From Terrabacter sp. Root85 (GTDB lineage: Bacteria > Actinomycetota > Actinomycetes > Actinomycetales > Dermatophilaceae), in NCBI RefSeq assembly GCF_001429185.1, contig NZ_LMIW01000012.1:62606-126605 (forward strand): a DNA stretch of 64,000 nt. The letters are read 5' to 3'. Below are positions 1 through 64,000 of this stretch, piece after piece (position 1 is the first letter of the stretch; every line of letters begins with the position of its first letter). The notes under the pieces are model-generated. The model was not told where the DNA came from and searched no databases. It was given only the letters and a program-made list of their open reading frames with translations. A program made the position numbers and the translations under genes.

Positions 1-342
1 GTCATCGACACCGACCGGATGCGTCCGCAGCTCGGCGGGGTCACCGGCGGCCTGTCGGGACCCGGCATCCGACCGGTCGCGGTGCGGGCCATCTGGCAGG
101 TGCGTCAGGCGATGTTCGAGGGCCGCATCCCCACCGTGCCGATCATCGGCGTCGGGGGCGTGCGTACCGGCCGTGACGCCCTCGAGCTCGTCGCCGCCGG
201 CGCGAGCGCGATCCAGGTCGGCACCGCCGTCTTCAACGACCCGTCGGCGCCGGTCCGTGTCCTGCGCGAGCTCTGCGAGCTGCTCGACGCCAAGGGCTTC
301 GAGCGCTTCACCGACGCCGTCGCCGTGGCCCACGGCCGCTGA
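1..342 (+). CDS. pyrD: Dihydroorotate dehydrogenase, C-terminal part (truncated by window edge)
   Basis: This is the last 113 residues of a dihydroorotate dehydrogenase of the class 1B type, which oxidises dihydroorotate to orotate in pyrimidine synthesis. The frame is open from base 1 and the start lies outside the window. Visible family features are the segment GGLSGPGIRPVAVRAIW, then the FMN-phosphate-binding GVGGVRTGRDALE and GASAIQVGTAVF. The stop at 340-342 is 30 bp before pyrF, so the two are very likely cotranscribed. Class 1B enzymes work with a PyrK electron-transfer subunit, which would lie upstream and cannot be seen. The family is clear; the 1A versus 1B assignment rests on similarity alone. 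Confidence 0.9.
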   Translation, partial: VIDTDRMRPQLGGVTGGLSGPGIRPVAVRAIWQVRQAMFEGRIPTVPIIGVGGVRTGRDALELVAAGASAIQVGTAVFNDPSAPVRVLRELCELLDAKGFERFTDAVAVAHGR

Positions 343-372
343 GCCACCCGACCCGTGAACGGAGACCGAACG

Positions 373-1218
373 ATGACCCAGGCCTTCGGAGCCCGCCTCC
401 AGGACGCCATGGCGACCCACGGCCCGCTCTGTGTGGGCATCGACCCCCATCGAGCGCTCGTGGAGTCGTGGGGCCTGTCCTACGACGTCGCCGGCCTCGA
501 GCGCTTCGCCCTGACCTGCGTCGAGGCGTTCGCCGGCCGGGTCGCCGCAGTCAAGCCGCAGTCCGCCTTCTTCGAGGTCTTCGGCAGTCGGGGCCTGGCC
601 GTGCTCGAGCGCGTGCTGACCGACCTGAGCGAGGCCGGGACGCTGACGATCCTCGACGCGAAGCGCGGCGACATCGGCTCGACCATGGGTGCCTACGCCG
701 AGGCCTACCTGGGCCCGGACGCCGTCGCCCCTCCGGACGCGCTCACCGTGAGCCCGTACCTCGGCTACGAGTCGCTCCGCCCCGCGATCGACCTCGCCGA
801 GCAGACGGGGCGCGGGCTCTTCGTCCTCGCACTGACGTCGAACCCCGAAGGCGCGACCGTCCAGCACGCGGTGCGCGACGGCCGGTCCGTCGCTGCGTCC
901 GTCGTCGAGGGCGCTGCGGGTGACAACGCCGCGGCGCGAGGCCGCGGCGAGCTGGGCAGCATCGGACTCGTCATCGGTGCCACGGTCGGCAGTGCCGTGC
1001 ACGACCTCGGGCTCGACCTCGTGAGTGCCGCGACGCCGGTGCTCGCCCCGGGCTTCGGTGCCCAGGGCGGCACGATCGAGTCGCTCGCCACGACCTTCGG
1101 TGCGGCCCGTGGCCAGGTGCTCGCGTCGTCGAGCCGCGAGATCCTCGGTGCCGGCCCCGAGCCGAGCCGGCTCGTGTCCCGGACGGCGCAGGTCGCGGAG
1201 ACGCTGAGAGCGCACTGA
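373..1218 (+). CDS. pyrF: Orotidine 5'-phosphate decarboxylase, type 2
   Basis: The 281-residue enzyme converts OMP to UMP, the last step of UMP synthesis. The catalytic motif DAKRGDIGST starts near residue 95 (Asp95, Lys97, Asp100), and the FALTCVEA/AAVKPQSAFFE region is typical of the longer type 2 (mycobacterial-style) enzymes rather than the roughly 230-residue E. coli type. I chose the ATG at 373 because GGAG at 361-364 stands at a normal distance; an in-frame GTG at 355 would add six residues. It follows pyrD directly, as in other actinobacterial pyr clusters. Confidence 0.95.
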   Translation: MTQAFGARLQDAMATHGPLCVGIDPHRALVESWGLSYDVAGLERFALTCVEAFAGRVAAVKPQSAFFEVFGSRGLAVLERVLTDLSEAGTLTILDAKRGDIGSTMGAYAEAYLGPDAVAPPDALTVSPYLGYESLRPAIDLAEQTGRGLFVLALTSNPEGATVQHAVRDGRSVAASVVEGAAGDNAAARGRGELGSIGLVIGATVGSAVHDLGLDLVSAATPVLAPGFGAQGGTIESLATTFGAARGQVLASSSREILGAGPEPSRLVSRTAQVAETLRAH

Positions 1219-1267
1219 CGCTCCCACCCGTGTCACAGGAAGTTCCCAGCCGGGTATGCGTTGTGGC

Positions 1268-1738
1268 ATGACGCACACTCGACGCGCACGCCGACTGCTC
1301 GCCACCGTCGCCCTCACCGCGACGATCCCGCTCGCCACCGCGTGCGGCTCCAGCACCCAGCCGTCCTCGACAGCCGGCAGCACCGCGTCGGCGTCCTCGT
1401 CGGCGTCCTCGTCGGCGTCGAGCACCACGACGAGCGCCTCGGCAGCGGCCGACTCCGCCTACTGCGCGGCGCTCGAGTCCGGGCAGAAGGAGCTCGAGTC
1501 GATGTCGTCGAAGATCAGCGACAAGGCCGCTCTGGAGCAGGGCAAGGTGGTGCTCCAGAAGATCGAGGCCGCCGCGCCGGACGAGGTCAAGCAGGCCTGG
1601 GGCGACCTCATCGCCTTCGTCGACGCGGCGGCGTCGGGCGACAAGGGCGCCGTCTCCGCGGCGACCGCGAAGATGGATGCCTCGAGCACGAAGATCGAGG
1701 CGCACGCCAAGGCGACCTGCAACCTCGACATCTCCTGA
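1268..1738 (+). CDS. Small lipoprotein of unknown function (paralogue 1)
   Basis: A 156-residue protein with an Arg-rich n-region, a hydrophobic segment and the lipobox LATAC near residue 23, followed by a Ser/Ala/Thr-rich linker and a mostly helical domain with two cysteines (SAYCAALE and ATCNLDIS). The likely fate is lipid anchoring on the outer face of the membrane. It resembles the next gene: both have a YC.AL motif at the domain start, an AP[DE]EV segment in the middle and a C..D[IL] end. An ATG at 1256 is also possible, but the hexamer TATGCG at 1255-1260 lies 7 nt before the ATG at 1268 and suggests a leaderless start. I do not recognise a named family. Confidence 0.75.
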   Translation: MTHTRRARRLLATVALTATIPLATACGSSTQPSSTAGSTASASSSASSSASSTTTSASAAADSAYCAALESGQKELESMSSKISDKAALEQGKVVLQKIEAAAPDEVKQAWGDLIAFVDAAASGDKGAVSAATAKMDASSTKIEAHAKATCNLDIS

Positions 1739-1745
1739 CCATCGG

Positions 1746-1770
1746 ACCCGGGCAGCGCGCTGCCTCGGGT
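1746..1770 (+). terminator. Hairpin terminator between the two lipoprotein genes
   Basis: An 11-12 bp GC-rich inverted repeat (ACCCG-GGCAGC pairing with GCTGCC-T-CGGGT, one bulged T) lies just after the stop of the first lipoprotein gene. There is no U-tract, as is usual for actinobacterial terminators. Confidence 0.55.
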
Positions 1771-1799
1771 AGTCGCAGGACGTCGCCGACGACACGGCA

Positions 1800-1805
1800 T
1801 ACGGT
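1800..1805 (+). promoter_or_regulatory. -10 element (TACGGT) for second lipoprotein, leaderless
   Basis: TACGGT ends 6 nt before the ATG at 1812, so the transcript would begin at or next to the start codon. It overlaps a copy of the CGGCATAC motif (1795-1802). Confidence 0.5.
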
Positions 1806-1811
1806 GTGGTG

Positions 1812-2198
1812 ATGCGAACGACCGCCCTGCGCAAGAGCCCTTCGGTGGCCCTCGCGCTGCTCCTCACGGCGACCTCGGTCGCGGCCTGCTCGTCGGGGTC
1901 GACCGGTTCCTACTGCGACGCCCTGACGGCCGCCGAGGCGGACTGGAAGGATGCGGGCGCGACCCTCAAGGACCCTGCCTCGGCGGCGCGTTTCGTCGCC
2001 ACCATCACCACGGTCGAGGCGAGTGCCCCCGAGGAGGTCAGGACCGACTGGGCCTCGCTGCGGGTCCTCGCCGCGAAGTTCACGGTGGCCAAGCCCGACC
2101 TCACGGAGCTGACGAAGCACATGGAGGGCTTCGAGAGCTCGGCCAAGCGGATCGAGACCCATGCCAAGGAGACGTGCGGGATCGACCTCGGCAGCTGA
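1812..2198 (+). CDS. Small lipoprotein of unknown function (paralogue 2)
   Basis: A 128-residue protein with a signal peptide ending in the lipobox SVAAC near residue 25, then GSYCDALTAAEADW and a helical domain ending in ETCGIDL. It is a shorter paralogue of the gene just upstream: the same two cysteines are kept, and an APEEVRTDW segment matches APDEVKQAW there. The Ser/Thr linker of paralogue 1 is missing. I chose the ATG at 1812 because a -10 hexamer lies 6 nt upstream; a GTG at 1806 is less likely. The tandem arrangement suggests a local duplication. Function unknown; the cysteine pair may form a disulfide outside the cell (inference). Confidence 0.75.
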   Translation: MRTTALRKSPSVALALLLTATSVAACSSGSTGSYCDALTAAEADWKDAGATLKDPASAARFVATITTVEASAPEEVRTDWASLRVLAAKFTVAKPDLTELTKHMEGFESSAKRIETHAKETCGIDLGS

Positions 2199-2301
2199 GC
2201 GGCGTCCGAACGTCGGCTGAACGGCAGCGGCAGGGCGGCAGGAGGGCAGCGGGAGGTGTCCCGGCACGGCCCCCGCGTTGCGGCGCGCACGGCCGGATCG
2301 C

Positions 2302-2307
2302 TAGGTT
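2302..2307 (+). promoter_or_regulatory. Probable -10 element (TAGGTT) for mihF-gmk
   Basis: TAGGTT stands in otherwise GC-rich intergenic DNA about 80 nt before the mihF start. This would give a leader of about 75 nt that carries the Shine-Dalgarno site. No clear -35 is seen. Confidence 0.4.
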
Positions 2308-2387
2308 CGGCGGAGACAACACGCGAGACGTGAAGAACGGCAGGGGGCGCAGGGCGCTCCCCGCAGGCAGCGAGGAGACCGAAGACC

Positions 2388-2705
2388 GTGGCGCTTCCAC
2401 CGCTCACCCCTGAGCAACGGGCCGCAGCACTCGAGAAGGCTGCAGCCGCACGTCGGGAGCGAGCAGCGGTCAAGAACCGGCTCAAGTACTCCAGCGGCTC
2501 GCTCTCCGAGGTCCTCGAGGACGGCAAGGCCGACCCGGTCATCGGCAAGATGAAGGTCACCGAGCTGCTCGAGTCGATGCCCGGCGTCGGCCGCGTCCGC
2601 GCCAAGGCGATCATGGCCGAGGTCGGCATCGCCGAGTCGCGACGCGTGCGTGGGCTCGGGGCCAACCAGGTCGCAGCCCTGCTCCACCGCTTCGAGAAGC
2701 CGTGA
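2388..2705 (+). CDS. mihF: Integration host factor, actinobacterial type
   Basis: A 105-residue basic nucleoid-associated protein of the MIHF family, unrelated in sequence to E. coli IHF. It has the N-terminal LTPEQRAAALEKAAAARRERA helix and the helix-turn region MPGVGRVRAKAIMAEVGIAESRRVRGLG that contacts DNA. The GTG start at 2388 follows GAGGAG at 2372-2377. Its position directly before gmk is conserved in actinobacteria, and here its stop overlaps the gmk start by one base (TGATG), so the two are translationally coupled. Members of this family help compact DNA and are needed for normal growth in mycobacteria (family knowledge). Confidence 0.93.
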   Translation: MALPPLTPEQRAAALEKAAAARRERAAVKNRLKYSSGSLSEVLEDGKADPVIGKMKVTELLESMPGVGRVRAKAIMAEVGIAESRRVRGLGANQVAALLHRFEKP

Positions 2706-3325
2706 TGTCGGCTGACCCGACGTCGCCCGCGGAGCCCCAGCACGACGCAGCAGCCCCCCGGCGTGGTCGGCTCACGGTGCTCGCCGGCCCCACCGCGGTC
2801 GGCAAGGGCACCATCGCGGCCTACGTGCGCACGCACTTCCCGGGCGTCTGGTTCTCCGTCTCGATGACGACCCGCCGACCGCGACCGGGCGAGGTCGACG
2901 GGGTGCACTACCACTTCGTCGACGACCACGAGTTCGACCGTCTGGTCGAGGCGGGGGAGTTCCTCGAGTACGCCGTCGTCCACGGCGCCGCCAAGTACGG
3001 CACGCCGCGGGGTCCGGTCGAGCGTGTCATCCGCGAGGGCCGCGACGCCCTGCTCGAGATCGACCTGCAGGGCGCGCGCCAGGTGCGCGACACGTGGCCC
3101 GAGGCACTCTTCGTCTTCCTCGCACCGCCGAGCTGGGACGAGCTGGTGCGCCGGCTCGTCGGCCGCGGCACCGAGGACGAGGCCGAGCGCGAGCGGCGCC
3201 TGTCCACCGCACGGGGCGAGATGGCGGCCCAGAGCGAGTTCGACGAGGTCATCGTCAACGACGATGTTCGTCGGGCCAGCGAAGAACTCGTATCATTGAT
3301 GAGATCGGGACGCACCGACCGGTGA
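2705..3325 (+). CDS. gmk: Guanylate kinase
   Basis: The 206-residue enzyme phosphorylates GMP to GDP. The P-loop GPTAVGKGT sits near residues 28-36 (the usual form is GPSGVGKGT), followed by SVSMTTRRPRPGEVDGVHYHF, which binds GMP, and DALLEIDLQGARQV. An N-terminal extension of about 20 disordered residues precedes the core. The ATG at 2705 overlaps the mihF stop; a GTG one codon earlier is possible. The rpoZ promoter lies inside the 3' end of this gene. Confidence 0.95.
   Translation: MSADPTSPAEPQHDAAAPRRGRLTVLAGPTAVGKGTIAAYVRTHFPGVWFSVSMTTRRPRPGEVDGVHYHFVDDHEFDRLVEAGEFLEYAVVHGAAKYGTPRGPVERVIREGRDALLEIDLQGARQVRDTWPEALFVFLAPPSWDELVRRLVGRGTEDEAERERRLSTARGEMAAQSEFDEVIVNDDVRRASEELVSLMRSGRTDR
3291..3296 (+). 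promoter_or_regulatory. Probable -10 element (TATCAT) for rpoZ inside gmk 3' end
   Basis: TATCAT is an unusually AT-rich hexamer within the last codons of gmk. It would start an rpoZ transcript with a leader of about 124 nt; that leader has GTGTGCC (3339-3345) able to pair with GGCACAC (3383-3389). Confidence 0.45.
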
Positions 3326-3426
3326 GTCCCGACGTGATGTGTGCCAGCCGACGGCATACGACCGCACCGCCGTCGACGTAGCGGCACACACCTCAAGCCC
3401 GCTGAAACCAACGAAACGAGATCACT

Positions 3427-3690
3427 GTGTCCGGTACCCAGGCTGCTCCCATCGGCATCACCAACCCGCCGATCGACGACCTCCTGACCGCCGCCGACTC
3501 GAAGTACGCGCTCGTCATCTACTCCGCCAAGCGCGCCCGTCAGATCAACGCCTACTACTCCCAGCTGCAGGAGGGCCTGCTCGACTACGTCGGCCCGCTC
3601 GTCGAGACCGAGGTCCACGAGAAGCCGCTGTCGATCGCGCTGCGCGAGATCAACGAGGGCCTGCTGACCTCGACGCCCACCGAGGCCTGA
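3427..3690 (+). CDS. rpoZ: DNA-directed RNA polymerase omega subunit
   Basis: This 87-residue protein helps assembly and stability of RNA polymerase by clamping the beta' subunit. The core motif is [29 protein letters not shown], followed by [11 protein letters not shown]. The start is the GTG at 3427; only a weak purine stretch (CGAAACGAGA) precedes it, so initiation may depend on the long leader. The gmk-rpoZ-coaBC order is conserved in many bacteria. The 101 bp upstream contain one copy of the CGGCATAC motif (3352-3359). Confidence 0.95.
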
Positions 3691-3716
3691 GCACCCCGAC
3701 GGGTCCGGAGCAGCCG

Positions 3717-4955
3717 ATGCGCGTCGTCCTCGGGGTGAGTGGCGGCATCGCCGCCTACAAGGCGTGCTCGCTGCTCCGGCTGTTCACCGAGCACGGGCAC
3801 GACGTCACGGTCGTGCCCACTGCGGCGGCGCTCCAGTTCGTCGGGGCGCCGACGTGGTCCGCCCTCTCGGGCAAGCCCGTCAGCACCGAGGTGTGGACGT
3901 CCGTGCACGAGGTCCCGCACGTGCGCATCGGCCAGGCGGCCGACCTCGTCGTCGTCGCACCGGCCACGGCCGACCTGCTCGCCAAGGCCGCACACGGCCT
4001 GGCCGACGACCTCCTGACCAACACCCTGCTCACCGCCCGGTGCCCGGTGGCCTTCGCGCCGGCCATGCACACGGAGATGTGGGAGCACCCGGCCACGCAG
4101 GCCAACGTCGCCACGCTGCGCTCGCGCGGAGCGCACGTCATCGAGCCAGCGGTGGGTCGCCTCACGGGCAAGGACTCCGGCGCCGGCCGCCTCCCCGAGC
4201 CCGAAGCGCTGTATGCCGCATGCCTCGCGATCGTCTCGGGTGACGGGACCGCGGTGGCCGGGGCGCCGCTGCGCGACCTCGAGGGCCGCCGCGTCGTCGT
4301 GTCCGCCGGTGGCACGCGCGAGCCGCTCGACCCGGTGCGCTACCTCGGCAACCGCTCGTCCGGCAAGCAGGGCGTGGCCATCGCTCGCGCCGCCGCCGAG
4401 CGCGGGGCGAAGGTCATCCTCGTGGCCGCCAACGTCGCGGTCCCGGTGCCCGAGGGCATCGACGTCGTGCGGGTCGAGACGACGCTCGAGCTGCAGCGGG
4501 CGGTCGAGGAGGCGGCGTCGGATGCCGACGTCGTCGTCATGGCCGCGGCTCCGGCCGACTTCCGCCCGGCGCTCGTGAGCGAGAGCAAGATCAAGAAGTC
4601 CTCCGACCCCGACGCCGGCCTGCGGGTCGAGCTCGTCGAGAACCCCGACATCGTCCGTGGGCTCGTCGCGGAGCGCGACGCCCGTGGGACGGGCACGCCG
4701 TTCATCGTCAGCTTCGCCGCCGAGACGGGCGATGCCCACGGCAGCGTCATGGACCACGCGCGGGCGAAGTTCGCCCGGAAGGGCAGCGACCTGCAGGTCG
4801 TCAACGAGGTCGGCGCCGACCTGACCTTCGGCAAGGACGACACGACGGTGCACCTGCTCCGGCGCGGCAGCGACGAGGCGACGACGGTCGGACCGACCTC
4901 CAAGGACGCCGTCGCCACCGCGCTGTGGGACACCATCTCGCCCCTGCTCGACTGA
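3717..4955 (+). CDS. coaBC: Bifunctional phosphopantothenoylcysteine decarboxylase / phosphopantothenate-cysteine ligase
   Basis: A 412-residue fusion that performs the second and third steps of coenzyme A synthesis. The N-terminal CoaC flavoprotein domain (about 1-185) has GVSGGIAAYK, the catalytic His near residue 68 (EVPHVRIG) and FAPAMHTEMW, where the family's usual PAMN is PAMH. The C-terminal CoaB domain (about 195-412) begins at VVVSAGGTREPLDPVRYLGNRSSG and has AAAPADFRP and the KIKK lysines. The ATG at 3717 follows GGAG at 3706-3709. It lies 26 bp after rpoZ and is probably cotranscribed with it. Confidence 0.95.
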   Translation: MRVVLGVSGGIAAYKACSLLRLFTEHGHDVTVVPTAAALQFVGAPTWSALSGKPVSTEVWTSVHEVPHVRIGQAADLVVVAPATADLLAKAAHGLADDLLTNTLLTARCPVAFAPAMHTEMWEHPATQANVATLRSRGAHVIEPAVGRLTGKDSGAGRLPEPEALYAACLAIVSGDGTAVAGAPLRDLEGRRVVVSAGGTREPLDPVRYLGNRSSGKQGVAIARAAAERGAKVILVAANVAVPVPEGIDVVRVETTLELQRAVEEAASDADVVVMAAAPADFRPALVSESKIKKSSDPDAGLRVELVENPDIVRGLVAERDARGTGTPFIVSFAAETGDAHGSVMDHARAKFARKGSDLQVVNEVGADLTFGKDDTTVHLLRRGSDEATTVGPTSKDAVATALWDTISPLLD

Positions 4956-4959
4956 GCAC

Positions 4960-4965
4960 TAGACT
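4960..4965 (+). promoter_or_regulatory. -10 element (TAGACT) for metK
   Basis: TAGACT lies 5 nt after the coaBC stop and about 85 nt before the metK start. The leader has a small ATGGC-CT-GCCAT hairpin, but I see no known SAM-riboswitch core. Confidence 0.5.
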
Positions 4966-5049
4966 CTCGCCCCAGCATGGCCTGCCATCCGCAGGACCGG
5001 GGCCGCCGAACCACCCGCACCAACTCCGCACCCGACCGAGGGAGAGCAA

Positions 5050-6273
5050 GTGTCCGCACGTCTGTTCACGTCCGAGTCCGTCACCGAGGGACACCCGGAC
5101 AAGATCTGCGACCAGATCAGCGACTCGATCCTCGACGCGCTGCTCACCGACGACCCGCAGGCGCGCGTCGCGGTCGAGACGATGGTCACGACCGGGCTCG
5201 TCCACGTCGCCGGCGAGGTGTCCACGACGGCCTACGTCGAGATCCCGAAGATCGTGCGCGAGACCATCCTCGAGGTCGGCTACGACGGCTCGCAGAAGGG
5301 CTTCGACGGGCGGACCTGCGGCGTCTCGATCTCCATCGGTGCGCAGTCGCCCGACATCGCCCAGGGCGTCGACACGGCGCACGAGCACCGCACGGGTGAC
5401 GTCGACGACCTGCTCGACAAGCAGGGCGCCGGCGACCAGGGCCTGATGTTCGGCTACGCGTGCGACGACACGGCCGAGCTCATGCCGCTGCCGATCCACC
5501 TGGCCCACCGCCTCTCGGAGCGCCTGACGCAGGTGCGCAAGAGCGACGAGCTCGCCTACCTGCGTCCCGATGGCAAGACGCAGGTCACCATCGCCTACGA
5601 GGGCGACCGCGCCGTCTCCCTCGACACCGTCGTGCTCTCGACCCAGCACGCCCCCGACGTCTCGCTCGAGGGCATGCTCGAGCCCGACATCCGCGCCCAC
5701 GTCATCGAGCCCGTCCTCGCGGAGCTGCGCGAGAGCGGCACCGACCTCGACGTGTCGAGCTACCGGGCCCTGATCAACCCGACCGGTCGCTTCGAGATCG
5801 GTGGCCCGATGGGCGACGCCGGCCTGACCGGACGCAAGATCATCGTCGACACCTACGGCGGCATGGCCCGCCACGGCGGCGGTGCCTTCTCGGGCAAGGA
5901 CCCGAGCAAGGTCGACCGCTCGGCGGCGTACGCCATGCGCTGGGTCGCCAAGAACGTCGTCGCCGCGGGCCTCGCCCGTCGCTGCGAGGTCCAGGTCGCC
6001 TACGCCATCGGCAAGGCGCAGCCGGTCGGCCTCTACATCGAGACCTTCGGCACCGAGACCGTCCCGGTCGACAAGATCCAGCAGGCCATCGGCGACGTCT
6101 TCGACCTGCGCCCGGCCGCCATCGTCGACGCGCTCGACCTGCTGCGCCCGATCTACCGCCCGACGGCCGCCTACGGCCACTTCGGTCGCACCAAGGCCGA
6201 CGGCGTCGAGAACCCGTTCACGTGGGAGCGCACCGACCGCATCGAGGCCCTGCGCACGGCCGTCTCCGGCTGA
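5050..6273 (+). CDS. metK: S-adenosylmethionine synthetase
   Basis: The 407-residue enzyme makes S-adenosylmethionine from methionine and ATP. Signature segments are [20 protein letters not shown] at the N-terminus, [16 protein letters not shown] and the P-loop-like [15 protein letters not shown]. The length matches the family. The GTG at 5050 is preceded by GAGGGAGAG. It has its own promoter in the coaBC-metK gap and is followed after 16 bp by priA, which appears to have its own leaderless promoter. Confidence 0.97.
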
Positions 6274-6276
6274 GGC

Positions 6277-6282
6277 TAGATT
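6277..6282 (+). promoter_or_regulatory. -10 element (TAGATT) for priA, near-leaderless
   Basis: TAGATT ends 7 nt before the priA GTG at 6290 and starts 3 nt after the metK stop. No Shine-Dalgarno sequence fits in the gap. Confidence 0.5.
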
Positions 6283-6289
6283 CGCCCCC

Positions 6290-8326
6290 GTGGGCGACGA
6301 CGAGACCAAGCAGCGACCGGCCGGACGGCCGGTCGCTGCCGTCGTCGTGGAGACCCCGCTGGCGCACCTCGACCGCGTCTTCGAGTACGCCGTACCCGAG
6401 GAGCTCGATGCCGACGCCGTGCCCGGCGCGCGCGTGCGGGTGCGCTTCTCGGGTCGCGAGCTCGACGGCTTCGTCGTCGAGCGGCGGGACCAGCCCCTGC
6501 ACGACGGCCGGCTGACGCCGCTGCGCCGGGTCGTCAGCGCCGAGCCGGTGCTGACCCCCGAGGTCCTCGCCCTCTGCCGCGCCGTCGCCGACCGGTATGC
6601 CGGCACCCTGAGCGACGTCCTCCGCCTCGCGGTGCCCAAGCGCCACGCCACGGCCGAGCGCAACCTCCCGATGGAGTGCCCGCCCCAGGACGAGCTCGCA
6701 GCACCCGACCCCGGTGCGTGGGCGGCCTACCCGGCCGGGCCGGCGTGGCTGCGTCGGGTCGCCTCCGGGGAGGGTCCCGCCGCGGCGTGGACCGCCCTGC
6801 CGGGACGCGCAGGAGACGCGGACTGGCCGGCGGCGCTCGCCGTCGCCGTGGCCACGGCACTGGCCGCGGGCCGGGGCGCGCTCGTCGTCGTGCCCGACCA
6901 CCGGGACGTCGACCGGCTCGACGCCGCCCTGACCGCCGTGCTCGGCAAGGGGCGCCACGTGCGGCTCACCTCGGACCAGGGTCCGCAGGCGCGCTACACC
7001 GCTTGGCTCAAGGTGCTCCGCGGCCACGTCCGGGTCGTCATCGGCACGCGCGCGGCCGCCTTCGCCCCCGTCCACGACCTCGGCCTCGTCGCGTGGTGGG
7101 ACGACGGCGACGACCTGCTCGCCGAGCCGCGGGCGCCCTACCACCACGTGGGCGTCGTGCTCGGGCTGAGGGCGTCCGCGACCGGCGCCGCCCTGCTCAC
7201 CGGAGGGTTCGGGCGGAGCCTGCGCGTCCAGGTGGCCGTCGAGGCGGGCGCGCTCGTGCCGGTCGAGGCCGATGCCGCGACCGTGCGCGCGGCCGCACCA
7301 CGCGTCACCATCGCCGGTGAGGGGGTCGACGAGGAGCGCGACGGCCCGGCTTCCCGGGCCCACATCCCCTCACGCGCGTGGCGCGTCGCCAAGGACGCCC
7401 TCGTCGACGGACCGGTCCTCGTCCAGGTGCCGCGCCGCGGCTACCTGCCGTCGCTCAGCTGCGCCGAGTGCCGCACTCCGGTGCGGTGCGTGCGCTGCCA
7501 GGGGCCGGTGGCGCTCGGAGCCTCCGGGACGGCCCCGGCCTGCCGGTGGTGCGGCCTGGCGCTGAGCGGCCACGGCTTCGAGTGCGGCCACTGCGGCTCG
7601 CGTCGGCTGCGTTCCTCGATCACGGGCGCCCGGCGCACGGCGGAGGAGATCGGGCGCGCCTTCCCGGGTTTCCCGGTCCACACGTCGGGCTCCGGCGAGG
7701 TGCTCGCCGTCGTCGGGCGCGAGCCGTCCCTCGTCATCGCGACGCCGGGGGCCGAGCCGGTCGCCGACGGCGGCTACACCGCCGTGCTGCTGCTCGATGC
7801 GTGGGCGAGCCTGGACCTGCCCGTGCTCGACGCGCCGCTCGAGGCAGTGCGGCGGTGGATGGCCGCGGCGGCACTGGCCCGCGAGGGGCGTGCCGTGGTG
7901 CTGAGCGGCGCCCCGGAGGCCGTGGCGCTGCCGGCCGTCGAGGCGCTCGTGCGGTGGGACCCCGCCTGGCTCGCGGCCCGCGAGCTGGCGGAGCGGCGTG
8001 AGCTCGGCCTTCCGCCGGCCGTGCGCGTGGCCCAGCTGACCGGTGGCCGGCGCCCGCTCGAGGAGGCGCTCGGACAGGCCGACCTGCCCGACGTCGCCCA
8101 GGTGCTCGGCCCGGTCCGGCTCTCGCACGCGGGTGCACCTCCCCGCCGTGCCCCGGCCGACGGGGAGCTCGAACGTGCCGTCGCCGACCACCACGTGCTC
8201 GTCCGCGTGCCGGCCTCCGAGACCGAGTCGCTGACCCGGGCCCTGCTGGCGCTCAAGGCCTTCCGTTCGGCTCGCAAGGAAACGGACGTCGTGGCCGTGC
8301 GGGTCGACCCGCTCGACACGTTCTGA
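6290..8326 (+). CDS. priA: PriA-like primosomal protein lacking helicase motifs
   Basis: A 678-residue protein with the PriA 3'-DNA-binding domain at the N-terminus (VVETPLAHLDRVFEYAVPEEL, PGARVRVRFSGRELDGFVV) and the zinc-binding cysteine cluster near residues 391-440 (C..C...CVRC, CRWCG, CGHCG). The helicase domain is degenerate: no GxGKT Walker A is present, and the place of the DEEH box reads VAWWDDGDD. This loss is a known feature of actinobacterial PriA, so the protein probably acts in replication restart as a structural loader rather than as an ATP-driven helicase. The GTG at 6290 follows a -10 hexamer by 7 nt. The metK-priA-def-fmt order is common in this phylum. Confidence 0.9.
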   Translation: MGDDETKQRPAGRPVAAVVVETPLAHLDRVFEYAVPEELDADAVPGARVRVRFSGRELDGFVVERRDQPLHDGRLTPLRRVVSAEPVLTPEVLALCRAVADRYAGTLSDVLRLAVPKRHATAERNLPMECPPQDELAAPDPGAWAAYPAGPAWLRRVASGEGPAAAWTALPGRAGDADWPAALAVAVATALAAGRGALVVVPDHRDVDRLDAALTAVLGKGRHVRLTSDQGPQARYTAWLKVLRGHVRVVIGTRAAAFAPVHDLGLVAWWDDGDDLLAEPRAPYHHVGVVLGLRASATGAALLTGGFGRSLRVQVAVEAGALVPVEADAATVRAAAPRVTIAGEGVDEERDGPASRAHIPSRAWRVAKDALVDGPVLVQVPRRGYLPSLSCAECRTPVRCVRCQGPVALGASGTAPACRWCGLALSGHGFECGHCGSRRLRSSITGARRTAEEIGRAFPGFPVHTSGSGEVLAVVGREPSLVIATPGAEPVADGGYTAVLLLDAWASLDLPVLDAPLEAVRRWMAAAALAREGRAVVLSGAPEAVALPAVEALVRWDPAWLAARELAERRELGLPPAVRVAQLTGGRRPLEEALGQADLPDVAQVLGPVRLSHAGAPPRRAPADGELERAVADHHVLVRVPASETESLTRALLALKAFRSARKETDVVAVRVDPLDTF

Positions 8327-8369
8327 CCTGCCGTCGCGTCTCCGAGGCGTCTCGGGCACGCCGCCGTGA

Positions 8370-8375
8370 CAGAGT
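8370..8375 (+). promoter_or_regulatory. -10 element (CAGAGT), leaderless promoter
   Basis: CAGAGT ends 6 nt before the ATG at 8382. There is no ribosome-binding site between them. Confidence 0.4.
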
Positions 8376-8381
8376 GACGGC

Positions 8382-9650
8382 ATGCCCGAACGCGAGCTCG
8401 ACATCGTCCTCTACGGCGCCACCGGCTTCGTCGGGGCACTGACCGCCGCCCACCTCGCCGCCCACGCGGGGCCTGACGTCCGGATCGCTCTGGCGGGCAG
8501 GTCGCGTCCCAAGCTCGAGGCGCTGCGCGTCGAGCTCGGGCGGGCCGCGGCCGCCTGGGAGCTCGTGGCCGTGGACGCGACGGACGCTCCCGCGCTCCGC
8601 TCCCTCGCCGGGCGCACGCGCGTGCTCGCCACGACGGTCGGCCCGTACGCGACGTACGGCAAGGAGGTGGCGCGGGCCTGCGCCGAGTCGGGGACGCACT
8701 ACGCCGACCTCACGGGTGAGGTGCTCTTCGTGCGGTGGTCCCTCGACGAGCTGGACGCCCGGGCCCGCGAGACCGGCGCCGCCGTCGTGCACGCGTGCGG
8801 CTTCGACTCCATCCCCTCCGACCTCGGCGTCCTGACGACGGCCCAGCGCGTGGCCGCGGACGGCGAGGGCACGCTCGCCGAGACGACGCTGCTCGTCCGG
8901 TCGCTCAAGGGTGGCTTCTCCGGCGGCACCATCGACTCCGCCCGACAGCAGGCCATCACGGCCCGGGCGGACGCCGGCGCCCGCCGCGTGCTCGGCGACT
9001 CGTACGCGTTGAGCCCCCGACGCGCCGAGGAGCCGTCCTCGGGTCGCCGGGCGTCCAGCGGTGTCCTCGATCGGCTGCGCCGGCTCGTGCCCGTCGACCG
9101 CGACCCGTCGACGGGACGATGGACCGGGCCGTTCGTCATGGCGGCGTTCAACACCCGGATCGTGCGACTGTCGAACACGCTGACCGACTGGTCCTACGGT
9201 CGCGACCTGCGCTACCGCGAGGCGACCGACTTCGGCTCGGGCCCGATGTCGCCGGTCCTGGCCGGCGGGATGGCGGTCGGACTCGGCGGCGTCGTGGCCG
9301 GTATGGCGTTCCGTCCGACGCGGGCCGTCATCGACCGCTTCCTGCCCAAGCCGGGCGAGGGCCCGAGCCCCGAGGCGCAGGCCGCCGGACGCTTCCGCCT
9401 CGAGATCCGCTCCACGACGACGACGGGTGCGCGCTACCGCACGCGGGTCGGCGCCGACTACGACCCGGGCTACGGCGGTACGGCGGTCATGCTCGGACAG
9501 ACCGCGCTCGCCCTGGCGCTGGACGAGGGCCTGCCGCGCCGGGCCGGTGTCTGCACGCCCGCCACGGCCCTCGGCGAGGTCCTCGTCGAGCGGCTGCGGG
9601 CCCAGGGCTTCACCTTCGACGTCGAGCGCGACGACCAGCCGAACGACTGA
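8382..9650 (+). CDS. Saccharopine dehydrogenase-like NAD(P)-binding protein
   Basis: A 422-residue protein with an N-terminal Rossmann fold (DIVLYGATGFVGALTAAHLA, residues about 6-25, and ALAGRSRPKLEAL), then TTVGPYATYGKEVARACAESGTHYADLTGE, which is typical of the saccharopine dehydrogenase / trans-acting enoyl reductase family found in mycobacteria. The middle has HACGFDSIPSDLG and a hydrophobic Gly/Ala segment around residue 300 (GGMAVGLGGVVAGMAF) that may touch the membrane. The real substrate is unknown; homologues in mycobacteria have been linked to lipid metabolism. It stands alone between priA and a DHFR-like gene. Confidence 0.8.
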   Translation: MPERELDIVLYGATGFVGALTAAHLAAHAGPDVRIALAGRSRPKLEALRVELGRAAAAWELVAVDATDAPALRSLAGRTRVLATTVGPYATYGKEVARACAESGTHYADLTGEVLFVRWSLDELDARARETGAAVVHACGFDSIPSDLGVLTTAQRVAADGEGTLAETTLLVRSLKGGFSGGTIDSARQQAITARADAGARRVLGDSYALSPRRAEEPSSGRRASSGVLDRLRRLVPVDRDPSTGRWTGPFVMAAFNTRIVRLSNTLTDWSYGRDLRYREATDFGSGPMSPVLAGGMAVGLGGVVAGMAFRPTRAVIDRFLPKPGEGPSPEAQAAGRFRLEIRSTTTTGARYRTRVGADYDPGYGGTAVMLGQTALALALDEGLPRRAGVCTPATALGEVLVERLRAQGFTFDVERDDQPND

Positions 9651-9700
9651 CCACCACCGAACAGCACGACCGAACAGCACCGACTGACAGGAGGCACCAC

Positions 9701-10243
9701 ATGGGACGCATCGAGGTCCACGAGTTCATCTCGCTCGACGGGGTGTACGAGAGCCCGAGCTGGACGGCCGAGTTCCCCTTCGACCCGAGGATGGGCGAGG
9801 CCATCGCGCGGCTCACCGGCCCGGGCTCCGAGCTGCTCCTCGGGCGGCGGACGTACGAGATGTTCGCCCCGGCCTGGTCGGCGCGCAGCGACGACGACGA
9901 CCCCGGTGCGGCCTTCTTCAACGGTGCCCGCAAGAACGTCGTCTCCTCGACGCTGCGCGACCCCGACTGGAACAACTCCCGCGTCATCGGCCCGTACGAC
10001 GCGGACGCCCTCCGCTCGCTCCGCGACGAGGTCGACGGCTCGCTCTACGTCAGCGGCAGCGGCACGCTCGTCCGGGCCATGCTGCGGGACGGGCTCGTCG
10101 ACGGCCTGCACCTCTTCGTCTTCCCCGTCGTCCTCGGCGCGGGGGAGCGGCTCTTCACCGACGAGGCCGTCTCGGGACTGCGCCTGCTCGAGACCGAGGC
10201 CTACGACAGCGGCGTCGTGCACCTCGCCTACGGTCAGGGCTGA
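9701..10243 (+). CDS. Dihydrofolate reductase family protein (RibD C-terminal-like)
   Basis: A 180-residue single-domain protein of the RibD_C/DHFR-like superfamily. It begins HEFISLDGVYESP and has LLGRRTYEMFAPAW, KNVVSS, LYVSGSGTLVRAMLRDGLVDGLHLFVFPVVLGAGERLF, the usual fold landmarks of this family of NADPH-dependent reductases. It is distinct from the true RibD further along. AGGAGG at 9688-9693 and the ATG at 9701 fix the start. The preceding 50 bp hold a short direct repeat (CCGAACAGCAC twice, 9657-9680). The substrate is not known. Confidence 0.85.
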   Translation: MGRIEVHEFISLDGVYESPSWTAEFPFDPRMGEAIARLTGPGSELLLGRRTYEMFAPAWSARSDDDDPGAAFFNGARKNVVSSTLRDPDWNNSRVIGPYDADALRSLRDEVDGSLYVSGSGTLVRAMLRDGLVDGLHLFVFPVVLGAGERLFTDEAVSGLRLLETEAYDSGVVHLAYGQG

Positions 10244-10270
10244 GGTTTCCCGACCCATCGTCAGGGACGA

Positions 10271-10335
10271 CCTCCAAAGGAATGCTTGACGGTTGGCCCG
10301 GCCGGACGGCATACTCCCAAACATGTCTTTGGAGG
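10271..10335 (+). repeat. Inverted repeat spanning the arsR promoter
   Basis: CCTCCAAAG at 10271-10279 and CTTTGGAGG at 10327-10335 are perfect 9-bp inverted arms 47 bp apart. They flank the -35 and -10 boxes and the start codon, which suggests a pair of operator half-sites; this is inference. Confidence 0.4.
10286..10315 (+). promoter_or_regulatory. Promoter of the ArsR-type regulator, leaderless
   Basis: TTGACG at 10286-10291 and CATACT at 10310-10315 are separated by 18 nt, and the -10 ends 7 nt before the ATG at 10323. The -10 overlaps a copy of the CGGCATAC motif (10307-10314). Confidence 0.65.
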
Positions 10336-10859
10336 AAGAGCGGATCAGCGACCTGCGCGCCACGGCCCACCCGCTGCGGCTGCAGATGCTCTCGCTGCTG
10401 ACCGGCGCCGAGCTGAGTGCCGCCGAGGTCGCGCGCGAGCTCGACGTCACCCAGGCCAACGCCAGCTACCACCTGCGCCTGCTGCACGCCGCAGGCCTGC
10501 TCGAGGTCGCCGCGGAGGAGACGGTGCGCGGCGGCAAGGCCAAGAAGTACCGCCACGCGTGGGACGCGCCGGTCGTGCGTCCGCCGGGCACTCGTGACGA
10601 GGACCGGCTCGCCTATGTGCGCGTGTTCGCCGAGATGATCCCGCGGCGCTACCTCGAGCTCGCTCCCGGCGCGCCGAGCCGTTTCACTGACGCCGACCTC
10701 TGGGTCGAGCCGGAGGTCTGGGAGCAGGTCACGACGCTCGTCGACGAGGCGAGCGCCCTGCTGCACGCGTCGGCGCGCCCGCCGCGCACCGAGGGCACCG
10801 TCCGGGCCGCCCTGTCCGTGGCTGCGTTCCGGCTCCGGGACGGGAGCGAGAGCTCATGA
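10323..10859 (+). CDS. ArsR-family winged-helix regulator
   Basis: A 178-residue protein with a winged helix at about 10-80: RATAHPLRLQMLSLLTGAELSAAEVARELDVTQANASYHLRLLHAAGLLEV, then a C-terminal helical part. There is no ELCVCDL-type metal-binding motif, so the ligand is unknown. It overlaps the following MFS gene by 4 bp (ATGA), so it very likely controls that exporter. The inverted repeat around its promoter is a candidate autoregulatory site. The start at ATG 10323 agrees with the promoter position. Confidence 0.85.
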   Translation: MSLEEERISDLRATAHPLRLQMLSLLTGAELSAAEVARELDVTQANASYHLRLLHAAGLLEVAAEETVRGGKAKKYRHAWDAPVVRPPGTRDEDRLAYVRVFAEMIPRRYLELAPGAPSRFTDADLWVEPEVWEQVTTLVDEASALLHASARPPRTEGTVRAALSVAAFRLRDGSESS

Positions 10860-12214
10860 AGGTCCGCGAGTCGATGGGTGCCCTGTCCGACAGCAGGTTC
10901 GCGTGGTACTTCACGGCGCGCACGGTCTCGACGGCCGGCAACGTCATGGTGCCCGTCGCCCTCGCGTTCGCCGTCCTCCACATCGACCAGTCGGCGGCGG
11001 CCCTCGCGCAGGTGCTCGGGGTGCGCACCCTGACGATGGTCGTCTTCCTCCTCGTGGGTGGAGTCGTCGCCGACCGCTTCTCGCGCATCGTCGTGCTCCA
11101 GGTCTCGCACGTCCTCACGTGCCTGACCCAGGCGCTCGCGGCGTACCTCATCATCAGCGGCGACGCGACCCTGACCCAGGTGACCGTCATCGAGGGCGTC
11201 AACGGCGCCGTGTCGGCGTTCACCATGCCCGCGATGATGGGCATGGTCCCGCTCGTCGTCGACCGCTCCCGGCTCCAGCAGGCCAACGCCCTGCTGTCCT
11301 TCAGCCGCAGCGGCCTGTCCATCATCGGACCGGCGATCGCCGGCCTGCTCGTCGTCGGCGTCGGACCCGGGTGGGCCCTGGCCGCAGACGCGCTGACGTA
11401 TGCCGTCGCCATCGTCTGCCTGACGCGCGTCGGTCTGCCCCGCCGGTCCCAGGAGGCGGGTGGGCCGCACCACTCGATGGTGCGCGAGCTGCGCGAGGGG
11501 TGGAGCGAGTTCACCCGCCGCGAGTGGCTCTGGGTCATCGTCCTCGCATTCGGGCTGACGAACGCCATCCACGCCGGCGTCATCGGGGTGCTCGGTCCGC
11601 TCATCGCCAAGTCGACGGCCTCGATCGGCGAAGCAGGGTGGGGCATCGTGCTCAGCGCCGAGGCCGTCGGCACCGTCCTGATGACCCTCGTCATGCTGCG
11701 GCTGCAGCTGCGGCGACCGTTGCGCGCCGGGATGCTCGCCATCTGCGTGCTCGCCGTCCCCATGGTGCTCCTGGGCGCCGCGCCGGCGATCGTGCCCGTC
11801 GCCATCGGGTTCTTCCTCGCCGGGGCCGCGGTGGAGGTCTTCGGCGTCGGGTGGAGCACGGCCCTGCACGAGCACGTCCCCGTCCAGGTGCTGTCGCGGG
11901 TCTCGAGCTACGACGCCCTCGGGTCGTTCGTCGCCATCCCCATCGGGACGTTCCTCTACGGCTGGCTGGCGACGACCGTCGACACCGAGGTGCTGATGCT
12001 CGTCAGCGCCGGCGTCTACGTCGTCGTCTCCCTCTCTGCCCTGCTGTCCCGTTCGGTGCGCGAGCTGGGCCGCAGCAGCGAGGACCCAGCCGCGGTCGGA
12101 CCCGCCGCGGGCGTGGCGACCGGTGACGCGACCGGTGACGCGACCGGTGACGCGACCCGTGACGCGACCCGTGACGCCACCGGTGCGGCGGCCGACGAGC
12201 CGTCGCGGTCCTAG
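10856..12214 (+). CDS. MFS transporter (enterobactin exporter-like)
   Basis: A 452-residue major facilitator with about 12 membrane helices, similar in pattern to EntS/MefA-like drug or siderophore exporters: [25 protein letters not shown] at the start, [14 protein letters not shown] for the loop 2-3 motif A and [23 protein letters not shown] in the second half. The cytoplasmic tail ends in a run of ATGD/ATRD tetrapeptides encoded by a 12-bp tandem repeat. It is coupled to the ArsR-type regulator upstream, and its stop codon (TAG 12212-12214) forms part of the def -10 box. The substrate is unknown. Confidence 0.85.
12113..12184 (+). repeat. 12-bp tandem repeat in the MFS gene tail (six units)
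   Basis: Six 12-bp units of the form GACGCGACCGGT or GACGCGACCCGT (first and last diverged) encode repeated Asp-Ala-Thr-Gly/Arg. The unit length keeps the frame, so copy number can change without loss of the protein. Confidence 0.85.
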
Positions 12215-12217
12215 ACT
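12212..12217 (+). promoter_or_regulatory. -10 element (TAGACT) for def-fmt-rsmB
   Basis: TAGACT begins at the stop codon of the MFS gene and lies about 37 nt before the def start, leaving room for the GGAG Shine-Dalgarno at 12245-12248. Confidence 0.5.
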
Positions 12218-12253
12218 GGCGGCGCCCCACGCCTTCCCGACCCCTGGAGACCT

Positions 12254-12799
12254 GTGTCGATCAAGGACATCCGACTCTTCGGTGACCCGGTCCTGCGGAC
12301 CGCCGCCGCCGAGGTCACCGACTTCGACAAGCAGCTGCGCGTGCTCGTCAAGGACCTCGAGGACACGATGCTCGACGCCCCCGGCGCCGGCCTCGCGGCC
12401 CCCCAGATCGGAGTCGGCCTCCGCGTCTTCACCTACTGGGTCGACGGCGTGCTCGGCCACCTCGTCAACCCCGTCCTCGACCTCTCCGACGACGAGCAGG
12501 ACGGTCCCGAGGGGTGCCTCTCGATCCCCGGCCTGGCGTTCGACACCAAGCGGGCCCTGTCGGTCGTGGCCAAGGGGCAGAACATGTGGGGCGAACCCGT
12601 CGTGCTCGAGGGCACGCAGCTGCTCGCCCGCTGCGTCCAGCACGAGACCGACCACCTCGACGGCATCCTCTTCCTCGACCGGCTCGACCCCGAGGCGCGC
12701 CGTGAGGCGATGCGGGCCATCCGTGCGGCGGAGTGGTTCGCCGAGGACCCGCCCGAGGTACGGATCAGCCCGCACTCGACCTTCGGCCGGGCGATGTGA
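12254..12799 (+). CDS. def: Peptide deformylase
   Basis: The 181-residue metalloenzyme removes the formyl group from new proteins. All three motifs are present: [10 protein letters not shown] (about residue 44), EGCLS (about 86) and QHETDHLDG (about 130), giving the Cys and two His metal ligands and the catalytic Glu. The GTG at 12254 follows GGAG. It is one base from fmt, which adds the formyl group to the initiator tRNA, so the two opposite steps are expressed together. Confidence 0.96.
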
Positions 12800-12800
12800 G

Positions 12801-13748
12801 ATGAGAGTCGTCTTCGCAGGCACCCCCGAGGCGGCGGTGCCGAGCCTCGATGCCATCGCGTCCTCGAGCCACGAGCTCGTCGGCGTCGTCACCCGCCCCG
12901 ACGCACCCTCGGGCCGTGGTCGGCGGCTCGAGGCCTCGCCCGTCCGTCGCCGGGCCGAGGAGCTCGGGATCCCGGTGCTCACCCCGACGCGCGTCAAGGA
13001 CCCCGACTTCCTCGACGCCCTCACGGCTCTCGCACCCGACGCGTGCCCGGTCGTGGCCTACGGCAACCTCATCCCACCCGTCGCGCTCGCGATCCCGCGT
13101 CTCGGCTGGATCAACCTGCACTTCTCGCTCCTGCCCGCCTGGCGTGGCGCGGCACCGGTCCAGCACGCGATCATGGCCGGCGACGAGGTGACCGGTGCGT
13201 CGACGTTCGTCATCGAGCGCGGTCTCGACACCGGGCCGGTGCTCGGCGTCATGACCGAGACGATCCGGCCCACCGACACCGCCGGCGACCTGCTGGGTCG
13301 GCTGTCGGGAGCCGGGGCCGGCCTGCTCGTCGCGACCCTGGACGGCCTCGAGTCGGGCGACCTCGTGGCCGTCCCCCAGCCGTCCGAGGGCGTCTCGCTC
13401 GCACCGAAGATCGAGGTCGAGGACGCCCGCATCGTGTGGACGCGTCCGGCGACCGCTGTCGACCGGCTCGTGCGCGGCTGCACGCCCGCGCCGGGCGCGT
13501 GGACCACCTTCCGCGGCGAGCGGCTCAAGGTCTCGCCGGTGAACGTGGTCGACGCCGGAGAGGTCCCCGACTCCGCCCCGCTCGGAGCCGGCACGCTCCT
13601 CGTGACGAAGAAGGCCGTCTTCGTCGGCACGGGCAGCGACCCGATCCGTCTGGGCACGGTGCAGGCGCACGGCAAGAAGCCGATGGCGGCCGCAGACTGG
13701 GCCCGAGGCACGCGCATCGAGGCAGGGGAGGGGGTCGGCGATGAGTGA
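12801..13748 (+). CDS. fmt: Methionyl-tRNA formyltransferase
   Basis: A 315-residue enzyme that formylates initiator Met-tRNA. The N-terminal formyl-transferase domain has [17 protein letters not shown], the catalytic Asn-His segment [22 protein letters not shown] and the Asp of [10 protein letters not shown]; the C-terminal OB-like domain starts near residue 205 ([15 protein letters not shown]). One difference is VAYGNLIPP where many homologues have VAYGxILP. The ATG at 12801 directly follows the def stop, and the end overlaps rsmB by 8 bp. Confidence 0.96.
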
Positions 13749-15276
13749 CGAGCGACGGGGCGGCGGTCGACCGGGCGACGGGCGCCGCGGAGAGCGCCAG
13801 CGGCCGCAGGCTCGCGAGCGCTCTGCCGGCCACCGTTCCGAGCAGCGACCGTCCGAGCGGGCCCGGCGCACAGATGCGCCCCGGCTCGCCGCCTACACCG
13901 CGATGCGTGAGGTCGCCGACGGCGCCTACGCCAACCTCACGCTGCCGAAGCTGTTGCGCGACAAGCGGATCAGCGGGCGGGACGCCGGCTTCGCCACCGA
14001 GCTCGTCTACGGGGCCACGCGACTCTCCGGCCTCTACGACGCGATCATCGCGTCCGCCGCGGGTCGGCCCGTCGACAAGATCGATGCCAACGTGCTCGAC
14101 ACCCTGCGGCTCGGTGCGCACCAGCTGCTCGGCATGCGCGTCCCCAGCCATGCGGCCGTCGACGAGACCGTGGCCCTGGCCCGGCAGGTCAACGGGGCCG
14201 GCGCGGCCGGCTTCGTCAACGCCGTCATGCGGCGCATCAGCGAGCGCGAGCCGGACGAGTGGATCGACCTGGTCACTCGCGACGTCGTCGACCCGGTCGA
14301 GCGCCTGGCGCTGCGCACGTCGCACCCCGTGTGGATCGCCAAGGCACTCCGGGCCGCCCTGATCGGGCACGGCGCCGCAGGTCCGGACGACGTCGAGGAG
14401 TCGCTGACGGCGTTGCTCGAGAGCGACAACGCCGCCGCCAAGGTGTCGCTCGTCGCGCGACCCGGCCTCGCCTCGCTCGACGAGCTCGAGGACGCCGGCG
14501 CGGAGCGCTCCGGGCTCAGCCCCGTCGGTGCGACGCTGCCGGAGGGGGACCCGGGAGCCATCTCTGCCGTACGCGACGGGCGGGCCGCGGTCCAGGACGA
14601 GGGCTCGCAGCTGCTCGTCCTCGCCCTCGCTGCCGCCGACACCGAGGGTGGGGCCGCCGAGCACGAGCGGTGGCTCGACCTCTGCGCAGGCCCTGGCGGC
14701 AAGGCGGGACTGCTCGCAGCCCTCGCCATCGAGCGACGGATCCCCTTCGTGGCCAACGAGATCAGCGAGCACCGTGCCGACCTCGTCTGGCAGACCCTGG
14801 CCGCGGCTCGTGCCGAGGCGCGCGAGCTCGACACGAGCCTCAAGGTGCGACACGGAGACGGCCGGGAGCTCGGCGAGCTCGAACCGGGCGGCTTCAGCCG
14901 CGTCCTCATCGACGCCCCGTGCACGGGTCTCGGAGCCCTGCGACGACGACCCGAGGCGCGCTGGCGGCGTGGCCCCGGCGACGTGGCCGCCCTGGCCGGG
15001 CTGCAGCGCGAGCTGCTCGAGTCCGGCATCGAGGCCACCGCGACCGGGGGCCTCGTCGGCTACGCGACGTGCAGCCCGCACCTCAACGAGACGCGCTTCG
15101 TCGTCACCGACATCCTCAAGCGGCGCGACGACGTCGAGCTCGTCGACGCACGCCCGCTCTTCGTCGACGCCTCCGGACGCGAGCTGCCGGGTCTCGGCGA
15201 GGGGCCCTACGTCCAGCTCTGGCCGCACGTCCATGGCACCGACGCCATGTTCTTCGCCCTGCTGCGCAAGCGGTAG
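13741..15276 (+). CDS. rsmB: 16S rRNA m5C967 methyltransferase RsmB (Sun family)
   Basis: A 511-residue protein. After an N-terminal Arg/Gly-rich tail of about 45 residues comes a NusB-like RNA-binding domain (about 50-190) and a SAM-dependent methyltransferase domain with [17 protein letters not shown]. The two catalytic-cycle cysteines are in [18 protein letters not shown] (near 394) and [10 protein letters not shown] (near 443). It overlaps fmt by 8 bp, giving a def-fmt-rsmB operon. The RsmB specificity is inferred from family and context. Confidence 0.92.
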
Positions 15277-15312
15277 GCCCGAAAAGCGCTCGCGCGCGGA
15301 CCTGGCGATGGG

Positions 15313-15318
15313 CATGGT
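15313..15318 (+). promoter_or_regulatory. Possible -10 element (CATGGT), leaderless
   Basis: CATGGT ends 6 nt before the GTG at 15325, the same spacing as other leaderless starts in this window. The hexamer is a weak match. Confidence 0.3.
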
Positions 15319-15324
15319 GGGGCC

Positions 15325-16104
15325 GTGGCGGCATACGCGACCGACGACCTCGAGCCCAGCTCCTTCGACGAGAAGGTCGCACCGACGTACGACGCGGGAT
15401 CGGCCCACATGTTCGCGCCGGCCGTCCTCGGTCCCACGGTCGACGTGCTCCACGAGCTCGCCGGGGAGGGGCCGGCCCTCGAGCTCGCGATCGGCACGGG
15501 ACGGGTCGCGCTGCCGCTCGCGGAGCGCGGCGTCGAGGTGCACGGCATCGACGTCTCGGAGGCCATGGTGGCGCAGCTGCGACGCAAGCCGGGTGGTGAC
15601 CGGCTGGCGGTGACGATCGGTGACATGGCGACCACCCGGGTGGGCAGCGGCTACCGCCTCGCGTACCTCGTCTACAACACCATCACGAACCTGCTGACCC
15701 AGGACGAGCAGGTCGAGTGCTTCCGCACCGTCGCCGAACAGCTTGCACCTCGAGGGTGCTTCGTCGTCGAGGTCTTCGTGCCGCAGCTGCGTCGGATGCC
15801 GCCGGGCCAGACCGCCGTACCCTTCCACGTCGGGAGTCGCCACGTCGGCTTCGACACCGTCGACGTCGTGTCGCAGCTGTCGGTCTCGCACCACTACGTC
15901 CGGGAGGGGCAACAGGACGCACAGGGTCGGGAGCTGGCGAGGTATGCCGCCTCGGCGCACCGCTACGTGTGGCCGTCGGAGCTCGACCTCATGGCGCGCA
16001 TCGCGAGCCTGACCCTGACGCACCGCTGGGCGGACTGGGACCGCACTCCTTTCACGGCGGAGTCGGAGTCGCACGTCTCGGTGTGGACCAAGGGCGGTGC
16101 CTGA
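15325..16104 (+). CDS. Class I SAM-dependent methyltransferase
   Basis: A 259-residue methyltransferase. The SAM-binding motif I is ALELAIGTGRVALPLAERGVEVHGIDVSEAMV, followed by the acidic loop and a YLVYNTITNLLTQDEQVECF segment in place of motif II. The family (methyltransferase domain 25-like) contains enzymes for many small molecules, and no substrate can be named. It begins with a GTG at 15325 and contains two copies of the CGGCATAC motif. The 48 bp before it have no clear ribosome-binding site, which fits a leaderless transcript. Confidence 0.85.
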   Translation: MAAYATDDLEPSSFDEKVAPTYDAGSAHMFAPAVLGPTVDVLHELAGEGPALELAIGTGRVALPLAERGVEVHGIDVSEAMVAQLRRKPGGDRLAVTIGDMATTRVGSGYRLAYLVYNTITNLLTQDEQVECFRTVAEQLAPRGCFVVEVFVPQLRRMPPGQTAVPFHVGSRHVGFDTVDVVSQLSVSHHYVREGQQDAQGRELARYAASAHRYVWPSELDLMARIASLTLTHRWADWDRTPFTAESESHVSVWTKGGA

Positions 16105-16121
16105 CGCCCGCCACCCGCCCC

Positions 16122-16127
16122 TAGGCT
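16122..16127 (+). promoter_or_regulatory. -10 element (TAGGCT) for rpe, leaderless
   Basis: TAGGCT ends 6 nt before the GTG at 16134. This spacing decides that start over the in-frame GTG at 16128. Confidence 0.55.
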
Positions 16128-16133
16128 GTGCGC

Positions 16134-16790
16134 GTGCAGATCTCACCGAGCATCCTGTCCGCCGACTTCGCCAACCTCGAGGCGGAGCTCGGGCGCATCT
16201 CGAACGCCGACTGGGCGCACGTCGACGTCATGGACGCCCACTTCGTGCCGAACCTCACTCTCGGGCTGCCCGTCGTCGAGGCGCTGCTCGCGGTGAGCCC
16301 GATCCCGATCGATGCGCACCTCATGATCGAGGACCCCGACCGGTGGGCGCCGGCCTACGCCGAGGCGGGGTGCCAGTCGGTGACCTTCCACGTCGAGGCG
16401 GCACGCGACCCTCGCGCGCTGGCGCGGACGCTGCGCGCCGCGGGTGCTCGAGCGTCGATGGCGCTCAAGCCCGGGACGGCATTCGCGCCCTACGAGGACC
16501 TGCTGCCCGACCTCGACATGGTGCTCGTCATGACGGTCGAGCCCGGCTTCGGCGGGCAGTCCTTCATGGCCGACCAGATGCCCAAGGTGCGCCAGGTGCG
16601 CGAGGCGGTGCGCCGCCACGGCGGCGAGATCTGGATCCAGGTCGACGGTGGCGTCAGCGCCGACACGATCGAGCAGTGCGCCGAGGCGGGAGCCGACGTG
16701 TTCGTCGCCGGCTCAGCGGTCTACGGCGCCGAGGACGCCGCGGCCGCTGTCGACGAGCTGCGCGCGCTGGCTCTCACGCACCGGCACTGA
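16134..16790 (+). CDS. rpe: Ribulose-phosphate 3-epimerase
   Basis: The 218-residue TIM-barrel enzyme interconverts ribulose 5-phosphate and xylulose 5-phosphate in the pentose phosphate pathway, feeding the ribulose 5-phosphate used by the riboflavin genes nearby. Motifs are [30 protein letters not shown] with the metal-binding His and Asp, [22 protein letters not shown] and VDGGVSADT. The GTG at 16134 gives the typical family N-terminus [12 protein letters not shown]. Confidence 0.96.
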
Positions 16791-16798
16791 CCCGACGG

Positions 16799-16817
16799 CC
16801 GCGGCGACCCGCCGCGG
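16799..16817. terminator. Bidirectional hairpin between rpe and the convergent YCII gene
   Basis: A perfect 8-bp stem (CCGCGGCG / CGCCGCGG) with a 3-nt loop lies between two genes that end toward each other. Confidence 0.6.
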
Positions 16818-17177
16818 TCAGTCGACCTTCGGCTGCGGCTTGAAGCGGCGGACCTCGTGGGGCCAACCGCAGGCCTCGGCGATCTTCCCGGCCCACATCT
16901 TGGCGGTCTCGTCGTCGGGCACGTCCACGATGGCGAAGCCACCGAGGAACTCCTTCGTCTCGACGTAGGGACCGTCGGTGATCATCACGCTGCCGCTGGA
17001 GGGATCGGCGTGGTAGACGGGACCATCCTCCTCCTCGAGACCCCCGGCGAAGACGTACACGCCGGCAGCCTTCATCTCGTCGACGGTCGCCATCGCGAGA
17101 GGTCCGCGACCGCGGAACCAGTCCTCGGAGTGGTCGCCCACCCACTGCTGGTTGAAGTAGAGGAGGTACTCGGCCAC
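16818..17177 (-). CDS. YCII-related (DGPF domain) protein
   Basis: A 119-residue protein of the YCII/DGPF superfamily: AEYLLYFNQQWVGDHSEDWF, then AAGVYVFAGGLEEEDGPVYHADPSSGSVMITDGPYVETKEFLGGFAIVDVPDDETA. The ITDGPYVETKEFLGG stretch is the family's DGPF-like signature. Such proteins are often near ECF sigma factors, but none is seen here. The GTG at 17177 is chosen because AAGGAG stands 6 nt upstream; longer frames exist but lack a better site. The role is unknown; the ferredoxin-like fold may bind a small ligand (inference). Confidence 0.8.
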   Translation of the reverse strand: MAEYLLYFNQQWVGDHSEDWFRGRGPLAMATVDEMKAAGVYVFAGGLEEEDGPVYHADPSSGSVMITDGPYVETKEFLGGFAIVDVPDDETAKMWAGKIAEACGWPHEVRRFKPQPKVD

Positions 17178-17387
17178 GACTGGCTCCTTCTGTCCGGCGG
17201 ACCCTGTTGTCCGCGTCATGCCTACTACACGAACGGGGACGGGCGATTTCGACACGGTGTCCGGGAGCGATTCTCCGTCGCGCGGCCGTGCTCCTGACCG
17301 CATGGGCGCCGCCGTCACGGACGGCAGGCGCGGCTGCCGTGGCGGCCATCACGCGGTCGCGGCGTGCGCGGCCGACGGAAGCGGGTG

Positions 17388-17393
17388 CATACT
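17388..17393 (+). promoter_or_regulatory. -10 element (CATACT) of the riboflavin operon
   Basis: CATACT lies 7 nt before the first paired base of the FMN riboswitch, so transcription would begin right at the aptamer P1 stem (about 17400). Confidence 0.6.
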
Positions 17394-17400
17394 GGCTCTA

Positions 17401-17525
17401 CGTGCTCCGGGGTCGGTGTAATTCCGAGCCGGCGGTTAAAGTCCGCGACCCGACCGCATCCAGCGGCCGGTTGACCTGGTGAAATTCCGGGACCGACGGT
17501 GAAAGTCCGGATGGGAGGCAGCACG
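17401..17525 (+). ncRNA. FMN riboswitch (RFN element)
   Basis: The conserved FMN aptamer core is clear: GGGGTCGG, AATTCCGAGCCGGCGGTTAA, AGTCCGCGACCC, GGTGAAATTCCGGGACCGAC, GGTGAAAGTCCGGATGGGAG. The P1 stem is CGTGCT (17401-17406) with AGCACG (17520-17525). Downstream, CAGGCC/GGCCTG (17529-17545) and GTCCGG/CCGGAC (17563-17576) are candidate expression-platform hairpins. FMN binding is expected to reduce expression of the transporter and rib genes that follow. Confidence 0.96.
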
Positions 17526-17528
17526 AAA

Positions 17529-17576
17529 CAGGCCGTCGTGGCCTGGGCCGTCGGCATCGTCCGTCCGGGTCCGGAC
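17529..17576 (+). promoter_or_regulatory. Putative riboswitch expression platform
   Basis: Two small hairpins follow the aptamer: a 6-bp stem at 17529-17545 (loop GTCGT) and a stem at 17563-17576. Neither has a U-tract and both lie 50 nt or more before the Shine-Dalgarno AAGGA (17630-17634), so whether control is at termination or translation is not decided by the sequence. Confidence 0.4.
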
Positions 17577-17644
17577 CGCGTGGGCGTGTGGAGTCACCCC
17601 GGAGTTCGTCCGTGCCACGACGAACGACCAAGGACGAACACCAC

Positions 17645-18403
17645 ATGCAGGCTCTTGCTCTGGCCGACGAGACGAAGAACGTCTTCCAACAGGCCATCGA
17701 CGCCACCATCCCGATCGGCCAGTACCAGCTGCACTGGCTCGAGCTCATCGGTGTCCTCATCGGGCTCGCGTCCGCCTACCTCGGCATGCGCCGGTGGGTC
17801 CTGGCCTGGCCGGTGGGGATCCTCGCGAACATCATGCTGTTCTTCGTCTACCTCGGTGCCGTCTTCGGGGCCGACGAGCGCATCCCGCTCTTCGGTCAGG
17901 CCGGCCGGCAGGTCTTCTTCATCATCACGAGCATCTACGGCTGGTGGCGCTGGTCGCAGGTCCGCAGGCTCAACCACGCCGACGACTCGAGCGGTGTGGC
18001 GATCACGCCTCGCTGGGCCACGAGCCGCGAGCGCGTCGCCGTCGTCGTCTTCTGGCTCGTCGGCACGGTCGTCGTGCACCAGGCCTTCGTCTGGCTGTGG
18101 AACCTCTCGCCGAACCCGTTCTTCACGCCCGAGTGGTGGTTCTACTGGTGCGACGCCTGGATCTTCGTCGGCTCGATCGTCGCGACGTACGCCATGGCGC
18201 GCGGCTGGAACGAGTTCTGGCTGGCCTGGATCGCTGTCGACCTCGTCGGCGTGCCGTTCGCCTTCGCGACCGACTACGTGCCGACCGGTGTGCTGTACAC
18301 CTTCTACGGCCTCTTCGTCATCTACGGCTTCACCCAGTGGGTCAAGGTGTCACGGGTCGCCGAACGCGACGTCGAGCCGCAGCTGACCGGGACGTCGAGC
18401 TGA
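17645..18403 (+). CDS. ribM: Riboflavin transporter, PnuC-like (PnuX/RibM)
   Basis: A 252-residue membrane protein of the PnuC family with about seven helices: WLELIGVLIGLASAYLGMRR, WPVGILANIMLFFVYLGAVFG and SIYGWWRWSQVRR, with the Trp-rich substrate region of the family. In actinobacteria, PnuC-like proteins under an FMN riboswitch carry riboflavin (PnuX/RibM) rather than nicotinamide riboside, and the riboswitch here supports that role. The ATG at 17645 follows AAGGA by 10 nt; a GTG at 17588 would add a basic, unlikely extension. ribD starts 4 bp after its stop. Confidence 0.88.
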   Translation: MQALALADETKNVFQQAIDATIPIGQYQLHWLELIGVLIGLASAYLGMRRWVLAWPVGILANIMLFFVYLGAVFGADERIPLFGQAGRQVFFIITSIYGWWRWSQVRRLNHADDSSGVAITPRWATSRERVAVVVFWLVGTVVVHQAFVWLWNLSPNPFFTPEWWFYWCDAWIFVGSIVATYAMARGWNEFWLAWIAVDLVGVPFAFATDYVPTGVLYTFYGLFVIYGFTQWVKVSRVAERDVEPQLTGTSS

Positions 18404-18406
18404 CCC

Positions 18407-19441
18407 ATGGGTGACACGGCCGCCCCGGCATGGATGCGACGAGCCCTCCGGCTCGCCGCATCCGGGCCGTGGCCCGACCCCAACCCGCGGGTCGGCTGTG
18501 TCATCGTCGCGGCCGACGGCGCCCTGGTCGTCGGCGAGGGCCACCACCACGGGGCCGGCACGCCGCACGCCGAGATCGAGGCCCTGAGTTCCGCAGGCTC
18601 CGCGGCCCGGGGGGCGACCGCCTACGTGACGCTCGAGCCGTGCTCGCACACGGGCCGCACCGGTCCCTGCGCGGAGGCCCTCGTCGAGGCGGGTGTTGCG
18701 CGGGTCGTCTTCGCTCAGTCGGACCCGAACCCGGACGCCGCGGGAGGCGCCGAGGTGCTGCACGCCGCCGGCATCCACGTGACCGGAGGTGTGCTCGCCG
18801 ACGAGGCGGCCACGCTCAACGACCGCTGGGCGCGCAGCGTGGCCCTCGGCCGACCGCTCGTCACGTGGAAGCTCGCCACGACCCTCGACGGCAGGAGCGC
18901 GGCCGCCGACGGGAGCAGCCAGTGGATCACGGGAGAGGCGGCTCGCGCCGACGTCCACGCGCTGCGTGCGACCCGCGACGCCGTCCTCGTCGGCACGGGC
19001 ACCGTGCTCGCCGACGACCCCCGTCTCACCGTGCGTATGCCGGGTGGCGGGCTGGCGCCGCGCCAGCCCCTTCGCGTCGTCATGGGAGAGCGTCCACTTC
19101 CGGCCGGAGCGCGCCTCCACGACGCTCCGGGGGAGGTGCTGCACCTGACCACTCGCGACCCCAGCGAGGCACTGGGCCGGTTGTGGCACAGCGGAATCCG
19201 TGACGTCTGGCTCGAGGGCGGCCCCACGCTCGCCGCGGCGTTCCTCCGCGCCGGTCTCGTCGACGACGTCTACGCCTACGTCGCCCCGGCGCTGCTCGGC
19301 TCGGGCCGCGCTGCCGTGGCCGACCTCGGCATCACCTCCATCGCGGACGTCCGACGCCTCGATCTCGTCGACGTGACGGTCGTCGGGGGAGACGTCCGCA
19401 TCCACGCCGGCGCCCACCCGCGAGTGCACGCAGAACCCTGA
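18407..19441 (+). CDS. ribD: Riboflavin biosynthesis deaminase/reductase RibD
   Basis: A 344-residue bifunctional enzyme. The N-terminal deaminase domain (about 1-145) has the zinc motif HAEIEAL (near 54) with PCSHTGRTGPC (near 78-88); the C-terminal reductase domain has TWKLATTLDGRSAAADGSSQWITG, RDAVLVGTGTVLADDPRL and VWLEGGPTLAAAF. It turns the product of GTP cyclohydrolase II into the ribityl precursor of lumazine. It is the second gene of the FMN-riboswitch operon, with one internal CGTATGCCGG copy read in the Met-Pro frame (19035). Confidence 0.96.
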   Translation: MGDTAAPAWMRRALRLAASGPWPDPNPRVGCVIVAADGALVVGEGHHHGAGTPHAEIEALSSAGSAARGATAYVTLEPCSHTGRTGPCAEALVEAGVARVVFAQSDPNPDAAGGAEVLHAAGIHVTGGVLADEAATLNDRWARSVALGRPLVTWKLATTLDGRSAAADGSSQWITGEAARADVHALRATRDAVLVGTGTVLADDPRLTVRMPGGGLAPRQPLRVVMGERPLPAGARLHDAPGEVLHLTTRDPSEALGRLWHSGIRDVWLEGGPTLAAAFLRAGLVDDVYAYVAPALLGSGRAAVADLGITSIADVRRLDLVDVTVVGGDVRIHAGAHPRVHAEP

Positions 19442-19451
19442 GGAGACAGTC

Positions 19452-20069
19452 ATGTTCACCGGAATCGTCGAGGAGCTCGGAACCGTGGCCGCCATCGAGC
19501 ACGGCGCCGACTCGGCCGTGCTGCGCATCCACGGCCCCCTCGTCGTCAGCGACGCCACCCACGGCGCCTCCATCTCCGTCAACGGCGTCTGCCTCACCGT
19601 GACCGAGCACGACGCCGCGGGCTTCACGGTCGACGTCATGGCCGAGACCCTCGACCGCAGCAGTCTCGGGGCCCTGGCCCCCGGTGACCGCGTCAACCTC
19701 GAGCGCGCGATGCCGGCCGACGGTCGCTTCGGTGGTCACGTCGTGCAGGGCCATGTCGACGGGACTGCCACCATCACGGCGCGAACGCCCGGGGACCGTT
19801 GGGAGACGGTCGACTTCACGCTCCCACCGGGCCTCGCGGCATACGTGGTCGAGAAGGGCTCGATCACGGTGGACGGGGTCTCGCTCACCGTCGCCCACGT
19901 CGGCGACGACGCGTTCGGCGTCTCGCTCATCCCCACGACGCTCGACCTGACGACGCTCGGGCACAAGGGGGTCGGCGACGTCGTCAACCTCGAGGTCGAC
20001 GTCATCGCGAAGTACGTCGAGCGACTGCTCAGCCACCGACAGACCGACCGACAGGAGGTCGAGTCATGA
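19452..20069 (+). CDS. ribE: Riboflavin synthase alpha chain
   Basis: The 205-residue enzyme makes riboflavin from two lumazine molecules. It has two tandem lumazine-binding domains, the first beginning MFTGIVEELGTV with SISVNGVCLTV, the second around residue 97 with GGHVVQGHVDGTA and SITVDGVSLTVAHV. GAGGAGA-type purines (GAGGAGACAGTC) precede the ATG at 19452. Its last four bases overlap the ribBA start (ATGA). Confidence 0.96.
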   Translation: MFTGIVEELGTVAAIEHGADSAVLRIHGPLVVSDATHGASISVNGVCLTVTEHDAAGFTVDVMAETLDRSSLGALAPGDRVNLERAMPADGRFGGHVVQGHVDGTATITARTPGDRWETVDFTLPPGLAAYVVEKGSITVDGVSLTVAHVGDDAFGVSLIPTTLDLTTLGHKGVGDVVNLEVDVIAKYVERLLSHRQTDRQEVES

Positions 20070-21307
20070 CCACCCTCTCCACCGTCGAGGAGGCCCTCGA
20101 GGCCCTCCAGGCCGGCCGGCCCGTCCTCGTCCTCGACGACGAGGACCGCGAGAACGAGGGCGACCTGGTCCTCGCGGCGGAGACCGCCACCGAGGACTGG
20201 ATGGCATGGACCATCCGCCACTCGTCCGGCTACCTCTGCGCGCCGATGCCCGACGAGATCGCCGACCGGCTCGAGCTGCCGCTCATGGTCGCCGAGAACC
20301 GCGACCCGCTGCGGACCGCCTACACCGTGTCCGTCGATGCGGCGTCAGGGGTCACCACGGGCATCAGCGCGGCCGACCGCCTGCACACCGTCCGGGTGCT
20401 CGCCGACGTCGACTCGGTGCCCGCCGACCTCATCCGACCCGGGCACATCCTGCCGCTGCGCGCCCGCCACGGTGGCGTCCTGACCCGCCCCGGTCACACC
20501 GAGGCGGCGGTCGACCTGACCCGGCTCGCGGGCCTCTCGCCGGTCGGGGTCATCGGTGAGCTCGTCCACGACGACGGGACGATGATGCGCTTCGACGCCG
20601 TCGTCGGGCTCGGCCGCGAGTTCGGCCTGCCCGTCATCACCATCGAGCAGCTCATCGACCACCGGCAGCGCCTCGACCGGGTCGAGCGCCTCGCGACCAC
20701 CCGCATCCCGACGGTGCACGGCACGTTCACCGCCCACGGCTACCGCGACACCCTGACGGGCGACGAGCACGTCGCCCTCGTCAGCCCGCGCGGGCTGCAG
20801 GGCCGCGGCCGCAGCGGGCCCGTCGTCACGCGCCTGCACTCCGAGTGCCTGACCGGCGACGCGTTCGGGTCGCTGCGCTGCGACTGCGGACCCCAGCTGC
20901 AGGCATCGCTGGCGCGCGTCGGGCGCGACGGCGGCGTCGTCGTGTACCTCGGCGGTCACGAGGGCCGGGGGGTCGGGCTCGTCGACAAGCTCCGCGCGTA
21001 CTCCCAGCAGGACGGCGGCGCCGACACCGTCGATGCCCAAACGGCTCTCGGCCTTCCGGTCGACGCGCGGGAGTACGCCGCCGGTGCGGCGATCCTGCAC
21101 GACCTCGGTGCGACGCAGGTCGTCCTCCTGACGAACAACCCCAACAAGGTCGCGGCACTGCGCCACCTCGGGCTCGACGTCGTCGCGGTCGAGCGGCTCC
21201 ACGGACCGATGGGCGCAGACAACGAGCAGTACCTCACGACCAAGCGTGAGCGCATGGGCCACGACATCCCGGTCCCCACCGACCGGCACGGCAAGGAGAC
21301 GGCATGA
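20066..21307 (+). CDS. ribBA: Bifunctional DHBP synthase / GTP cyclohydrolase II
   Basis: A 413-residue fusion. The N-terminal RibB part makes dihydroxybutanone phosphate from ribulose 5-phosphate ([24 protein letters not shown]). The C-terminal RibA part opens GTP, with the zinc cysteines in [22 protein letters not shown], the GTP-binding [17 protein letters not shown] and [12 protein letters not shown]. Both active sites look intact. It therefore supplies both precursors for the pathway, and its substrate ribulose 5-phosphate is the one handled by Rpe 3 kb upstream. The ends overlap ribE and ribH by 4 bp each. Confidence 0.96.
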
Positions 21308-21774
21308 AGGACGGCGCCCCCACCATCAGCACCGACGGCACCGGGCTGCGGGTCGCCGTCGTCGCGGCGAGCTGGCACGACGTGGTCATGGACGGCCTCC
21401 TCGACGGCGCGCGTCGTGGCCTCGCGGATGCCGGGGTCACGCACGTCGACGTCGTGCGCGTCCCCGGGACGTTCGAGCTGCCGGTCGCGTGCGCGACCCT
21501 CGCCGACCGCTACGACGCGCTCGTCGCGCTGGGGGTCGTCATCCGCGGCGGCACGCCACACTTCGACTACGTCTGCCAGGCCGCGACCGTCGGCATCACC
21601 GACGTCTCGGTGCGCACGGGCACGCCGATCGGCTTCGGCGTGCTCACGTGCGACGACGAGGCCCAGGCGCTCGACCGCGCCGGGCTCCCCGGATCCGCCG
21701 AGGACAAGGGCCACGAGGCCGCGTCGGCGGCCGTCGCGACCGTCGTCGCCCTCCACGGCGTCGCCACGACGTGA
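21304..21774 (+). CDS. ribH: 6,7-dimethyl-8-ribityllumazine synthase
   Basis: A 156-residue subunit of the lumazine synthase capsid. Motifs are [17 protein letters not shown] (the Trp occupies the usual aromatic position), [33 protein letters not shown] with the catalytic His, and [19 protein letters not shown] overlap with ribBA shows coupling. It is the last rib gene; hisE follows 44 bp later with its own promoter. Confidence 0.96.
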
Positions 21775-21804
21775 GCACCGTCCGGGACACGGTTGCACGG
21801 CCCG

Positions 21805-21810
21805 TAGGCT
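21805..21810 (+). promoter_or_regulatory. -10 element (TAGGCT) for hisE-hisG, leaderless
   Basis: TAGGCT ends 8 nt before the GTG at 21819. The gap is too short for a normal ribosome-binding site. Confidence 0.5.
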
Positions 21811-21818
21811 GGGGCACC

Positions 21819-22082
21819 GTGAAGAGCTTTGAGCAGCTGTATGCCGAGCTGGCCGAGAAGGCGCAGACGCGACCCGAGGGTTCGGGCACCGTCGCGCAGC
21901 TCGACGCCGGCGTCCACGCGATCGGCAAGAAGATCGTCGAGGAGGCGGCCGAGGTGTGGATGGCCGCCGAGTACCAGTCGAACGACGAGGCCGCCGAGGA
22001 GATCAGCCAGCTCCTCTACCACCTGCAGGTCCTCATGCTCGCCAAGGGCATCTCGCTCGACGACGTCTACTCCCACCTCTGA
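21819..22082 (+). CDS. hisE: Phosphoribosyl-ATP pyrophosphatase
   Basis: An 87-residue MazG-like enzyme for the second step of histidine synthesis. Motifs are [29 protein letters not shown] (the EEAAE metal-binding acidic cluster) and [15 protein letters not shown]. The GTG at 21819 agrees with the -10 hexamer; longer frames run into ribH and are not coding. The pairing of hisE with hisG, away from hisI and hisF, is common in actinobacteria. Confidence 0.95.
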
Positions 22083-22096
22083 GGACTGTTCACTCC

Positions 22097-22942
22097 ATGC
22101 TGCGAATCGCCGTGCCCAACAAGGGCTCTCTCTCCGACGCGACCGTCGAGCTGCTGCGCGAGGCGGGCTACCGCGTACGCCGTGACACCAAGGAGCTCGT
22201 CGTCGCCGACGCCGAGAACGACGTCGAGTTCTTCTACCTGCGCCCCCGCGACATCGCGGTCTACGTCGGGTCCGGCACGGTCGACGCAGGCGTCACCGGT
22301 CGTGACCTGCTGCTCGACTCGGGCTCGAGCGCCGTCGAGGTCATGTCGCTCGGCTTCGGCGCCTCGACCTTCCGGTATGCCGGCAAGCCCGGCCACGTGG
22401 CCACCGTCGACGACATCGCGGGCAAGCGCGTCGCCACGTCGTATGCCGGTCTGGTGCGTTCCGACCTCGCCGCTCGTGGGCTCGCCGCGGAGGTCGTGCG
22501 CCTCGACGGTGCGGTCGAGACGGCCATCACCCTCGGGGTCGCCGACTGCATCGCCGACGTCGTCGAGACCGGGACGACCCTGCGCCAGCAGGGCCTCGAG
22601 GTGTTCGGCGAGCCGATCCTGCAGTCCGAGGCCGTCCTCATCCGCGGCGACCGCCCCGGCGAGGACCAGGCCATCGAGGTGCTCCAGCGGCGCATCGCCG
22701 GCGTCATCACGGCCCGCACGTACGTCATGCTCGACTACGACTGCCCGAAGGACCTCGTCGACCGGGCCTGCCGGCTGACCCCGGGCCTCGAGTCGCCCAC
22801 GGTCTCGCCGATGCAGGACGAGGCGTGGGTCGCCGTGCGTGCCATGGTGCCTCGCATCGGGCGCAACCGACTCATGGACGAGCTCTACGACCTGGGCGCG
22901 CGGGCGATCCTCGTGACCGACATCGCCGCCTGCCGGCTGTGA
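22097..22942 (+). CDS. hisG: ATP phosphoribosyltransferase, long form
   Basis: The 281-residue enzyme is the first, feedback-inhibited step of histidine synthesis. The catalytic core (about 1-205) has IAVPNKGSLSDATVELLREAGY, DAGVTGRDLL and GAVETAITLGVADCIADVVETGTTL; the C-terminal 75 residues form the histidine-binding regulatory domain (ARTYVMLDYDCPKDL), so this is the HisZ-independent form. The ATG at 22097 lies 14 bp after hisE. Two CGGCATAC-motif copies 66 bp apart (22375, 22441) are in this gene. Confidence 0.96.
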   Translation: MLRIAVPNKGSLSDATVELLREAGYRVRRDTKELVVADAENDVEFFYLRPRDIAVYVGSGTVDAGVTGRDLLLDSGSSAVEVMSLGFGASTFRYAGKPGHVATVDDIAGKRVATSYAGLVRSDLAARGLAAEVVRLDGAVETAITLGVADCIADVVETGTTLRQQGLEVFGEPILQSEAVLIRGDRPGEDQAIEVLQRRIAGVITARTYVMLDYDCPKDLVDRACRLTPGLESPTVSPMQDEAWVAVRAMVPRIGRNRLMDELYDLGARAILVTDIAACRL

Positions 22943-23484
22943 CGCACGACGGGGACGACGGACGTGAACCGATGACGCAGCAGCCCTCCTCCCGGCCGGA
23001 GCACGACCCCGCCGCCGACTCCGCCGCGTGGGCGCCCTTCCGGCCCAAGCGGGGACGGGGCGTCGCCCTCGGCGTGGTCTGGTCCTCGCTCGCCGTCTTC
23101 GGCATCATCGCCGTCGTCATGCCGGCGCAGGTCGACGGCCGGTGGGGGCTCGGCGACCGCCTCATGTTCTTCGGACTCGGTGTCGCGATCGCCTTCCTCG
23201 CCTGGCGGTACGCGTCGATCCGCGCGGTGCCGAGCCGCGCCGGGCTCGTCGTGCGCAACCTCGTGCTCACCCGCACGCTCGAGTGGCCCGAGGTCGTCGG
23301 CATCCAGTTCGGCGGGGGAGAGCCCTGGGTCACCCTCGACCTCGAGGACGGCGACACCGTCGCGGTCATGGCGATCCAGAAGGCCGACGGTCCGCTCGCC
23401 GGCCGGGAGGCCTCTCGTCTCGCGGCGCTCGTCCAGGCGTTCGGCGAGGCGCGTGAGCCCGGGCCGCGGCAGGATCCGGCATGA
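22939..23484 (+). CDS. PH-domain membrane protein of unknown function
   Basis: A 181-residue protein with two hydrophobic segments (VALGVVWSSLAVFGIIAVVM and LMFFGLGVAIAFLAW) followed by a small bacterial PH-like domain (RAGLVVRNLVLTRTLEWPEVVGIQFGGGEPWVTLDLEDGDTVAVMAIQ). Genes of this kind often follow hisG in actinobacteria, and the GTGA overlap here indicates coupling with hisG. The GTG at 22939 is taken as start; ATG 22972 would remove 11 residues. The function is unknown. Confidence 0.8.
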   Translation: MTHDGDDGREPMTQQPSSRPEHDPAADSAAWAPFRPKRGRGVALGVVWSSLAVFGIIAVVMPAQVDGRWGLGDRLMFFGLGVAIAFLAWRYASIRAVPSRAGLVVRNLVLTRTLEWPEVVGIQFGGGEPWVTLDLEDGDTVAVMAIQKADGPLAGREASRLAALVQAFGEAREPGPRQDPA

Positions 23485-24032
23485 CGGCTGGGCAGACGGG
23501 TGAGCCGACGCCGGAGCGGATGCGCCACGCACTCGGCCATTTCGCCACGGGCGTGACGATCGTGACCGGGTTCGCCGAGGGCGGTGAGCCCGTCGGCTTC
23601 GCCTGCCAGTCGTTCGCGTCGGTCTCCCTGCACCCGCCGCTCGTGCTCTTCTGCGCCGACCACCGCGGCCGGTCGTGGCCGCGCATGCGCGACGACGGGC
23701 GCTTCACCGTCAACGTGCTCGGGCACGAGCAGCGCGACCTCATCGCGCGCTTCGGCTCGGCCGGCGGCGCCCGGTTCGACTCCCTGGACTGGGAGCCGTC
23801 GCACCATGGTGGCCCGAGCCTCCCGGGCGTGCTGATGCGCGTGCACTGCTCGGTCGAGCAGGTGCACGTCGCCGGGGACCACGACGTCGTCGTCGGCCGG
23901 GTCCTCGACCTCGAGGACGGTGAGTCGGGCCGGCCGATGCTCTTCTACCGGGGACGTCTCACGGTCACCGAGCGGCGTACGTCTGCCGGCGGCGACGAGG
24001 GACCCGCGGCGATCGACGACTACTGGGGCTGA
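23481..24032 (+). CDS. Flavin reductase family protein
   Basis: A 183-residue FMN-binding split-barrel protein: MRHALGHFATGVTIVTG, GFACQSFASVSLHPPLVLFCADHRGRSWPRM, GRFTVNVLGHEQRDLIARFG and a CSVEQVHVAGDHDVVVGRV segment, all typical of reductase components of two-component flavin monooxygenases. It is coupled to the PH-domain gene by an ATGA overlap. Its 3' end overlaps the convergent globin gene by 13 bp. No partner oxygenase is nearby, so the substrate is open. Confidence 0.88.
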   Translation: MTAGQTGEPTPERMRHALGHFATGVTIVTGFAEGGEPVGFACQSFASVSLHPPLVLFCADHRGRSWPRMRDDGRFTVNVLGHEQRDLIARFGSAGGARFDSLDWEPSHHGGPSLPGVLMRVHCSVEQVHVAGDHDVVVGRVLDLEDGESGRPMLFYRGRLTVTERRTSAGGDEGPAAIDDYWG

Positions 24033-24511
24033 GCCGACGAGGCCGTCGCCCGGGAGTCGGTGCCGTCCACCAGGCCGTCCCACGACCACTGCGGCACGGT
24101 CAGGCCGTCGGGCACGTCGTCGGCCGATCCGTGGTAGGTGCTCATGTAGCCCACCGCCCAGCTGAAGTACGCGACGAGCGCGTCGCGCACGTCCGGGTCG
24201 TCGGAGAGTCCGGCGTCCTCGACGGCTCGCTCGAAGCACTCGAGCGCCCGCTCGTCCATCTCCTGGTGCGGACCGTTGCCGGAGTGCAGCCGCACGACCG
24301 TCGACTCGCTCGCCACGGAGCCCGAGTAGGTGGGCGGGCCGCCGAGCGCCTCGGCCCAGTACGCCGCGAGCCGCATGGTGTGGTCGGGGTGGAAGCCGTG
24401 CGAGAAGGCGTGCGACACGACGGGGTCGACGAGGACGCGCTCGTGCCAGGCGTGAGCGAGGGCGACGAGCGCGGGCATCCCGCCGACGGCGTCGTAGATG
24501 GTCCGTGTCAC
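24020..24511 (-). CDS. Truncated hemoglobin-like protein
   Basis: A 163-residue protein resembling truncated globins: TRTIYDAVGGMPALVALAHAWHERVLVDPVVSHAFSHGFHPDHTMRLAAYWAEALGGPPTYS, with a His in HPDHTMRLA near the proximal position. Proteins of this type bind oxygen or NO, or act as oxidoreductases. I chose the GTG at 24511 because GGGAG stands 8 nt upstream; an ATG at 24538 is the alternative. It overlaps the flavin reductase gene tail to tail, and flavin reductases can supply electrons to globins, but a functional link is only a guess. Confidence 0.8.
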   Translation of the reverse strand: MTRTIYDAVGGMPALVALAHAWHERVLVDPVVSHAFSHGFHPDHTMRLAAYWAEALGGPPTYSGSVASESTVVRLHSGNGPHQEMDERALECFERAVEDAGLSDDPDVRDALVAYFSWAVGYMSTYHGSADDVPDGLTVPQWSWDGLVDGTDSRATASSAQPQ

Positions 24512-24548
24512 CGTCGCAGGCTCCCATCCCGCGGGCAACGCGACAAGG

Positions 24549-24573
24549 CCTCGGGACCGCAGGGGTCCCGAGG
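24549..24573 (-). terminator. Hairpin terminator of the IPT/TIG-CHAP gene
   Basis: A perfect 10-bp stem (CCTCGGGACC / GGTCCCGAGG) with a 5-nt loop lies 9 bp downstream of the stop of the large minus-strand gene and before the globin gene. Confidence 0.65.
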
Positions 24574-24581
24574 GCTCTCTG

Positions 24582-27500
24582 TCAGCGGAAGTGGATGAAG
24601 TTCGAAGGCCAGGAGTAGCCGCCTCGCTCGAGGATGCGCCGACCGCTCATCGACGTGTACGTCGCGCCGAGGACCGTTCCGCCGTAGCCGCTCTCGGAGA
24701 TCGCGACGGTGTCGCCGTCGGCACTGACCCAGTCCACGTACGCGACGTGGTTGGAGTTCCACTGGGCGATGTCGCCGACGCGGGGCTTCTGGTCGACGGC
24801 GAAGCCCTTGGCCCGGGCGTTCGTGTCCCAGTTCGTCGCGTTGCCGAGGTTGCCGGGGTTCTTGACCCCGTCACGCGAGAGGCGGTACGCGGAGAAGTTC
24901 GTGCAGTTGTTGCCCCACGGGTCGACGGGGTAGTTCCACGCGCGCTGGCCGTAGTAGCCGAACCGCTCGATGCAGTCCTGGGTCGCACGGGAGTAGCACT
25001 TCCAGCCGGTGGGTGCCGGGCCGCCGGTGATGGCCCAGGTGACGGTGGTGGAGCGGTAGATGGCGACGTTGGCGTTGCCGAGCACGCGCACCACCGACCC
25101 GCTCCCGCTCGTCCGGGTCGACCACAGCGTCACCCCGCGCGAGTTGCGCACGACGAAGTTGCCGTCGGTCTGCATCGTGGCCGTGCTCCCGGCACCCGTC
25201 GTGAAGGCCGCCCACTGGCGCACTCCGGCGGCGGAGGTCAGCACGAGGTTGCCGTCGGTGCGCATCGTCAGCAGCCACGCCTTGCTCGTCGACAGGATCG
25301 ACTCGCCGGAGCGCAGCACCTGGCCGGGCAGCATCCGGTCGTAGCGGTAGCCACGGTGGTCCCACACGGTCGTCGTGCCCTGGCGTACCTGGAGCAGGCC
25401 GTCGTTGGTCAGCGTGAGCAGGCCGCCCGTCCAGCCGGTGGTCCCGCTCGACCACGCGACCGTGCCGTTGGTGCGGAGCATGACGACGTTGCCGTCGGCT
25501 CGGACCGCGAGGCGGTTGCCTGCGCCGGTCGTGCCGCTCGTCCACCGTCGGACACCTGACGAGGTGCTGATGACGAGGTTGCCGTCCGCCTGCATCGTTG
25601 CGAGGTACGCCCCCGTGGCTGACCGCAGCGCAGTGCCGGACGAGAGCCACTGGCCGGACCGCAGCGTCGCGCCGGCGACGTAGGTGAAGCCGTCGGTGCG
25701 CACGACGGTGCCGGCGCGCGTCGTGACGCGGATCGGGATCGGGCCAGTGGCGATGCGGGCCGGGACCGCCGCGGTCAGCTGGGTGACCGAGACCCGGGTG
25801 AACGAGGTCGCCGCGACACCGTTGAAGAGGACGTCGCGCACGTCGGTGAACGACGTGCCGCGCAGGGTGACGACCGTGCCACCGGCCAGCGGACCTGAGG
25901 CCGGCGAGACCGAGGCGACGACGGGCGGGTCCTGGAAGCTGAAGCGGCCCGCGGGAACGACGGGCGAGGTGCCACCGGGAGTCGTGACGCGCACGTCCAC
26001 GTCAGCCTCGGCGTGGACCGGCAGGGTGACCCGCAGCTGGGTCGCCGAGAGGCGCGTCACCGCGGTGGCGGCGACGCCGCCGAACGTCACGGACGAGACG
26101 CGGTCGTAGGCCGTCCCGGTGAGGACGACCGTGCCGCCGCCCTTCGTGGGTGCCAGGGAGGGGGAGACCGCCGTGACGGTCGGCACGGCCTGGTAGGTGA
26201 ACCGAGCGGCAGCGGCGGCCGGCGACACGCCGCCGGGAGTCGTGACGCGGACGTCGACCGTGCCGACGGCCTGGGCGGGTGCCGTGACCCGCAGCGTCGT
26301 GTCGGACACCCGGACGAGCCCGGTGCCGGCCACGCCGCCGAAGTCCACGCCCGTCGCGAGGCCGAGGCGGGTGCCCGTGACGGTGACGACGGTGCCGCCG
26401 CGCAGCGGCCCCGCCGGGACGGACAGGGCGGACACGGCGGGCACGCCGACGTAGGTGAACCGCCCGCCCGCGGACTCGGGGCTCGTGCCGTTGGGATTGG
26501 TGACGCGTACGGACACCGTCCCCTCGGGCTGCGCCGGGGCGGTGACCCGGAGGCTGGTGTCCGAGACGCGCACGAGACCGGTGGCGGCGACGGCGCCGAA
26601 GCGGACCGCGGTGGCGTCGGACAGGTGGGCGCCGGTGATCGTCACGACCGTGCCGCCGCGGAGCGGGCCCGCCGTGGCGGACAGCGCGCCGACGACCGGA
26701 GGCGAGCCGTAGGCGAAGCGGGCGCCGACCCCGGTGGCAGAGGTGCCCCCCGGGGTGGTGACCTGGACGTCGACGGGTCCGGAGGCGTGGCGCGGCGTCG
26801 TGGCGCGCAGCGTCGTCGCTGAGACGCGGACGAGGTTGGTCGCCGCGACCGAGCCGAAGCGGACGGCGGTCGCCCGGCTCAGACCCGTGCCGGTCAGCGT
26901 CACGACGGTGCCCCCGGACGGAGGACCCGTCTGGGGGGACAGGGAGGTGATGGCCGGGACCGGGTCGAACGCGAAGGTGCTCGACGTGTGCTCGGGCGAC
27001 GTGCCGTACGGGGTCGTCACGGTGACGGCGACCACCCCGGCCGCGTGGGCGGGTGTCGTGGCCCGGATGCTTGTGGCCGACACGAAGGTGAAGCGTGCGG
27101 GCGTACCGCCGAAGTCGACGCGGGTCACGCCCGTGAACCGGGTCCCGGTGAGCGTGACGACGGTGCCACCACGGACCGGTCCGGCGGTGGTCGACAGCGA
27201 CGCGACGGCCGGCGGTGCCTGGTAGCCGTAACGGGCTCGTGAGGTCACGGCCGAGGTGCCGCCCGGGGTGGTCACGCGTACGTCCACGGTCCCCACGGGA
27301 CGCGCCGGCGTCGTGACCCGGAGCGCGGTCGCCGAGACCGGCACGACCTTCGTCGTGGCCGTGGAGCCGAACGCGACGCTCGTGGCCCGGCTGAGACCGG
27401 TGCCCGTCAGGGTCACGGTGACCCCACCAGCCGTGGGGCCCGAGGCGGAGGAGATCCCAGTCAGGGTCGGAACCGTTTCGTAGGCAAAGCTGTTCGCGGA

Positions 27501-28439
27501 GTAGCCGTACGAGATGCCGGCGGCGGTCCGGACGTGCACGTTGACGAGGCCGGCGGGGCGGGCCGGTGAGGTGACGCGGAGCTGGGTCGCGGACAGCACC
27601 GTGAAGCGGGCCGTCGTCGCGCCGAAGGTCACCGCGGTCGCGCCCGTGAACCGGGTGCCCGTCAGGGTCACGACCGTGCCCCCGCGCAGCGGACCGGCGG
27701 AGACGGAGAGGCCCGTCACCATCGGCGGGGTGACGACGGGGGGAGCGGTGTAGGTGAAGCGGGCGCCGGAGGCCACCGGGGAGGTGCCGCCCGGCGTCGT
27801 GGCGCGGACGTCGACGGCGCCCGCCGCGTGTGCCGGGACCGTGACGCGGACCTGCGTCGCCGACAGGCGGGTGAGGCCCCCCGCGGGGGTGGTGCCGAAG
27901 AGCACGGCGCTCGTGCGGTAGAGCCCGGTGCCGGTCAGCGTCACGGTGGTGCCGCCGCGCGTCGTGGCGGAGCGGGACGACAGGGAGGACACGGACGGGA
28001 CGGCGTCGAAGGCGAAGGTCGCGCGTGACGAGATGGGCGACGTGCCGGCCGGGGTGGCGACGCGGACGTTGACCACGCCGAAGGGGTGGGCGGGAGTGAC
28101 GACCCGGACGCGGGTGCTCGAGACCTTCGTGATGCGGGTGACGGCGGTCGAGCCGAACCAGGCCGTCGTCGTCGCGCCCACGCCGGTGCCCGACAGCTCG
28201 ACGGTCGTGCCGCCTCGGGTCGGGCCCGCCACGACGGACAGGCTGATCGCCGTGGGGGCGGCGGCGAGGGACGGTGCCGCGACGGCGGTGACGGAGGCCG
28301 CGGCTGCCGTTGGCGCGGTCGCGAGTCCCGGCACTCCGGCGAGGAGGGCCGTCACGACGAGGCCGGAGAGCAGGCGCCCGGTCGTCCTGCGGTCGACGTC
28401 GCGGTCTCGCTCGGGCAGCGGGGTGTGGCGGGGCAGCAT
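24582..28439 (-). CDS. Secreted multi-domain protein: signal peptide, ten IPT/TIG repeats, lectin repeats, CHAP domain
   Basis: A 1285-residue exported protein. A signal peptide (hydrophobic LLSGLVVTALLAGVPGLA, cleavage near residue 48) is followed by ten IPT/TIG immunoglobulin-like repeats of about 85 residues (roughly 60-920), each with the form AGP.RGGT.VTLTGT, then a conserved V.FG. strand and VDVRVTTPGGTSP. Residues about 925-1140 carry bulb-lectin-like repeats (MQADGNLVIS, VRADGNVVML, MRTDGNLVLT, MQTDGNFVVR). The C-terminal CHAP domain has Cys1179 (NNCTNFSAY) and His1231 (NSNHVAYVDWV), the expected catalytic pair of a peptidoglycan amidase or endopeptidase. The ATG at 28439 has AAGGAG 8 nt upstream. 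It is probably a cell-wall hydrolase or surface adhesin. Confidence 0.9.
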   Translation of the reverse strand: MLPRHTPLPERDRDVDRRTTGRLLSGLVVTALLAGVPGLATAPTAAAASVTAVAAPSLAAAPTAISLSVVAGPTRGGTTVELSGTGVGATTTAWFGSTAVTRITKVSSTRVRVVTPAHPFGVVNVRVATPAGTSPISSRATFAFDAVPSVSSLSSRSATTRGGTTVTLTGTGLYRTSAVLFGTTPAGGLTRLSATQVRVTVPAHAAGAVDVRATTPGGTSPVASGARFTYTAPPVVTPPMVTGLSVSAGPLRGGTVVTLTGTRFTGATAVTFGATTARFTVLSATQLRVTSPARPAGLVNVHVRTAAGISYGYSANSFAYETVPTLTGISSASGPTAGGVTVTLTGTGLSRATSVAFGSTATTKVVPVSATALRVTTPARPVGTVDVRVTTPGGTSAVTSRARYGYQAPPAVASLSTTAGPVRGGTVVTLTGTRFTGVTRVDFGGTPARFTFVSATSIRATTPAHAAGVVAVTVTTPYGTSPEHTSSTFAFDPVPAITSLSPQTGPPSGGTVVTLTGTGLSRATAVRFGSVAATNLVRVSATTLRATTPRHASGPVDVQVTTPGGTSATGVGARFAYGSPPVVGALSATAGPLRGGTVVTITGAHLSDATAVRFGAVAATGLVRVSDTSLRVTAPAQPEGTVSVRVTNPNGTSPESAGGRFTYVGVPAVSALSVPAGPLRGGTVVTVTGTRLGLATGVDFGGVAGTGLVRVSDTTLRVTAPAQAVGTVDVRVTTPGGVSPAAAAARFTYQAVPTVTAVSPSLAPTKGGGTVVLTGTAYDRVSSVTFGGVAATAVTRLSATQLRVTLPVHAEADVDVRVTTPGGTSPVVPAGRFSFQDPPVVASVSPASGPLAGGTVVTLRGTSFTDVRDVLFNGVAATSFTRVSVTQLTAAVPARIATGPIPIRVTTRAGTVVRTDGFTYVAGATLRSGQWLSSGTALRSATGAYLATMQADGNLVISTSSGVRRWTSGTTGAGNRLAVRADGNVVMLRTNGTVAWSSGTTGWTGGLLTLTNDGLLQVRQGTTTVWDHRGYRYDRMLPGQVLRSGESILSTSKAWLLTMRTDGNLVLTSAAGVRQWAAFTTGAGSTATMQTDGNFVVRNSRGVTLWSTRTSGSGSVVRVLGNANVAIYRSTTVTWAITGGPAPTGWKCYSRATQDCIERFGYYGQRAWNYPVDPWGNNCTNFSAYRLSRDGVKNPGNLGNATNWDTNARAKGFAVDQKPRVGDIAQWNSNHVAYVDWVSADGDTVAISESGYGGTVLGATYTSMSGRRILERGGYSWPSNFIHFR

Positions 28440-28614
28440 TCGTCCGTCTCCTTGCAGTCAGCACGTCCGGCGAGCATTCTGCACAGGCAAATCGTCCTTT
28501 GTACGCCGTTTCGCCCTAATTGGCTCGTCCCAAGCGCACCACGAGCCCCAGATGTGGGGGTCGGGAGGCGAACGACCGGTTCGGTCCCGGCGTCACCCGA
28601 CCCTCACGTGGCGC
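28440..28614. other. Intergenic region upstream of the CHAP gene
   Basis: This 175-bp stretch lies between two minus-strand genes. It holds the Shine-Dalgarno of the CHAP gene and an AT-richer patch at about 28487-28523 (read on the minus strand it includes ATTAGGGCGAAAC and CAGAAT), the likely promoter. I see no riboswitch core here. Confidence 0.4.
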
Positions 28615-29814
28615 TCACTCCACGCGGCGCAGGTCGGGCCGCAGCCGCTGGACGACGAAGAGCTGGACGACCCCGATCGCGGCGAGGATGCCCCAGACGA
28701 GCGACAGGCTCCCGGTGACGTCGCGCACGAGCCCCATCGCCAGGGGTCCGATCGAGGCGAGGCCGTAGGAGATGAGGAACGCCATGCCGGTCAGGCGCCC
28801 GCTCGCCTCGGGGGTGCGGGCGTAGCGCACGAGGAGCACGAGCGCGAGGGAGAAGGCGGCGCCCTGGCCGAGCCCGGTGACGACCGCCCACACCCACGGC
28901 GCCGAGAGTGGTGCGACCCAGATCCCGACGGAGCCGGCGATCCCGAGCACCGCGGCCAGCCACAAGAGACGGCGCATGTCCCGGGTGCGGTCGCTGACCA
29001 CGGGGCCGAGCAGGCCAGAGACGATCTGGGCCCCGCTGAAGACCGCGGCGAGGTAGCCGGCAGACCCCCGTGACCATCCGTGCTCGACGTACGTCGGGGC
29101 GAGCCACGTGACGGCCGAGTAGAAGCACCACGACTGCAGGGTGAGGTAGCCGGCGACCAGCCAGGCCGTGTGGTGCCGCCACGGCAGCCGGCCCGGGCCT
29201 TCCTCGTCCGGCGTGTGGTGCGGGTTGGCGCGCAGGGTGAACGGCGCCCACGCGAGGGCACCGACGAGGGCGATGACCGACCACGAACCCAGCGAGGCCT
29301 GCCAGCTGCCGAGTCGGTCGGCGAGCGGCACGGCGAGCGCCGAGCTGAGGGCCGCCCCACCCATCATCGCGAGCATGTAGAGGCCCGTGACGAGACCGGT
29401 CCGCTCGGGTGGGAAGAAGGTCTTGACGAGTCTCGGCAGCAGTGTGCCGGCGACGGCGATCCCGACGCCGCAGAGGAAGGTCCCCGCGTAGAGCACGACG
29501 ACGTGGTCGCCGGCGAAGCGGCTGGCCGTGCCGACGAGGATGCTGATGACCGCTCCGAGCACCGCAGCGGCCGCCCCGGTGCGGTGGGCGATCCGGCTCG
29601 CGACGGGCGCGAAGAGCCCCATGCAGAGGACCGGCAGGGTCGTGAGTGCCCCGGCCGCGGCGTGGCTGAGGCCGAGGTCGGCGGAGATCGCGTCGAGCAG
29701 CGGAGGGACGCTCGTGATCGCGATCCGGAGGTTCGCGGCGACGGCGACGAGCGCGAGGGCCATGACCCAGACGGGCGGCAGGGGGCGGAGCGGTCGGTCT
29801 CGTCGAAGCACCAT
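28615..29814 (-). CDS. MFS transporter, CynX/NimT-like
   Basis: A 399-residue 12-helix transporter of the CynX/NimT family: VWVMALALVAVAANLRIAITSVPPLLDAISADLGLS, GALTTLPVLCMGLFAPVASRIAHRTG and FLCGVGIAVAGTLLPRLVKTFFPPERTGLVTGLYMLAMMGGAALSS are characteristic. Members export cyanate, nitroimidazoles or other small compounds; the substrate here is unknown. Its ATG overlaps the stop of the upstream kinase gene by one base (TGATG), so the two are made together. Confidence 0.9.
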   Translation of the reverse strand: MVLRRDRPLRPLPPVWVMALALVAVAANLRIAITSVPPLLDAISADLGLSHAAAGALTTLPVLCMGLFAPVASRIAHRTGAAAAVLGAVISILVGTASRFAGDHVVVLYAGTFLCGVGIAVAGTLLPRLVKTFFPPERTGLVTGLYMLAMMGGAALSSALAVPLADRLGSWQASLGSWSVIALVGALAWAPFTLRANPHHTPDEEGPGRLPWRHHTAWLVAGYLTLQSWCFYSAVTWLAPTYVEHGWSRGSAGYLAAVFSGAQIVSGLLGPVVSDRTRDMRRLLWLAAVLGIAGSVGIWVAPLSAPWVWAVVTGLGQGAAFSLALVLLVRYARTPEASGRLTGMAFLISYGLASIGPLAMGLVRDVTGSLSLVWGILAAIGVVQLFVVQRLRPDLRRVE

Positions 29815-30401
29815 CAGAGACTAGATGTGTCGAGGACGAGGTCCGCGCGCTCCCTCGTCGCGTCGGCGCTGAAGAGCGCCGACTCCTGGTCGGCCCAGCG
29901 CTGCCACTGGGGTCGGTAGACCTCACCGTCGCGGTCGATCCCGCGGCGCATCCGCAACGCGGTGTCGGCGTCCACGAAGACGGACACGGCGGCATACGAC
30001 CCCGCGGGCTCCACGCTGGACCCGCACCCCTCGACGACGAGGAAAGTGCACGGTGGCACGTCGCGCGTGCCCGACCACTGCTCGCGGACCCAGCTCCACA
30101 GCCGGTAGGTCGCCCGCTCGCCGCGCGCCATCGGCTCGAGCACCTGCGCCGCGAGCAGCCCGGGTGCCTGGGCCAGCCCGTCCCAGCCGGGGTAGAGGTG
30201 GTCCATGTGGACGACGGCGACGGGACCCCTCGGCGCCAGCGCGAGCTCGATCCCGCGGGCCAGCGTCGTCTTGCCGGCGCCGCTGGGCCCGTCGAGGGCG
30301 ATGACGACCACGTCACCGCAGCGGGGCTCCGCCACGAGCGCGAGGGACACGACGGCGGCGACGTGATCCTCGCGCGGCGGCCGCGTCACCTCGTCCCACA
30401 T
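29814..30401 (-). CDS. Small P-loop kinase (uridine kinase-like)
   Basis: A 195-residue nucleotide-binding protein with the Walker A motif ALDGPSGAGKTTLARGIELALA, the Walker B-like VAVVHMDHLYPGWDGL and a later VVEGCGS, a layout like uridine kinases and other small-molecule kinases. The substrate is not evident. It is the first gene of a two-gene minus-strand unit with the MFS transporter, divergent from hisF. The ATG at 30401 gives an N-terminal extension of about 30 residues before the core, and a later start is possible. Confidence 0.8.
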   Translation of the reverse strand: MWDEVTRPPREDHVAAVVSLALVAEPRCGDVVVIALDGPSGAGKTTLARGIELALAPRGPVAVVHMDHLYPGWDGLAQAPGLLAAQVLEPMARGERATYRLWSWVREQWSGTRDVPPCTFLVVEGCGSSVEPAGSYAAVSVFVDADTALRMRRGIDRDGEVYRPQWQRWADQESALFSADATRERADLVLDTSSL

Positions 30402-30443
30402 GGGCGTGACCCTACCGACCCGTGACCGTCACCCGGGCTGCCC

Positions 30444-30449
30444 TAGATT
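30444..30449 (+). promoter_or_regulatory. -10 element (TAGATT) for hisF, leaderless
   Basis: TAGATT ends 6 nt before the ATG at 30456, with no room for a Shine-Dalgarno sequence. Confidence 0.6.
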
Positions 30450-30455
30450 TGTCGC

Positions 30456-31229
30456 ATGCCGGTCGCCACGAGAGTCATCGCCTGTCTGGACGTCGACGCC
30501 GGGCGCGTCGTCAAGGGCGTCAACTTCGAGAACCTCCGTGACGCCGGCGACCCCGTCGAGCTCGCGAAGCTCTACGACGACCAGGGCGTCGACGAGCTGA
30601 CCTTCCTCGACGTCACGGCGAGCAGCGGTGACCGGGAGACCACCTACGACGTCGTGCGCCGGACGGCCGAGCAGGTCTTCATCCCACTCACCGTCGGGGG
30701 TGGCGTGCGCACCGTCGACGACGTCGACCGCCTGCTGCGCGCCGGCGCCGACAAGGTCGGGGTCAACACCGCCGCCCTCGCCCGACCCGAGCTGATCTCC
30801 GAGATCGCGGCCCGGTTCGGCGCACAGGTGCTCGTCCTGTCGGCCGACGTCCGCCGGCGACTCGGCGACGGCGGCCGGCCCACCGACGACTTCGTCATGA
30901 CGACCCACGGGGGCCGCACGCCGGTCGACCTCGACGCCGTCGAATGGTGCGCGCGGGCCGCGGAGCTCGGGGCGGGCGAGATCCTGCTCAACTCGATGGA
31001 CGCGGACGGCACGAAGGACGGCTTCGACCTCGAGCTGATCCGGCGCGTGCGCGCGGCCGTGTCGGTGCCCGTCATCGCGAGCGGGGGCGCCGGACGCGTC
31101 GAGCACTTCGCACCCGCGGTCGCCGCTGGCGCGGACGCCGTGCTCGCCGCGAGCGTCTTCCACTTCCGCGAGCTCACCGTCGGCGACGTCAAGGACGCCC
31201 TGCGCGCAGCCGGTGTGACGGTCCGCTGA
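30456..31229 (+). CDS. hisF: Imidazole glycerol phosphate synthase cyclase subunit
   Basis: A 257-residue TIM barrel that, with HisH, forms imidazole glycerol phosphate and AICAR. Motifs are [32 protein letters not shown] with the catalytic Asp, [61 protein letters not shown] and [10 protein letters not shown]. HisH and HisA are not in the window. The next plus-strand his gene is hisI, 6 kb away, so the his genes are split. Confidence 0.97.
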
Positions 31230-31254
31230 ATGCCGTCCGGCCGGTGCCGGCGGG

Positions 31255-31896
31255 TCAGCTGATGCCGAGGGCGGTCTTCTGGAGCGCGGCGATGTCGTCC
31301 GCGTCGCCCTCGAACTCGACGCGCGCCACGCTCTTGCGGCCGTAGGCGTAGAGCACGAGCTCGGCGGGCGTCCCGCGGAGCACGACGGTGCCGTGCTCGT
31401 CGGGCAGCCTGGCGGCGTAGCGGCCCTGACCCTCGGCGATGAGCACGATCCCCGTCGGCGCCTTCCGGAACATCAGGCGTGACGAGCGCTTGAGCGCCGA
31501 CCAGAGCTTGCCCGACAGCTGGGGCGACAGCTCGCGCGGCTCCCAGCCGGGCTGGGCGCGGCGGGCGTCCTCGTGGTGGACGAAGAACTCGATGAGGTTG
31601 GTCACCTCGTCGACCTTGGGGTGCGCCATGGGGTTCCACACCGGGGCCCCCCGGCGGACGCGGTCGACGAGCGCCGTGTAGTCGCCGTGCGCGATCCTGC
31701 CCTGCTCCTTCTCGAGGTGACCCGCGAGGAACGGGACGAAGCGCCCGGCCGTCAGGTCGGGCCGGTGCTCGCGGACCAGCAGGTGGGCTGCCAGGTCACG
31801 CGTCTCCCACCCCTCGCACATCGTCGGCTGGTCGGGTCCGAGCCGGTTGAGCTCGTCGCAGAGCAGGAGGCGTTCGGACTGGGCGTGGCGCGTCAT
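31255..31896 (-). CDS. DinB-like metal-binding protein (TIGR03085 type)
   Basis: A 213-residue protein of the mycothiol-dependent maleylpyruvate isomerase/DinB superfamily. It starts MTRHAQSERLLLCDELNRLGPDQPTMCEGWETRDLAAHLLVREHRPD, where the His after DLAA is one metal ligand, and has LIEFFVHHEDARRAQPGW with two more. A C-terminal SCP2-like part follows (GTVVLRGTPAELVLYAYGRKS). Such proteins are actinobacterial and mostly uncharacterised. It is convergent with hisF, 25 bp apart, and divergent from the GNAT gene. Confidence 0.82.
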   Translation of the reverse strand: MTRHAQSERLLLCDELNRLGPDQPTMCEGWETRDLAAHLLVREHRPDLTAGRFVPFLAGHLEKEQGRIAHGDYTALVDRVRRGAPVWNPMAHPKVDEVTNLIEFFVHHEDARRAQPGWEPRELSPQLSGKLWSALKRSSRLMFRKAPTGIVLIAEGQGRYAARLPDEHGTVVLRGTPAELVLYAYGRKSVARVEFEGDADDIAALQKTALGIS

Positions 31897-31960
31897 GACG
31901 CCATCCTCTCAGGGCGTCGGCCACGACCGAATCTCGGTGGCCCGGGCGGAGGTCTGTGCC

Positions 31961-31966
31961 TAGGGT
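31961..31966 (+). promoter_or_regulatory. -10 element (TAGGGT), leaderless
   Basis: TAGGGT ends 6 nt before the GTG at 31973. Confidence 0.55.
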
Positions 31967-31972
31967 CGGACG

Positions 31973-33007
31973 GTGATCGAGCTCGTGCGCCCCACCGTCG
32001 ACCTGTCCGACTCGTGGTGGGAGATGGTCGACGACTTCGCCGACACGACCATCCACGGCTCGAGCTACCGCTCGGGCGACCGCGAGCTCCTGAGCGACCG
32101 CGACGCCTTCGAGGAGTGGGTCGACTGGCTCGGCCGGATGGAGCGGTCCGACGAGGCCCTCCCGCAGGGCCGGGTGCCGTCGTCGAACCGGTGGGTCGTC
32201 CGCGACGGTCGTGTCGTCGGCACGATCGCCGTGCGCCACGCGCTCACCCCGTCCCTCGTCGCCGAGGGCGGACACATCGGGTATGCCGTGTCGCCGGCTG
32301 TCCGACGCCAGGGGATCGCCCGCGCCGCGCTGGGTCTCGCGCTCCGCCTCGCCGCGTCCCGCGGGATCGACCCCGTCCTCGTGACGTGCGACGCGACCAA
32401 CACGGCCTCCGCGCGGACCATCACGTCGTCCGGCGGCGTCCTGGAGGACGAGCGGGAGGGCGTCCTGCGGCACTGGGTCCGGACCGGCGCCCCGGCGCAG
32501 CCGATCGGCCCGGGACCGATCGAGACACGGGAGGCGAGGCTCGTGCCGGTGACGTCCGAGGAGGCCGCGGCGATGCGGGCGGGGGAGACGCGCGAGGGGT
32601 GGGCCGAGGGCTACCCGCGCGAGGACGACCTCGACGCCGTCGGGATGATGCCCTCCGGCCCCGACGCGTGGACCCCGCGCCACATCGTCCGGAGGTCCGA
32701 CGGGCTGGCCGTCGGCTCGATCGGCTGCTTCGGGCCTCCTGACGAAGGCGTGGTCGAGATCGGCTACGGGCTCGTCGAGCAGGCCCGGGGAGGGGGTCTC
32801 ATGACCGACGTCCTGTCCGGGATGGTGCGCTCGCTCGAGGCCGCCGGCCTCACCGTGGTCGCTCACACCGAGCCCGCCAACGTCGCCAGCCACCGGGTCC
32901 TCGCGCGTCTCGGTTTCGAGCGGGCCGACGAGCCGGCGGACGCGGGCGCAGGCGCGGAGTGGCTCTGGACCAGACGGTCGGATGTCAGATGTGTCGGTGA
33001 CGCGTGA
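31973..33007 (+). CDS. Tandem-domain GNAT acetyltransferase
   Basis: A 344-residue protein made of two GNAT domains. The first (about 1-180) has VGTIAVRHAL, GGHIGYAVSPAVRRQGIARAALGLALRLA with the acetyl-CoA-binding loop RRQGIA, and TNTASARTITSSGGVLE. The second (about 185-344) has AVGSIGCFGPPDEGVVEIGYGLVEQARGGGLMTDVL and NVASHRVLARLGFERA, where the pyrophosphate loop is altered (QARGGG). The first half looks the more complete enzyme. The substrate is unknown. The start matches the -10 spacing. A 15-bp stretch at 32281 (GTATGCCGTGTCGCC) is identical to an arm of the hairpin after gltD. Confidence 0.85.
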   Translation: MIELVRPTVDLSDSWWEMVDDFADTTIHGSSYRSGDRELLSDRDAFEEWVDWLGRMERSDEALPQGRVPSSNRWVVRDGRVVGTIAVRHALTPSLVAEGGHIGYAVSPAVRRQGIARAALGLALRLAASRGIDPVLVTCDATNTASARTITSSGGVLEDEREGVLRHWVRTGAPAQPIGPGPIETREARLVPVTSEEAAAMRAGETREGWAEGYPREDDLDAVGMMPSGPDAWTPRHIVRRSDGLAVGSIGCFGPPDEGVVEIGYGLVEQARGGGLMTDVLSGMVRSLEAAGLTVVAHTEPANVASHRVLARLGFERADEPADAGAGAEWLWTRRSDVRCVGDA

Positions 33008-33056
33008 GAGGCTGAGGGGTCGACCACAGAGCACGTCACCAGGGGAGCAGCACACC

Positions 33057-34928
33057 GTGAACGTCCCGCCCACCTCGACCCTTCGGGAGGGTCTCGCCGT
33101 CATCGGCCGGGGCATCAAGGGCCAGCCGCGCTGGTTCTCCCTCGCCGTGGTCGGCAGCGTCGTCTACGGCGTCATGACGAGCCTGACGGCGGCGGCCATC
33201 GGCTTCGTCGTCCAGCACGCCATCTCGCCCGCCATCGAGGCCGGATACGTCACCGCGTCCCAGCTGTGGTTCATCGGCGGAGTCATGGCCGCGGTTGTGC
33301 TCACGACGATCATCGGTGTCATCGGCCGCCGCATCGCCGGCGGCGTCGCGATGTACAACCTCGGCGCGATGTACCGCGGCCAGGTCACGCGCCAGTACCT
33401 CCGGCTCCCGCTCAGCTGGCACCACAAGCACCCGTCCGGTCAGCTGCTCTCCAACGCGAACGCCGACGTCGAGGCGACGTGGAACATCTTCGCGCCGCTG
33501 CCGATGGCCCTCGGTGTCGTCGTCATGCTCGTCTTCGGCATCGTCCAGATGGTCATCGTCGACCCCTGGCTCGCGCTCGTGGGGCTCACCGTCTTCCCGA
33601 TGCTCTTCCTGGCCAACGTCGCCTTCCAGCGAGCCATGTCGCCGCGGGTCACCCGAGCGCAGCAGCTGCGCGCCGACGTCTCCGAAGTGGCCCACGAGAG
33701 CTTCGAGGCGGCGCTCATCGTCAAGTCACTCGGCCGAGAGGACCACGAGGCCGAGCGCTTCCGCGTCGTCACCCACGAGCTGCGCGACGCCAACATCGAG
33801 GTCGGCCGCACGCGTGGCCGCTTCGACCCCGCCATCGAGGCCATCCCCACGATCGGGACGCTCGCAGTGCTCTTCGTCGGCACCCTCCGGGTCAGCAGCG
33901 GCCAGCTCACGGCCGGCCAGGTCGTCCAGATCGCCTACCTCTTCTCGATCCTCGCCTTCCCCGTGCGAGCCCTCGGGTGGGTCCTCGCCGAGCTGCCGCG
34001 CGCCGTCGTCGGGTGGAAGCGCGTCTCGGCCGTCCTGGACGCGACGGGCAGCATGACCTTCGGTGACCGTGCGCTGCCCCGGGGCAGCGCGAGCCACCTG
34101 CAGGCCGAGCGACTCGCGTACGCCTATGAGATCGAGACCGAGACCGAGACGGGCGAGGCCGACCGCAACCCGGCGGTCGTCGACGTCACCCTCGACGTCG
34201 CGCCCGGAGCGACGGTCGCGATCGTCGGGCCCACGGGCAGCGGCAAGTCGACGCTGACCAACCTCGTCATGCGGCTCGTCGACCCCGACTCGGGGGCGGT
34301 GCTCGTCGACGACGTCGACCTGCGCGAGGTGCGCCGTGGCGGCATCAGCGACGTCGCTGCGCTCGTCGCGCAGCAGACCTTCATGTTCGACGACACCGTC
34401 CGCGGCAACATCACCCTCGGTGTCGAGCACGACGACGAGAGCGTCTGGCGCGCGCTGCACGTGGCGCAGGGCGCCGGCTTCGTCGAGCGTCTGCCCGACG
34501 GTCTCGAGACCCACGTCGGCGAGCGCGGCGCGAGCCTCTCCGGCGGACAGCGCCAGCGCATCGCCCTGGCCCGTGCCGTGATCCGTGAGCCGCAGCTGCT
34601 CATCCTCGACGACGCCACGTCGGCCGTCGACCCGAGCGTCGAGCAGGCCATCCTCGCCAGGCTCCGAGAGGCGAGCTCGGGCACCACCGTCCTCGTCGTC
34701 GCCTACCGCATGGCCACGATCCTGCTCGCCGACGAGATCGTCTACCTCGAGGGCGGTCGGGTCGTCGACCATGGCTCCCACGAGCAGCTCCTCGGCCGGT
34801 GCGTCGGCTACGAGCGGCTCGTCACGGCATACGCCCGCGAGGCCGCGGAGCGCGAGGCCATCGCGTCCGCCGAGGAGCGCGACGAGCCCGGGCTCGGCGC
34901 CGACGCGGCCGAGGAGGTCTCCCGATGA
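33057..34928 (+). CDS. ABC exporter half-transporter with degenerate Walker B (subunit 1)
   Basis: A 623-residue fusion of a six-helix membrane domain and an ATPase domain. The nucleotide-binding domain has Walker A GPTGSGKST (near 391), a canonical signature LSGGQRQR (near 494) and Walker B LLILDDATSAVD, where the catalytic Glu is Asp. The partner subunit, encoded next with ATGA overlap, has the opposite pattern, so the two form an asymmetric heterodimer of the TmrAB/TM287-288 kind. The GTG at 33057 is preceded by AGGGGAG; an upstream in-frame start at 32982 overlaps the GNAT gene and is unlikely. The substrate may be a drug, peptide or lipid. Confidence 0.9.
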   Translation: MNVPPTSTLREGLAVIGRGIKGQPRWFSLAVVGSVVYGVMTSLTAAAIGFVVQHAISPAIEAGYVTASQLWFIGGVMAAVVLTTIIGVIGRRIAGGVAMYNLGAMYRGQVTRQYLRLPLSWHHKHPSGQLLSNANADVEATWNIFAPLPMALGVVVMLVFGIVQMVIVDPWLALVGLTVFPMLFLANVAFQRAMSPRVTRAQQLRADVSEVAHESFEAALIVKSLGREDHEAERFRVVTHELRDANIEVGRTRGRFDPAIEAIPTIGTLAVLFVGTLRVSSGQLTAGQVVQIAYLFSILAFPVRALGWVLAELPRAVVGWKRVSAVLDATGSMTFGDRALPRGSASHLQAERLAYAYEIETETETGEADRNPAVVDVTLDVAPGATVAIVGPTGSGKSTLTNLVMRLVDPDSGAVLVDDVDLREVRRGGISDVAALVAQQTFMFDDTVRGNITLGVEHDDESVWRALHVAQGAGFVERLPDGLETHVGERGASLSGGQRQRIALARAVIREPQLLILDDATSAVDPSVEQAILARLREASSGTTVLVVAYRMATILLADEIVYLEGGRVVDHGSHEQLLGRCVGYERLVTAYAREAAEREAIASAEERDEPGLGADAAEEVSR

Positions 34929-36736
34929 GCATGCGGTCGCAGGTCCTCGTCGAGCACCACGGTGTCGCGACGGGCAAGGAGATGACGACGTGGCAGACTC
35001 TGCGTCGCGGTGTCGAGCTCTCACCCGAGCTGCGCAAGGGCATCTGGGTGACGGTGCTCCTCGCCGTGCTCTCGACCCTCGGCCGGGTGCTCGTGCCGTT
35101 CGTCGTCCAGCGCATCACCGACAACGGCCTCCTCGCCGAGGGCGGTCCCGACACCCAGGTCGTGGCCGTCTACATCGGCGTCGCCCTCGTCGGCGTCGCC
35201 GTGACGGCGGTCTCCGCCTACTTCGTCAATATCCGCCTGTTCCGGTCGTCCGAGAACGGCCTGGCGTCGTTGCGTCTCAGGGCCTTCCGGCACATCCACG
35301 ACCTGGCGATGCTCACCCAGAACACCGAGCGGCGCGGGTCGCTCGTCTCCCGCGTCACGTCCGACGTCGACACGATCTCGATGTTCGTGCAGTTCGGCGG
35401 GCTCATGCTCATGATCAACATCGCGCAGATCTCGCTCGCGACGGTGCTCATGGTCGTCTACAGCCCGCTCCTCGGCCTCGTCGTGTGGCTGTGCTTCGTG
35501 CCGCTCTTCGTCATCATCCGCAAGTTCCAGGGCATCGTCGGCCGGGCCTACACGAAGGTGCGCGAACGCGTCGGCGACATGCTCGGAGCCATCTCCGAGG
35601 CCGTTGTCGGGGCGCAGGCCATCCGCGCCTACGGCGTCGAGGACCGCACCGCCGAGCGCATCGATGCCGCGGTCGAGGCGCACCGCAAGGCGGCCATCGG
35701 CGCCCAGGCCCGCTCGGTCGTGGCGTTCACGTCGGGGCAGCTCGTCTCCGGACTCACCACGGCAGTCGTCCTCGTCGTCGGCACCGTGCTCGCCGCCCGC
35801 GGCAGCCTGACGCTGGGAGAGCTGCTCGCCTTCCTCTTCCTCGTCAACCTCTTCACGCAGCCGGTCCAGCAGGCCACCGAGATCCTCAACGAGATGCAGA
35901 ACGCCGTCGCCGGATGGCGCCGGGTCATCGGCATCATCGACACCCCCGCCGACGTCTCCGACCCGGGCGACTCCGGCGTCACCTTGCCGCGCGGACCGAT
36001 CACCGTGCAGTTCAACGAGGTCGGCTTCGCCTACCCCGGTGGCGCGCCCGTGCTCCACGACATCGACCTGACGATCGCGCCGCGCAGCCGCGTCGCGATC
36101 GTCGGCGAGACCGGGTCGGGCAAGTCGACCCTCGCCAAGCTGCTCACCCGGCTCATGGACTCGAGCAGCGGGCAGGTGCTCCTCGACGGCGTCGACCTGC
36201 GCACGATCCGCTTCTCGTCGCTGCGGTCCCGCGTCGTGCTCGTCCCCCAGGAGGGATTCCTCTTCGACGGCACGCTGCTCGACAACATCCGCTTCGGCCG
36301 TCCAGGGGCCAGCGAGCAGGAGGTGCGCCTCACCTTCACCGAGCTCGGCCTCGACCCGTGGGTCTCGACCCTTCCGCTCGGTCTGGCGACCGACGTGGGC
36401 CAGCGCGGCGAGTCGTTGTCGGCCGGCGAGCGTCAGCTCGTCGCGCTGGCCCGGGCCTACCTCGCCGACCCCGACCTGCTCGTCCTCGACGAGGCGACGT
36501 CGGCCGTCGACCCGAGCACCGAGGTGCGGATCCAACGCGCCCTCGACTCGCTGACCCGCGGCCGCACGTCCATCGCGATCGCGCACCGGCTCTCGACGGC
36601 CCAGGCGGCCGACGAAGTGATCGTCGTCGACGCCGGCCGCATCGTCGAGCGTGGCCACCACACGGAGCTCGTCCGCCTCGGCGGTGTCTACTCGAAGCTC
36701 CACGAGTCGTGGGTCGCCCAGCAGCAGGCGGTCTGA
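34925..36736 (+). CDS. ABC exporter half-transporter (subunit 2)
   Basis: A 603-residue membrane-ATPase fusion. The ATPase has Walker A GETGSGKST (near 396), a non-canonical signature LSAGERQL (near 498) and a complete Walker B LLVLDEATSAVDPSTE. The intact Walker sites here pair with the canonical signature of subunit 1 to form the active ATP site, while the LSAGE signature faces the Asp-type Walker B of subunit 1. The ATGA overlap ensures equal synthesis. The ATG at 34925 starts MSMRSQVLVEHHG; a longer basic extension is not coding in character. Confidence 0.9.
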   Translation: MSMRSQVLVEHHGVATGKEMTTWQTLRRGVELSPELRKGIWVTVLLAVLSTLGRVLVPFVVQRITDNGLLAEGGPDTQVVAVYIGVALVGVAVTAVSAYFVNIRLFRSSENGLASLRLRAFRHIHDLAMLTQNTERRGSLVSRVTSDVDTISMFVQFGGLMLMINIAQISLATVLMVVYSPLLGLVVWLCFVPLFVIIRKFQGIVGRAYTKVRERVGDMLGAISEAVVGAQAIRAYGVEDRTAERIDAAVEAHRKAAIGAQARSVVAFTSGQLVSGLTTAVVLVVGTVLAARGSLTLGELLAFLFLVNLFTQPVQQATEILNEMQNAVAGWRRVIGIIDTPADVSDPGDSGVTLPRGPITVQFNEVGFAYPGGAPVLHDIDLTIAPRSRVAIVGETGSGKSTLAKLLTRLMDSSSGQVLLDGVDLRTIRFSSLRSRVVLVPQEGFLFDGTLLDNIRFGRPGASEQEVRLTFTELGLDPWVSTLPLGLATDVGQRGESLSAGERQLVALARAYLADPDLLVLDEATSAVDPSTEVRIQRALDSLTRGRTSIAIAHRLSTAQAADEVIVVDAGRIVERGHHTELVRLGGVYSKLHESWVAQQQAV

Positions 36737-36743
36737 CCGGCTG

Positions 36744-37433
36744 CTACGGGCCGATCCGCCCGACGAGCGAGGCGATCGACGTAGCCACGACGTCGGGCTC
36801 GGTGACGAAGGCCAGGTGCAACCCCTCGAGGTCTGCGACGGGCCAGCCGTGACGCTCGGCGAAGGCGCGCTCGTCCCCGTAGGTGACGCCGAAGGCGAGG
36901 TAGGCGTTGGGGCCGTCGACCCAACCGGGCGGCGCCGCGACGACTGTGTCGAAGTAGTCGAGGGGCAGGCGCGGGCAGACCGCGTCCACGGCGTCGAAGA
37001 GGTCCGCCGGCAGGACCTCGTCGAGGTCGGTCCGCGGCCACCACCGGGTCCACGGCGGGAGTTGTCCCTCGGCATCGGCGAGCTCGCCCAGCCACTCGCG
37101 GAACGGGGCCGGAGCGAGGGCGCACGACCCGGCGGCCGGCGGTAGGGCAGCGTCCATGAACACGATCGGACCGGGCGTCCCGCCGGTTGCGCGCACGAGT
37201 GGTGCGAGGTAGCCGGCGTTGCTGTGGGCGACGAGGACCGTGCCCGGTCCGACGAGGCTCGCCCAGCGCGCGACGAGGTCGAGCGCGCCCTGCCCGGTGT
37301 CGAGGAGTCCTGGGGCGACGGACGCCGACAGTCCGCGGCGGCCGAGGGCGTCGCGCAGGCCGTCGTGGACCGAGGCCGGGAGCAGGGGACTCGGGAGCAC
37401 GAGCAGGGTCCGGGACGCACGGTCGGGGTCCAC
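36744..37433 (-). CDS. Alpha/beta-hydrolase-like protein
   Basis: A 229-residue protein with the pattern of a small alpha/beta hydrolase: [21 protein letters not shown], then [19 protein letters not shown] with the nucleophile-elbow serine in [18 protein letters not shown], and a possible late catalytic His in [14 protein letters not shown]. The reaction is unknown. It is convergent with the ABC exporter (7 bp between stops) and divergent from hisI. The GTG at 37433 gives a plausible N-terminus; the strong promoter-like CACAAT upstream belongs to hisI. Confidence 0.7.
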
Positions 37434-37483
37434 CCGCCGATCGTAGGTCCGGACCGGACCGGCGGCCCGGGGGACCGGCCCGG

Positions 37484-37489
37484 CACAAT
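37484..37489 (+). promoter_or_regulatory. -10 element (CACAAT) for hisI, leaderless
   Basis: CACAAT ends 6 nt before the GTG at 37496. Confidence 0.5.
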
Positions 37490-37495
37490 GGGCAG

Positions 37496-37900
37496 GTGAC
37501 CGACGCCCTCGACCCGATTTCCGACCCCACCACGCTCGACCCGCAGATCGCCAGTCTGCTCAAGCGTGACGAGCACGGCCTCGTGGCCGCCGTCGTGCAG
37601 CAGCACGACACGGGCGACGTGCTCATGGTCGGCTGGATGGACGACGAGGCGCTGCGCCGCACCCTGGGGGAGGGCCGGGTGACCTTCTGGTCACGTAGCC
37701 GGCAGGAGTACTGGCGCAAGGGGGACACGAGCGGCCACGTCCAGTGGGTCAAGGGTGTCCGCCTCGACTGCGACGGCGACGCCCTGCTCGTCACGGTCGA
37801 CCAGGTCGGCGCGGCCTGCCACACCGGGGACCGCACGTGCTTCGACGCGCGCGTGCTCCCTGCCACCGTCGGCGAGCCCGAGCCCACCACCACCACCTGA
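37496..37900 (+). CDS. hisI: Phosphoribosyl-AMP cyclohydrolase
   Basis: A 134-residue zinc enzyme for the third step of histidine synthesis. The core reads [49 protein letters not shown] and [27 protein letters not shown], with the DCDGD and two Cys of the zinc and magnesium sites. It is the stand-alone HisI form, since hisE is separate. A hairpin follows the gene, and trpE is transcribed in the same direction 177 bp further. Confidence 0.96.
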
Positions 37901-37905
37901 CACCC

Positions 37906-37933
37906 GTCGAGTGAGCCCTCCGTCCCACTCGAC
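37906..37933 (+). terminator. Possible hairpin after hisI
   Basis: GTCGAGTG (37906-37913) and CACTCGAC (37926-37933) form an 8-bp stem with a 12-nt loop just after the hisI stop. A related palindrome, CCACTCGAGTGG, lies at 37991-38002. Confidence 0.45.
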
Positions 37934-38065
37934 TGAGCGTTCCGCCCCACGTTCCTGTGACCGGGCGCTGACTCGACCGTGCTTGCGCGCCCACTCGAGT
38001 GGCGTGGGGAGCGGCGGGGCGTGTTCGACGGGTGAGGCGGGGACACGGCATACGACCGCGTGGGC

Positions 38066-38071
38066 CAGAAT
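38066..38071 (+). promoter_or_regulatory. -10 element (CAGAAT) for trpE, leaderless
   Basis: CAGAAT ends 6 nt before the GTG at 38078. No leader peptide with Trp codons fits such a transcript. Confidence 0.5.
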
Positions 38072-38077
38072 GGCTCG

Positions 38078-39661
38078 GTGCCCGACTCGAACACCTCGCT
38101 CGCCGCCGCGCCCGCGCCACACGCCGACCTCGCGTGGGGACGCACGTGGCCGAGCCTCGAGGTCTTCACCGAGCTGGCGCTCGAGCACCGTCGCGTCATC
38201 CCGGTCGTACGCCGGGTGCTCGCCGACGCGGAGACGCCCGTCGGCGTCTACCGCAAGCTCGCCAAGAACGCCCCGGGCACCTTCCTGCTCGAGTCCGCCG
38301 AGCACGGCGGCGTCTGGTCGCGCTACTCGATCGTCGGGGCGCGCAGCGCGGCGACGTTGACCGAGAAGGACGGCCGGGTCCACTGGATCGGCGAGCCGCC
38401 GGTCGGGCTGCCCACCGACGGCGACCCGACCGCGGCGGTCCGCGACACGGTCGCCGCCCTCGCGACGCCTCGCACGCCGGGTCTGCCGCCCCTGACCGGG
38501 GGACTCGTCGGGGCCATCACGTACGACGCCGTCCGCCGCTGGGAGAAGGTCCCCGACGGCGGCCGCGACGAGCTCGACCTGCCCGAGGTCGCGATGATGC
38601 TCGCCACCGACCTCGCGGTCTTCGACCACAGCGACGGCTCCCTGCTGCTCATTGCCAACGCCGTCAACCACGACGCGACCGACGAGCGCATCGAGGACGC
38701 GTGGGCCGATGCCGTGAGCCGTCTCGACCGGATGACCGACGAGCTCGCGGCCCCCGCGCCGAGCACCGTGGCCACCATCGAGCCCACCCCGAGCCACCCG
38801 ACGAGCAGCCACACGCAGGCCGAGTACGAGGAGATGGTCGAGGAGGCCAAGGAGGCGATCCGGGCCGGCGAGGCCTTCCAGATCGTCGTCTCCCAGCGCT
38901 TCACGGTGCCCTGCCGGGCCGACGCCCTCGACGTCTACCGCGCGCTGCGGGTCAGCAACCCCAGCCCGTACATGTACCTCCTGCGGCTCCCTCATCCCGA
39001 CGGCACGGCCTACGACATCGTCGGCTCGAGCCCCGAGGCGCTCATCAAGGTGACGGGACGCCAGGCGATCACCCACCCCATCGCCGGGTCGCGCCCGCGG
39101 GGCAAGAGTCCCGACCACGACGCGCACCTCGCCGAGGAGCTGCTCGGCGACGCGAAGGAGCGGGCCGAGCACCTCATGCTCGTCGACCTCGCCCGCAACG
39201 ACCTCCAGCGCATCTGCCGCGCCGGCACCGTCGACACCGTCGACTTCATGTCGATCCGGCGCTACAGCCACATCATGCACATCGAGTCGACGGTCGTGGG
39301 TGACCTCCGCGACGACCAGAGCGCCTACGACGCGCTCGTCGCCACGTTCCCCGCCGGCACGCTGAGCGGGGCCCCCAAGCCGCGGGCCATGGCCCTCATC
39401 GACGCCTACGAGGGGCTGCGGCGCGGTCTCTACGGCGGCGTCGTCGGCTACCTCGACTTCGCCGGCGACCTCGACATGGCCATCGCCATCCGCACGGCGC
39501 TCATCAAGGACGGCCGCGCGCACGTCCAGGCCGGCGCGGGGATCGTCGCCGACTCCGTGCCGCACCTCGAGTACGAGGAGACGGTCAACAAGGCCGCTGC
39601 CGCCCTGCGCGCCGTGGCGGCCGCCGCGGGCCTGCGACCGCTGGGAGACCACCGCCCATGA
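38078..39661 (+). CDS. trpE: Anthranilate synthase component I
   Basis: A 527-residue chorismate-using enzyme that commits to tryptophan synthesis. The N-terminal part has TFLLESAEHGGVWSRYSIVGARS, where the LLES element belongs to the tryptophan feedback site. The catalytic part has EAFQIVVSQRFTVPC, PSPYMYLLRLP, SSPEALIKVTGRQAITHPIAGSRPRGKS, the DLARNDLQRI and the IMHIESTVVGDL blocks. The glutaminase partner TrpG is not in the window. The GTG at 38078 gives MPDSNTSL and agrees with the promoter spacing. Confidence 0.95.
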   Translation: MPDSNTSLAAAPAPHADLAWGRTWPSLEVFTELALEHRRVIPVVRRVLADAETPVGVYRKLAKNAPGTFLLESAEHGGVWSRYSIVGARSAATLTEKDGRVHWIGEPPVGLPTDGDPTAAVRDTVAALATPRTPGLPPLTGGLVGAITYDAVRRWEKVPDGGRDELDLPEVAMMLATDLAVFDHSDGSLLLIANAVNHDATDERIEDAWADAVSRLDRMTDELAAPAPSTVATIEPTPSHPTSSHTQAEYEEMVEEAKEAIRAGEAFQIVVSQRFTVPCRADALDVYRALRVSNPSPYMYLLRLPHPDGTAYDIVGSSPEALIKVTGRQAITHPIAGSRPRGKSPDHDAHLAEELLGDAKERAEHLMLVDLARNDLQRICRAGTVDTVDFMSIRRYSHIMHIESTVVGDLRDDQSAYDALVATFPAGTLSGAPKPRAMALIDAYEGLRRGLYGGVVGYLDFAGDLDMAIAIRTALIKDGRAHVQAGAGIVADSVPHLEYEETVNKAAAALRAVAAAAGLRPLGDHRP

Positions 39662-40275
39662 CGTCCGTAGCACCGTCCGGCACCCGGCCCGGCGCCCTCG
39701 ACAAGAAGCGCGCGGCCCTCGTCGTCCTCGTCCCCGCGGCCCTGCTGCTCGGCCTCACGACGCGGACGTGGGCGAGCGGTGAGTCCAAGGACGTCCTCAG
39801 CCAGGCGGTCACCGACGTGACCGGCGGCACCGCGGCACCCGGGGTCGTCGGTCTCACGACCGTCTGCGTGGTGGCCCTGCTCGGCCTCATGACGGGTGGC
39901 CGCATCATCCGGGCCGTCGCCGCGATCGTCCTCGTGCTGGCCTCGCTCGGTGCCCTGGCCATGACGGTCCTCGTCGCGCTGCGCCCGGTCGACACCGTCG
40001 CCGACGCTGTCGCCCGCGAGCTCGCCCGGACGACGGCTCCGGCCGCCACCGGAGCGAGCACCGTGTGGGTCTGGCTGGCCGTCGCAGCGGCGGTCCTGCT
40101 GGCCCTCGGGTCCGCCTCGGCAGCCGTGTCGAGCCGCAGGTGGGCCGGCCTCTCGGGTCGCTACGAGCGCGGCGACAAGCCCGCGAGCGGGCCGCGTGGA
40201 GAGGTCCGCACGACGTGGGACGAGCTGTCCGAGGGCCGGGACCCGACCCTGCGCGACGCCCCTGACGAGACCTGA
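39658..40275 (+). CDS. Tryptophan-operon-associated membrane protein
   Basis: A 205-residue protein with four hydrophobic segments (ALVVLVPAALLLGLTTRTW, GLTTVCVVALLGLMTGG, AVAAIVLVLASLGALAMTVLVAL, VWVWLAVAAAVLLALGSASAAV). It matches the actinobacterial trp-operon membrane protein family placed between trpE and trpC. The role is unknown; a part in tryptophan or precursor transport has been suggested only by position. The ATGA overlap with trpE shows coupling. Confidence 0.85.
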   Translation: MTSVAPSGTRPGALDKKRAALVVLVPAALLLGLTTRTWASGESKDVLSQAVTDVTGGTAAPGVVGLTTVCVVALLGLMTGGRIIRAVAAIVLVLASLGALAMTVLVALRPVDTVADAVARELARTTAPAATGASTVWVWLAVAAAVLLALGSASAAVSSRRWAGLSGRYERGDKPASGPRGEVRTTWDELSEGRDPTLRDAPDET

Positions 40276-40333
40276 CAGAATGAACGTCGTCGGCCCGCAC
40301 GCGAGTGGCGCCGATCGGACCAGAGAGGACGCC

Positions 40334-40603
40334 ATGGAAGAGCAGCACGAGGACCACGGTCACAGCACCGCAGCCTGGACCGGGGTCGGAGTCATCCTGC
40401 TCGGCACGGCCATCGCGTCGGTCGCGGTCGTCATCCCCAGCCTCGTCCTCGGCATCATCGGTGCCGTCGTCATCGTGGCCGGTGTCGCCGCGGGCAAGAC
40501 GATGTCCATGGCCGGCTACGGCAACAAGGGGCACCACGCGCAGGCGGGCTCGATCGTCGACGCCCCCGACGAGACGGGCGCCGAGACCATCGGCAAGAGC
40601 TGA
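40334..40603 (+). CDS. HGxxPAAW-type small membrane protein
   Basis: An 89-residue protein with the conserved N-terminal motif [19 protein letters not shown] (here HGHSTAAW in place of HGxxPAAW) and two membrane helices separated by a short loop, then KTMSMAGYG. The family is actinobacterial and regularly sits just before trpC, as here (5 bp). Its function is unknown. The ATG at 40334 has a GAGAGGA purine run upstream; CAGAAT near 40273-40278 may provide an internal promoter. Confidence 0.82.
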
Positions 40604-40608
40604 GAGCA

Positions 40609-41436
40609 GTGCCGACGGTTCTCGACGGGATCATCAGCGGCGTCCGCGAGGATCTCGGACGCCGTCGCGCCGCGCTGTCGCCGGCTGACCTGGAGGCGCG
40701 GCTCGCGTCGGTGCCCCCGGCGCTCGACCCGATGCCGGGCATCCGCTCCGCAGAAGGCGTCGCCGTCATCGCCGAGGTCAAGCGGTCGAGCCCGAGCAAG
40801 GGCGCGCTCGCGGACATCCCCGAGCCCGGCCTGCTGGCGCGGTCGTATGCCGCCGGGGGAGCGAGCGCCATCAGCGTGCTCACCGAGGAGCGCCGGTTCT
40901 CCGGCAGCCTCGCTGACCTCGACGAGGTGCGCGCGGCGGTCCGGACTCCTTTGCTGCGCAAGGACTTCATGGTCGACGCCTACCAGGTGACCGAGGCCCG
41001 GGCCCACGGCGCGGACCTCATCCTGCTCATCGTCGCGGCTCTCGACGACGCCCTCATGCGCGACCTGCACGAGCAGGCCCGCGAGCTCGGCATGACCGCG
41101 CTCGTCGAGGTCCACGACGCCGCCGAGCTCGACCGGGCCCTTGCGCTCGACCCTGTCCTCGTCGGCGTCAACGCCCGCAACCTCAAGACCCTCGAGGTCG
41201 ACCCCCGCACCGTGACCGACCTGCTGCCGCGCGTCCCCGAGGGCGTCGTCGGCGTGGCCGAGTCCGGGGTCAGCGGGCCGGCCGACGTCGCCGCGTACGT
41301 GCGGGCGGGAGCCGGTGCCGTGCTCGTCGGCGAGGCCCTCGTCAAGGACGGCGCCCCCGAGGCCGCGATCCGCGGCTTCATCGACGCCGCGACCGCGGTC
41401 CGGGCCTCGGCCCGACCCGGCGCGGCAGGAGAGTGA
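40609..41436 (+). CDS. trpC: Indole-3-glycerol phosphate synthase
   Basis: A 275-residue TIM-barrel enzyme. Visible motifs are [96 protein letters not shown] and [12 protein letters not shown]. The GTG at 40609 follows GAGAGCA. It is not fused to TrpF, in line with the actinobacterial use of a shared HisA/TrpF isomerase encoded elsewhere. Confidence 0.96.
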
Positions 41437-41438
41437 GC

Positions 41439-42698
41439 ATGACCACGACATCCAACGTGCCGGCATACGGCCGCTTCGGGGGTTTCGGCGGACGCTACGT
41501 CCCCGAGGCGCTCATCCCCGCCCTCGAGCAGCTCGAGGAGGTCTGGCGCAAGGCCGTCGTCGACCCGGAGTTCGTCGGCGAGCTCGAGCGTCTCCAGCGC
41601 ACCTACACGGGGCGGCCGAGCATCATCACCGAGGTGCCGCGTTTCGCCGAGCACTGCGGCGGCGCCCGCGTCATCCTCAAGCGCGAGGACCTCAACCACA
41701 CCGGTTCGCACAAGATCAACAACGTCCTCGGCCAGGCCCTGCTGACCAAGCGCATGGGCAAGACGCGCGTCATCGCCGAGACCGGTGCGGGCCAGCACGG
41801 CGTCGCGACGGCCACGGCCGCTGCCCTGCTCGGTCTCGAGTGCGTCGTCTACATGGGCCGCAAGGACACCGAGCGCCAGGCGCTCAACGTCGCGCGGATG
41901 CGCCTGCTCGGCGCCGAGGTCGTCGCGGTCGACAACGGCAGCAAGACGCTCAAGGACGCCGTCAACGAGGCGTTCCGCGACTGGGTCGCCAACGTCGAGA
42001 CCACGCACTACGTCCTCGGCACCGTCACCGGGCCGCACCCCTTCCCCGAGATGGTCCGCGACTTCCACCGCGTCATCGGTGTCGAGGCGCGCCAGCAGGT
42101 GCTCGACCTCGTCGGTCGGCTGCCCGACGCCGTCCTCGCCTGCGTCGGCGGCGGCTCCAACGCGATGGGGATCTTCCACCGCTTCATCGACGACCGCTCG
42201 GTCCGGCTCATCGGGTTCGAGGCGGGCGGCGAGGGCGTCGAGTCCGGCAAGCACGCGGCGCGCTTCTCGGCCGGCATCCCCGGCGTGCTCCACGGCGCCT
42301 TCACCTACGTCATGCAGGACGAGGACGGCCAGACCGTCGAGTCGCACAGCGTCTCGGCGGGTCTCGACTACCCCAGCGTCGGACCCGAGCACGCCCACCT
42401 GCTCGAGTCGGGGCGCGCGGAGTACCGCCCGATCAGCGACGTCGAGGCCATGGAGGCCTTCTCGCTGCTCTCGCGCACCGAGGGCATCCTGCCCGCCATC
42501 GAGAGCGCGCACGCGCTCGCCGGTGCGATGAAGGTCGGCCGCGAGCTCGGACCCGACGCCGTCCTGCTCGTCAACCTCTCGGGGCGCGGCGACAAGGACG
42601 TCCACACGGCGGCCGAGTGGTTCGGCCTCATCGGCGACGACGGCTCGCCGCGTCTGCCGGAGGACGACGGCGCCAAGGGCATGGGGGAGCAGCAGTGA
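41439..42698 (+). CDS. trpB: Tryptophan synthase beta chain
   Basis: A 419-residue PLP enzyme that joins indole and serine. The PLP lysine is in [24 protein letters not shown]; later blocks are [42 protein letters not shown] (phosphate-binding) and LSGRGDKDV. The ATG at 41439 has AGGAG 7 nt upstream; a GTG at 41433 overlapping the trpC stop is also possible. The trpA start overlaps its end (GTGA). Confidence 0.96.
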
Positions 42699-43495
42699 GC
42701 GTCGCCACGATCATCGAGAAGTGCCGTGCCGACAACCGCGCGGCCCTCATCGGCTACCTCCCCGTCGGCTTCCCCTCGGTCGAGGGGTCGATCTCCGCCA
42801 TGAAGGTCCTCGTCGAGTCCGGCGTCGACATCATCGAGATCGGGGTGCCCTACAGCGACCCGGTCATGGACGGGCCCGTCATCCAGGATGCCGCCGTGCG
42901 GGCCCTCGCGGCCGGCGTGCACCTGACCGACATCTTCACGGCGGCGCATGAGGTCTCGGCCGCCGGCGCGGGTGCGCTCGTCATGACGTACTGGAACCCC
43001 GTCCTGCGCTACGGCGTCGAGCGCTTCGCCGCCGACCTCGCCGCCGCCGGGGGAGCCGGGCTCATCACCCCTGACCTCATCCCCGACGAGGCCGGCGACT
43101 GGATCGCCGCTGCCGACGCCCACGACCTCGACAAGGTCTTCCTCGTGGCCCCGAGCTCGACCCCCGAGCGCCTCGAGGCCGTGACCTCCCAGTGCCGTGG
43201 CTTCGTCTACGCGACCGCAGTGATGGGCGTCACCGGTGCGCGCGCCAGCGTCGGCGAGGCCGCCGACGCCCTCGTCTCACGCACCCGCGAGCACACCGAC
43301 CTGCCCGTCTGCGTCGGGCTCGGTGTCTCGACCGGCGACCAGGCGGCCCAGGTGGGCCGCTACGCCGACGGCGTCATCGTCGGCTCGGCGCTCGTGCGCT
43401 GCCTCACCGAGGCCGACTCCGACGAGCAGGGCCTCGAGGCGCTCGGCGCCCTCGCCCGCGAGCTCGCCGACGGCGTCCGCCGGGGCCGGTCATGA
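42695..43495 (+). CDS. trpA: Tryptophan synthase alpha chain
   Basis: A 266-residue TIM barrel that releases indole for TrpB. Motifs are [55 protein letters not shown] with the catalytic Glu ([11 protein letters not shown]) and Asp, [27 protein letters not shown] and [13 protein letters not shown]. The GTG at 42695 overlaps the trpB stop, and its own end overlaps lgt by 4 bp. Confidence 0.96.
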
Positions 43496-44568
43496 GCCTG
43501 CTCGCCGGGGTCCCGGCCGCGCTGGGCGCCGTCCTGCCCACCGACATCCCGTCGCCGAGCGTCGGGGTCTGGCACCTGGGCCCGCTGCCGATCCGCGGCT
43601 ATGCCTTGTGCATCCTCGCGGGCATCGTCGTCGCCGTCTGGCTGACGCAGAAGCGGCTCGAGGCCCGTGGGCACCGCAAGGGCGTCGCCATCGACATCTC
43701 CGCCTGGGCGGTGCCGTTCGGCATCGTCGGCGGACGCATCTACCACCTCATCACGACGCCGCAGCCGTACTTCGGCGAGAACGGCCAGCCGTGGAAGGCG
43801 TTCGCCATCTACGAGGGCGGCCTCGGCATCTGGGGCGCCGTGGCGCTCGGCGCCGTCGGCGCGTGGATCGGCTGCCGCAAGAACGGCGTCGCCTTCCGCG
43901 ACTTCGTCGACGCCGCCGCTCCCGGGCTCGCGATCGCCCAGGCCATGGGCCGCTTCGGCAACTGGTTCAACAACGAGATCTACGGCGCGCCGACCGACCT
44001 GCCGTGGCGGCTGCGCATCTACGAGTGGGACACCTCCCTCGGCCGGGCCGTCGTCGACGCTCAGGGCAACCCCGTCGTCAAGGGCTACTTCCACCCGACG
44101 TTCCTCTACGAGGCCCTCTGGTGCCTGCTGCTCGCGGCCTTCCTCATCTGGCTCGGCCGGCATCGCCGGCTCAAGGCGGGCCAGGTCTTCGCCGCCTACG
44201 TCATGGGCTACCCGATCGGCCGCATCGTCATCGAGAACATGCGCACCGACTCGGCCAACCTCATCCTCGGTCAGCGCGTCAACACGTGGGTCTCGATCCT
44301 CGTGTTCCTGCTCGGCGTCTACCTGTGGCGGCGCTTCGCCCGGATGGAGCAGCCCCCGGTCCCGGTGTCGCCGGACGACCCGACCCTTGAGGGGGCGGGG
44401 GACCACCCCGACGAGAAGGACGACGCGGCGGGTCGCGAGTCGGCGGAGGAGCCGACCGACGAGCCGGGCGCCGACGACCCCGAAGATCCTTCGGTGCAGA
44501 CCGGCTCGGACCGGCCGAACGACACCGTGGGCAGCGACGCGAAGGTGGACCGTCCGGCGCAGTCCTGA
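43492..44568 (+). CDS. lgt: Prolipoprotein diacylglyceryl transferase
   Basis: A 358-residue membrane enzyme that attaches diacylglycerol to lipobox cysteines; the lipoproteins in this window would be its substrates. It has LPIRGYALCILAGIVVAVWL, VGGRIYHLITTP, the Lgt signature QAMGRFGNWFNNEIYG, HPTFLYEALWCLLLA and GYPIGRIVIENMRTDSA. About 75 C-terminal residues form an acidic, Pro/Asp/Glu-rich cytoplasmic tail absent from E. coli Lgt but usual in actinobacteria. It is coupled to trpA by ATGA. Confidence 0.95.
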   Translation: MSLLAGVPAALGAVLPTDIPSPSVGVWHLGPLPIRGYALCILAGIVVAVWLTQKRLEARGHRKGVAIDISAWAVPFGIVGGRIYHLITTPQPYFGENGQPWKAFAIYEGGLGIWGAVALGAVGAWIGCRKNGVAFRDFVDAAAPGLAIAQAMGRFGNWFNNEIYGAPTDLPWRLRIYEWDTSLGRAVVDAQGNPVVKGYFHPTFLYEALWCLLLAAFLIWLGRHRRLKAGQVFAAYVMGYPIGRIVIENMRTDSANLILGQRVNTWVSILVFLLGVYLWRRFARMEQPPVPVSPDDPTLEGAGDHPDEKDDAAGRESAEEPTDEPGADDPEDPSVQTGSDRPNDTVGSDAKVDRPAQS

Positions 44569-44595
44569 TGCGGTCTGCATCACGTCCCGACCGTG

Positions 44596-44609
44596 GCCGT
44601 GAGCACGGC
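44596..44609 (+). terminator. Weak hairpin after lgt
   Basis: GCCGT-GAGC-ACGGC forms a 5-bp stem with a 4-nt loop 27 bp after the lgt stop. It is short and has no U-tract. Confidence 0.3.
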
Positions 44610-44770
44610 GTCTCACGATTCGGAATCCGCCGTATCAACAGGTAGGACGAGCGGTCCCTCCGATATCGTCGTCAGCAACGCCTGTGGCCAGTGCCGTCCA
44701 CATGCCCTCAGTCATGTCGCGTGGCCCCGTCGCGGTCGCCCGCCTGGGACCCAGCAGAAGGACGGTGAAG

Positions 44771-47700
44771 ATGCCGCCGCACACCCGCACCCGTGCCCTC
44801 TTCAGTGCACACCCGGAGAACTCCGGTCTCTACCGACGCGAGTTCGAGCACGACGCCTGCGGTGTCGCCCTCATCGCGACGATGCGGGGGACGGCCGGTC
44901 ACGACATCGTCGACCACGCCCTCACGGCACTGCGCAACCTCGACCACCGTGGTGCCACGGGCGCCGACCCGCTCGTCGGTGACGGCGCGGGCATCCTGAC
45001 GCAGATCCCCGACGAGTTCTTCCGGGCGAACGTCCCCTTCACGCTCCCCAACAGCGGGGCGTATGCCGCCGGCATCGCCTTCCTGCCCCCCAACCCCATC
45101 GAGCGGGCCGCCGCCAAGGCCCGCATCGAGGAGATCGCGGTCGCCGAGAACCTCAAGGTGCTCGGCTGGCGCGAGGTCCCCGTCGAGGCCGACCTCGTCG
45201 GCACCGTCGCGCGCGACTGCATGCCGTTCTTCGAGCAGCTCTTCGTCAGCAGCTCGATCGGCCGCCAGGTGGCCCTCGGACTCGACCGCCTCGCGTTCTG
45301 CCTGCGCAAGCGCGCCGAGCACGAGGTCGACGTCTACTTCGCCTCGCTCAGCTCCCGCACCATCGTCTACAAGGGCATGCTGACGACCGGCCAGCTCGAG
45401 CCGTTCTTCCCCGACCTGTCGGACCCGCGTTTCGCGAGCGAGCTCGCCCTCGTGCACTCGCGTTTCTCGACCAACACGTTCCCGTCGTGGCCCCTCGCGC
45501 ACCCGTACCGGTTCATCGCCCACAACGGCGAGATCAACACCGTCAAGGGCAACCGCAACTGGATGCACGCACGCGAGAGCCTGCTGACGTCCGACATCAT
45601 CCCGGGCGACCTCGAGCGGATCTTCCCGGTCTGCACGCCGGAGGCGTCCGACTCGGCGAGCTTCGACGAGGTGCTCGAGCTGCTCCACCTCGGTGGCCGT
45701 TCGCTCCCGCACGCCGTGCTCATGATGATCCCCGAGGCGTGGGAGAACCACGCCACGATGGACCCCGCCCGCAAGGCCTTCTACGAGTTCCACTCGACCT
45801 TCATGGAGCCGTGGGACGGCCCGGCCAACGTCTGCTTCAGCGACGGCACGCTCGTCGGGGCGGTTCTCGACCGCAACGGCCTGCGTCCGGGCCGCTACAC
45901 CGTCACCGACGACGGCCTCGTCGTCCTCGCGTCGGAGTCCGGGGTGCTCGAGCTCGACCCGCGGACCATCGTCCAGCGGGGCCGGCTGCAGCCCGGGAAG
46001 ATGTTCCTCGTCGACACCGAGCACGGCCGCATCGTCAGCGACGAGGAGATCAAGAGCCAGCTCGCGGCCGCCAAGCCGTACGCCGAGTGGCTCCACGCCG
46101 GTCTCATCCGCCTCGAGGACCTTCCCGAGCGCGAGCACATCGTGCACACGGCCGCCTCGGTCGCCCGGCGCCAGCAGACCTTCGGCTACACCGCCGAGGA
46201 GCTGCGCATCCTGCTGACGCCGATGGCCCGGTCGGGTGGCGAGGCGCTCGGCTCGATGGGCACCGACACGCCCATCGCCGTCCTGTCGTCGCGGCCACGC
46301 CTGCTCTTCGACTACTTCACCCAGCTCTTCGCGCAGGTCACCAACCCCCCGCTCGACGCGATCCGCGAGGAGCTCGTCACCTCGCTCGGCACGTACATGG
46401 GCCCGGAGGGCAATGCGCTGTCGGCGTCCCCGAGCCACGCCCGGCAGCTCGTCCTCGACTTCCCCGTCATCGACAACGACGAGCTCGCCAAGATCGTGCA
46501 CATCAACGCCGACGGCGACCTGCCCGGCTACGCCACGCACGTCGTCCGCGGCCTCTACGACGTCACCGGGGGAGCGGCCGCCATGCGCGACCGCCTCGAG
46601 GAGATCTTCGCCGAGGTCTCGCAGGCGATCCGCCGCGGAGCCCGCTTCGTCGTGCTCTCCGACCGCGACTCGGGCCGTGACCTCGCGCCCATCCCGTCGC
46701 TGCTGCTCACGGCTGCCGTCCACCACCACCTCATCCGCGAGAAGACCCGCACCCAGGTGGGTCTGCTCGTCGAGGCCGGCGACGTGCGCGAGGTCCACCA
46801 CGTGGCCCTGCTCATCGGCTTCGGTGCCGCCGCCGTCAACCCCTACCTGGCCATGGAGACCGTCGAGGACCTCGTCCGGGCGGGCGAGATCGAGGGCGTC
46901 ACGGCCGAGAAGGCCGTCGCCAACCTCATCAAGGCGCTCGGCAAGGGTGTCCTCAAGGTCATGTCCAAGATGGGCATCTCGACCGTCGCCTCCTACCGCG
47001 GCGCCCAGGTCTTCGAGGCCATCGGCCTGGCCCAGCCGCTCGTCGACCGCTACTTCACGGGCACCGTCAGCCAGCTCGGCGGCGTCGGCCTCGACGTCAT
47101 CGCCCGCGAGGCGGCCGAGCGCCATGCCCGGGCCTACCCGCCGGACGGCGTCCACCAGCCGCACCGCACCCTCGAGGTGGGCGGCGAGTACCAGTGGCGC
47201 CGCGAGGGCGAGCCGCACCTCTTCGACCCCGAGACGGTCTTCCGCCTCCAGCACTCGACGCGCCAGCGCCGCTACGACATCTTCAAGCAGTACACGGGGC
47301 GCATCGACGACCAGACGTCCCGGCTCATGACGCTGCGCGGTCTCATGGGCTTCCGGCCGACCGGGGTCACGGGCCGGCTGCCCGTGCCGATCGAGGAGGT
47401 CGAACCGGTCAGCGAGATCGTCAGGCGCTTCAACACGGGGGCGATGAGCTACGGCTCGATCTCCAAGGAGGCGCACGAGACCCTCGCGATCGCGATGAAC
47501 CACCTCGGCGGGCGCTCCAACACCGGCGAGGGCGGCGAGGACATCGACCGGCTGCTCGACCCCGAGCGCCGCTCGGCCGTCAAGCAGGTGGCGTCCGGAC
47601 GCTTCGGCGTCACGAGCCTCTACCTCACCCACTCCGACGACATCCAGATCAAGATGGCGCAGGGCGCCAAGCCCGGCGAGGGCGGGCAGCTGCCCGGGCA

Positions 47701-49336
47701 CAAGGTCTACCCGTGGGTGGCCAAGACGCGGCACTCGACGCCCGGCGTCGGGCTCATCTCGCCGCCCCCGCACCACGACATCTACTCGATCGAGGACCTG
47801 GCGCAGCTGATCCACGACCTCAAGAACGCCAACCCGGCGGCGCGCATCCACGTCAAGCTCGTCTCCGAGATCGGTGTCGGCACGGTCGCGGCGGGCGTGT
47901 CCAAGGCGCACGCCGACGTCGTGCTCATCTCCGGCCACGACGGCGGCACGGGCGCCTCGCCGCTCACCTCGCTCAAGCACGCGGGCGCGCCGTGGGAGCT
48001 CGGCCTCGCCGAGGCCCAGCAGACCCTCGTGCTCAACGGCCTGCGCGACCGCATCGTCGTCCAGGTCGACGGGCAGCTCAAGACCGGTCGCGACGTCGTC
48101 GTGGCTGCGCTGCTCGGTGCCGAGGAGTTCGGCTTCGCCACCGCTCCGCTCGTCGTCTCGGGCTGCATCATGATGCGCGTCTGCCACCTCGACACCTGTC
48201 CGGTCGGCATCGCGACCCAGAACCCCGAGCTGCGCTCGCGCTTCTCCGGCAAGCCGGAGTTCGTCGAGACCTTCTTCGAGTACATCGCGGAGGAGGTGCG
48301 TGAGCACCTGGCCTCGCTCGGCTTCCGCTCGATCGAGGAGGCCGTCGGCCAGGTCGGCAGCCTCGACCTCGACAAGGCCATCGCGCACTGGAAGGCGTCC
48401 GGCCTCGACCTCAGCCCCATCCTCGCCGTCGCCGACAACCCGACCGGTGGCACGCTCCACCAGTCGGCCACGCAGGACCACGGGCTCGACAAGGCGCTCG
48501 ACAACGAGCTGCTGAGCCGCGCCCTGTCGGCCATCGAGTCCGGCGAGGCGGTGCGCACCGAGATCGCGGTGCGCAACGTCAACCGCACCGTCGGCACGAT
48601 GCTCGGCCACCACGTGACCAAGGCGCACCCGCACGGTCTCGCCGACAACACGATCGAGCTGACGATGACCGGGTCCGGTGGGCAGTCCTTCGGCGCCTTC
48701 CTGCCGGCGGGCGTCACGATGCAGCTCTTCGGCGACGCCAACGACTACGTCGGCAAGGGACTGTCGGGCGGCCGCGTGGCCGTCCGGCCGCACCGCGAGG
48801 CCACCCTCGTTGCCGAGGAGAACGTCATCGGTGGCAACGTCATCGCCTACGGCGCGACGACCGGGCAGCTCTTCCTGCGCGGCATCGTCGGCGAGCGCTT
48901 CTGCGTGCGCAACTCCGGCGCCCATGCGGTCGTCGAGGGTGTCGGCGACCACGGCTGCGAGTACATGACCGGTGGCACGGCCGTCGTGCTCGGCCGGACC
49001 GGTCGCAACTTCGCGGCCGGCATGTCCGGTGGCCTCGCCTACGTCCTCGACCTCGACGCCGACCTCGTCAACCGCGAGATGGTCGACCTCATGCCACTGC
49101 GGCCCGACGACGAGGGGCCGCTCCGAGAGCTGCTCGAGGGCCACGTCAGGTGGACCGAGTCGCCGGTCGCGCGAGCGCTGCTCGACGACTGGGCGGCGGC
49201 GCGCGAGCGCTTCACGCTCGTGCTCCCGCGCGACTACCAGCGTGTCCTCGACGTCCGGACCGAGGCCGAGGCGCAGGGCCTCGACCTCGACGGACCCGAA
49301 GTGTGGAACCGGATCATGGAGGCTTCCCGTGGCTGA
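44771..49336 (+). CDS. gltB: Glutamate synthase (NADPH) large subunit
   Basis: A 1521-residue enzyme that makes glutamate from glutamine and 2-oxoglutarate. With the ATG at 44771, Cys30 ([13 protein letters not shown]) is the N-terminal nucleophile of the glutaminase domain, exposed after removal of a 29-residue propeptide. The FMN domain has the block [27 protein letters not shown], followed by the 3Fe-4S cysteines in [19 protein letters not shown]; the C-terminal beta-helix ends near [25 protein letters not shown] at 44756-44762 supports the start; an open extension to 44684 lacks a site. About 200 bp of leader precede it. Confidence 0.95.
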
Positions 49337-50786
49337 CCCCCAAGGCTTTCTCACCACCCGCGAGCGCGAGCTCCCGGCCCGCCGTCCCGTCCCCGTGCGC
49401 ATTCGGGACTGGAAGGAGGTCTACGAGGAGCAGGAGCTCGGCCAGCTCCAGCGCCAGGCCGGCCGCTGCATGGACTGCGGCATCCCGTTCTGCCACTCCG
49501 GCTGCCCCCTCGGCAACCTCATCCCCGAGTGGAACAACTTCGCCTGGCGCGGGGACTGGTCCGACGCCATCGAGCGGCTCCACGCGACGAACAACTTCCC
49601 GGAGTTCACCGGCCGTCTCTGCCCGGCGCCGTGCGAGACGGCGTGCGTGCTCGGCATCAACCAGCCGGCCGTGACGATCAAGCAGGTCGAGGTCACGACG
49701 ATCGAGCGCGCCTTCGACGAGGGCCTCGTCAAGCCGCTCCCGCCCGAGCGCCTGTCCGGCAAGACGGTCGCCGTCGTCGGGTCGGGCCCGGCCGGTCTGG
49801 CGGCCGCCCAGCAGCTGACGCGCGCGGGCCACACCGTCGCCGTCTTCGAGCGCGCCGACAAGCCCGGCGGTCTGCTGCGCTACGGCATCCCCGAGTTCAA
49901 GATGGAGAAGTCGGTCCTCGACCGGCGTCTGGACCAGATGACGGCCGAGGGCACCCGCTTCCGCAACGGGATGGACGTCGGGGTCGACATCACGGGTCGC
50001 CAGCTGCGCGACCGATACGACGCCGTCGTGCTCGCGCTCGGGGCCACGGTCCCGCGCGACCTCGACGTCCCGGGTCGCCGGCTCGGCGGCATCCACCAGG
50101 CGATGGACTACCTCCCGCAAGGCAACCGGGCTGCGCTCGGCGAGCAGGTTGAGGGCCAGATCCTGGCCACCGACAAGCACGTCATCGTCATCGGCGGCGG
50201 TGACACCGGTGCCGACTGCATCGGCACCGCCCATCGACAGGGCGCGGCGTCCGTCACGAGCCTCGAGATCATGCCGCAGCCGGGGGAGGACCGCCCCGGC
50301 ACCCAGCCGTGGCCGACCTACCCGATGCTCTACCGCGTCGCGAGCGCCCACGAGGAGGGCGGCGAGCGCCTCTACGCCGTAAGCACGACGGAGTTCGTCG
50401 GCGACGACGACGGCAACGTCGCGGCGCTGCGCCTGACCGAGGTCGAGTTCGTCGACGGCCGCCCGACGTCCAAGCCCGGCACCGAGCGCGAGATCCCGGC
50501 CCAGCTGGTCCTGTTCGCGATGGGCTTCCTGGGCCCGCAGGGTCCGGGCGTCGTCGAGCAGCTCGGTGTCGCGCTCGACGAGCGCAGCAACGTGCAGCGG
50601 GACAAGAACTTCATGAGCTCGGTCCCCGGCGTCTTCGTCGCCGGCGATGCCGGCCGCGGCCAGTCGCTCATCGTCTGGGCCATCGCCGAGGGGCGCGCCG
50701 CCGCCGCCGGCGTCGACGCGTGGCTCACCGGTTCGAGCTCGCTGCCGCGTCCGATCGGCCCGAGCGACCGCCCCGTCACGGTGTGA
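49329..50786 (+). CDS. gltD: Glutamate synthase (NADPH) small subunit
   Basis: A 485-residue flavoprotein that passes electrons from NADPH to GltB. The N-terminal domain has the 4Fe-4S cysteines in [24 protein letters not shown] and [13 protein letters not shown]; the FAD fold begins [48 protein letters not shown], and the NADPH fold is [22 protein letters not shown]. The GTG at 49329 overlaps the gltB end by 8 bp. A long hairpin follows the gene. Confidence 0.96.
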
Positions 50787-50825
50787 CCGCGCCGGCCGAC
50801 ATCCGGCCACCCCGCCACACCCGGA

Positions 50826-50862
50826 CGTATGCCGTGTCGCCACCTCGGCGACACGGCATACG
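50826..50862 (+). terminator. Perfect 16-bp-stem hairpin made from two inverted CGGCATAC motifs
   Basis: The arms CGTATGCCGTGTCGCC (50826-50841) and GGCGACACGGCATACG (50847-50862) are perfect inverted copies around a 5-nt loop, 39 bp after gltD. It is probably the terminator of the glt genes; it has no U-tract. Each arm carries the recurring 8-mer discussed in the findings. Confidence 0.75.
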
Positions 50863-50959
50863 CTCATGATCACCCTGAGCCACAACGGAGCCCGCGCCGA
50901 CGACGCCGCGGGGCGTCCCACAGGACGAACCCACGTGGTGACCCACGTCACAGCACCCA

Positions 50960-50965
50960 TAAGGT
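50960..50965 (+). promoter_or_regulatory. -10 element (TAAGGT) for pyk, leaderless
   Basis: TAAGGT ends 6 nt before the ATG at 50972. Confidence 0.6.
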
Positions 50966-50971
50966 TGAAGC

Positions 50972-52429
50972 ATGCGTCGCGCCAAGATCGTCTGCACGAT
51001 CGGACCCAAGACCTCATCGCCCACCCAGCTCCGCGCCCTCGTCGACGCCGGCATGGACGTCGCCCGACTCAACCTCTCCCACGGTGACCACTCCGTGCAC
51101 GAGCAGGTCTACCGCGACTGCCGCGCCGCGAGCGACGCGTCGGGACGTGCCGTCGGCATCCTCGTCGACCTCCAGGGCCCCAAGATCCGCACCGGGCGCT
51201 TCTCCGGCGGTCCGGTGACGCTGAGCCCCGGCCAGCGCTTCACCATCACCACCCGCGAGGTCGACGGCGACGACAGCATCGTCGGTACCACCTACGACGG
51301 CCTCCCCGGTGACGTGACTCCGGGTGACGTCCTGCTCATCGACGACGGCAAGGTCATGCTGCGCGCGATCGAGGTCACCGACACCGACGTGCTCACCGAG
51401 ACCGTCATCGGCGGCCAGGTCAGCAACAACAAGGGCATCAACCTGCCCGGCGTGGCCGTCAGCGTCCCCGCCCTGTCCGACAAGGACCGCGAGGACCTCC
51501 GCTTCGCGATGCGTCTCGGCGTCGACATGATCGCGCTGTCGTTCGTGCGCTCGGCCGACGACATCGTCGACGTGCACGCGATCATGGACGAGTTCGGTGA
51601 GCGCATCCCGGTCATCGCCAAGATCGAGAAGCCGCAGGCCGTCGACAACCTCGAGGGCATCGTCGCGGCGTTCGACGGCATCATGGTCGCCCGCGGCGAC
51701 CTCGGCGTCGAGATGCCCCTCGAGGACGTGCCGCTCGTGCAGAAGCGCGCCATCGAGCTGGCCCGTCGCGAGGCCAAGCCGGTCATCGTCGCCACGCAGG
51801 TCCTCGAGTCGATGATCGAGAACCCCCGCCCGACCCGCGCCGAGGCCTCCGACGCGGCCAACGCGGTGCTCGACGGCGCCGACGCGCTCATGCTCTCCGG
51901 CGAGACGTCCGTCGGCGCCTGGCCGATCGACTCGGTGCGCACCATGGCGCGCATCATCGAGTCCACCGAGGTCCACGGCTACGACAAGATCGCCCGGATG
52001 AAGACCAACCCCAAGACGGTCGGGGGTGCGGTCACCAAGGCGGCGGCCGAGATCGGCGAGGTCGTCGGGGCGAAGTTCCTCATCACCTTCACCGAGACCG
52101 GTGGCTCGGCGACGCGGATGGCCCGCATCCGACCGCGTCTGCCCATGCTGGCCTTCACCTCCGAGCCGCGCGTCCGCTCGCGCCTCGCGCTCGTCTGGGG
52201 CATCGAGACCTACCTCGTGCCGCGCATGCACCACACCGACCAGTTCGCCATGCAGGTCGACCTCAAGCTCATCCCCGAGGGCCGCATCGCCGAGGGTGAC
52301 CGCGTCGTCATCGTCGCCGGCTCGCCCCCCGGCATCCCCGGCTCGACGAACGCGCTGCGCGTCCACCGCGTCGGCGACGCCGTCAACCGGGCGGCCCCGG
52401 CCTACCGGCCGGAGGAGGTCACGAGCTGA
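50972..52429 (+). CDS. pyk: Pyruvate kinase
   Basis: A 485-residue glycolytic enzyme that makes pyruvate and ATP from phosphoenolpyruvate. Motifs are RRAKIVCTIGPKTSSPTQLRALVDAGMDVARLNLSHG, VDLQGPKIRTGRF, PVIAKIEKPQAVDNLEGIVAAFDGIMVARGDLGVEMPLEDVP and KPVIVATQVLESMIENPRPTRAEASDAANAVLDGADALMLSGE. The C-terminal domain is the shorter actinobacterial form. It ends at a strong palindromic terminator. Confidence 0.96.
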   Translation: MRRAKIVCTIGPKTSSPTQLRALVDAGMDVARLNLSHGDHSVHEQVYRDCRAASDASGRAVGILVDLQGPKIRTGRFSGGPVTLSPGQRFTITTREVDGDDSIVGTTYDGLPGDVTPGDVLLIDDGKVMLRAIEVTDTDVLTETVIGGQVSNNKGINLPGVAVSVPALSDKDREDLRFAMRLGVDMIALSFVRSADDIVDVHAIMDEFGERIPVIAKIEKPQAVDNLEGIVAAFDGIMVARGDLGVEMPLEDVPLVQKRAIELARREAKPVIVATQVLESMIENPRPTRAEASDAANAVLDGADALMLSGETSVGAWPIDSVRTMARIIESTEVHGYDKIARMKTNPKTVGGAVTKAAAEIGEVVGAKFLITFTETGGSATRMARIRPRLPMLAFTSEPRVRSRLALVWGIETYLVPRMHHTDQFAMQVDLKLIPEGRIAEGDRVVIVAGSPPGIPGSTNALRVHRVGDAVNRAAPAYRPEEVTS

Positions 52430-52457
52430 GCTCGTCCGACCCGCACGACAGCAAGAC

Positions 52458-52493
52458 CACGGATGCCGCCGGGCCGGCCCGGCGGCATCCGTG
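52458..52493 (+). terminator. 36-bp perfect palindrome, pyk terminator
   Basis: Arms of 17 bp (52458-52474 and 52477-52493, beginning CACGGATGCCGCCGGGC) meet at a 2-nt centre, so in RNA a stem of about 15-16 bp with a small loop would form, 28 bp after pyk. The arm contains GGATGCCG, one base from the recurring GTATGCCG motif. Confidence 0.75.
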
Positions 52494-52546
52494 CGTCCCG
52501 GGGAGGGCCGGGCGGCCACCGGCCGCGGCTCCCGCGTCGTCACGGG

Positions 52547-52552
52547 TATGCT
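52547..52552 (+). promoter_or_regulatory. -10 element (TATGCT) for tRNA-Leu
   Basis: TATGCT lies 14 nt before the first base of the tRNA, as expected for a short 5' leader removed by RNase P. No clear -35 is seen. Confidence 0.55.
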
Positions 52553-52566
52553 GGCGCGGCACTCCG

Positions 52567-52649
<83 letters not shown>

Positions 52650-52670
52650 CCGTTGGTCGCCCGTGGCCCC

Positions 52671-52720
52671 ACGTCCGGCCCCACGTCCGGCCCCCACGTC
52701 CGGCCCCCACGTCCGGCCCC
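52671..52720 (+). repeat. Tandem repeat of ACGTCCGGCCCC(C), four units
   Basis: Four head-to-tail copies of ACGTCCGGCCCC, 12 or 13 bp each (52671, 52683, 52696, 52709), lie between the tRNA-Leu gene and pdtaR. Unit length changes by one C, as expected from slippage. Confidence 0.85.
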
Positions 52721-52779
52721 GGGCCTGACCGCGACGCGTGGTTGACGGTCCCGAAACGCGCCGGAAACGTGGCCCCGGC

Positions 52780-52785
52780 TACGCT
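52780..52785 (+). promoter_or_regulatory. -10 element (TACGCT) for pdtaR, leaderless
   Basis: TACGCT ends 6 nt before the GTG at 52792. Confidence 0.6.
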
Positions 52786-52791
52786 TTGCCC

Positions 52792-53493
52792 GTGAGCACC
52801 GACGAGAGCACGACCCCCAGGCCGACCCCCGCCACCGCCGCCGAAGCCTCCGCGGCTCCGGCCGCCCCCGAGGCGACGCCGGCACCCGAGGACGGCGGCA
52901 GCGCCACGCCGGTCAGCGGCGCCACCCGCATCCTCGTCGCCGAGGACGAGGCGCTCATCCGTCTCGACCTCGTCGAGATGCTGGGGGAGCAGGGCTACGA
53001 CGTCGTCGGCCAGGCAAGCAACGGCGAGCAGGCCGTCGAGCTCGCCAAGGAGGTCAGGCCCGACCTCGTCATCATGGACGTCAAGATGCCCGTCCTCGAC
53101 GGGCTCTCGGCCGCCGAGCAGCTGCACGAGGCCAAGCTGTGCCCCGTCATCATGCTCACCGCGTTCTCGCAGACCGAGCTCGTCGAGCGGGCCCGCGACG
53201 CCGGGGTCATGGCCTACATCGTCAAGCCGTTCACCGCCGACGACCTGCGGCCCGCCATCGACATCGCGACGTCGCGCTGGCAGGAGCTCAAGGCCCTCGA
53301 GGCCGAGATCGCCGACCTCGGCGAGCGGCTCGAGACGCGCAAGCTCGTCGACCGCGCCAAGGGCGTGCTGATGAGCCAGCTCAAGCTGAGCGAGTCCGAC
53401 GCGTTCCGCTGGATCCAGAAGACCGCGATGGACCGCCGACTCGGGATGAAGGAGGTCGCCGAGGCCGTCATCAACGGCTTTCCGGCGTCCTGA
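52792..53493 (+). CDS. pdtaR: Response regulator with RNA-binding ANTAR domain (PdtaR)
   Basis: A 233-residue regulator. After about 45 Pro/Ala/Thr-rich residues comes a receiver domain ([19 protein letters not shown], phosphoacceptor Asp in [13 protein letters not shown], Thr in IMLTAFS, Lys in [11 protein letters not shown]) and then an ANTAR domain ([49 protein letters not shown]). Such proteins bind hairpin pairs in mRNAs to prevent termination; in mycobacteria the partner kinase PdtaS controls it. No kinase gene is adjacent. The pyk-pdtaR neighbourhood is conserved in actinobacteria. Confidence 0.94.
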
Positions 53494-53568
53494 CGCACGC
53501 TCGACCGCACATCGTCCGGCGTCCCGGTCCGCACAGGTCACGACACGGTCACTCATCGCGAGTTTCCC

Positions 53569-53598
53569 GTGACCCCGGCGCAGGGTGGGGCTTAGTCT
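53569..53598 (+). promoter_or_regulatory. Promoter of the branched-chain amino acid transport operon
   Basis: GTGACC at 53569-53574 and TAGTCT at 53593-53598 are 18 nt apart. A CCCTCG-AC-CGAGGG hairpin (53607-53620) would lie at the very 5' end of the transcript. Confidence 0.55.
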
Positions 53599-53644
53599 CC
53601 AGACAGCCCTCGACCGAGGGATGTGTGACATCAGGAGGACACCC

Positions 53645-54787
53645 GTGCGTTCTACCCTCAAGTTCGCTGTGCCGCTCGCGGTCGCAGCGCTTGCCCTCGG
53701 CGCCTGTGGCACCAAGGGTGGCGACACTGCTACACCTGCCGCCAGCGGTGGTGCTGCAGCCTGCGGCAACTACAAGATCGGCATGTTCGGTGCTCTCACC
53801 GGCCCGAACGCCAACCTGGGCATCTACATCCAGAACGGCGTGAACCTCGCCCTCGACGACTACAACAAGAAGCACGGCGACTGCAAGGTCACGCTCGAGA
53901 ACTACGACTCGCAGGGTGACCCGACGCAGGCTCCCGCTCTGGCCAAGAAGGCCATCGACGACAAGAAGGTCGTCGGCATCGTCGGCCCCGCCTTCTCCGG
54001 TGAGTCCAAGGCCGCCGACCCGGCGTTCAACGAGGCAGGCCTCGTGACGATCACGCCGTCCGCGACCAACCCGAAGCTCGCCGAGAACGGCTGGAAGACC
54101 TTCTTCCGCGCCCTCGGCAACGACGCGACCCAGGGCCCCGCGGCCGCCAAGTACATCAAGGACACCGTCAAGTCGACGAAGACCTTCGTCATCGACGACG
54201 CGTCCGAGTACGGCAAGGGCCTGGCCGACATCGTCCGCCAGGACCTCGGCTCGCAGGTCGTCGGCAACGACACCATCCAGCAGAAGCAGACCGACTTCAG
54301 CGCCTCCGTCACGAAGGTGACGAGCTCGGGCGCCGACGCGCTCTTCTTCGGTGGCTACTCGCCCGAGGCCGCGCCGCTCATCAAGCAGCTGCGCGACGCC
54401 GGCTGGAAGGGCACGTTCGTCGTGGCCGACGGTGTCAAGGACCAGTCCTTCATCGACAACGCCAAGGACGCAGCCGAGGGCACCGTCATCACCTGCCCCT
54501 GCGTCCCTGCCGACGTGGCGCCGGAGTTCCAGGCCGCCTACAAGGCGAAGTACAACGAGGACCCCAACACCTACTCCGGTGAGGGCTACGACTCCGCCAC
54601 GATCCTGCTCGACGGCATCGCCGCCGGCAAGGACCGCGCGAGCATGGTCGACTTCGTGAAGGCCTACGACAAGAAGGGCGTCACGAAGCAGCTGAAGTTC
54701 GACGCCAAGGGCGAGTCGGCCGACATCAAGGTCTTCGCCTACAAGGTCGAGGGCGGCAAGATCGTCTCCGTCGGCGAGATCAAGTAA
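53645..54787 (+). CDS. livK: Branched-chain amino acid ABC transporter, substrate-binding lipoprotein
   Basis: A 380-residue periplasmic-type binding protein anchored as a lipoprotein (lipobox LALGAC near residue 21). The Leu/Ile/Val-binding fold shows YKIGMFGALTGPNANLGIYIQNGVNLALDDYNK, GIVGPAFSGESKAADPAFNEAGLVTITPSATNP and FFRALGNDATQGPAAAKYI. The codons and Lys-rich composition suit a highly expressed gene. The GTG at 53645 has AGGAGG 6 nt upstream. A strong hairpin separates it from the permease genes, which would let the binding protein be made in excess. Confidence 0.93.
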   Translation: MRSTLKFAVPLAVAALALGACGTKGGDTATPAASGGAAACGNYKIGMFGALTGPNANLGIYIQNGVNLALDDYNKKHGDCKVTLENYDSQGDPTQAPALAKKAIDDKKVVGIVGPAFSGESKAADPAFNEAGLVTITPSATNPKLAENGWKTFFRALGNDATQGPAAAKYIKDTVKSTKTFVIDDASEYGKGLADIVRQDLGSQVVGNDTIQQKQTDFSASVTKVTSSGADALFFGGYSPEAAPLIKQLRDAGWKGTFVVADGVKDQSFIDNAKDAAEGTVITCPCVPADVAPEFQAAYKAKYNEDPNTYSGEGYDSATILLDGIAAGKDRASMVDFVKAYDKKGVTKQLKFDAKGESADIKVFAYKVEGGKIVSVGEIK

Positions 54788-54797
54788 CGCGTTCGTC

Positions 54798-54843
54798 AAC
54801 GAAGGGGGGCGGTCGGAGCAGTACGCTCCGACCGCCCCTCGTT
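54798..54843 (+). terminator. Long hairpin between livK and livH
   Basis: A 14-bp stem (54806-54819 with 54825-54838, GGGGCGGTCGGAGC arm) with loop AGTAC is extended by AACGA/TCGTT (54798-54802 and 54839-54843). It likely reduces read-through into the permease genes or protects the livK mRNA end. Confidence 0.8.
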
Positions 54844-54898
54844 CGGTTGGCGCTCGAGCCCTGATCCCGCCCACCGCACCCGGCCCAGGAGGTCTTGG

Positions 54899-55884
<986 letters not shown>

Positions 55885-55888
<4 letters not shown>

Positions 55889-57033
55889 GCACCACGACGT
55901 CGACCCCCGCGGCACGCAAGCCGACCTCACCGGGCTTCCGGGAGCGGGTCACCAACCTGCCGAAGGCCGTCAAGATCCTCCTCTGGGTGCTCTTCGCGAT
56001 CTTCCTGTTCCTCCTCCCGCTGCTCAACATCCCGTTCATCACGACGGAGGGCTCCGACTTCGGTGGTGTGCTCTTCACCGTCGCGACGTACGTCCTCGTC
56101 GCCCTCGGCCTCAACATCGTCGTCGGCTACGCCGGACTCCTCGACCTCGGCTACGTCGGCTTCTATGCGATCGGCGCCTACACGATCGGCGTCCTGACCT
56201 CGGAGCACGCCCACATGTCGTGGGTCGTCGTCGTGCCCATCGCGATCGTCATCGCCATGATCTCGGGCATCATCCTCGGTGCCCCGACCCTGCGCGTGCG
56301 TGGCGACTACCTCGCCATCGTGACGCTCGGCTTCGGTGAGATCGTCCGCCTCACCCTGGTCAACTCCCAGTGGCTCGGCGGGGCACAGGGCATCTCCGAC
56401 ATCCCCAAGCCGCCCGGCTTCGAGCTGTTCGAGGTCCCGAGCATCGACTGGAGCAGCGGAGCCCCGGTCGTCGACCTCGACACGACCTCGACCTTCCTCA
56501 AGTTCGGGATCAACGACTTCGTGCCCTACTACTGGCTCGCCCTCGGTGTCATCTCGCTCGTCCTGCTCTTCGACATCCTCGTCAAGAGCAGCCGGGTGGG
56601 TCGAGCCTGGGAGGCCACGCGTGAGGACGAGGACGCCGCCGAGCTGATGGGCGTGCCGACCTTCCGGTTCAAGCTGCTCGCCTTCGCGCTCGGCGCCGCC
56701 ATCGGTGGCCTCTCGGGTGCGCTCTTCGCGACCAAGGCGGGCTTCATCTCGCCCGACAGCTTCCAGCTGTTGCTCTCGATCCTGTTCCTGGCGGCGGTCG
56801 TCGTCGGTGGCGCCGGCAACCGCTGGGGTGTCATCGTCGGTGCGATCGTGGTGAGCTACTTCCCGGAGCGCTTCCGTGAGTTCGCGGACTTCCGCGTGCT
56901 CGTCTTCGGTCTCGCGCTCATGCTGCTCGCGATCTTCCGCCCGCAGGGTCTGCTGCCCCCGCGGCGCACGGTCCGTGCCAAGCGGGCGGACGACAGACAG
57001 GCCGTCCTCGAGGAAGGAGAAGCCAGTGTCTGA
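55885..57033 (+). CDS. livM: Branched-chain amino acid ABC transporter permease LivM
   Basis: A 382-residue permease with TYVLVALGLNIVVGYAGLLDLGYVGFYAIGAYT, the LivM hallmark, and ATREDEDAAELMGVPTFRFKLLAFALGAAIGGLSGALFATK as the EAA-like loop. A basic N-terminal tail of about 25 residues precedes the first helix. It is coupled to livH (ATGA) and overlaps livG by 8 bp. Confidence 0.93.
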
Positions 57034-58030
57034 TCCCACTCAGCCCACCACAGGCGACGACCCGACCGCACCCGCGGGCACCCCCGGCCCCGCCGGCCCG
57101 GCCGGCCCCGCCGGCACGAGTGCCGGCACGAGCTCTGGTCGAGCCGAACCGACGGGCGGGCGCACGCTCGCCGACCCGGCCGACGAGGTCACGGAGATCA
57201 ACCCCGACGTCGACATCGCCCCCGAGGACATCGGCGTCCCCGTCGTGTCCGAGGGTGAGCGACTGCTCGAGGTCGACGAGGTCACCCTCCGCTTCGGCGG
57301 CGTCGTGGCCCTCAACGAGGTGAGCTTCCACATCAACAAGGGCGAGATCCTCGGTCTCATCGGTCCCAACGGTGCCGGCAAGACGACGTGCTTCAACGTC
57401 ATGACCGGCGTCTACCAGCCCACCTCGGGTGGGGTCCGCTACCTCGGCAAGCCGCTGGGCAAGCGCAAGAAGTACCAGATCACCAAGCTGGGCATCGCGC
57501 GCACGTTCCAGAACATCCGTCTCTTCGCCAACATGACGGCGCTCGAGAACGTCCTCGTCGGGGTCGACGCGCACCACTCGACCGGTGTCGTCTCGGCGAT
57601 GTTCCGGCTGCCGAAGCACCGCAGGGAGGAGGGGCAGGGCTACGCCCGCGCCCTCGAGCTGCTGACGTTCATGGGGCTCGACGGCAAGGCCGACGAGCTG
57701 GCCCGCAACCTCCCGTACGGCGACCAGCGTCGCCTCGAGATCGCGCGTGCCCTGGCCACGAGCCCGCAGCTGCTGTGCCTCGACGAGCCGGCGGCCGGCT
57801 TCAACCCGGCCGAGAAGGCCAAGCTCATGGAGCTGATCCGCACGATCCGCGACCAGGGCTACACGGTCCTGCTCATCGAGCACGACATGAAGCTCGTCAT
57901 GGGCGTGACCGACCGGATCGTCGTGCTCGAGTTCGGCCGCAAGATCGCCGAGGGCTCGCCCGCGGAGATCCGCGACAACCCGGCGGTCATCGCCGCCTAC
58001 CTGGGAGTTGATGAGGAAGATGCTTCTTGA
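57026..58030 (+). CDS. livG: Branched-chain amino acid ABC transporter ATPase LivG with N-terminal extension
   Basis: A 334-residue ATPase. The ABC domain begins only near residue 84 (RLLEVDEVTLRFGGVVALNEVSF); Walker A is GPNGAGKTT near 113, followed by FQNIRLFANMTALENVLVG, the signature-like LPYGDQRRLEIARAL and Walker B LLCLDEPAAGFNP. The first 80 or so residues are disordered, rich in Pro, Gly, Ala, Asp and Glu, with a GPAGPAGPAG run; normal LivG proteins lack this. AAGGAGA just upstream of the GTG at 57026 argues that the extension is really translated. A shorter internal start cannot be excluded. Confidence 0.88.
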   Translation: MSDPTQPTTGDDPTAPAGTPGPAGPAGPAGTSAGTSSGRAEPTGGRTLADPADEVTEINPDVDIAPEDIGVPVVSEGERLLEVDEVTLRFGGVVALNEVSFHINKGEILGLIGPNGAGKTTCFNVMTGVYQPTSGGVRYLGKPLGKRKKYQITKLGIARTFQNIRLFANMTALENVLVGVDAHHSTGVVSAMFRLPKHRREEGQGYARALELLTFMGLDGKADELARNLPYGDQRRLEIARALATSPQLLCLDEPAAGFNPAEKAKLMELIRTIRDQGYTVLLIEHDMKLVMGVTDRIVVLEFGRKIAEGSPAEIRDNPAVIAAYLGVDEEDAS

Positions 58031-58739
58031 GGTCAACGGCCTGTGCGTCAACTACGGACGCATCGAGGCCATCCGCGACATCAGCTTCACGGTCGAGGAG
58101 GGTGAGATCGTCACCCTCATCGGGGCCAACGGCGCCGGCAAGACGACGACGATGAAGACGGTCTCCGGGCTGCGCCCGGTGCGCGCCGGCTCGGTCGTCT
58201 TCGACGGCAAGGACATCACGCACATGCCGTCGCACGAGCGGCCGGTCCTCGGCATCTCGCAGTCGCCCGAGGGCCGTGGGTGCTTCGTCGGCATGACCGT
58301 CATGGAGAACCTCGAGATGGGCACCTACGCCCGTCCGGACCGCAAGAGCAAGGCCGTCAAGGACGACCTCGAGCGCGTCTTCGAGCTCTTCCCGCGTCTC
58401 AAGGAGCGCAGCAACCAGGCTGCCGGCTCGATGTCGGGCGGCGAGCAGCAGATGCTGGCCATGGGCCGGGCGCTCATGGCCAAGCCGAAGCTGCTGCTCC
58501 TCGACGAGCCGTCGATGGGGCTCGCGCCGAAGCTGATCAAGCAGATCTTTGACATCGTGACGGAGATCAACAGCCAGGGCACCACGGTGCTGCTCGTCGA
58601 GCAGAACGCCGCGCAGGCGCTCAAGCGGTCGCACCGCGCCTACATCCTCGAGACGGGCGAGATCGTCCGTGAGGGTACGGGCAAGGACCTCGCGGACGAC
58701 CCGGCCGTCAAGGCTGCCTACCTCGGCGGCGACGTCTAG
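58020..58739 (+). CDS. livF: Branched-chain amino acid ABC transporter ATPase LivF
   Basis: A 239-residue ATPase: MLLEVNGLCVNYGRIEAIRDISFTV, Walker A GANGAGKTT, the LivF feature SQSPEGRGCFVGMTVMENLEMG, signature MSGGEQQMLAMGRAL and Walker B LLLLDEPSMGLAPKLI. It overlaps the end of livG. The start is uncertain: ATG 58020 gives the normal family length, while ATG 58011 is nearer to GGGAG at 58003-58007. Confidence 0.92.
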   Translation: MLLEVNGLCVNYGRIEAIRDISFTVEEGEIVTLIGANGAGKTTTMKTVSGLRPVRAGSVVFDGKDITHMPSHERPVLGISQSPEGRGCFVGMTVMENLEMGTYARPDRKSKAVKDDLERVFELFPRLKERSNQAAGSMSGGEQQMLAMGRALMAKPKLLLLDEPSMGLAPKLIKQIFDIVTEINSQGTTVLLVEQNAAQALKRSHRAYILETGEIVREGTGKDLADDPAVKAAYLGGDV

Positions 58740-58806
58740 GGGAGCCTCCCGGCGACGGTCGGCACGGCGTTCCGCGGAGGGAGCGCCGGCCACGGAATCC
58801 GAAGGC

Positions 58807-58836
58807 GGGGCGTCACGACCACGGTCGTGGCGCCCC
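58807..58836 (+). terminator. Hairpin terminator of the liv operon
   Basis: A 14-bp stem with one G-U pair (GGGGCGTCACGACC with GGTCGTGGCGCCCC) and a 2-nt loop lies 68 bp after livF. Confidence 0.65.
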
Positions 58837-58889
58837 GTCCGCTTGCTGTGGACCTTCGTGTTGCTCTTCCGCCGCGACCTCGTTGGTCG

Positions 58890-58895
58890 TAGTGT
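58890..58895 (+). promoter_or_regulatory. Probable -10 element (TAGTGT) for the GNAT gene
   Basis: TAGTGT stands 33 nt before the ATG at 58929, leaving space for the AGGAACGGGAGGG ribosome-binding region. Confidence 0.4.
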
Positions 58896-58928
58896 CTGCC
58901 GGGTGACCTCGGGGCAGGAACGGGAGGG

Positions 58929-59513
58929 ATGATGGGTCGAGCACTGGTCTCGGTGCAGCGGGTCGACGAGGGCCTGCACTCGCAGTTCATCGAGCTGTGG
59001 ATCACGCACCGGATCGAGGGTGGCACCACCCCGGAAGCGGCCCAGCGGCTGGCGCTCGACGGAACCCTGCGAAATGCCTTGCAGCGCAATGACATCTGCA
59101 CGTTCATCGCGTCCGTCGACGGACGCCCCGCCGGCTACGTCGTCCTCGCCGACTCGACGCGGAGCCTCCTCGTCGACTCTCCGTGCGTCTCGATCGACAT
59201 GCTCTTCGTCCACCCCGACTTCCGCCGTCAGGGCGTCGGACGGTCGCTGCTCACGGCCGCGGGCCGCTACGCCGACCGCCAGGGCTGCGAGCACCTGGCC
59301 AGCTCGGTGCCTGCGGGGGACCGCGAGGCCAACCGCTTCTTCGCCCGGCTCGGGTTCGCGCCCGAGACCGTGCGACGCGTCGCGACGTCCGCGACGATGC
59401 AGCGCAAGCTGGCCGGGGAGCCGCGGCCCCAGCGGGTCTCGCTCGACCTGCTCCAGCGCCGTCGTGACCTGCGCGCGCGGGCGCCGCGGCACGACCCGAA
59501 GATCGCCGGCTGA
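58929..59513 (+). CDS. GNAT family N-acetyltransferase
   Basis: A 194-residue single-domain acetyltransferase: AGYVVLADSTRSLLVDSPCVSIDMLFVHPDFRRQGVGRSLLTAAGRYADRQGCEHLASSV, where RRQGVG binds the acetyl-CoA pyrophosphate, and NRFFARLGFAPE. A basic C-terminal tail of about 40 residues (SLDLLQRRRDLRARAPRHDPK) is unusual and may bind nucleic acid (inference). Two adjacent ATG codons (58929, 58932) can serve. The substrate is unknown. Confidence 0.85.
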   Translation: MMGRALVSVQRVDEGLHSQFIELWITHRIEGGTTPEAAQRLALDGTLRNALQRNDICTFIASVDGRPAGYVVLADSTRSLLVDSPCVSIDMLFVHPDFRRQGVGRSLLTAAGRYADRQGCEHLASSVPAGDREANRFFARLGFAPETVRRVATSATMQRKLAGEPRPQRVSLDLLQRRRDLRARAPRHDPKIAG

Positions 59514-59542
59514 GCCCTTCCCCCGGGCGGGCGCGCCGGGCC

Positions 59543-59980
59543 TCAGGCCCCCGGCGCCGCGTCGCGCAGCAGGCAGGTGATGCGTGACGTGCAGACGCGC
59601 TTGCCCTTGTCGTCGGTGACGACGACGTCGTAGCTGACGAGGGTGCGGCCGGCGCTCAGCAGCGTCGCCGTCCCCGTCACGATGCCCGAGCGCGCGGCCC
59701 GGTGGTGCGTCGCGTTGATGTCGAGCCCGACGGCCACGCGGCCCGGGCCGGCGTGGATCTGTGCGCCGATGGAACCGAGGGTCTCGGCGAGCACGACGCT
59801 GGCGCCCCCGTGGAGCAGCCCGTACGGCTGGGTGTTGCCGGCGACGGGCATCGTCGCGACGAGGCGCTCGGGGGAGACCTCGGTCATCTCGATGTTCATC
59901 CGCTCGATGAGGGTCCCCTCGGCCATCGACCGCATGTCGTCGAGGGTCTGGCCGGGCGCCTGCGTCGAAGAGTCAGTCAT
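59543..59980 (-). CDS. Hotdog-fold thioesterase (PaaI-like)
   Basis: A 145-residue acyl-CoA thioesterase with the family core QPYGLLHGGASVVLAETLGSIGAQIH and GLDINATHHRAARSGIVTGTATLLSAGRTLVSYDVVVTD. Members cleave acyl-CoA esters such as hydroxyphenylacetyl-CoA or DHNA-CoA; the substrate here is open. The ATG at 59980 has no Shine-Dalgarno site but a TACGAT hexamer 6 nt upstream, so it is probably leaderless. It is divergent from polA. Confidence 0.85.
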   Translation of the reverse strand: MTDSSTQAPGQTLDDMRSMAEGTLIERMNIEMTEVSPERLVATMPVAGNTQPYGLLHGGASVVLAETLGSIGAQIHAGPGRVAVGLDINATHHRAARSGIVTGTATLLSAGRTLVSYDVVVTDDKGKRVCTSRITCLLRDAAPGA

Positions 59981-59986
59981 GCCGGG

Positions 59987-59992
59987 ATCGTA
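59987..59992 (-). promoter_or_regulatory. -10 element (TACGAT) for the thioesterase, leaderless
   Basis: On the minus strand TACGAT ends 6 nt before the ATG at 59980. It overlaps a copy of CGGCATAC. Confidence 0.5.
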
Positions 59993-60045
59993 TGCCGCCC
60001 TCCCGCGCACCCGGTGCCCCGGCTCACCCCGTCGGTGGCCGCCAC

Positions 60046-60051
60046 TAGGGT
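60046..60051 (+). promoter_or_regulatory. -10 element (TAGGGT) for polA, leaderless
   Basis: TAGGGT ends 6 nt before the GTG at 60058. Confidence 0.6.
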
Positions 60052-60057
60052 TGCCGT

Positions 60058-62733
60058 GTGAGCCGACTTCTCCTCCTCGACGGACACTCGCTGGCCTACC
60101 GCGCGTTCTTCGCGCTCCCCGCCGAGAACTTCTCGACGAGCACGGGGCAGCACACGAACGCCGTCTACGGCTTCACCTCGATGCTCATCAACATGCTGCG
60201 CGACGAGGAGCCGACGCACGTCGTCGTGGCCTTCGACAAGGCCCGCCAGTCGTTCCGCACCGACGAGTACGCCGAGTACAAGGCGGGCCGTGCGCGCACG
60301 CCCGACGAGTTCCAGGGCCAGATCCCGCTCGTGAAGGAGATCCTCGACGCGCTCCGCATCCGCTACGTCGAGCTCGACGGCTACGAGGCCGACGACATCA
60401 TCGCGACGTTCGCGACGCAGGCCGAGGCCCAGGACATCGACGTCCTCATCTGCTCGGGCGACCGCGACACCTTCCAGCTCGTCTCCGACAAGGTGACGAT
60501 CCTCTACCCGATCCGCGGCGTGTCCGAGGTGTCGCGGATGGGCCCGACCCAGGTCGAGGAGAAGTACGGCGTCCCCCCGACCCGCTACAGCGACCTCGCC
60601 GCCATGGTCGGCGAGACCTCCGACAACCTCCCGGGCGTGCCCGGTGTCGGCCCCAAGACCGCGGCCAAGTGGATCACCCAGTACGGCGACCTCGACGGCA
60701 TCGTCGCGAGCATCGACAAGATCCCGGGCAAGGCGGGGCAGTCGCTGCGCGACCACCTCGACCAGGTCCTGCGCAACCGCCGGCTCAACCAGCTCGTCAA
60801 GGACAGCCCCGTCGGGGTCGAGGTCGAGGACCTCCAGCGCTCCCAGTGGAGCCGCGAGGAGGTGCACACGGTCTTCGACGGGCTCGAGTTCCGCGTGCTG
60901 CGCGACCGCCTCTTCGCCACCGTCGAGGCCGCGGCCCCCGAGGCCGAGGAGGGTTTCGAGGTCGACGGTGAGGTCGTCGCGCCCGAGGCCGTGCCGGCCT
61001 GGGTGGCCGCGCACCTCGCGTCCGACCAGCGCGCGGGGCTCTCCGTGGCCGGCACGTGGGCCCGGGGGACCGGAGACGCGAGCGGCGTCGCGGTGGCCGC
61101 GCCCGACGGCAGCGCCGCATGGATCGACCTGCAGACCCTGACCCCTGAGGGCGAGGCCGCCCTCGGCGACTGGCTCGAGGACGCGGCCCGACCCAAGGCC
61201 ATGCACGACGCCAAGGGGCCGATCGAGGCGCTCGGCGCCCGCGGCTGGACGCTCGGCGGGCTGACGAGCGACACCCAGCTCGCGGCATACCTCGTCAAGC
61301 CCGACCAGCGCACCTACCACCTCGACGACCTCGTGCTGCGCAACCTGCATCGTGAGCTGAGCGGTGCCGCGCCGACCGACGGCCAGGGCATGCTCGACTT
61401 CGGCGGCGACGCCGACGAGGTGGCCGCCCAGAAGGAGATGGTGCGCGCGACCGCCGTGCGCGACCTCGCCGAGGTCCTCGACGAGCAGGTTGCCGCCACC
61501 GGGGGCGAGCAGCTGCTCGCCGAGGTGGAGATCCCGCTCGTCGGGGTGCTCGCCGGCATGGAGCGCACCGGCATCGCCGTCGACGTGGCCGGGCTCGAGT
61601 CCCTCGAGGGCGACTTCGCCGCCAAGGTCACCCAGGCGCAGGAGGACGCGTGGGACGCCATCGAGCGCCGTGACGTCAACCTCGGGTCGCCGAAGCAGCT
61701 GCAGGAGGTCCTCTTCGGCCAGCTCAACCTGCCCAAGACGAAGAAGACGAAGACCGGATGGACGACCGACGCCGACGCGCTGTCCGACCTCTACGCCAAG
61801 ACCGAGCACCCGTTCCTCGAGGCGCTGCTGCGCCACCGAGACGCCGCTCGCCTGCGGGTCACGGTCGAGGGCCTGCAGAAGTCGGTGGCCGACGACGGGC
61901 GCATCCACACGACCTACCTGCAGACCATCGCCGCCACGGGCCGGCTCAGCTCGACCGAGCCCAACCTCCAGAACGTCCCGATCCGCACCGAGGAGGGGCG
62001 GCGCATCCGCGAGCTCTTCGTCGTCGGTGAGGGCTACGAGGCGCTCATGTCGGCCGACTACTCCCAGATCGAGATGCGCGTCATGGCTCACCTCTCCGGC
62101 GACGAGGGCCTCATCGAGGCCTTCCGCACCGGCGAGGACCTCCACAACTTCGTCGGCTCCAAGGTGTTCGGGGTCGAGCCCGACGACGTCACGTCGGCCA
62201 TGCGCTCCAAGGTCAAGGCCATGTCCTACGGCCTCGCCTACGGCCTGTCGGCCTTCGGGCTGTCCAAGCAGCTGACCATCAGCACCGAGGAGGCCCGCGG
62301 CCTCATGGACGGCTACTTCGAGCGGTTCGGCGGCGTCAGCGACTACCTCAAGGAGGTCGTCGCCGAGGCGCGCGGGACCGGCTACACCGCGACGATGTTC
62401 GGCCGCCGGCGCTACCTGCCCGACCTGACGTCCGACAACCGCCAGCGCCGCGAGATGGCCGAGCGGATGGCCCTCAACGCCCCGATCCAGGGCTCGGCCG
62501 CCGACATCATGAAGGTCGCCATGATCGGGGTCGACCGTGCGCTCACCGACGCGGGCGCGACGTCGCGGGTGCTGCTCCAGGTGCACGACGAGCTCGTCCT
62601 CGAGATCGCCGCGGTCGAGCGTGACGACGTCGAGAAGCTCGTGCGTCACGAGATGGGGCACGCCGCCGAGCTCGACGTGCCGCTCGACGTCAACGTCGGC
62701 GTCGGTCACTCCTGGCACGACGCGGCCCACTGA
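60058..62733 (+). CDS. polA: DNA polymerase I
   Basis: An 891-residue polymerase for repair and Okazaki-fragment processing. The 5'-3' exonuclease domain (about 1-290) has LLLLDGHSLAYRAFFA, VVVAFDKARQSFRTDEYAEYK, YEADDIIAT and SGDRDTFQLV. The central 3'-5' exonuclease-like domain (about 310-480) keeps the fold but lacks the DxE metal ligands, so proofreading is probably lost, as in other actinobacteria. The polymerase domain has motif A SADYSQIEMRVMAHLSGD (near 667), motif B RSKVKAMSYGLAYGLSAFGLS and motif C QVHDELVLE (near 842). The GTG at 60058 fits the promoter. Confidence 0.97.
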   Translation: MSRLLLLDGHSLAYRAFFALPAENFSTSTGQHTNAVYGFTSMLINMLRDEEPTHVVVAFDKARQSFRTDEYAEYKAGRARTPDEFQGQIPLVKEILDALRIRYVELDGYEADDIIATFATQAEAQDIDVLICSGDRDTFQLVSDKVTILYPIRGVSEVSRMGPTQVEEKYGVPPTRYSDLAAMVGETSDNLPGVPGVGPKTAAKWITQYGDLDGIVASIDKIPGKAGQSLRDHLDQVLRNRRLNQLVKDSPVGVEVEDLQRSQWSREEVHTVFDGLEFRVLRDRLFATVEAAAPEAEEGFEVDGEVVAPEAVPAWVAAHLASDQRAGLSVAGTWARGTGDASGVAVAAPDGSAAWIDLQTLTPEGEAALGDWLEDAARPKAMHDAKGPIEALGARGWTLGGLTSDTQLAAYLVKPDQRTYHLDDLVLRNLHRELSGAAPTDGQGMLDFGGDADEVAAQKEMVRATAVRDLAEVLDEQVAATGGEQLLAEVEIPLVGVLAGMERTGIAVDVAGLESLEGDFAAKVTQAQEDAWDAIERRDVNLGSPKQLQEVLFGQLNLPKTKKTKTGWTTDADALSDLYAKTEHPFLEALLRHRDAARLRVTVEGLQKSVADDGRIHTTYLQTIAATGRLSSTEPNLQNVPIRTEEGRRIRELFVVGEGYEALMSADYSQIEMRVMAHLSGDEGLIEAFRTGEDLHNFVGSKVFGVEPDDVTSAMRSKVKAMSYGLAYGLSAFGLSKQLTISTEEARGLMDGYFERFGGVSDYLKEVVAEARGTGYTATMFGRRRYLPDLTSDNRQRREMAERMALNAPIQGSAADIMKVAMIGVDRALTDAGATSRVLLQVHDELVLEIAAVERDDVEKLVRHEMGHAAELDVPLDVNVGVGHSWHDAAH

Positions 62734-62825
62734 CCGCGCGGGCCCGAGCCGGCGTCGTCCGACGGGATTCGGGGACGTGTACCCACGTGGCGGTGTCCGT
62801 TAGGTCACGTTCTGGCAACGGGGAC

Positions 62826-62851
62826 GTGGTGTCCACCACTTGACACACCAC
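62826..62851 (+). promoter_or_regulatory. Inverted repeat and -35-like box upstream of the membrane-protein gene
   Basis: GTGGTGT (62826-62832) and ACACCAC (62845-62851) are 7-bp inverted arms that overlap a consensus TTGACA (62840-62845). The best -10, CATACT (62869-62874), is 23 nt further, which is too long for a standard promoter, so an activator or another -10 may be involved. Confidence 0.4.
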
Positions 62852-62886
62852 GGACCCCGCCGCGCCTGCATACTGCTCGGTAACTT

Positions 62887-62914
62887 GCACCCGTCATCGG
62901 AGACGGGTGCTTTT
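62887..62914 (+). terminator. Intrinsic terminator/attenuator in the leader of the membrane-protein gene
   Basis: GCACCCGTC (62887-62895) pairs perfectly with GACGGGTGC (62902-62910), loop ATCGGA, followed by TTTT. It lies 14 nt before the ATG at 62929 and just downstream of CATACT (62869-62874), so transcription may be attenuated here. U-tailed hairpins are rare in this window. Confidence 0.65.
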
Positions 62915-62928
62915 ACTGTGAGGTGGAC

Positions 62929-63543
62929 ATGGTCAGAAGCCTGGTCACAGGTCTGTGTCTCGCCGTTTTTGCGGCGGTCATCATCGGACTGAGCAACCTG
63001 CTCGGTCTCGACCTCGAGCACGTCGCCCTTCTCGGCGCAGCTCTCGGCGGTGTTCTCGGGCTCGTCCCGCACCGTCCAGCCTGGGGCAAGGTGGCGGGTT
63101 TCCTCGCCGGCTTCCTCCTGGCCTGGCTCGGCTTCGCGCTGCGTGCCGCCGTCCTCCCGGACTCGTCCGCGGGGCGCGCCGTCGCGGCCTTCGTCGTCGT
63201 GGCGCTCATCGCCGTCGTCGCCGCTGTGAGCGGTGGCCGTCTCCCGCTGTGGAGCGGGCTGCTCGGGGCTGCCTCGATCGTCGGCGCCTACGAGTCGGTC
63301 TACACCAACGCACCCTCGCAGTTCCTCACCGAGTCGCCCGCGGCTGCCACCACGGTGCTCCTCGCCGTGGGCCTCGGCTATCTCGCCACGAACCTGCTTG
63401 CAGCACAGTCGGAACCGCACGCGTCTGCGCGGCCGCGTCCGGCCGTCGATGCGAGGCGTACGGAGCGGAACCAGCGCGACCAGCGCGACGACTCCTCCAG
63501 CACCACAGACCTCGATGACCTTGTGACGGGAGCAGCACAGTGA
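62929..63543 (+). CDS. Membrane protein of unknown function
   Basis: A 204-residue protein with about five hydrophobic segments (LVTGLCLAVFAAVIIGLSNLLG, VALLGAALGGVLGLVP, VAGFLAGFLLAWLGFALRAAV, AVAAFVVVALIAVVAAVSGG, ATTVLLAVGLGYLATNLLA) and a hydrophilic Arg/Asp/Ser/Thr-rich tail of about 45 residues. I do not recognise a named family. The ATG at 62929 follows GAGGTGG; a GTG at 62923 is an alternative. The GTGA overlap with the next gene shows coupling to an exported protein, so the two may work together at the envelope (inference). Confidence 0.7.
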   Translation: MVRSLVTGLCLAVFAAVIIGLSNLLGLDLEHVALLGAALGGVLGLVPHRPAWGKVAGFLAGFLLAWLGFALRAAVLPDSSAGRAVAAFVVVALIAVVAAVSGGRLPLWSGLLGAASIVGAYESVYTNAPSQFLTESPAAATTVLLAVGLGYLATNLLAAQSEPHASARPRPAVDARRTERNQRDQRDDSSSTTDLDDLVTGAAQ

Positions 63544-64000
63544 GCAAGCGGACCCTCGCCACCATCGTCGCCGGCCTGGCGACCATGCCCACCCTGCTGC
63601 TGCTGGCAGCGTCGCCTGCGGCTGCCGCCGGGGACGGCTCGGTCCAGGTCTCCAACACCGAGACGGTGCAGGCCTACCTCGACGCGACGGGCAAGGTGGA
63701 CGTCGCCCGTGTCTACGAACAGGTGGCCATGAAGGGCCGCGGCACCGTCGACCTGCAGAACCCCATCGAGACCCAGGGCCTGCGCAACCTCGACGGCTTC
63801 AGCGGGTTCGACGTCAAGGACGGCGTCATGGTCGGCAGCTACGACGTCGACGGCGAGCAGCAGTTGCGCACCGTCAGCGACTTCACGAAGAAGCTGCCGC
63901 TCGAGGTCCAGGCCACGTACACCCTGGACGGCCAGCCCGTCGAGCCCGGTGACCTCCTCGGCCGCAGCGGCCGTCTCGAGGTGCGCTACACGGTCAAGAA
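63540..64000 (+). CDS. Exported protein of unknown function (truncated by window edge)
   Basis: The first 153 residues of a secreted or membrane-anchored protein. A signal peptide (SKRTLATIVAGLATMPTLLLLAASPAAAAGD, cleavage near residue 28) is followed by a domain with VYEQVAMKGRGTVDLQNPIETQGLRNLDGFSGF, DGEQQLRTVSDFTKKLPLEVQATYTLDGQPVEPGDLLGRSGRLEVRYTVK. The sequence is reminiscent of large actinobacterial exported proteins with C-terminal heptad repeats and membrane helices, but the rest is outside the window, so no function is given. The GTG at 63540 overlaps the preceding stop by 4 bp. Confidence 0.75.
   Translation, partial: MSKRTLATIVAGLATMPTLLLLAASPAAAAGDGSVQVSNTETVQAYLDATGKVDVARVYEQVAMKGRGTVDLQNPIETQGLRNLDGFSGFDVKDGVMVGSYDVDGEQQLRTVSDFTKKLPLEVQATYTLDGQPVEPGDLLGRSGRLEVRYTVK

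Follow-up and report, generated by a model that had tools for sequence, protein, structure and literature searches.

What does a CHAP domain do at the end of a long row of TIG repeats and a pair of lectin domains, and whose cell wall would it act upon? This question is raised by a gene at positions 24582-28439 of the window, the 64,000-nucleotide stretch of Terrabacter sp. Root85 DNA analysed here. The 1285-residue open reading frame named in the preliminary description was confirmed (1285 aa plus stop) and assigned to the minus strand, which had not been given and which also holds for every feature below. It starts with ATG, with AAGGAG 8 nt 5' of the start, and is backed by eight orthologues of 1284-1298 aa; because these keep both frame and domain order, and because dN/dS is low (0.02-0.48 over the TIG, lectin and CHAP parts in eight orthologue comparisons), the gene stands above chance. 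Our best explanation, held with slightly better than even confidence, is a secreted peptidoglycan hydrolase for the producer's own wall, carried by a rod of constant length together with a modified pair of lectin domains.

The N-terminal part (residues 1-65; 28245-28439), read by eye, is a predicted export signal with a linker. It is the least conserved part among the eight orthologues compared, with a looser dN/dS of 0.29-0.97, and neither a conserved twin-arginine nor a lipobox was seen in it by eye. A sortase motif or other anchor, previously reported as absent, was not seen by eye either, and the protein stops directly after the CHAP domain. Between these ends, the largest component is a row of ten TIG repeats (residues 66-910; 25710-28244), mostly of 85-86 aa apiece in the repeat table, which Pfam TIG recovers as 10 stretches (362 bits against a cut-off of 20.9), in agreement with the ten IPT/TIG repeats first proposed. 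The array takes up 845 of the 1285 residues, two thirds of the protein. Each of the nine proteins compared has ten such repeats, counted for this array alone, and the repeats match best at the same index in 684 of 720 comparisons among them.

The C-terminal region (residues 1146-1285; 24585-25004), delimited by Pfam and an alignment of nine sequences, was confirmed as CHAP at the sequence level (PF05257 at residues 1169-1250, 52.2 bits against a cut-off of 26). Cys1179 and His1231 lie where they had been placed, Glu1249 follows, and all three are invariant in the nine genus sequences; in CHAP domains the Cys and His (and Glu/Asp) are the catalytic residues. Two further cysteines, Cys1148 and Cys1156, are conserved in the same region. 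Structure prediction, suggested earlier as a check, lends the CHAP identity weak fold support from a low-confidence model (mean pLDDT 56, with model residues 1-43, the Cys included, below 50): its first two PDB matches are 2lrj (E 1.5e-4, TMq 0.37), whose sequence the CHAP profile also picks out, and 5t1q, an amidase (E 0.012, TMq 0.44). In a tree of 36 outside rows and nine genus rows, from which identical rows and those below 55 bits had been removed beforehand, the genus forms one clade, which falls in a supported group of 16 rows together with other CHAPs from its family. CHAP is also the most constrained part of the protein, with dN/dS of 0.02-0.21 against 0.18-0.33 for TIG and 0.12-0.48 for the lectin halves, and the lowest value in all eight comparisons.

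The lectin pair (residues 911-1145; 25005-25709) is defined by Pfam, fold matches and a motif count. The lectin repeats proposed at the outset are recognised as two B_lectin (bulb-lectin) stretches at 37.4 bits (cut-off 32.4), and single domains give structure matches with TMt of about 0.8. Pyocin L1 and LlpA are among the first Foldseek matches of the pair; tandem matches to 1dlp, 4led and 4gc1 have good E-values, yet TMq is 0.23-0.24 and the rmsd 13-20 across both domains. The NCBIfam profile for LlpA-type bacteriocins, LLB_putidacin (NF033557), scores 99.4 bits, below its cut-off of 275. No QxDxNxVxY sugar motif is complete, and none of 35 D.N-type motifs in the nine proteins ends in Tyr; at the sixth site, which reads LGNANVAIY in the window, Tyr is retained in most of the nine, and Gln and Asp are missing. 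Outside the genus, Tyr ends 56 of 71 motifs in 21 lectin ORFs, and 54 of those 56 also carry Gln, a control that covers 21 of 22 lectin-bearing ORFs and a pattern that counts only motifs with both Asp and Asn. Canonical mannose binding is therefore doubtful. The earlier proposal of lectin-mediated targeting to glycans is weakened, since no whole motif is present.

The unusual order of domains pointed out in the preliminary description was borne out: in the family and class samples searched, the combination was found in this genus only, where nine of nine genomes carry the gene at full or almost full length (a set that overlaps the eight orthologues, with at least four contigs equal in length, so that the two are not independent). 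The parts were already known, and only their combination is new. For this comparison, TIG and lectin profiles derived from the genus were run against 75 CHAP ORFs, two of which belong to the window's own genome; judged by the last 100 aa, 64 of the 75 are distinct. The profiles recover TIG in two of two and lectin in four of four chosen positive loci; of 57 search rows outside the own genome, 48 were examined and nine weak ones (E 5e-8 or worse) left out. Pfam likewise gave neither TIG nor lectin in four CHAP ORFs (L018, L082, L092, L094). Apparent lectin-plus-CHAP spans elsewhere (G451, G032, G098, G149) were rejected, CHAP alone being present. Absence in these genome searches is not proof, because scoring was limited to the few best candidates of each genome.

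The genomic setting is similarly stable. The same MFS gene adjoins the gene in all eight orthologue loci, and globin and flavin-reductase-like genes lie downstream in six; these were not found in the other two, one of which (L012) has 1.9 kb of downstream sequence. In the six globin-bearing loci, lectin identity rises and falls with the identity of the adjacent globin (lectin/globin, %: 89.8/93.2, 91.5/88.2, 91.9/93.0, 77.9/75.7, 76.2/74.4 and 79.1/70.6), so no acceleration of the lectin is seen. A phage origin of CHAP was rejected with the CHAP part as query: scanning viral_contigs with the CHAP alignment produced 70 pattern matches, of which none was confirmed as a relative, and a phage collection gave three weak records (37-44% identity over 58-74%). 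Neither close phage CHAP relatives nor a prophage setting, either of which would mark a phage endolysin, was found, and the neighbours include the globin and MFS genes. A plasmid origin was also set aside, as none of 65 matching plasmid records covers 80% of the query; the 25 matches listed all fall in the TIG part.

Conservation extends upstream of the start. A 36-nt leader (28447-28482), whose 3' end lies 7 nt before the ATG, is identical in eight of the nine upstream sequences compared and occurs once in the genome. In the leader-constraint comparison, at least two segments classed as non-coding (21829, 19442) are truly coding by position, owing to an incomplete gene list, and one of the four genomes aligned across only 54% of the window. 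The upstream alignment reveals a second conserved block, CAATT.GGGCGAAA..GC.TACAA (28499-28522), perhaps a promoter or operator; no sigma-70-type promoter or terminator was found by consensus within 24400-28640. An upstream riboswitch was rejected: the single match in 9.5 kb at E<=5 is at chance level and lies outside the leader; at gathering scores the whole window yields an FMN riboswitch and a tRNA and nothing else. The idea that the leader folds into an especially stable RNA is unsupported (z -0.16). As DNA, the leader forms an imperfect palindrome (9/14; P about 0.002 for one site, uncorrected for the choice of centre), too weak to be claimed as an operator.

Taken as a mechanism, the signal peptide would export the protein, and the C-terminal CHAP domain would cut peptide bonds of peptidoglycan through Cys1179, His1231 and Glu1249. 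The tandem B-lectin fold may let the enzyme dock at a glycan of the wall, probably one other than plain mannose, and the ten TIG domains, as a rod of constant length, would space or hold the catalytic end, either inside the wall or beyond it. We infer the producer's own wall as the target, which is favoured because of genus-wide carriage, conserved position and CHAP constraint. The leader constraint, the fixed repeat number, a lectin pace like that of the globin, the grouping of the genus CHAPs with those of their family and the weak phage and plasmid links also count for it. Against it, the protein may leave the cell because no anchor is seen, docking through the lectins is weakly founded because no site is complete, and a basic housekeeping enzyme would, oddly, be confined to a single genus. 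A bolder version, which we regard as quite unlikely, is a molecular ruler, in which selection on the ten TIGs would set the depth or height of the lectin-docked CHAP at the wall, the pair having been remade from mannose-type binding for a genus-particular wall glycan, under a dedicated, near-invariant leader.

The foremost rival is a secreted bacteriolysin, in which the lectin pair would aim CHAP at the glycans of other bacteria and the TIG rod would bridge the gap; we consider this unlikely, though within reach. The lack of a visible anchor and the resemblance of the tandem B-lectin to lectin-like bacteriocins, in both the sub-cut-off profile score and the pyocin L1/LlpA fold matches, are consistent with it. 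As far as the available text of PMC6240691 goes, albusin B offers a precedent for such aiming, a Gram-positive protein that combines a B-lectin with a peptidase domain, although the peptidase is of another family (M15) and no TIG array is mentioned in its description. LlpAs are also said to work without an immunity factor (PMC6465234, in the part available). However, llpA-type genes occur in about 4-5% of Pseudomonas strains (PMC6240691, same text), as opposed to all nine genus genomes here, and the lectin evolves no faster than the neighbouring gene. The missing complete sugar motif also stands against such a role: that text reports that full LlpA activity needed intact QxDxNxVxY motifs, none of which is complete in the Terrabacter protein, and also that motifs of active LlpA lectins are likewise often hard to make out (PMC6240691).

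A released muralytic enzyme used to feed on wall debris or dead soil cells, whose lectin and rod would attach it to the debris, would fit the export signal, the lack of an anchor by eye and the joining of B-lectin arrays to other enzymes in related bacteria (a tyrosinase in L023, a metallopeptidase-like one in L050), but no neighbouring gene singles out such a role, and we rate it very unlikely. The dominance of the TIG array would fit an adhesin or surface fibre with its CHAP either inactive or limited to trimming the protein's own insertion into the wall, but this is less likely still, given the invariant CHAP triad in the part conserved most.

Among known systems, the protein comes close to the CHAP wall hydrolases (PF05257; solved relatives 2LRJ, 2K3A and PcsB), with which it shares the CHAP profile and the Cys/His/Glu set and from which it differs in its accessory parts. 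Its nearest same-family CHAP relatives (L018-L022) carry CHAP near the N-terminus, whereas it is C-terminal here. The actinobacterial L082 resembles it as a hydrolase with an Ig-like row, joining CHAP to four Big_3_5 stretches, but has the reverse order and another Ig family, and a lectin was not found in it. LlpA/pyocin L1 and the tandem plant lectin SCAfet share the two B-lectin domains in tandem and, unlike the Terrabacter protein, are without CHAP or TIG. UmbA4 of the Streptomyces umbrella particles, likewise secreted by an actinobacterium, contains a bulb lectin too, yet it bears a trypsin-like domain and a beta-propeller binding teichuronic acid; the available portion of its description (PMC13274773) mentions neither CHAP nor TIG.

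Should the own-wall reading hold, changes in repeat number would make it possible to test, in a harmless soil bacterium, how rod length affects a wall hydrolase, and the protein would offer a natural example of a bulb lectin whose fold has outlasted the loss of the standard sugar site. Otherwise, the locus would represent lineage-specific shuffling of familiar secreted domains, mainly of use for annotation.

The interval 24582-28439 of the window holds, as the preliminary description had it, one long ORF encoding 1285 aa. It lies on the minus strand and opens with an ATG preceded 8 nt 5' by AAGGAG; the proposed series of ten TIG repeats, lectin repeats and CHAP is borne out by Pfam, with ten TIG, two B_lectin and one CHAP domain, all above cut-offs. 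NCBIfam CoaZ_rpt_PGGG marks ten stretches of the protein (220 bits), the NCBIfam lectin-like bacteriocin match is sub-threshold (99 bits vs a cut-off of 275), and inspection by eye shows no anchor. The preliminary description had staked its reading on a C-terminal CHAP domain, and a "not CHAP" result did not appear: the CHAP-alignment profile matches 2lrj (4e-12), PcsB (7e-11) and 2k3a, a "CHAP domain protein" (1e-9), the numbering of Cys1179 and His1231 is correct, and Glu1249 sits in an ISESGY context. The structure model of this domain is poor (mean pLDDT 56, with the catalytic-Cys region below 50) because the alignment is shallow; against the PDB, this low-confidence model has 2lrj as its top match (E 1.5e-4), then the amidase 5t1q (E 0.012), with later matches resembling chance.

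Every part of this architecture is already known, and the order, earlier called unusual, is rare and bound to the genus in the samples searched. Profile searches gave a TIG or lectin match in none of 75 CHAP ORFs (64 once those sharing the last 100 residues are merged; two from the Root85 genome), a set drawn from 48 of the 57 class-sample CHAP matches outside that genome and from loci of further searches, and in six control loci the same profiles recover TIG (2 of 2) and lectin (4 of 4). Within the family, the closest CHAP relatives (L018-L022) have this domain towards the N-terminus, and repeats are visible in the other sequence that comes after it. Locus L082, of a more distant kind, joins CHAP to four Ig-like Big_3_5 stretches, which means that coupling a hydrolase to an Ig rod is in itself not new. 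In a CHAP tree of 45 rows, the genus forms one clade (100/100) nested in a group of 16 rows (95/89) whose other seven members are CHAPs of the same family; the branching order inside this group lacks resolution. Searches of a literature from which subscription titles were largely absent found no publication pairing a CHAP domain with a TIG domain or a bulb-type lectin and, among the matches listed by broader searches, no title on the TIG/lectin/CHAP architecture; for Terrabacter with CHAP domain, the sole match in the accessible text was the word "Terrabacteria" in a phage-peptide table (PMC8068337).

A second CHAP protein (L003 on contig C8 of Root85; L040-L047), roughly 570-615 aa long, has its CHAP close to the N-terminus, with a long repeat-like stretch making up the remainder; it is matched in all eight other genus genomes. 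Contig C8 also bears a further TIG stretch (L088, 1132337-1132711, minus strand) with at least two near-identical repeats and some unread bases.

Scanning genome contigs with the CHAP part yielded eight orthologues of 1284-1298 aa, from Terrabacter (5), Terracoccus, an Intrasporangiaceae bacterium and a Dermatophilaceae MAG. In 9/9 genus genomes the gene is complete or almost complete (matches begin at query residue 1, 2 or 18 and run to 1285); this set overlaps the eight named orthologue records, at least four contigs having equal lengths, and is not independent of them. Among 99 sampled family genomes it is full-length in three, all of the genus; 29 others match TIG, lectin or CHAP separately, and the remaining 67 match nothing. 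Across 394 sampled class genomes, Root85 included, the lectin-plus-CHAP part is matched somewhere in 93 and the CHAP profile in 45.

Against the eight orthologues, identity reaches 86-99% in CHAP, 67-92% in the lectin part and 69-92% in the TIG array, whose 845 residues align with 0-10 gap positions. A simple Nei-Gojobori count against the same proteins puts dN/dS at 0.02-0.21 for CHAP, 0.18-0.33 for TIG, 0.12-0.48 for the two lectin halves and up to 0.97 for the signal region; at the six loci with both, the lectin part changes at about the rate of the adjacent globin gene. Despite an identity of only 35-70% among the TIG repeats inside the window protein, the best match of a repeat in another protein is the same-index repeat in 684 of 720 comparisons, so the ten repeats are older than these orthologues and none was gained or lost among them, a stability measured for this repeat protein.

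Conservation extends upstream: mean column identity is 89% over the ~120 bp next to the start, and the spacer beyond aligns poorly. Within the conserved ~120 bp lies a 36-nt leader (28447-28482, minus strand) whose end is 7 nt from the ATG. Eight of nine sequences share it unchanged, the ninth has two changes, and with up to 3 mismatches allowed it is single-copy in the genome; a second conserved block occupies 28499-28522 (minus strand). In a syntenic comparison with four genus genomes, three separate 36-mers classed as non-coding are identical in all: the leader, one that overlaps an FMN riboswitch, and one whose position marks it as coding. The fold energy of the leader is ordinary and it has no Rfam match. 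The leader is taken for a promoter plus leader under strong control, either a promoter/operator or a leader RNA being possible; no riboswitch was found at the CHAP gene. The FMN riboswitch (17399-17527, plus strand, 94 bits) precedes a gene with an NMN-transporter (PnuC-type) domain (17588-18403), by its setting likely a riboflavin transporter, and 44636-44671 (plus strand), just 5' of the glutamate synthase large-subunit gene (44684-49336), has a conservation of 0.986 over four genomes.

An MFS gene adjoins the upstream side at 8/8 orthologue loci, followed by a P-loop-containing ORF, lacking a Pfam match and read as kinase-like, at seven and a hisF-like gene at six; downstream, six of the eight carry a globin and a flavin-reductase-like gene, names of neighbours lacking a Pfam match being our own reading. 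At L009, a search of the 6 kb downstream (from 6354) found none of the globin, flavin-reductase-like, PH-like and hisG-like genes that six other orthologue loci carry after the CHAP gene, and this side seems rearranged. Viral contigs and phage and plasmid records gave no sign of a phage or plasmid origin.

By sequence, the nearest solved relatives of the lectin pair are the tandem plant lectin SCAfet, pyocins L1 and L2, and putidacin L1. In its model, pLDDT lies at 71-93 for most blocks of ten residues (one block 62, the first 39); single PDB B-lectin domains fit with TMt about 0.8, and tandem structures, although top by E-value, superpose badly when both domains are taken together (TMq 0.23-0.24, rmsd 13-20). 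PMC6240691 gives the family's sugar motif as QxDxNxVxY, with intact motifs needed for full LlpA activity and motifs often difficult to make out in LlpAs. In the nine proteins, none of 35 recognised Asp+Asn motifs (four each; three in orthologue L012) has the terminal Tyr; beyond the genus, 56 of 71 motifs from 21 lectin ORFs have it. Two sites retain Gln, Asp, Asn and Val in all nine, and a further site (LGNANVAIY in the window protein) has Tyr in most, without Gln or Asp. As no site is complete, mannose is not to be assumed as the partner, and glycan binding remains putative.

From its sequence and domains, the protein would be exported by its signal peptide and docked by the lectin pair, with the TIG rod spacing a catalytic end predicted from its family to cut peptidoglycan. 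Ten TIG-type domains would span some tens of nanometres. Antagonism against neighbours, for which the albusin B precedent and the lack of a visible anchor speak, appears less likely; Llp genes are patchy in Pseudomonas (PMC6240691), whereas this gene is not patchy in its genus. Given genus-wide carriage, conserved position and no lectin speed-up, we lean slightly towards action on the producer's own wall. Intrasporangium calvum, placed in the same family in PMC3035309, has, according to that paper, a wall with LL-diaminopimelic acid and a triglycine bridge; a wall of this type would present both amide and glycyl bonds.
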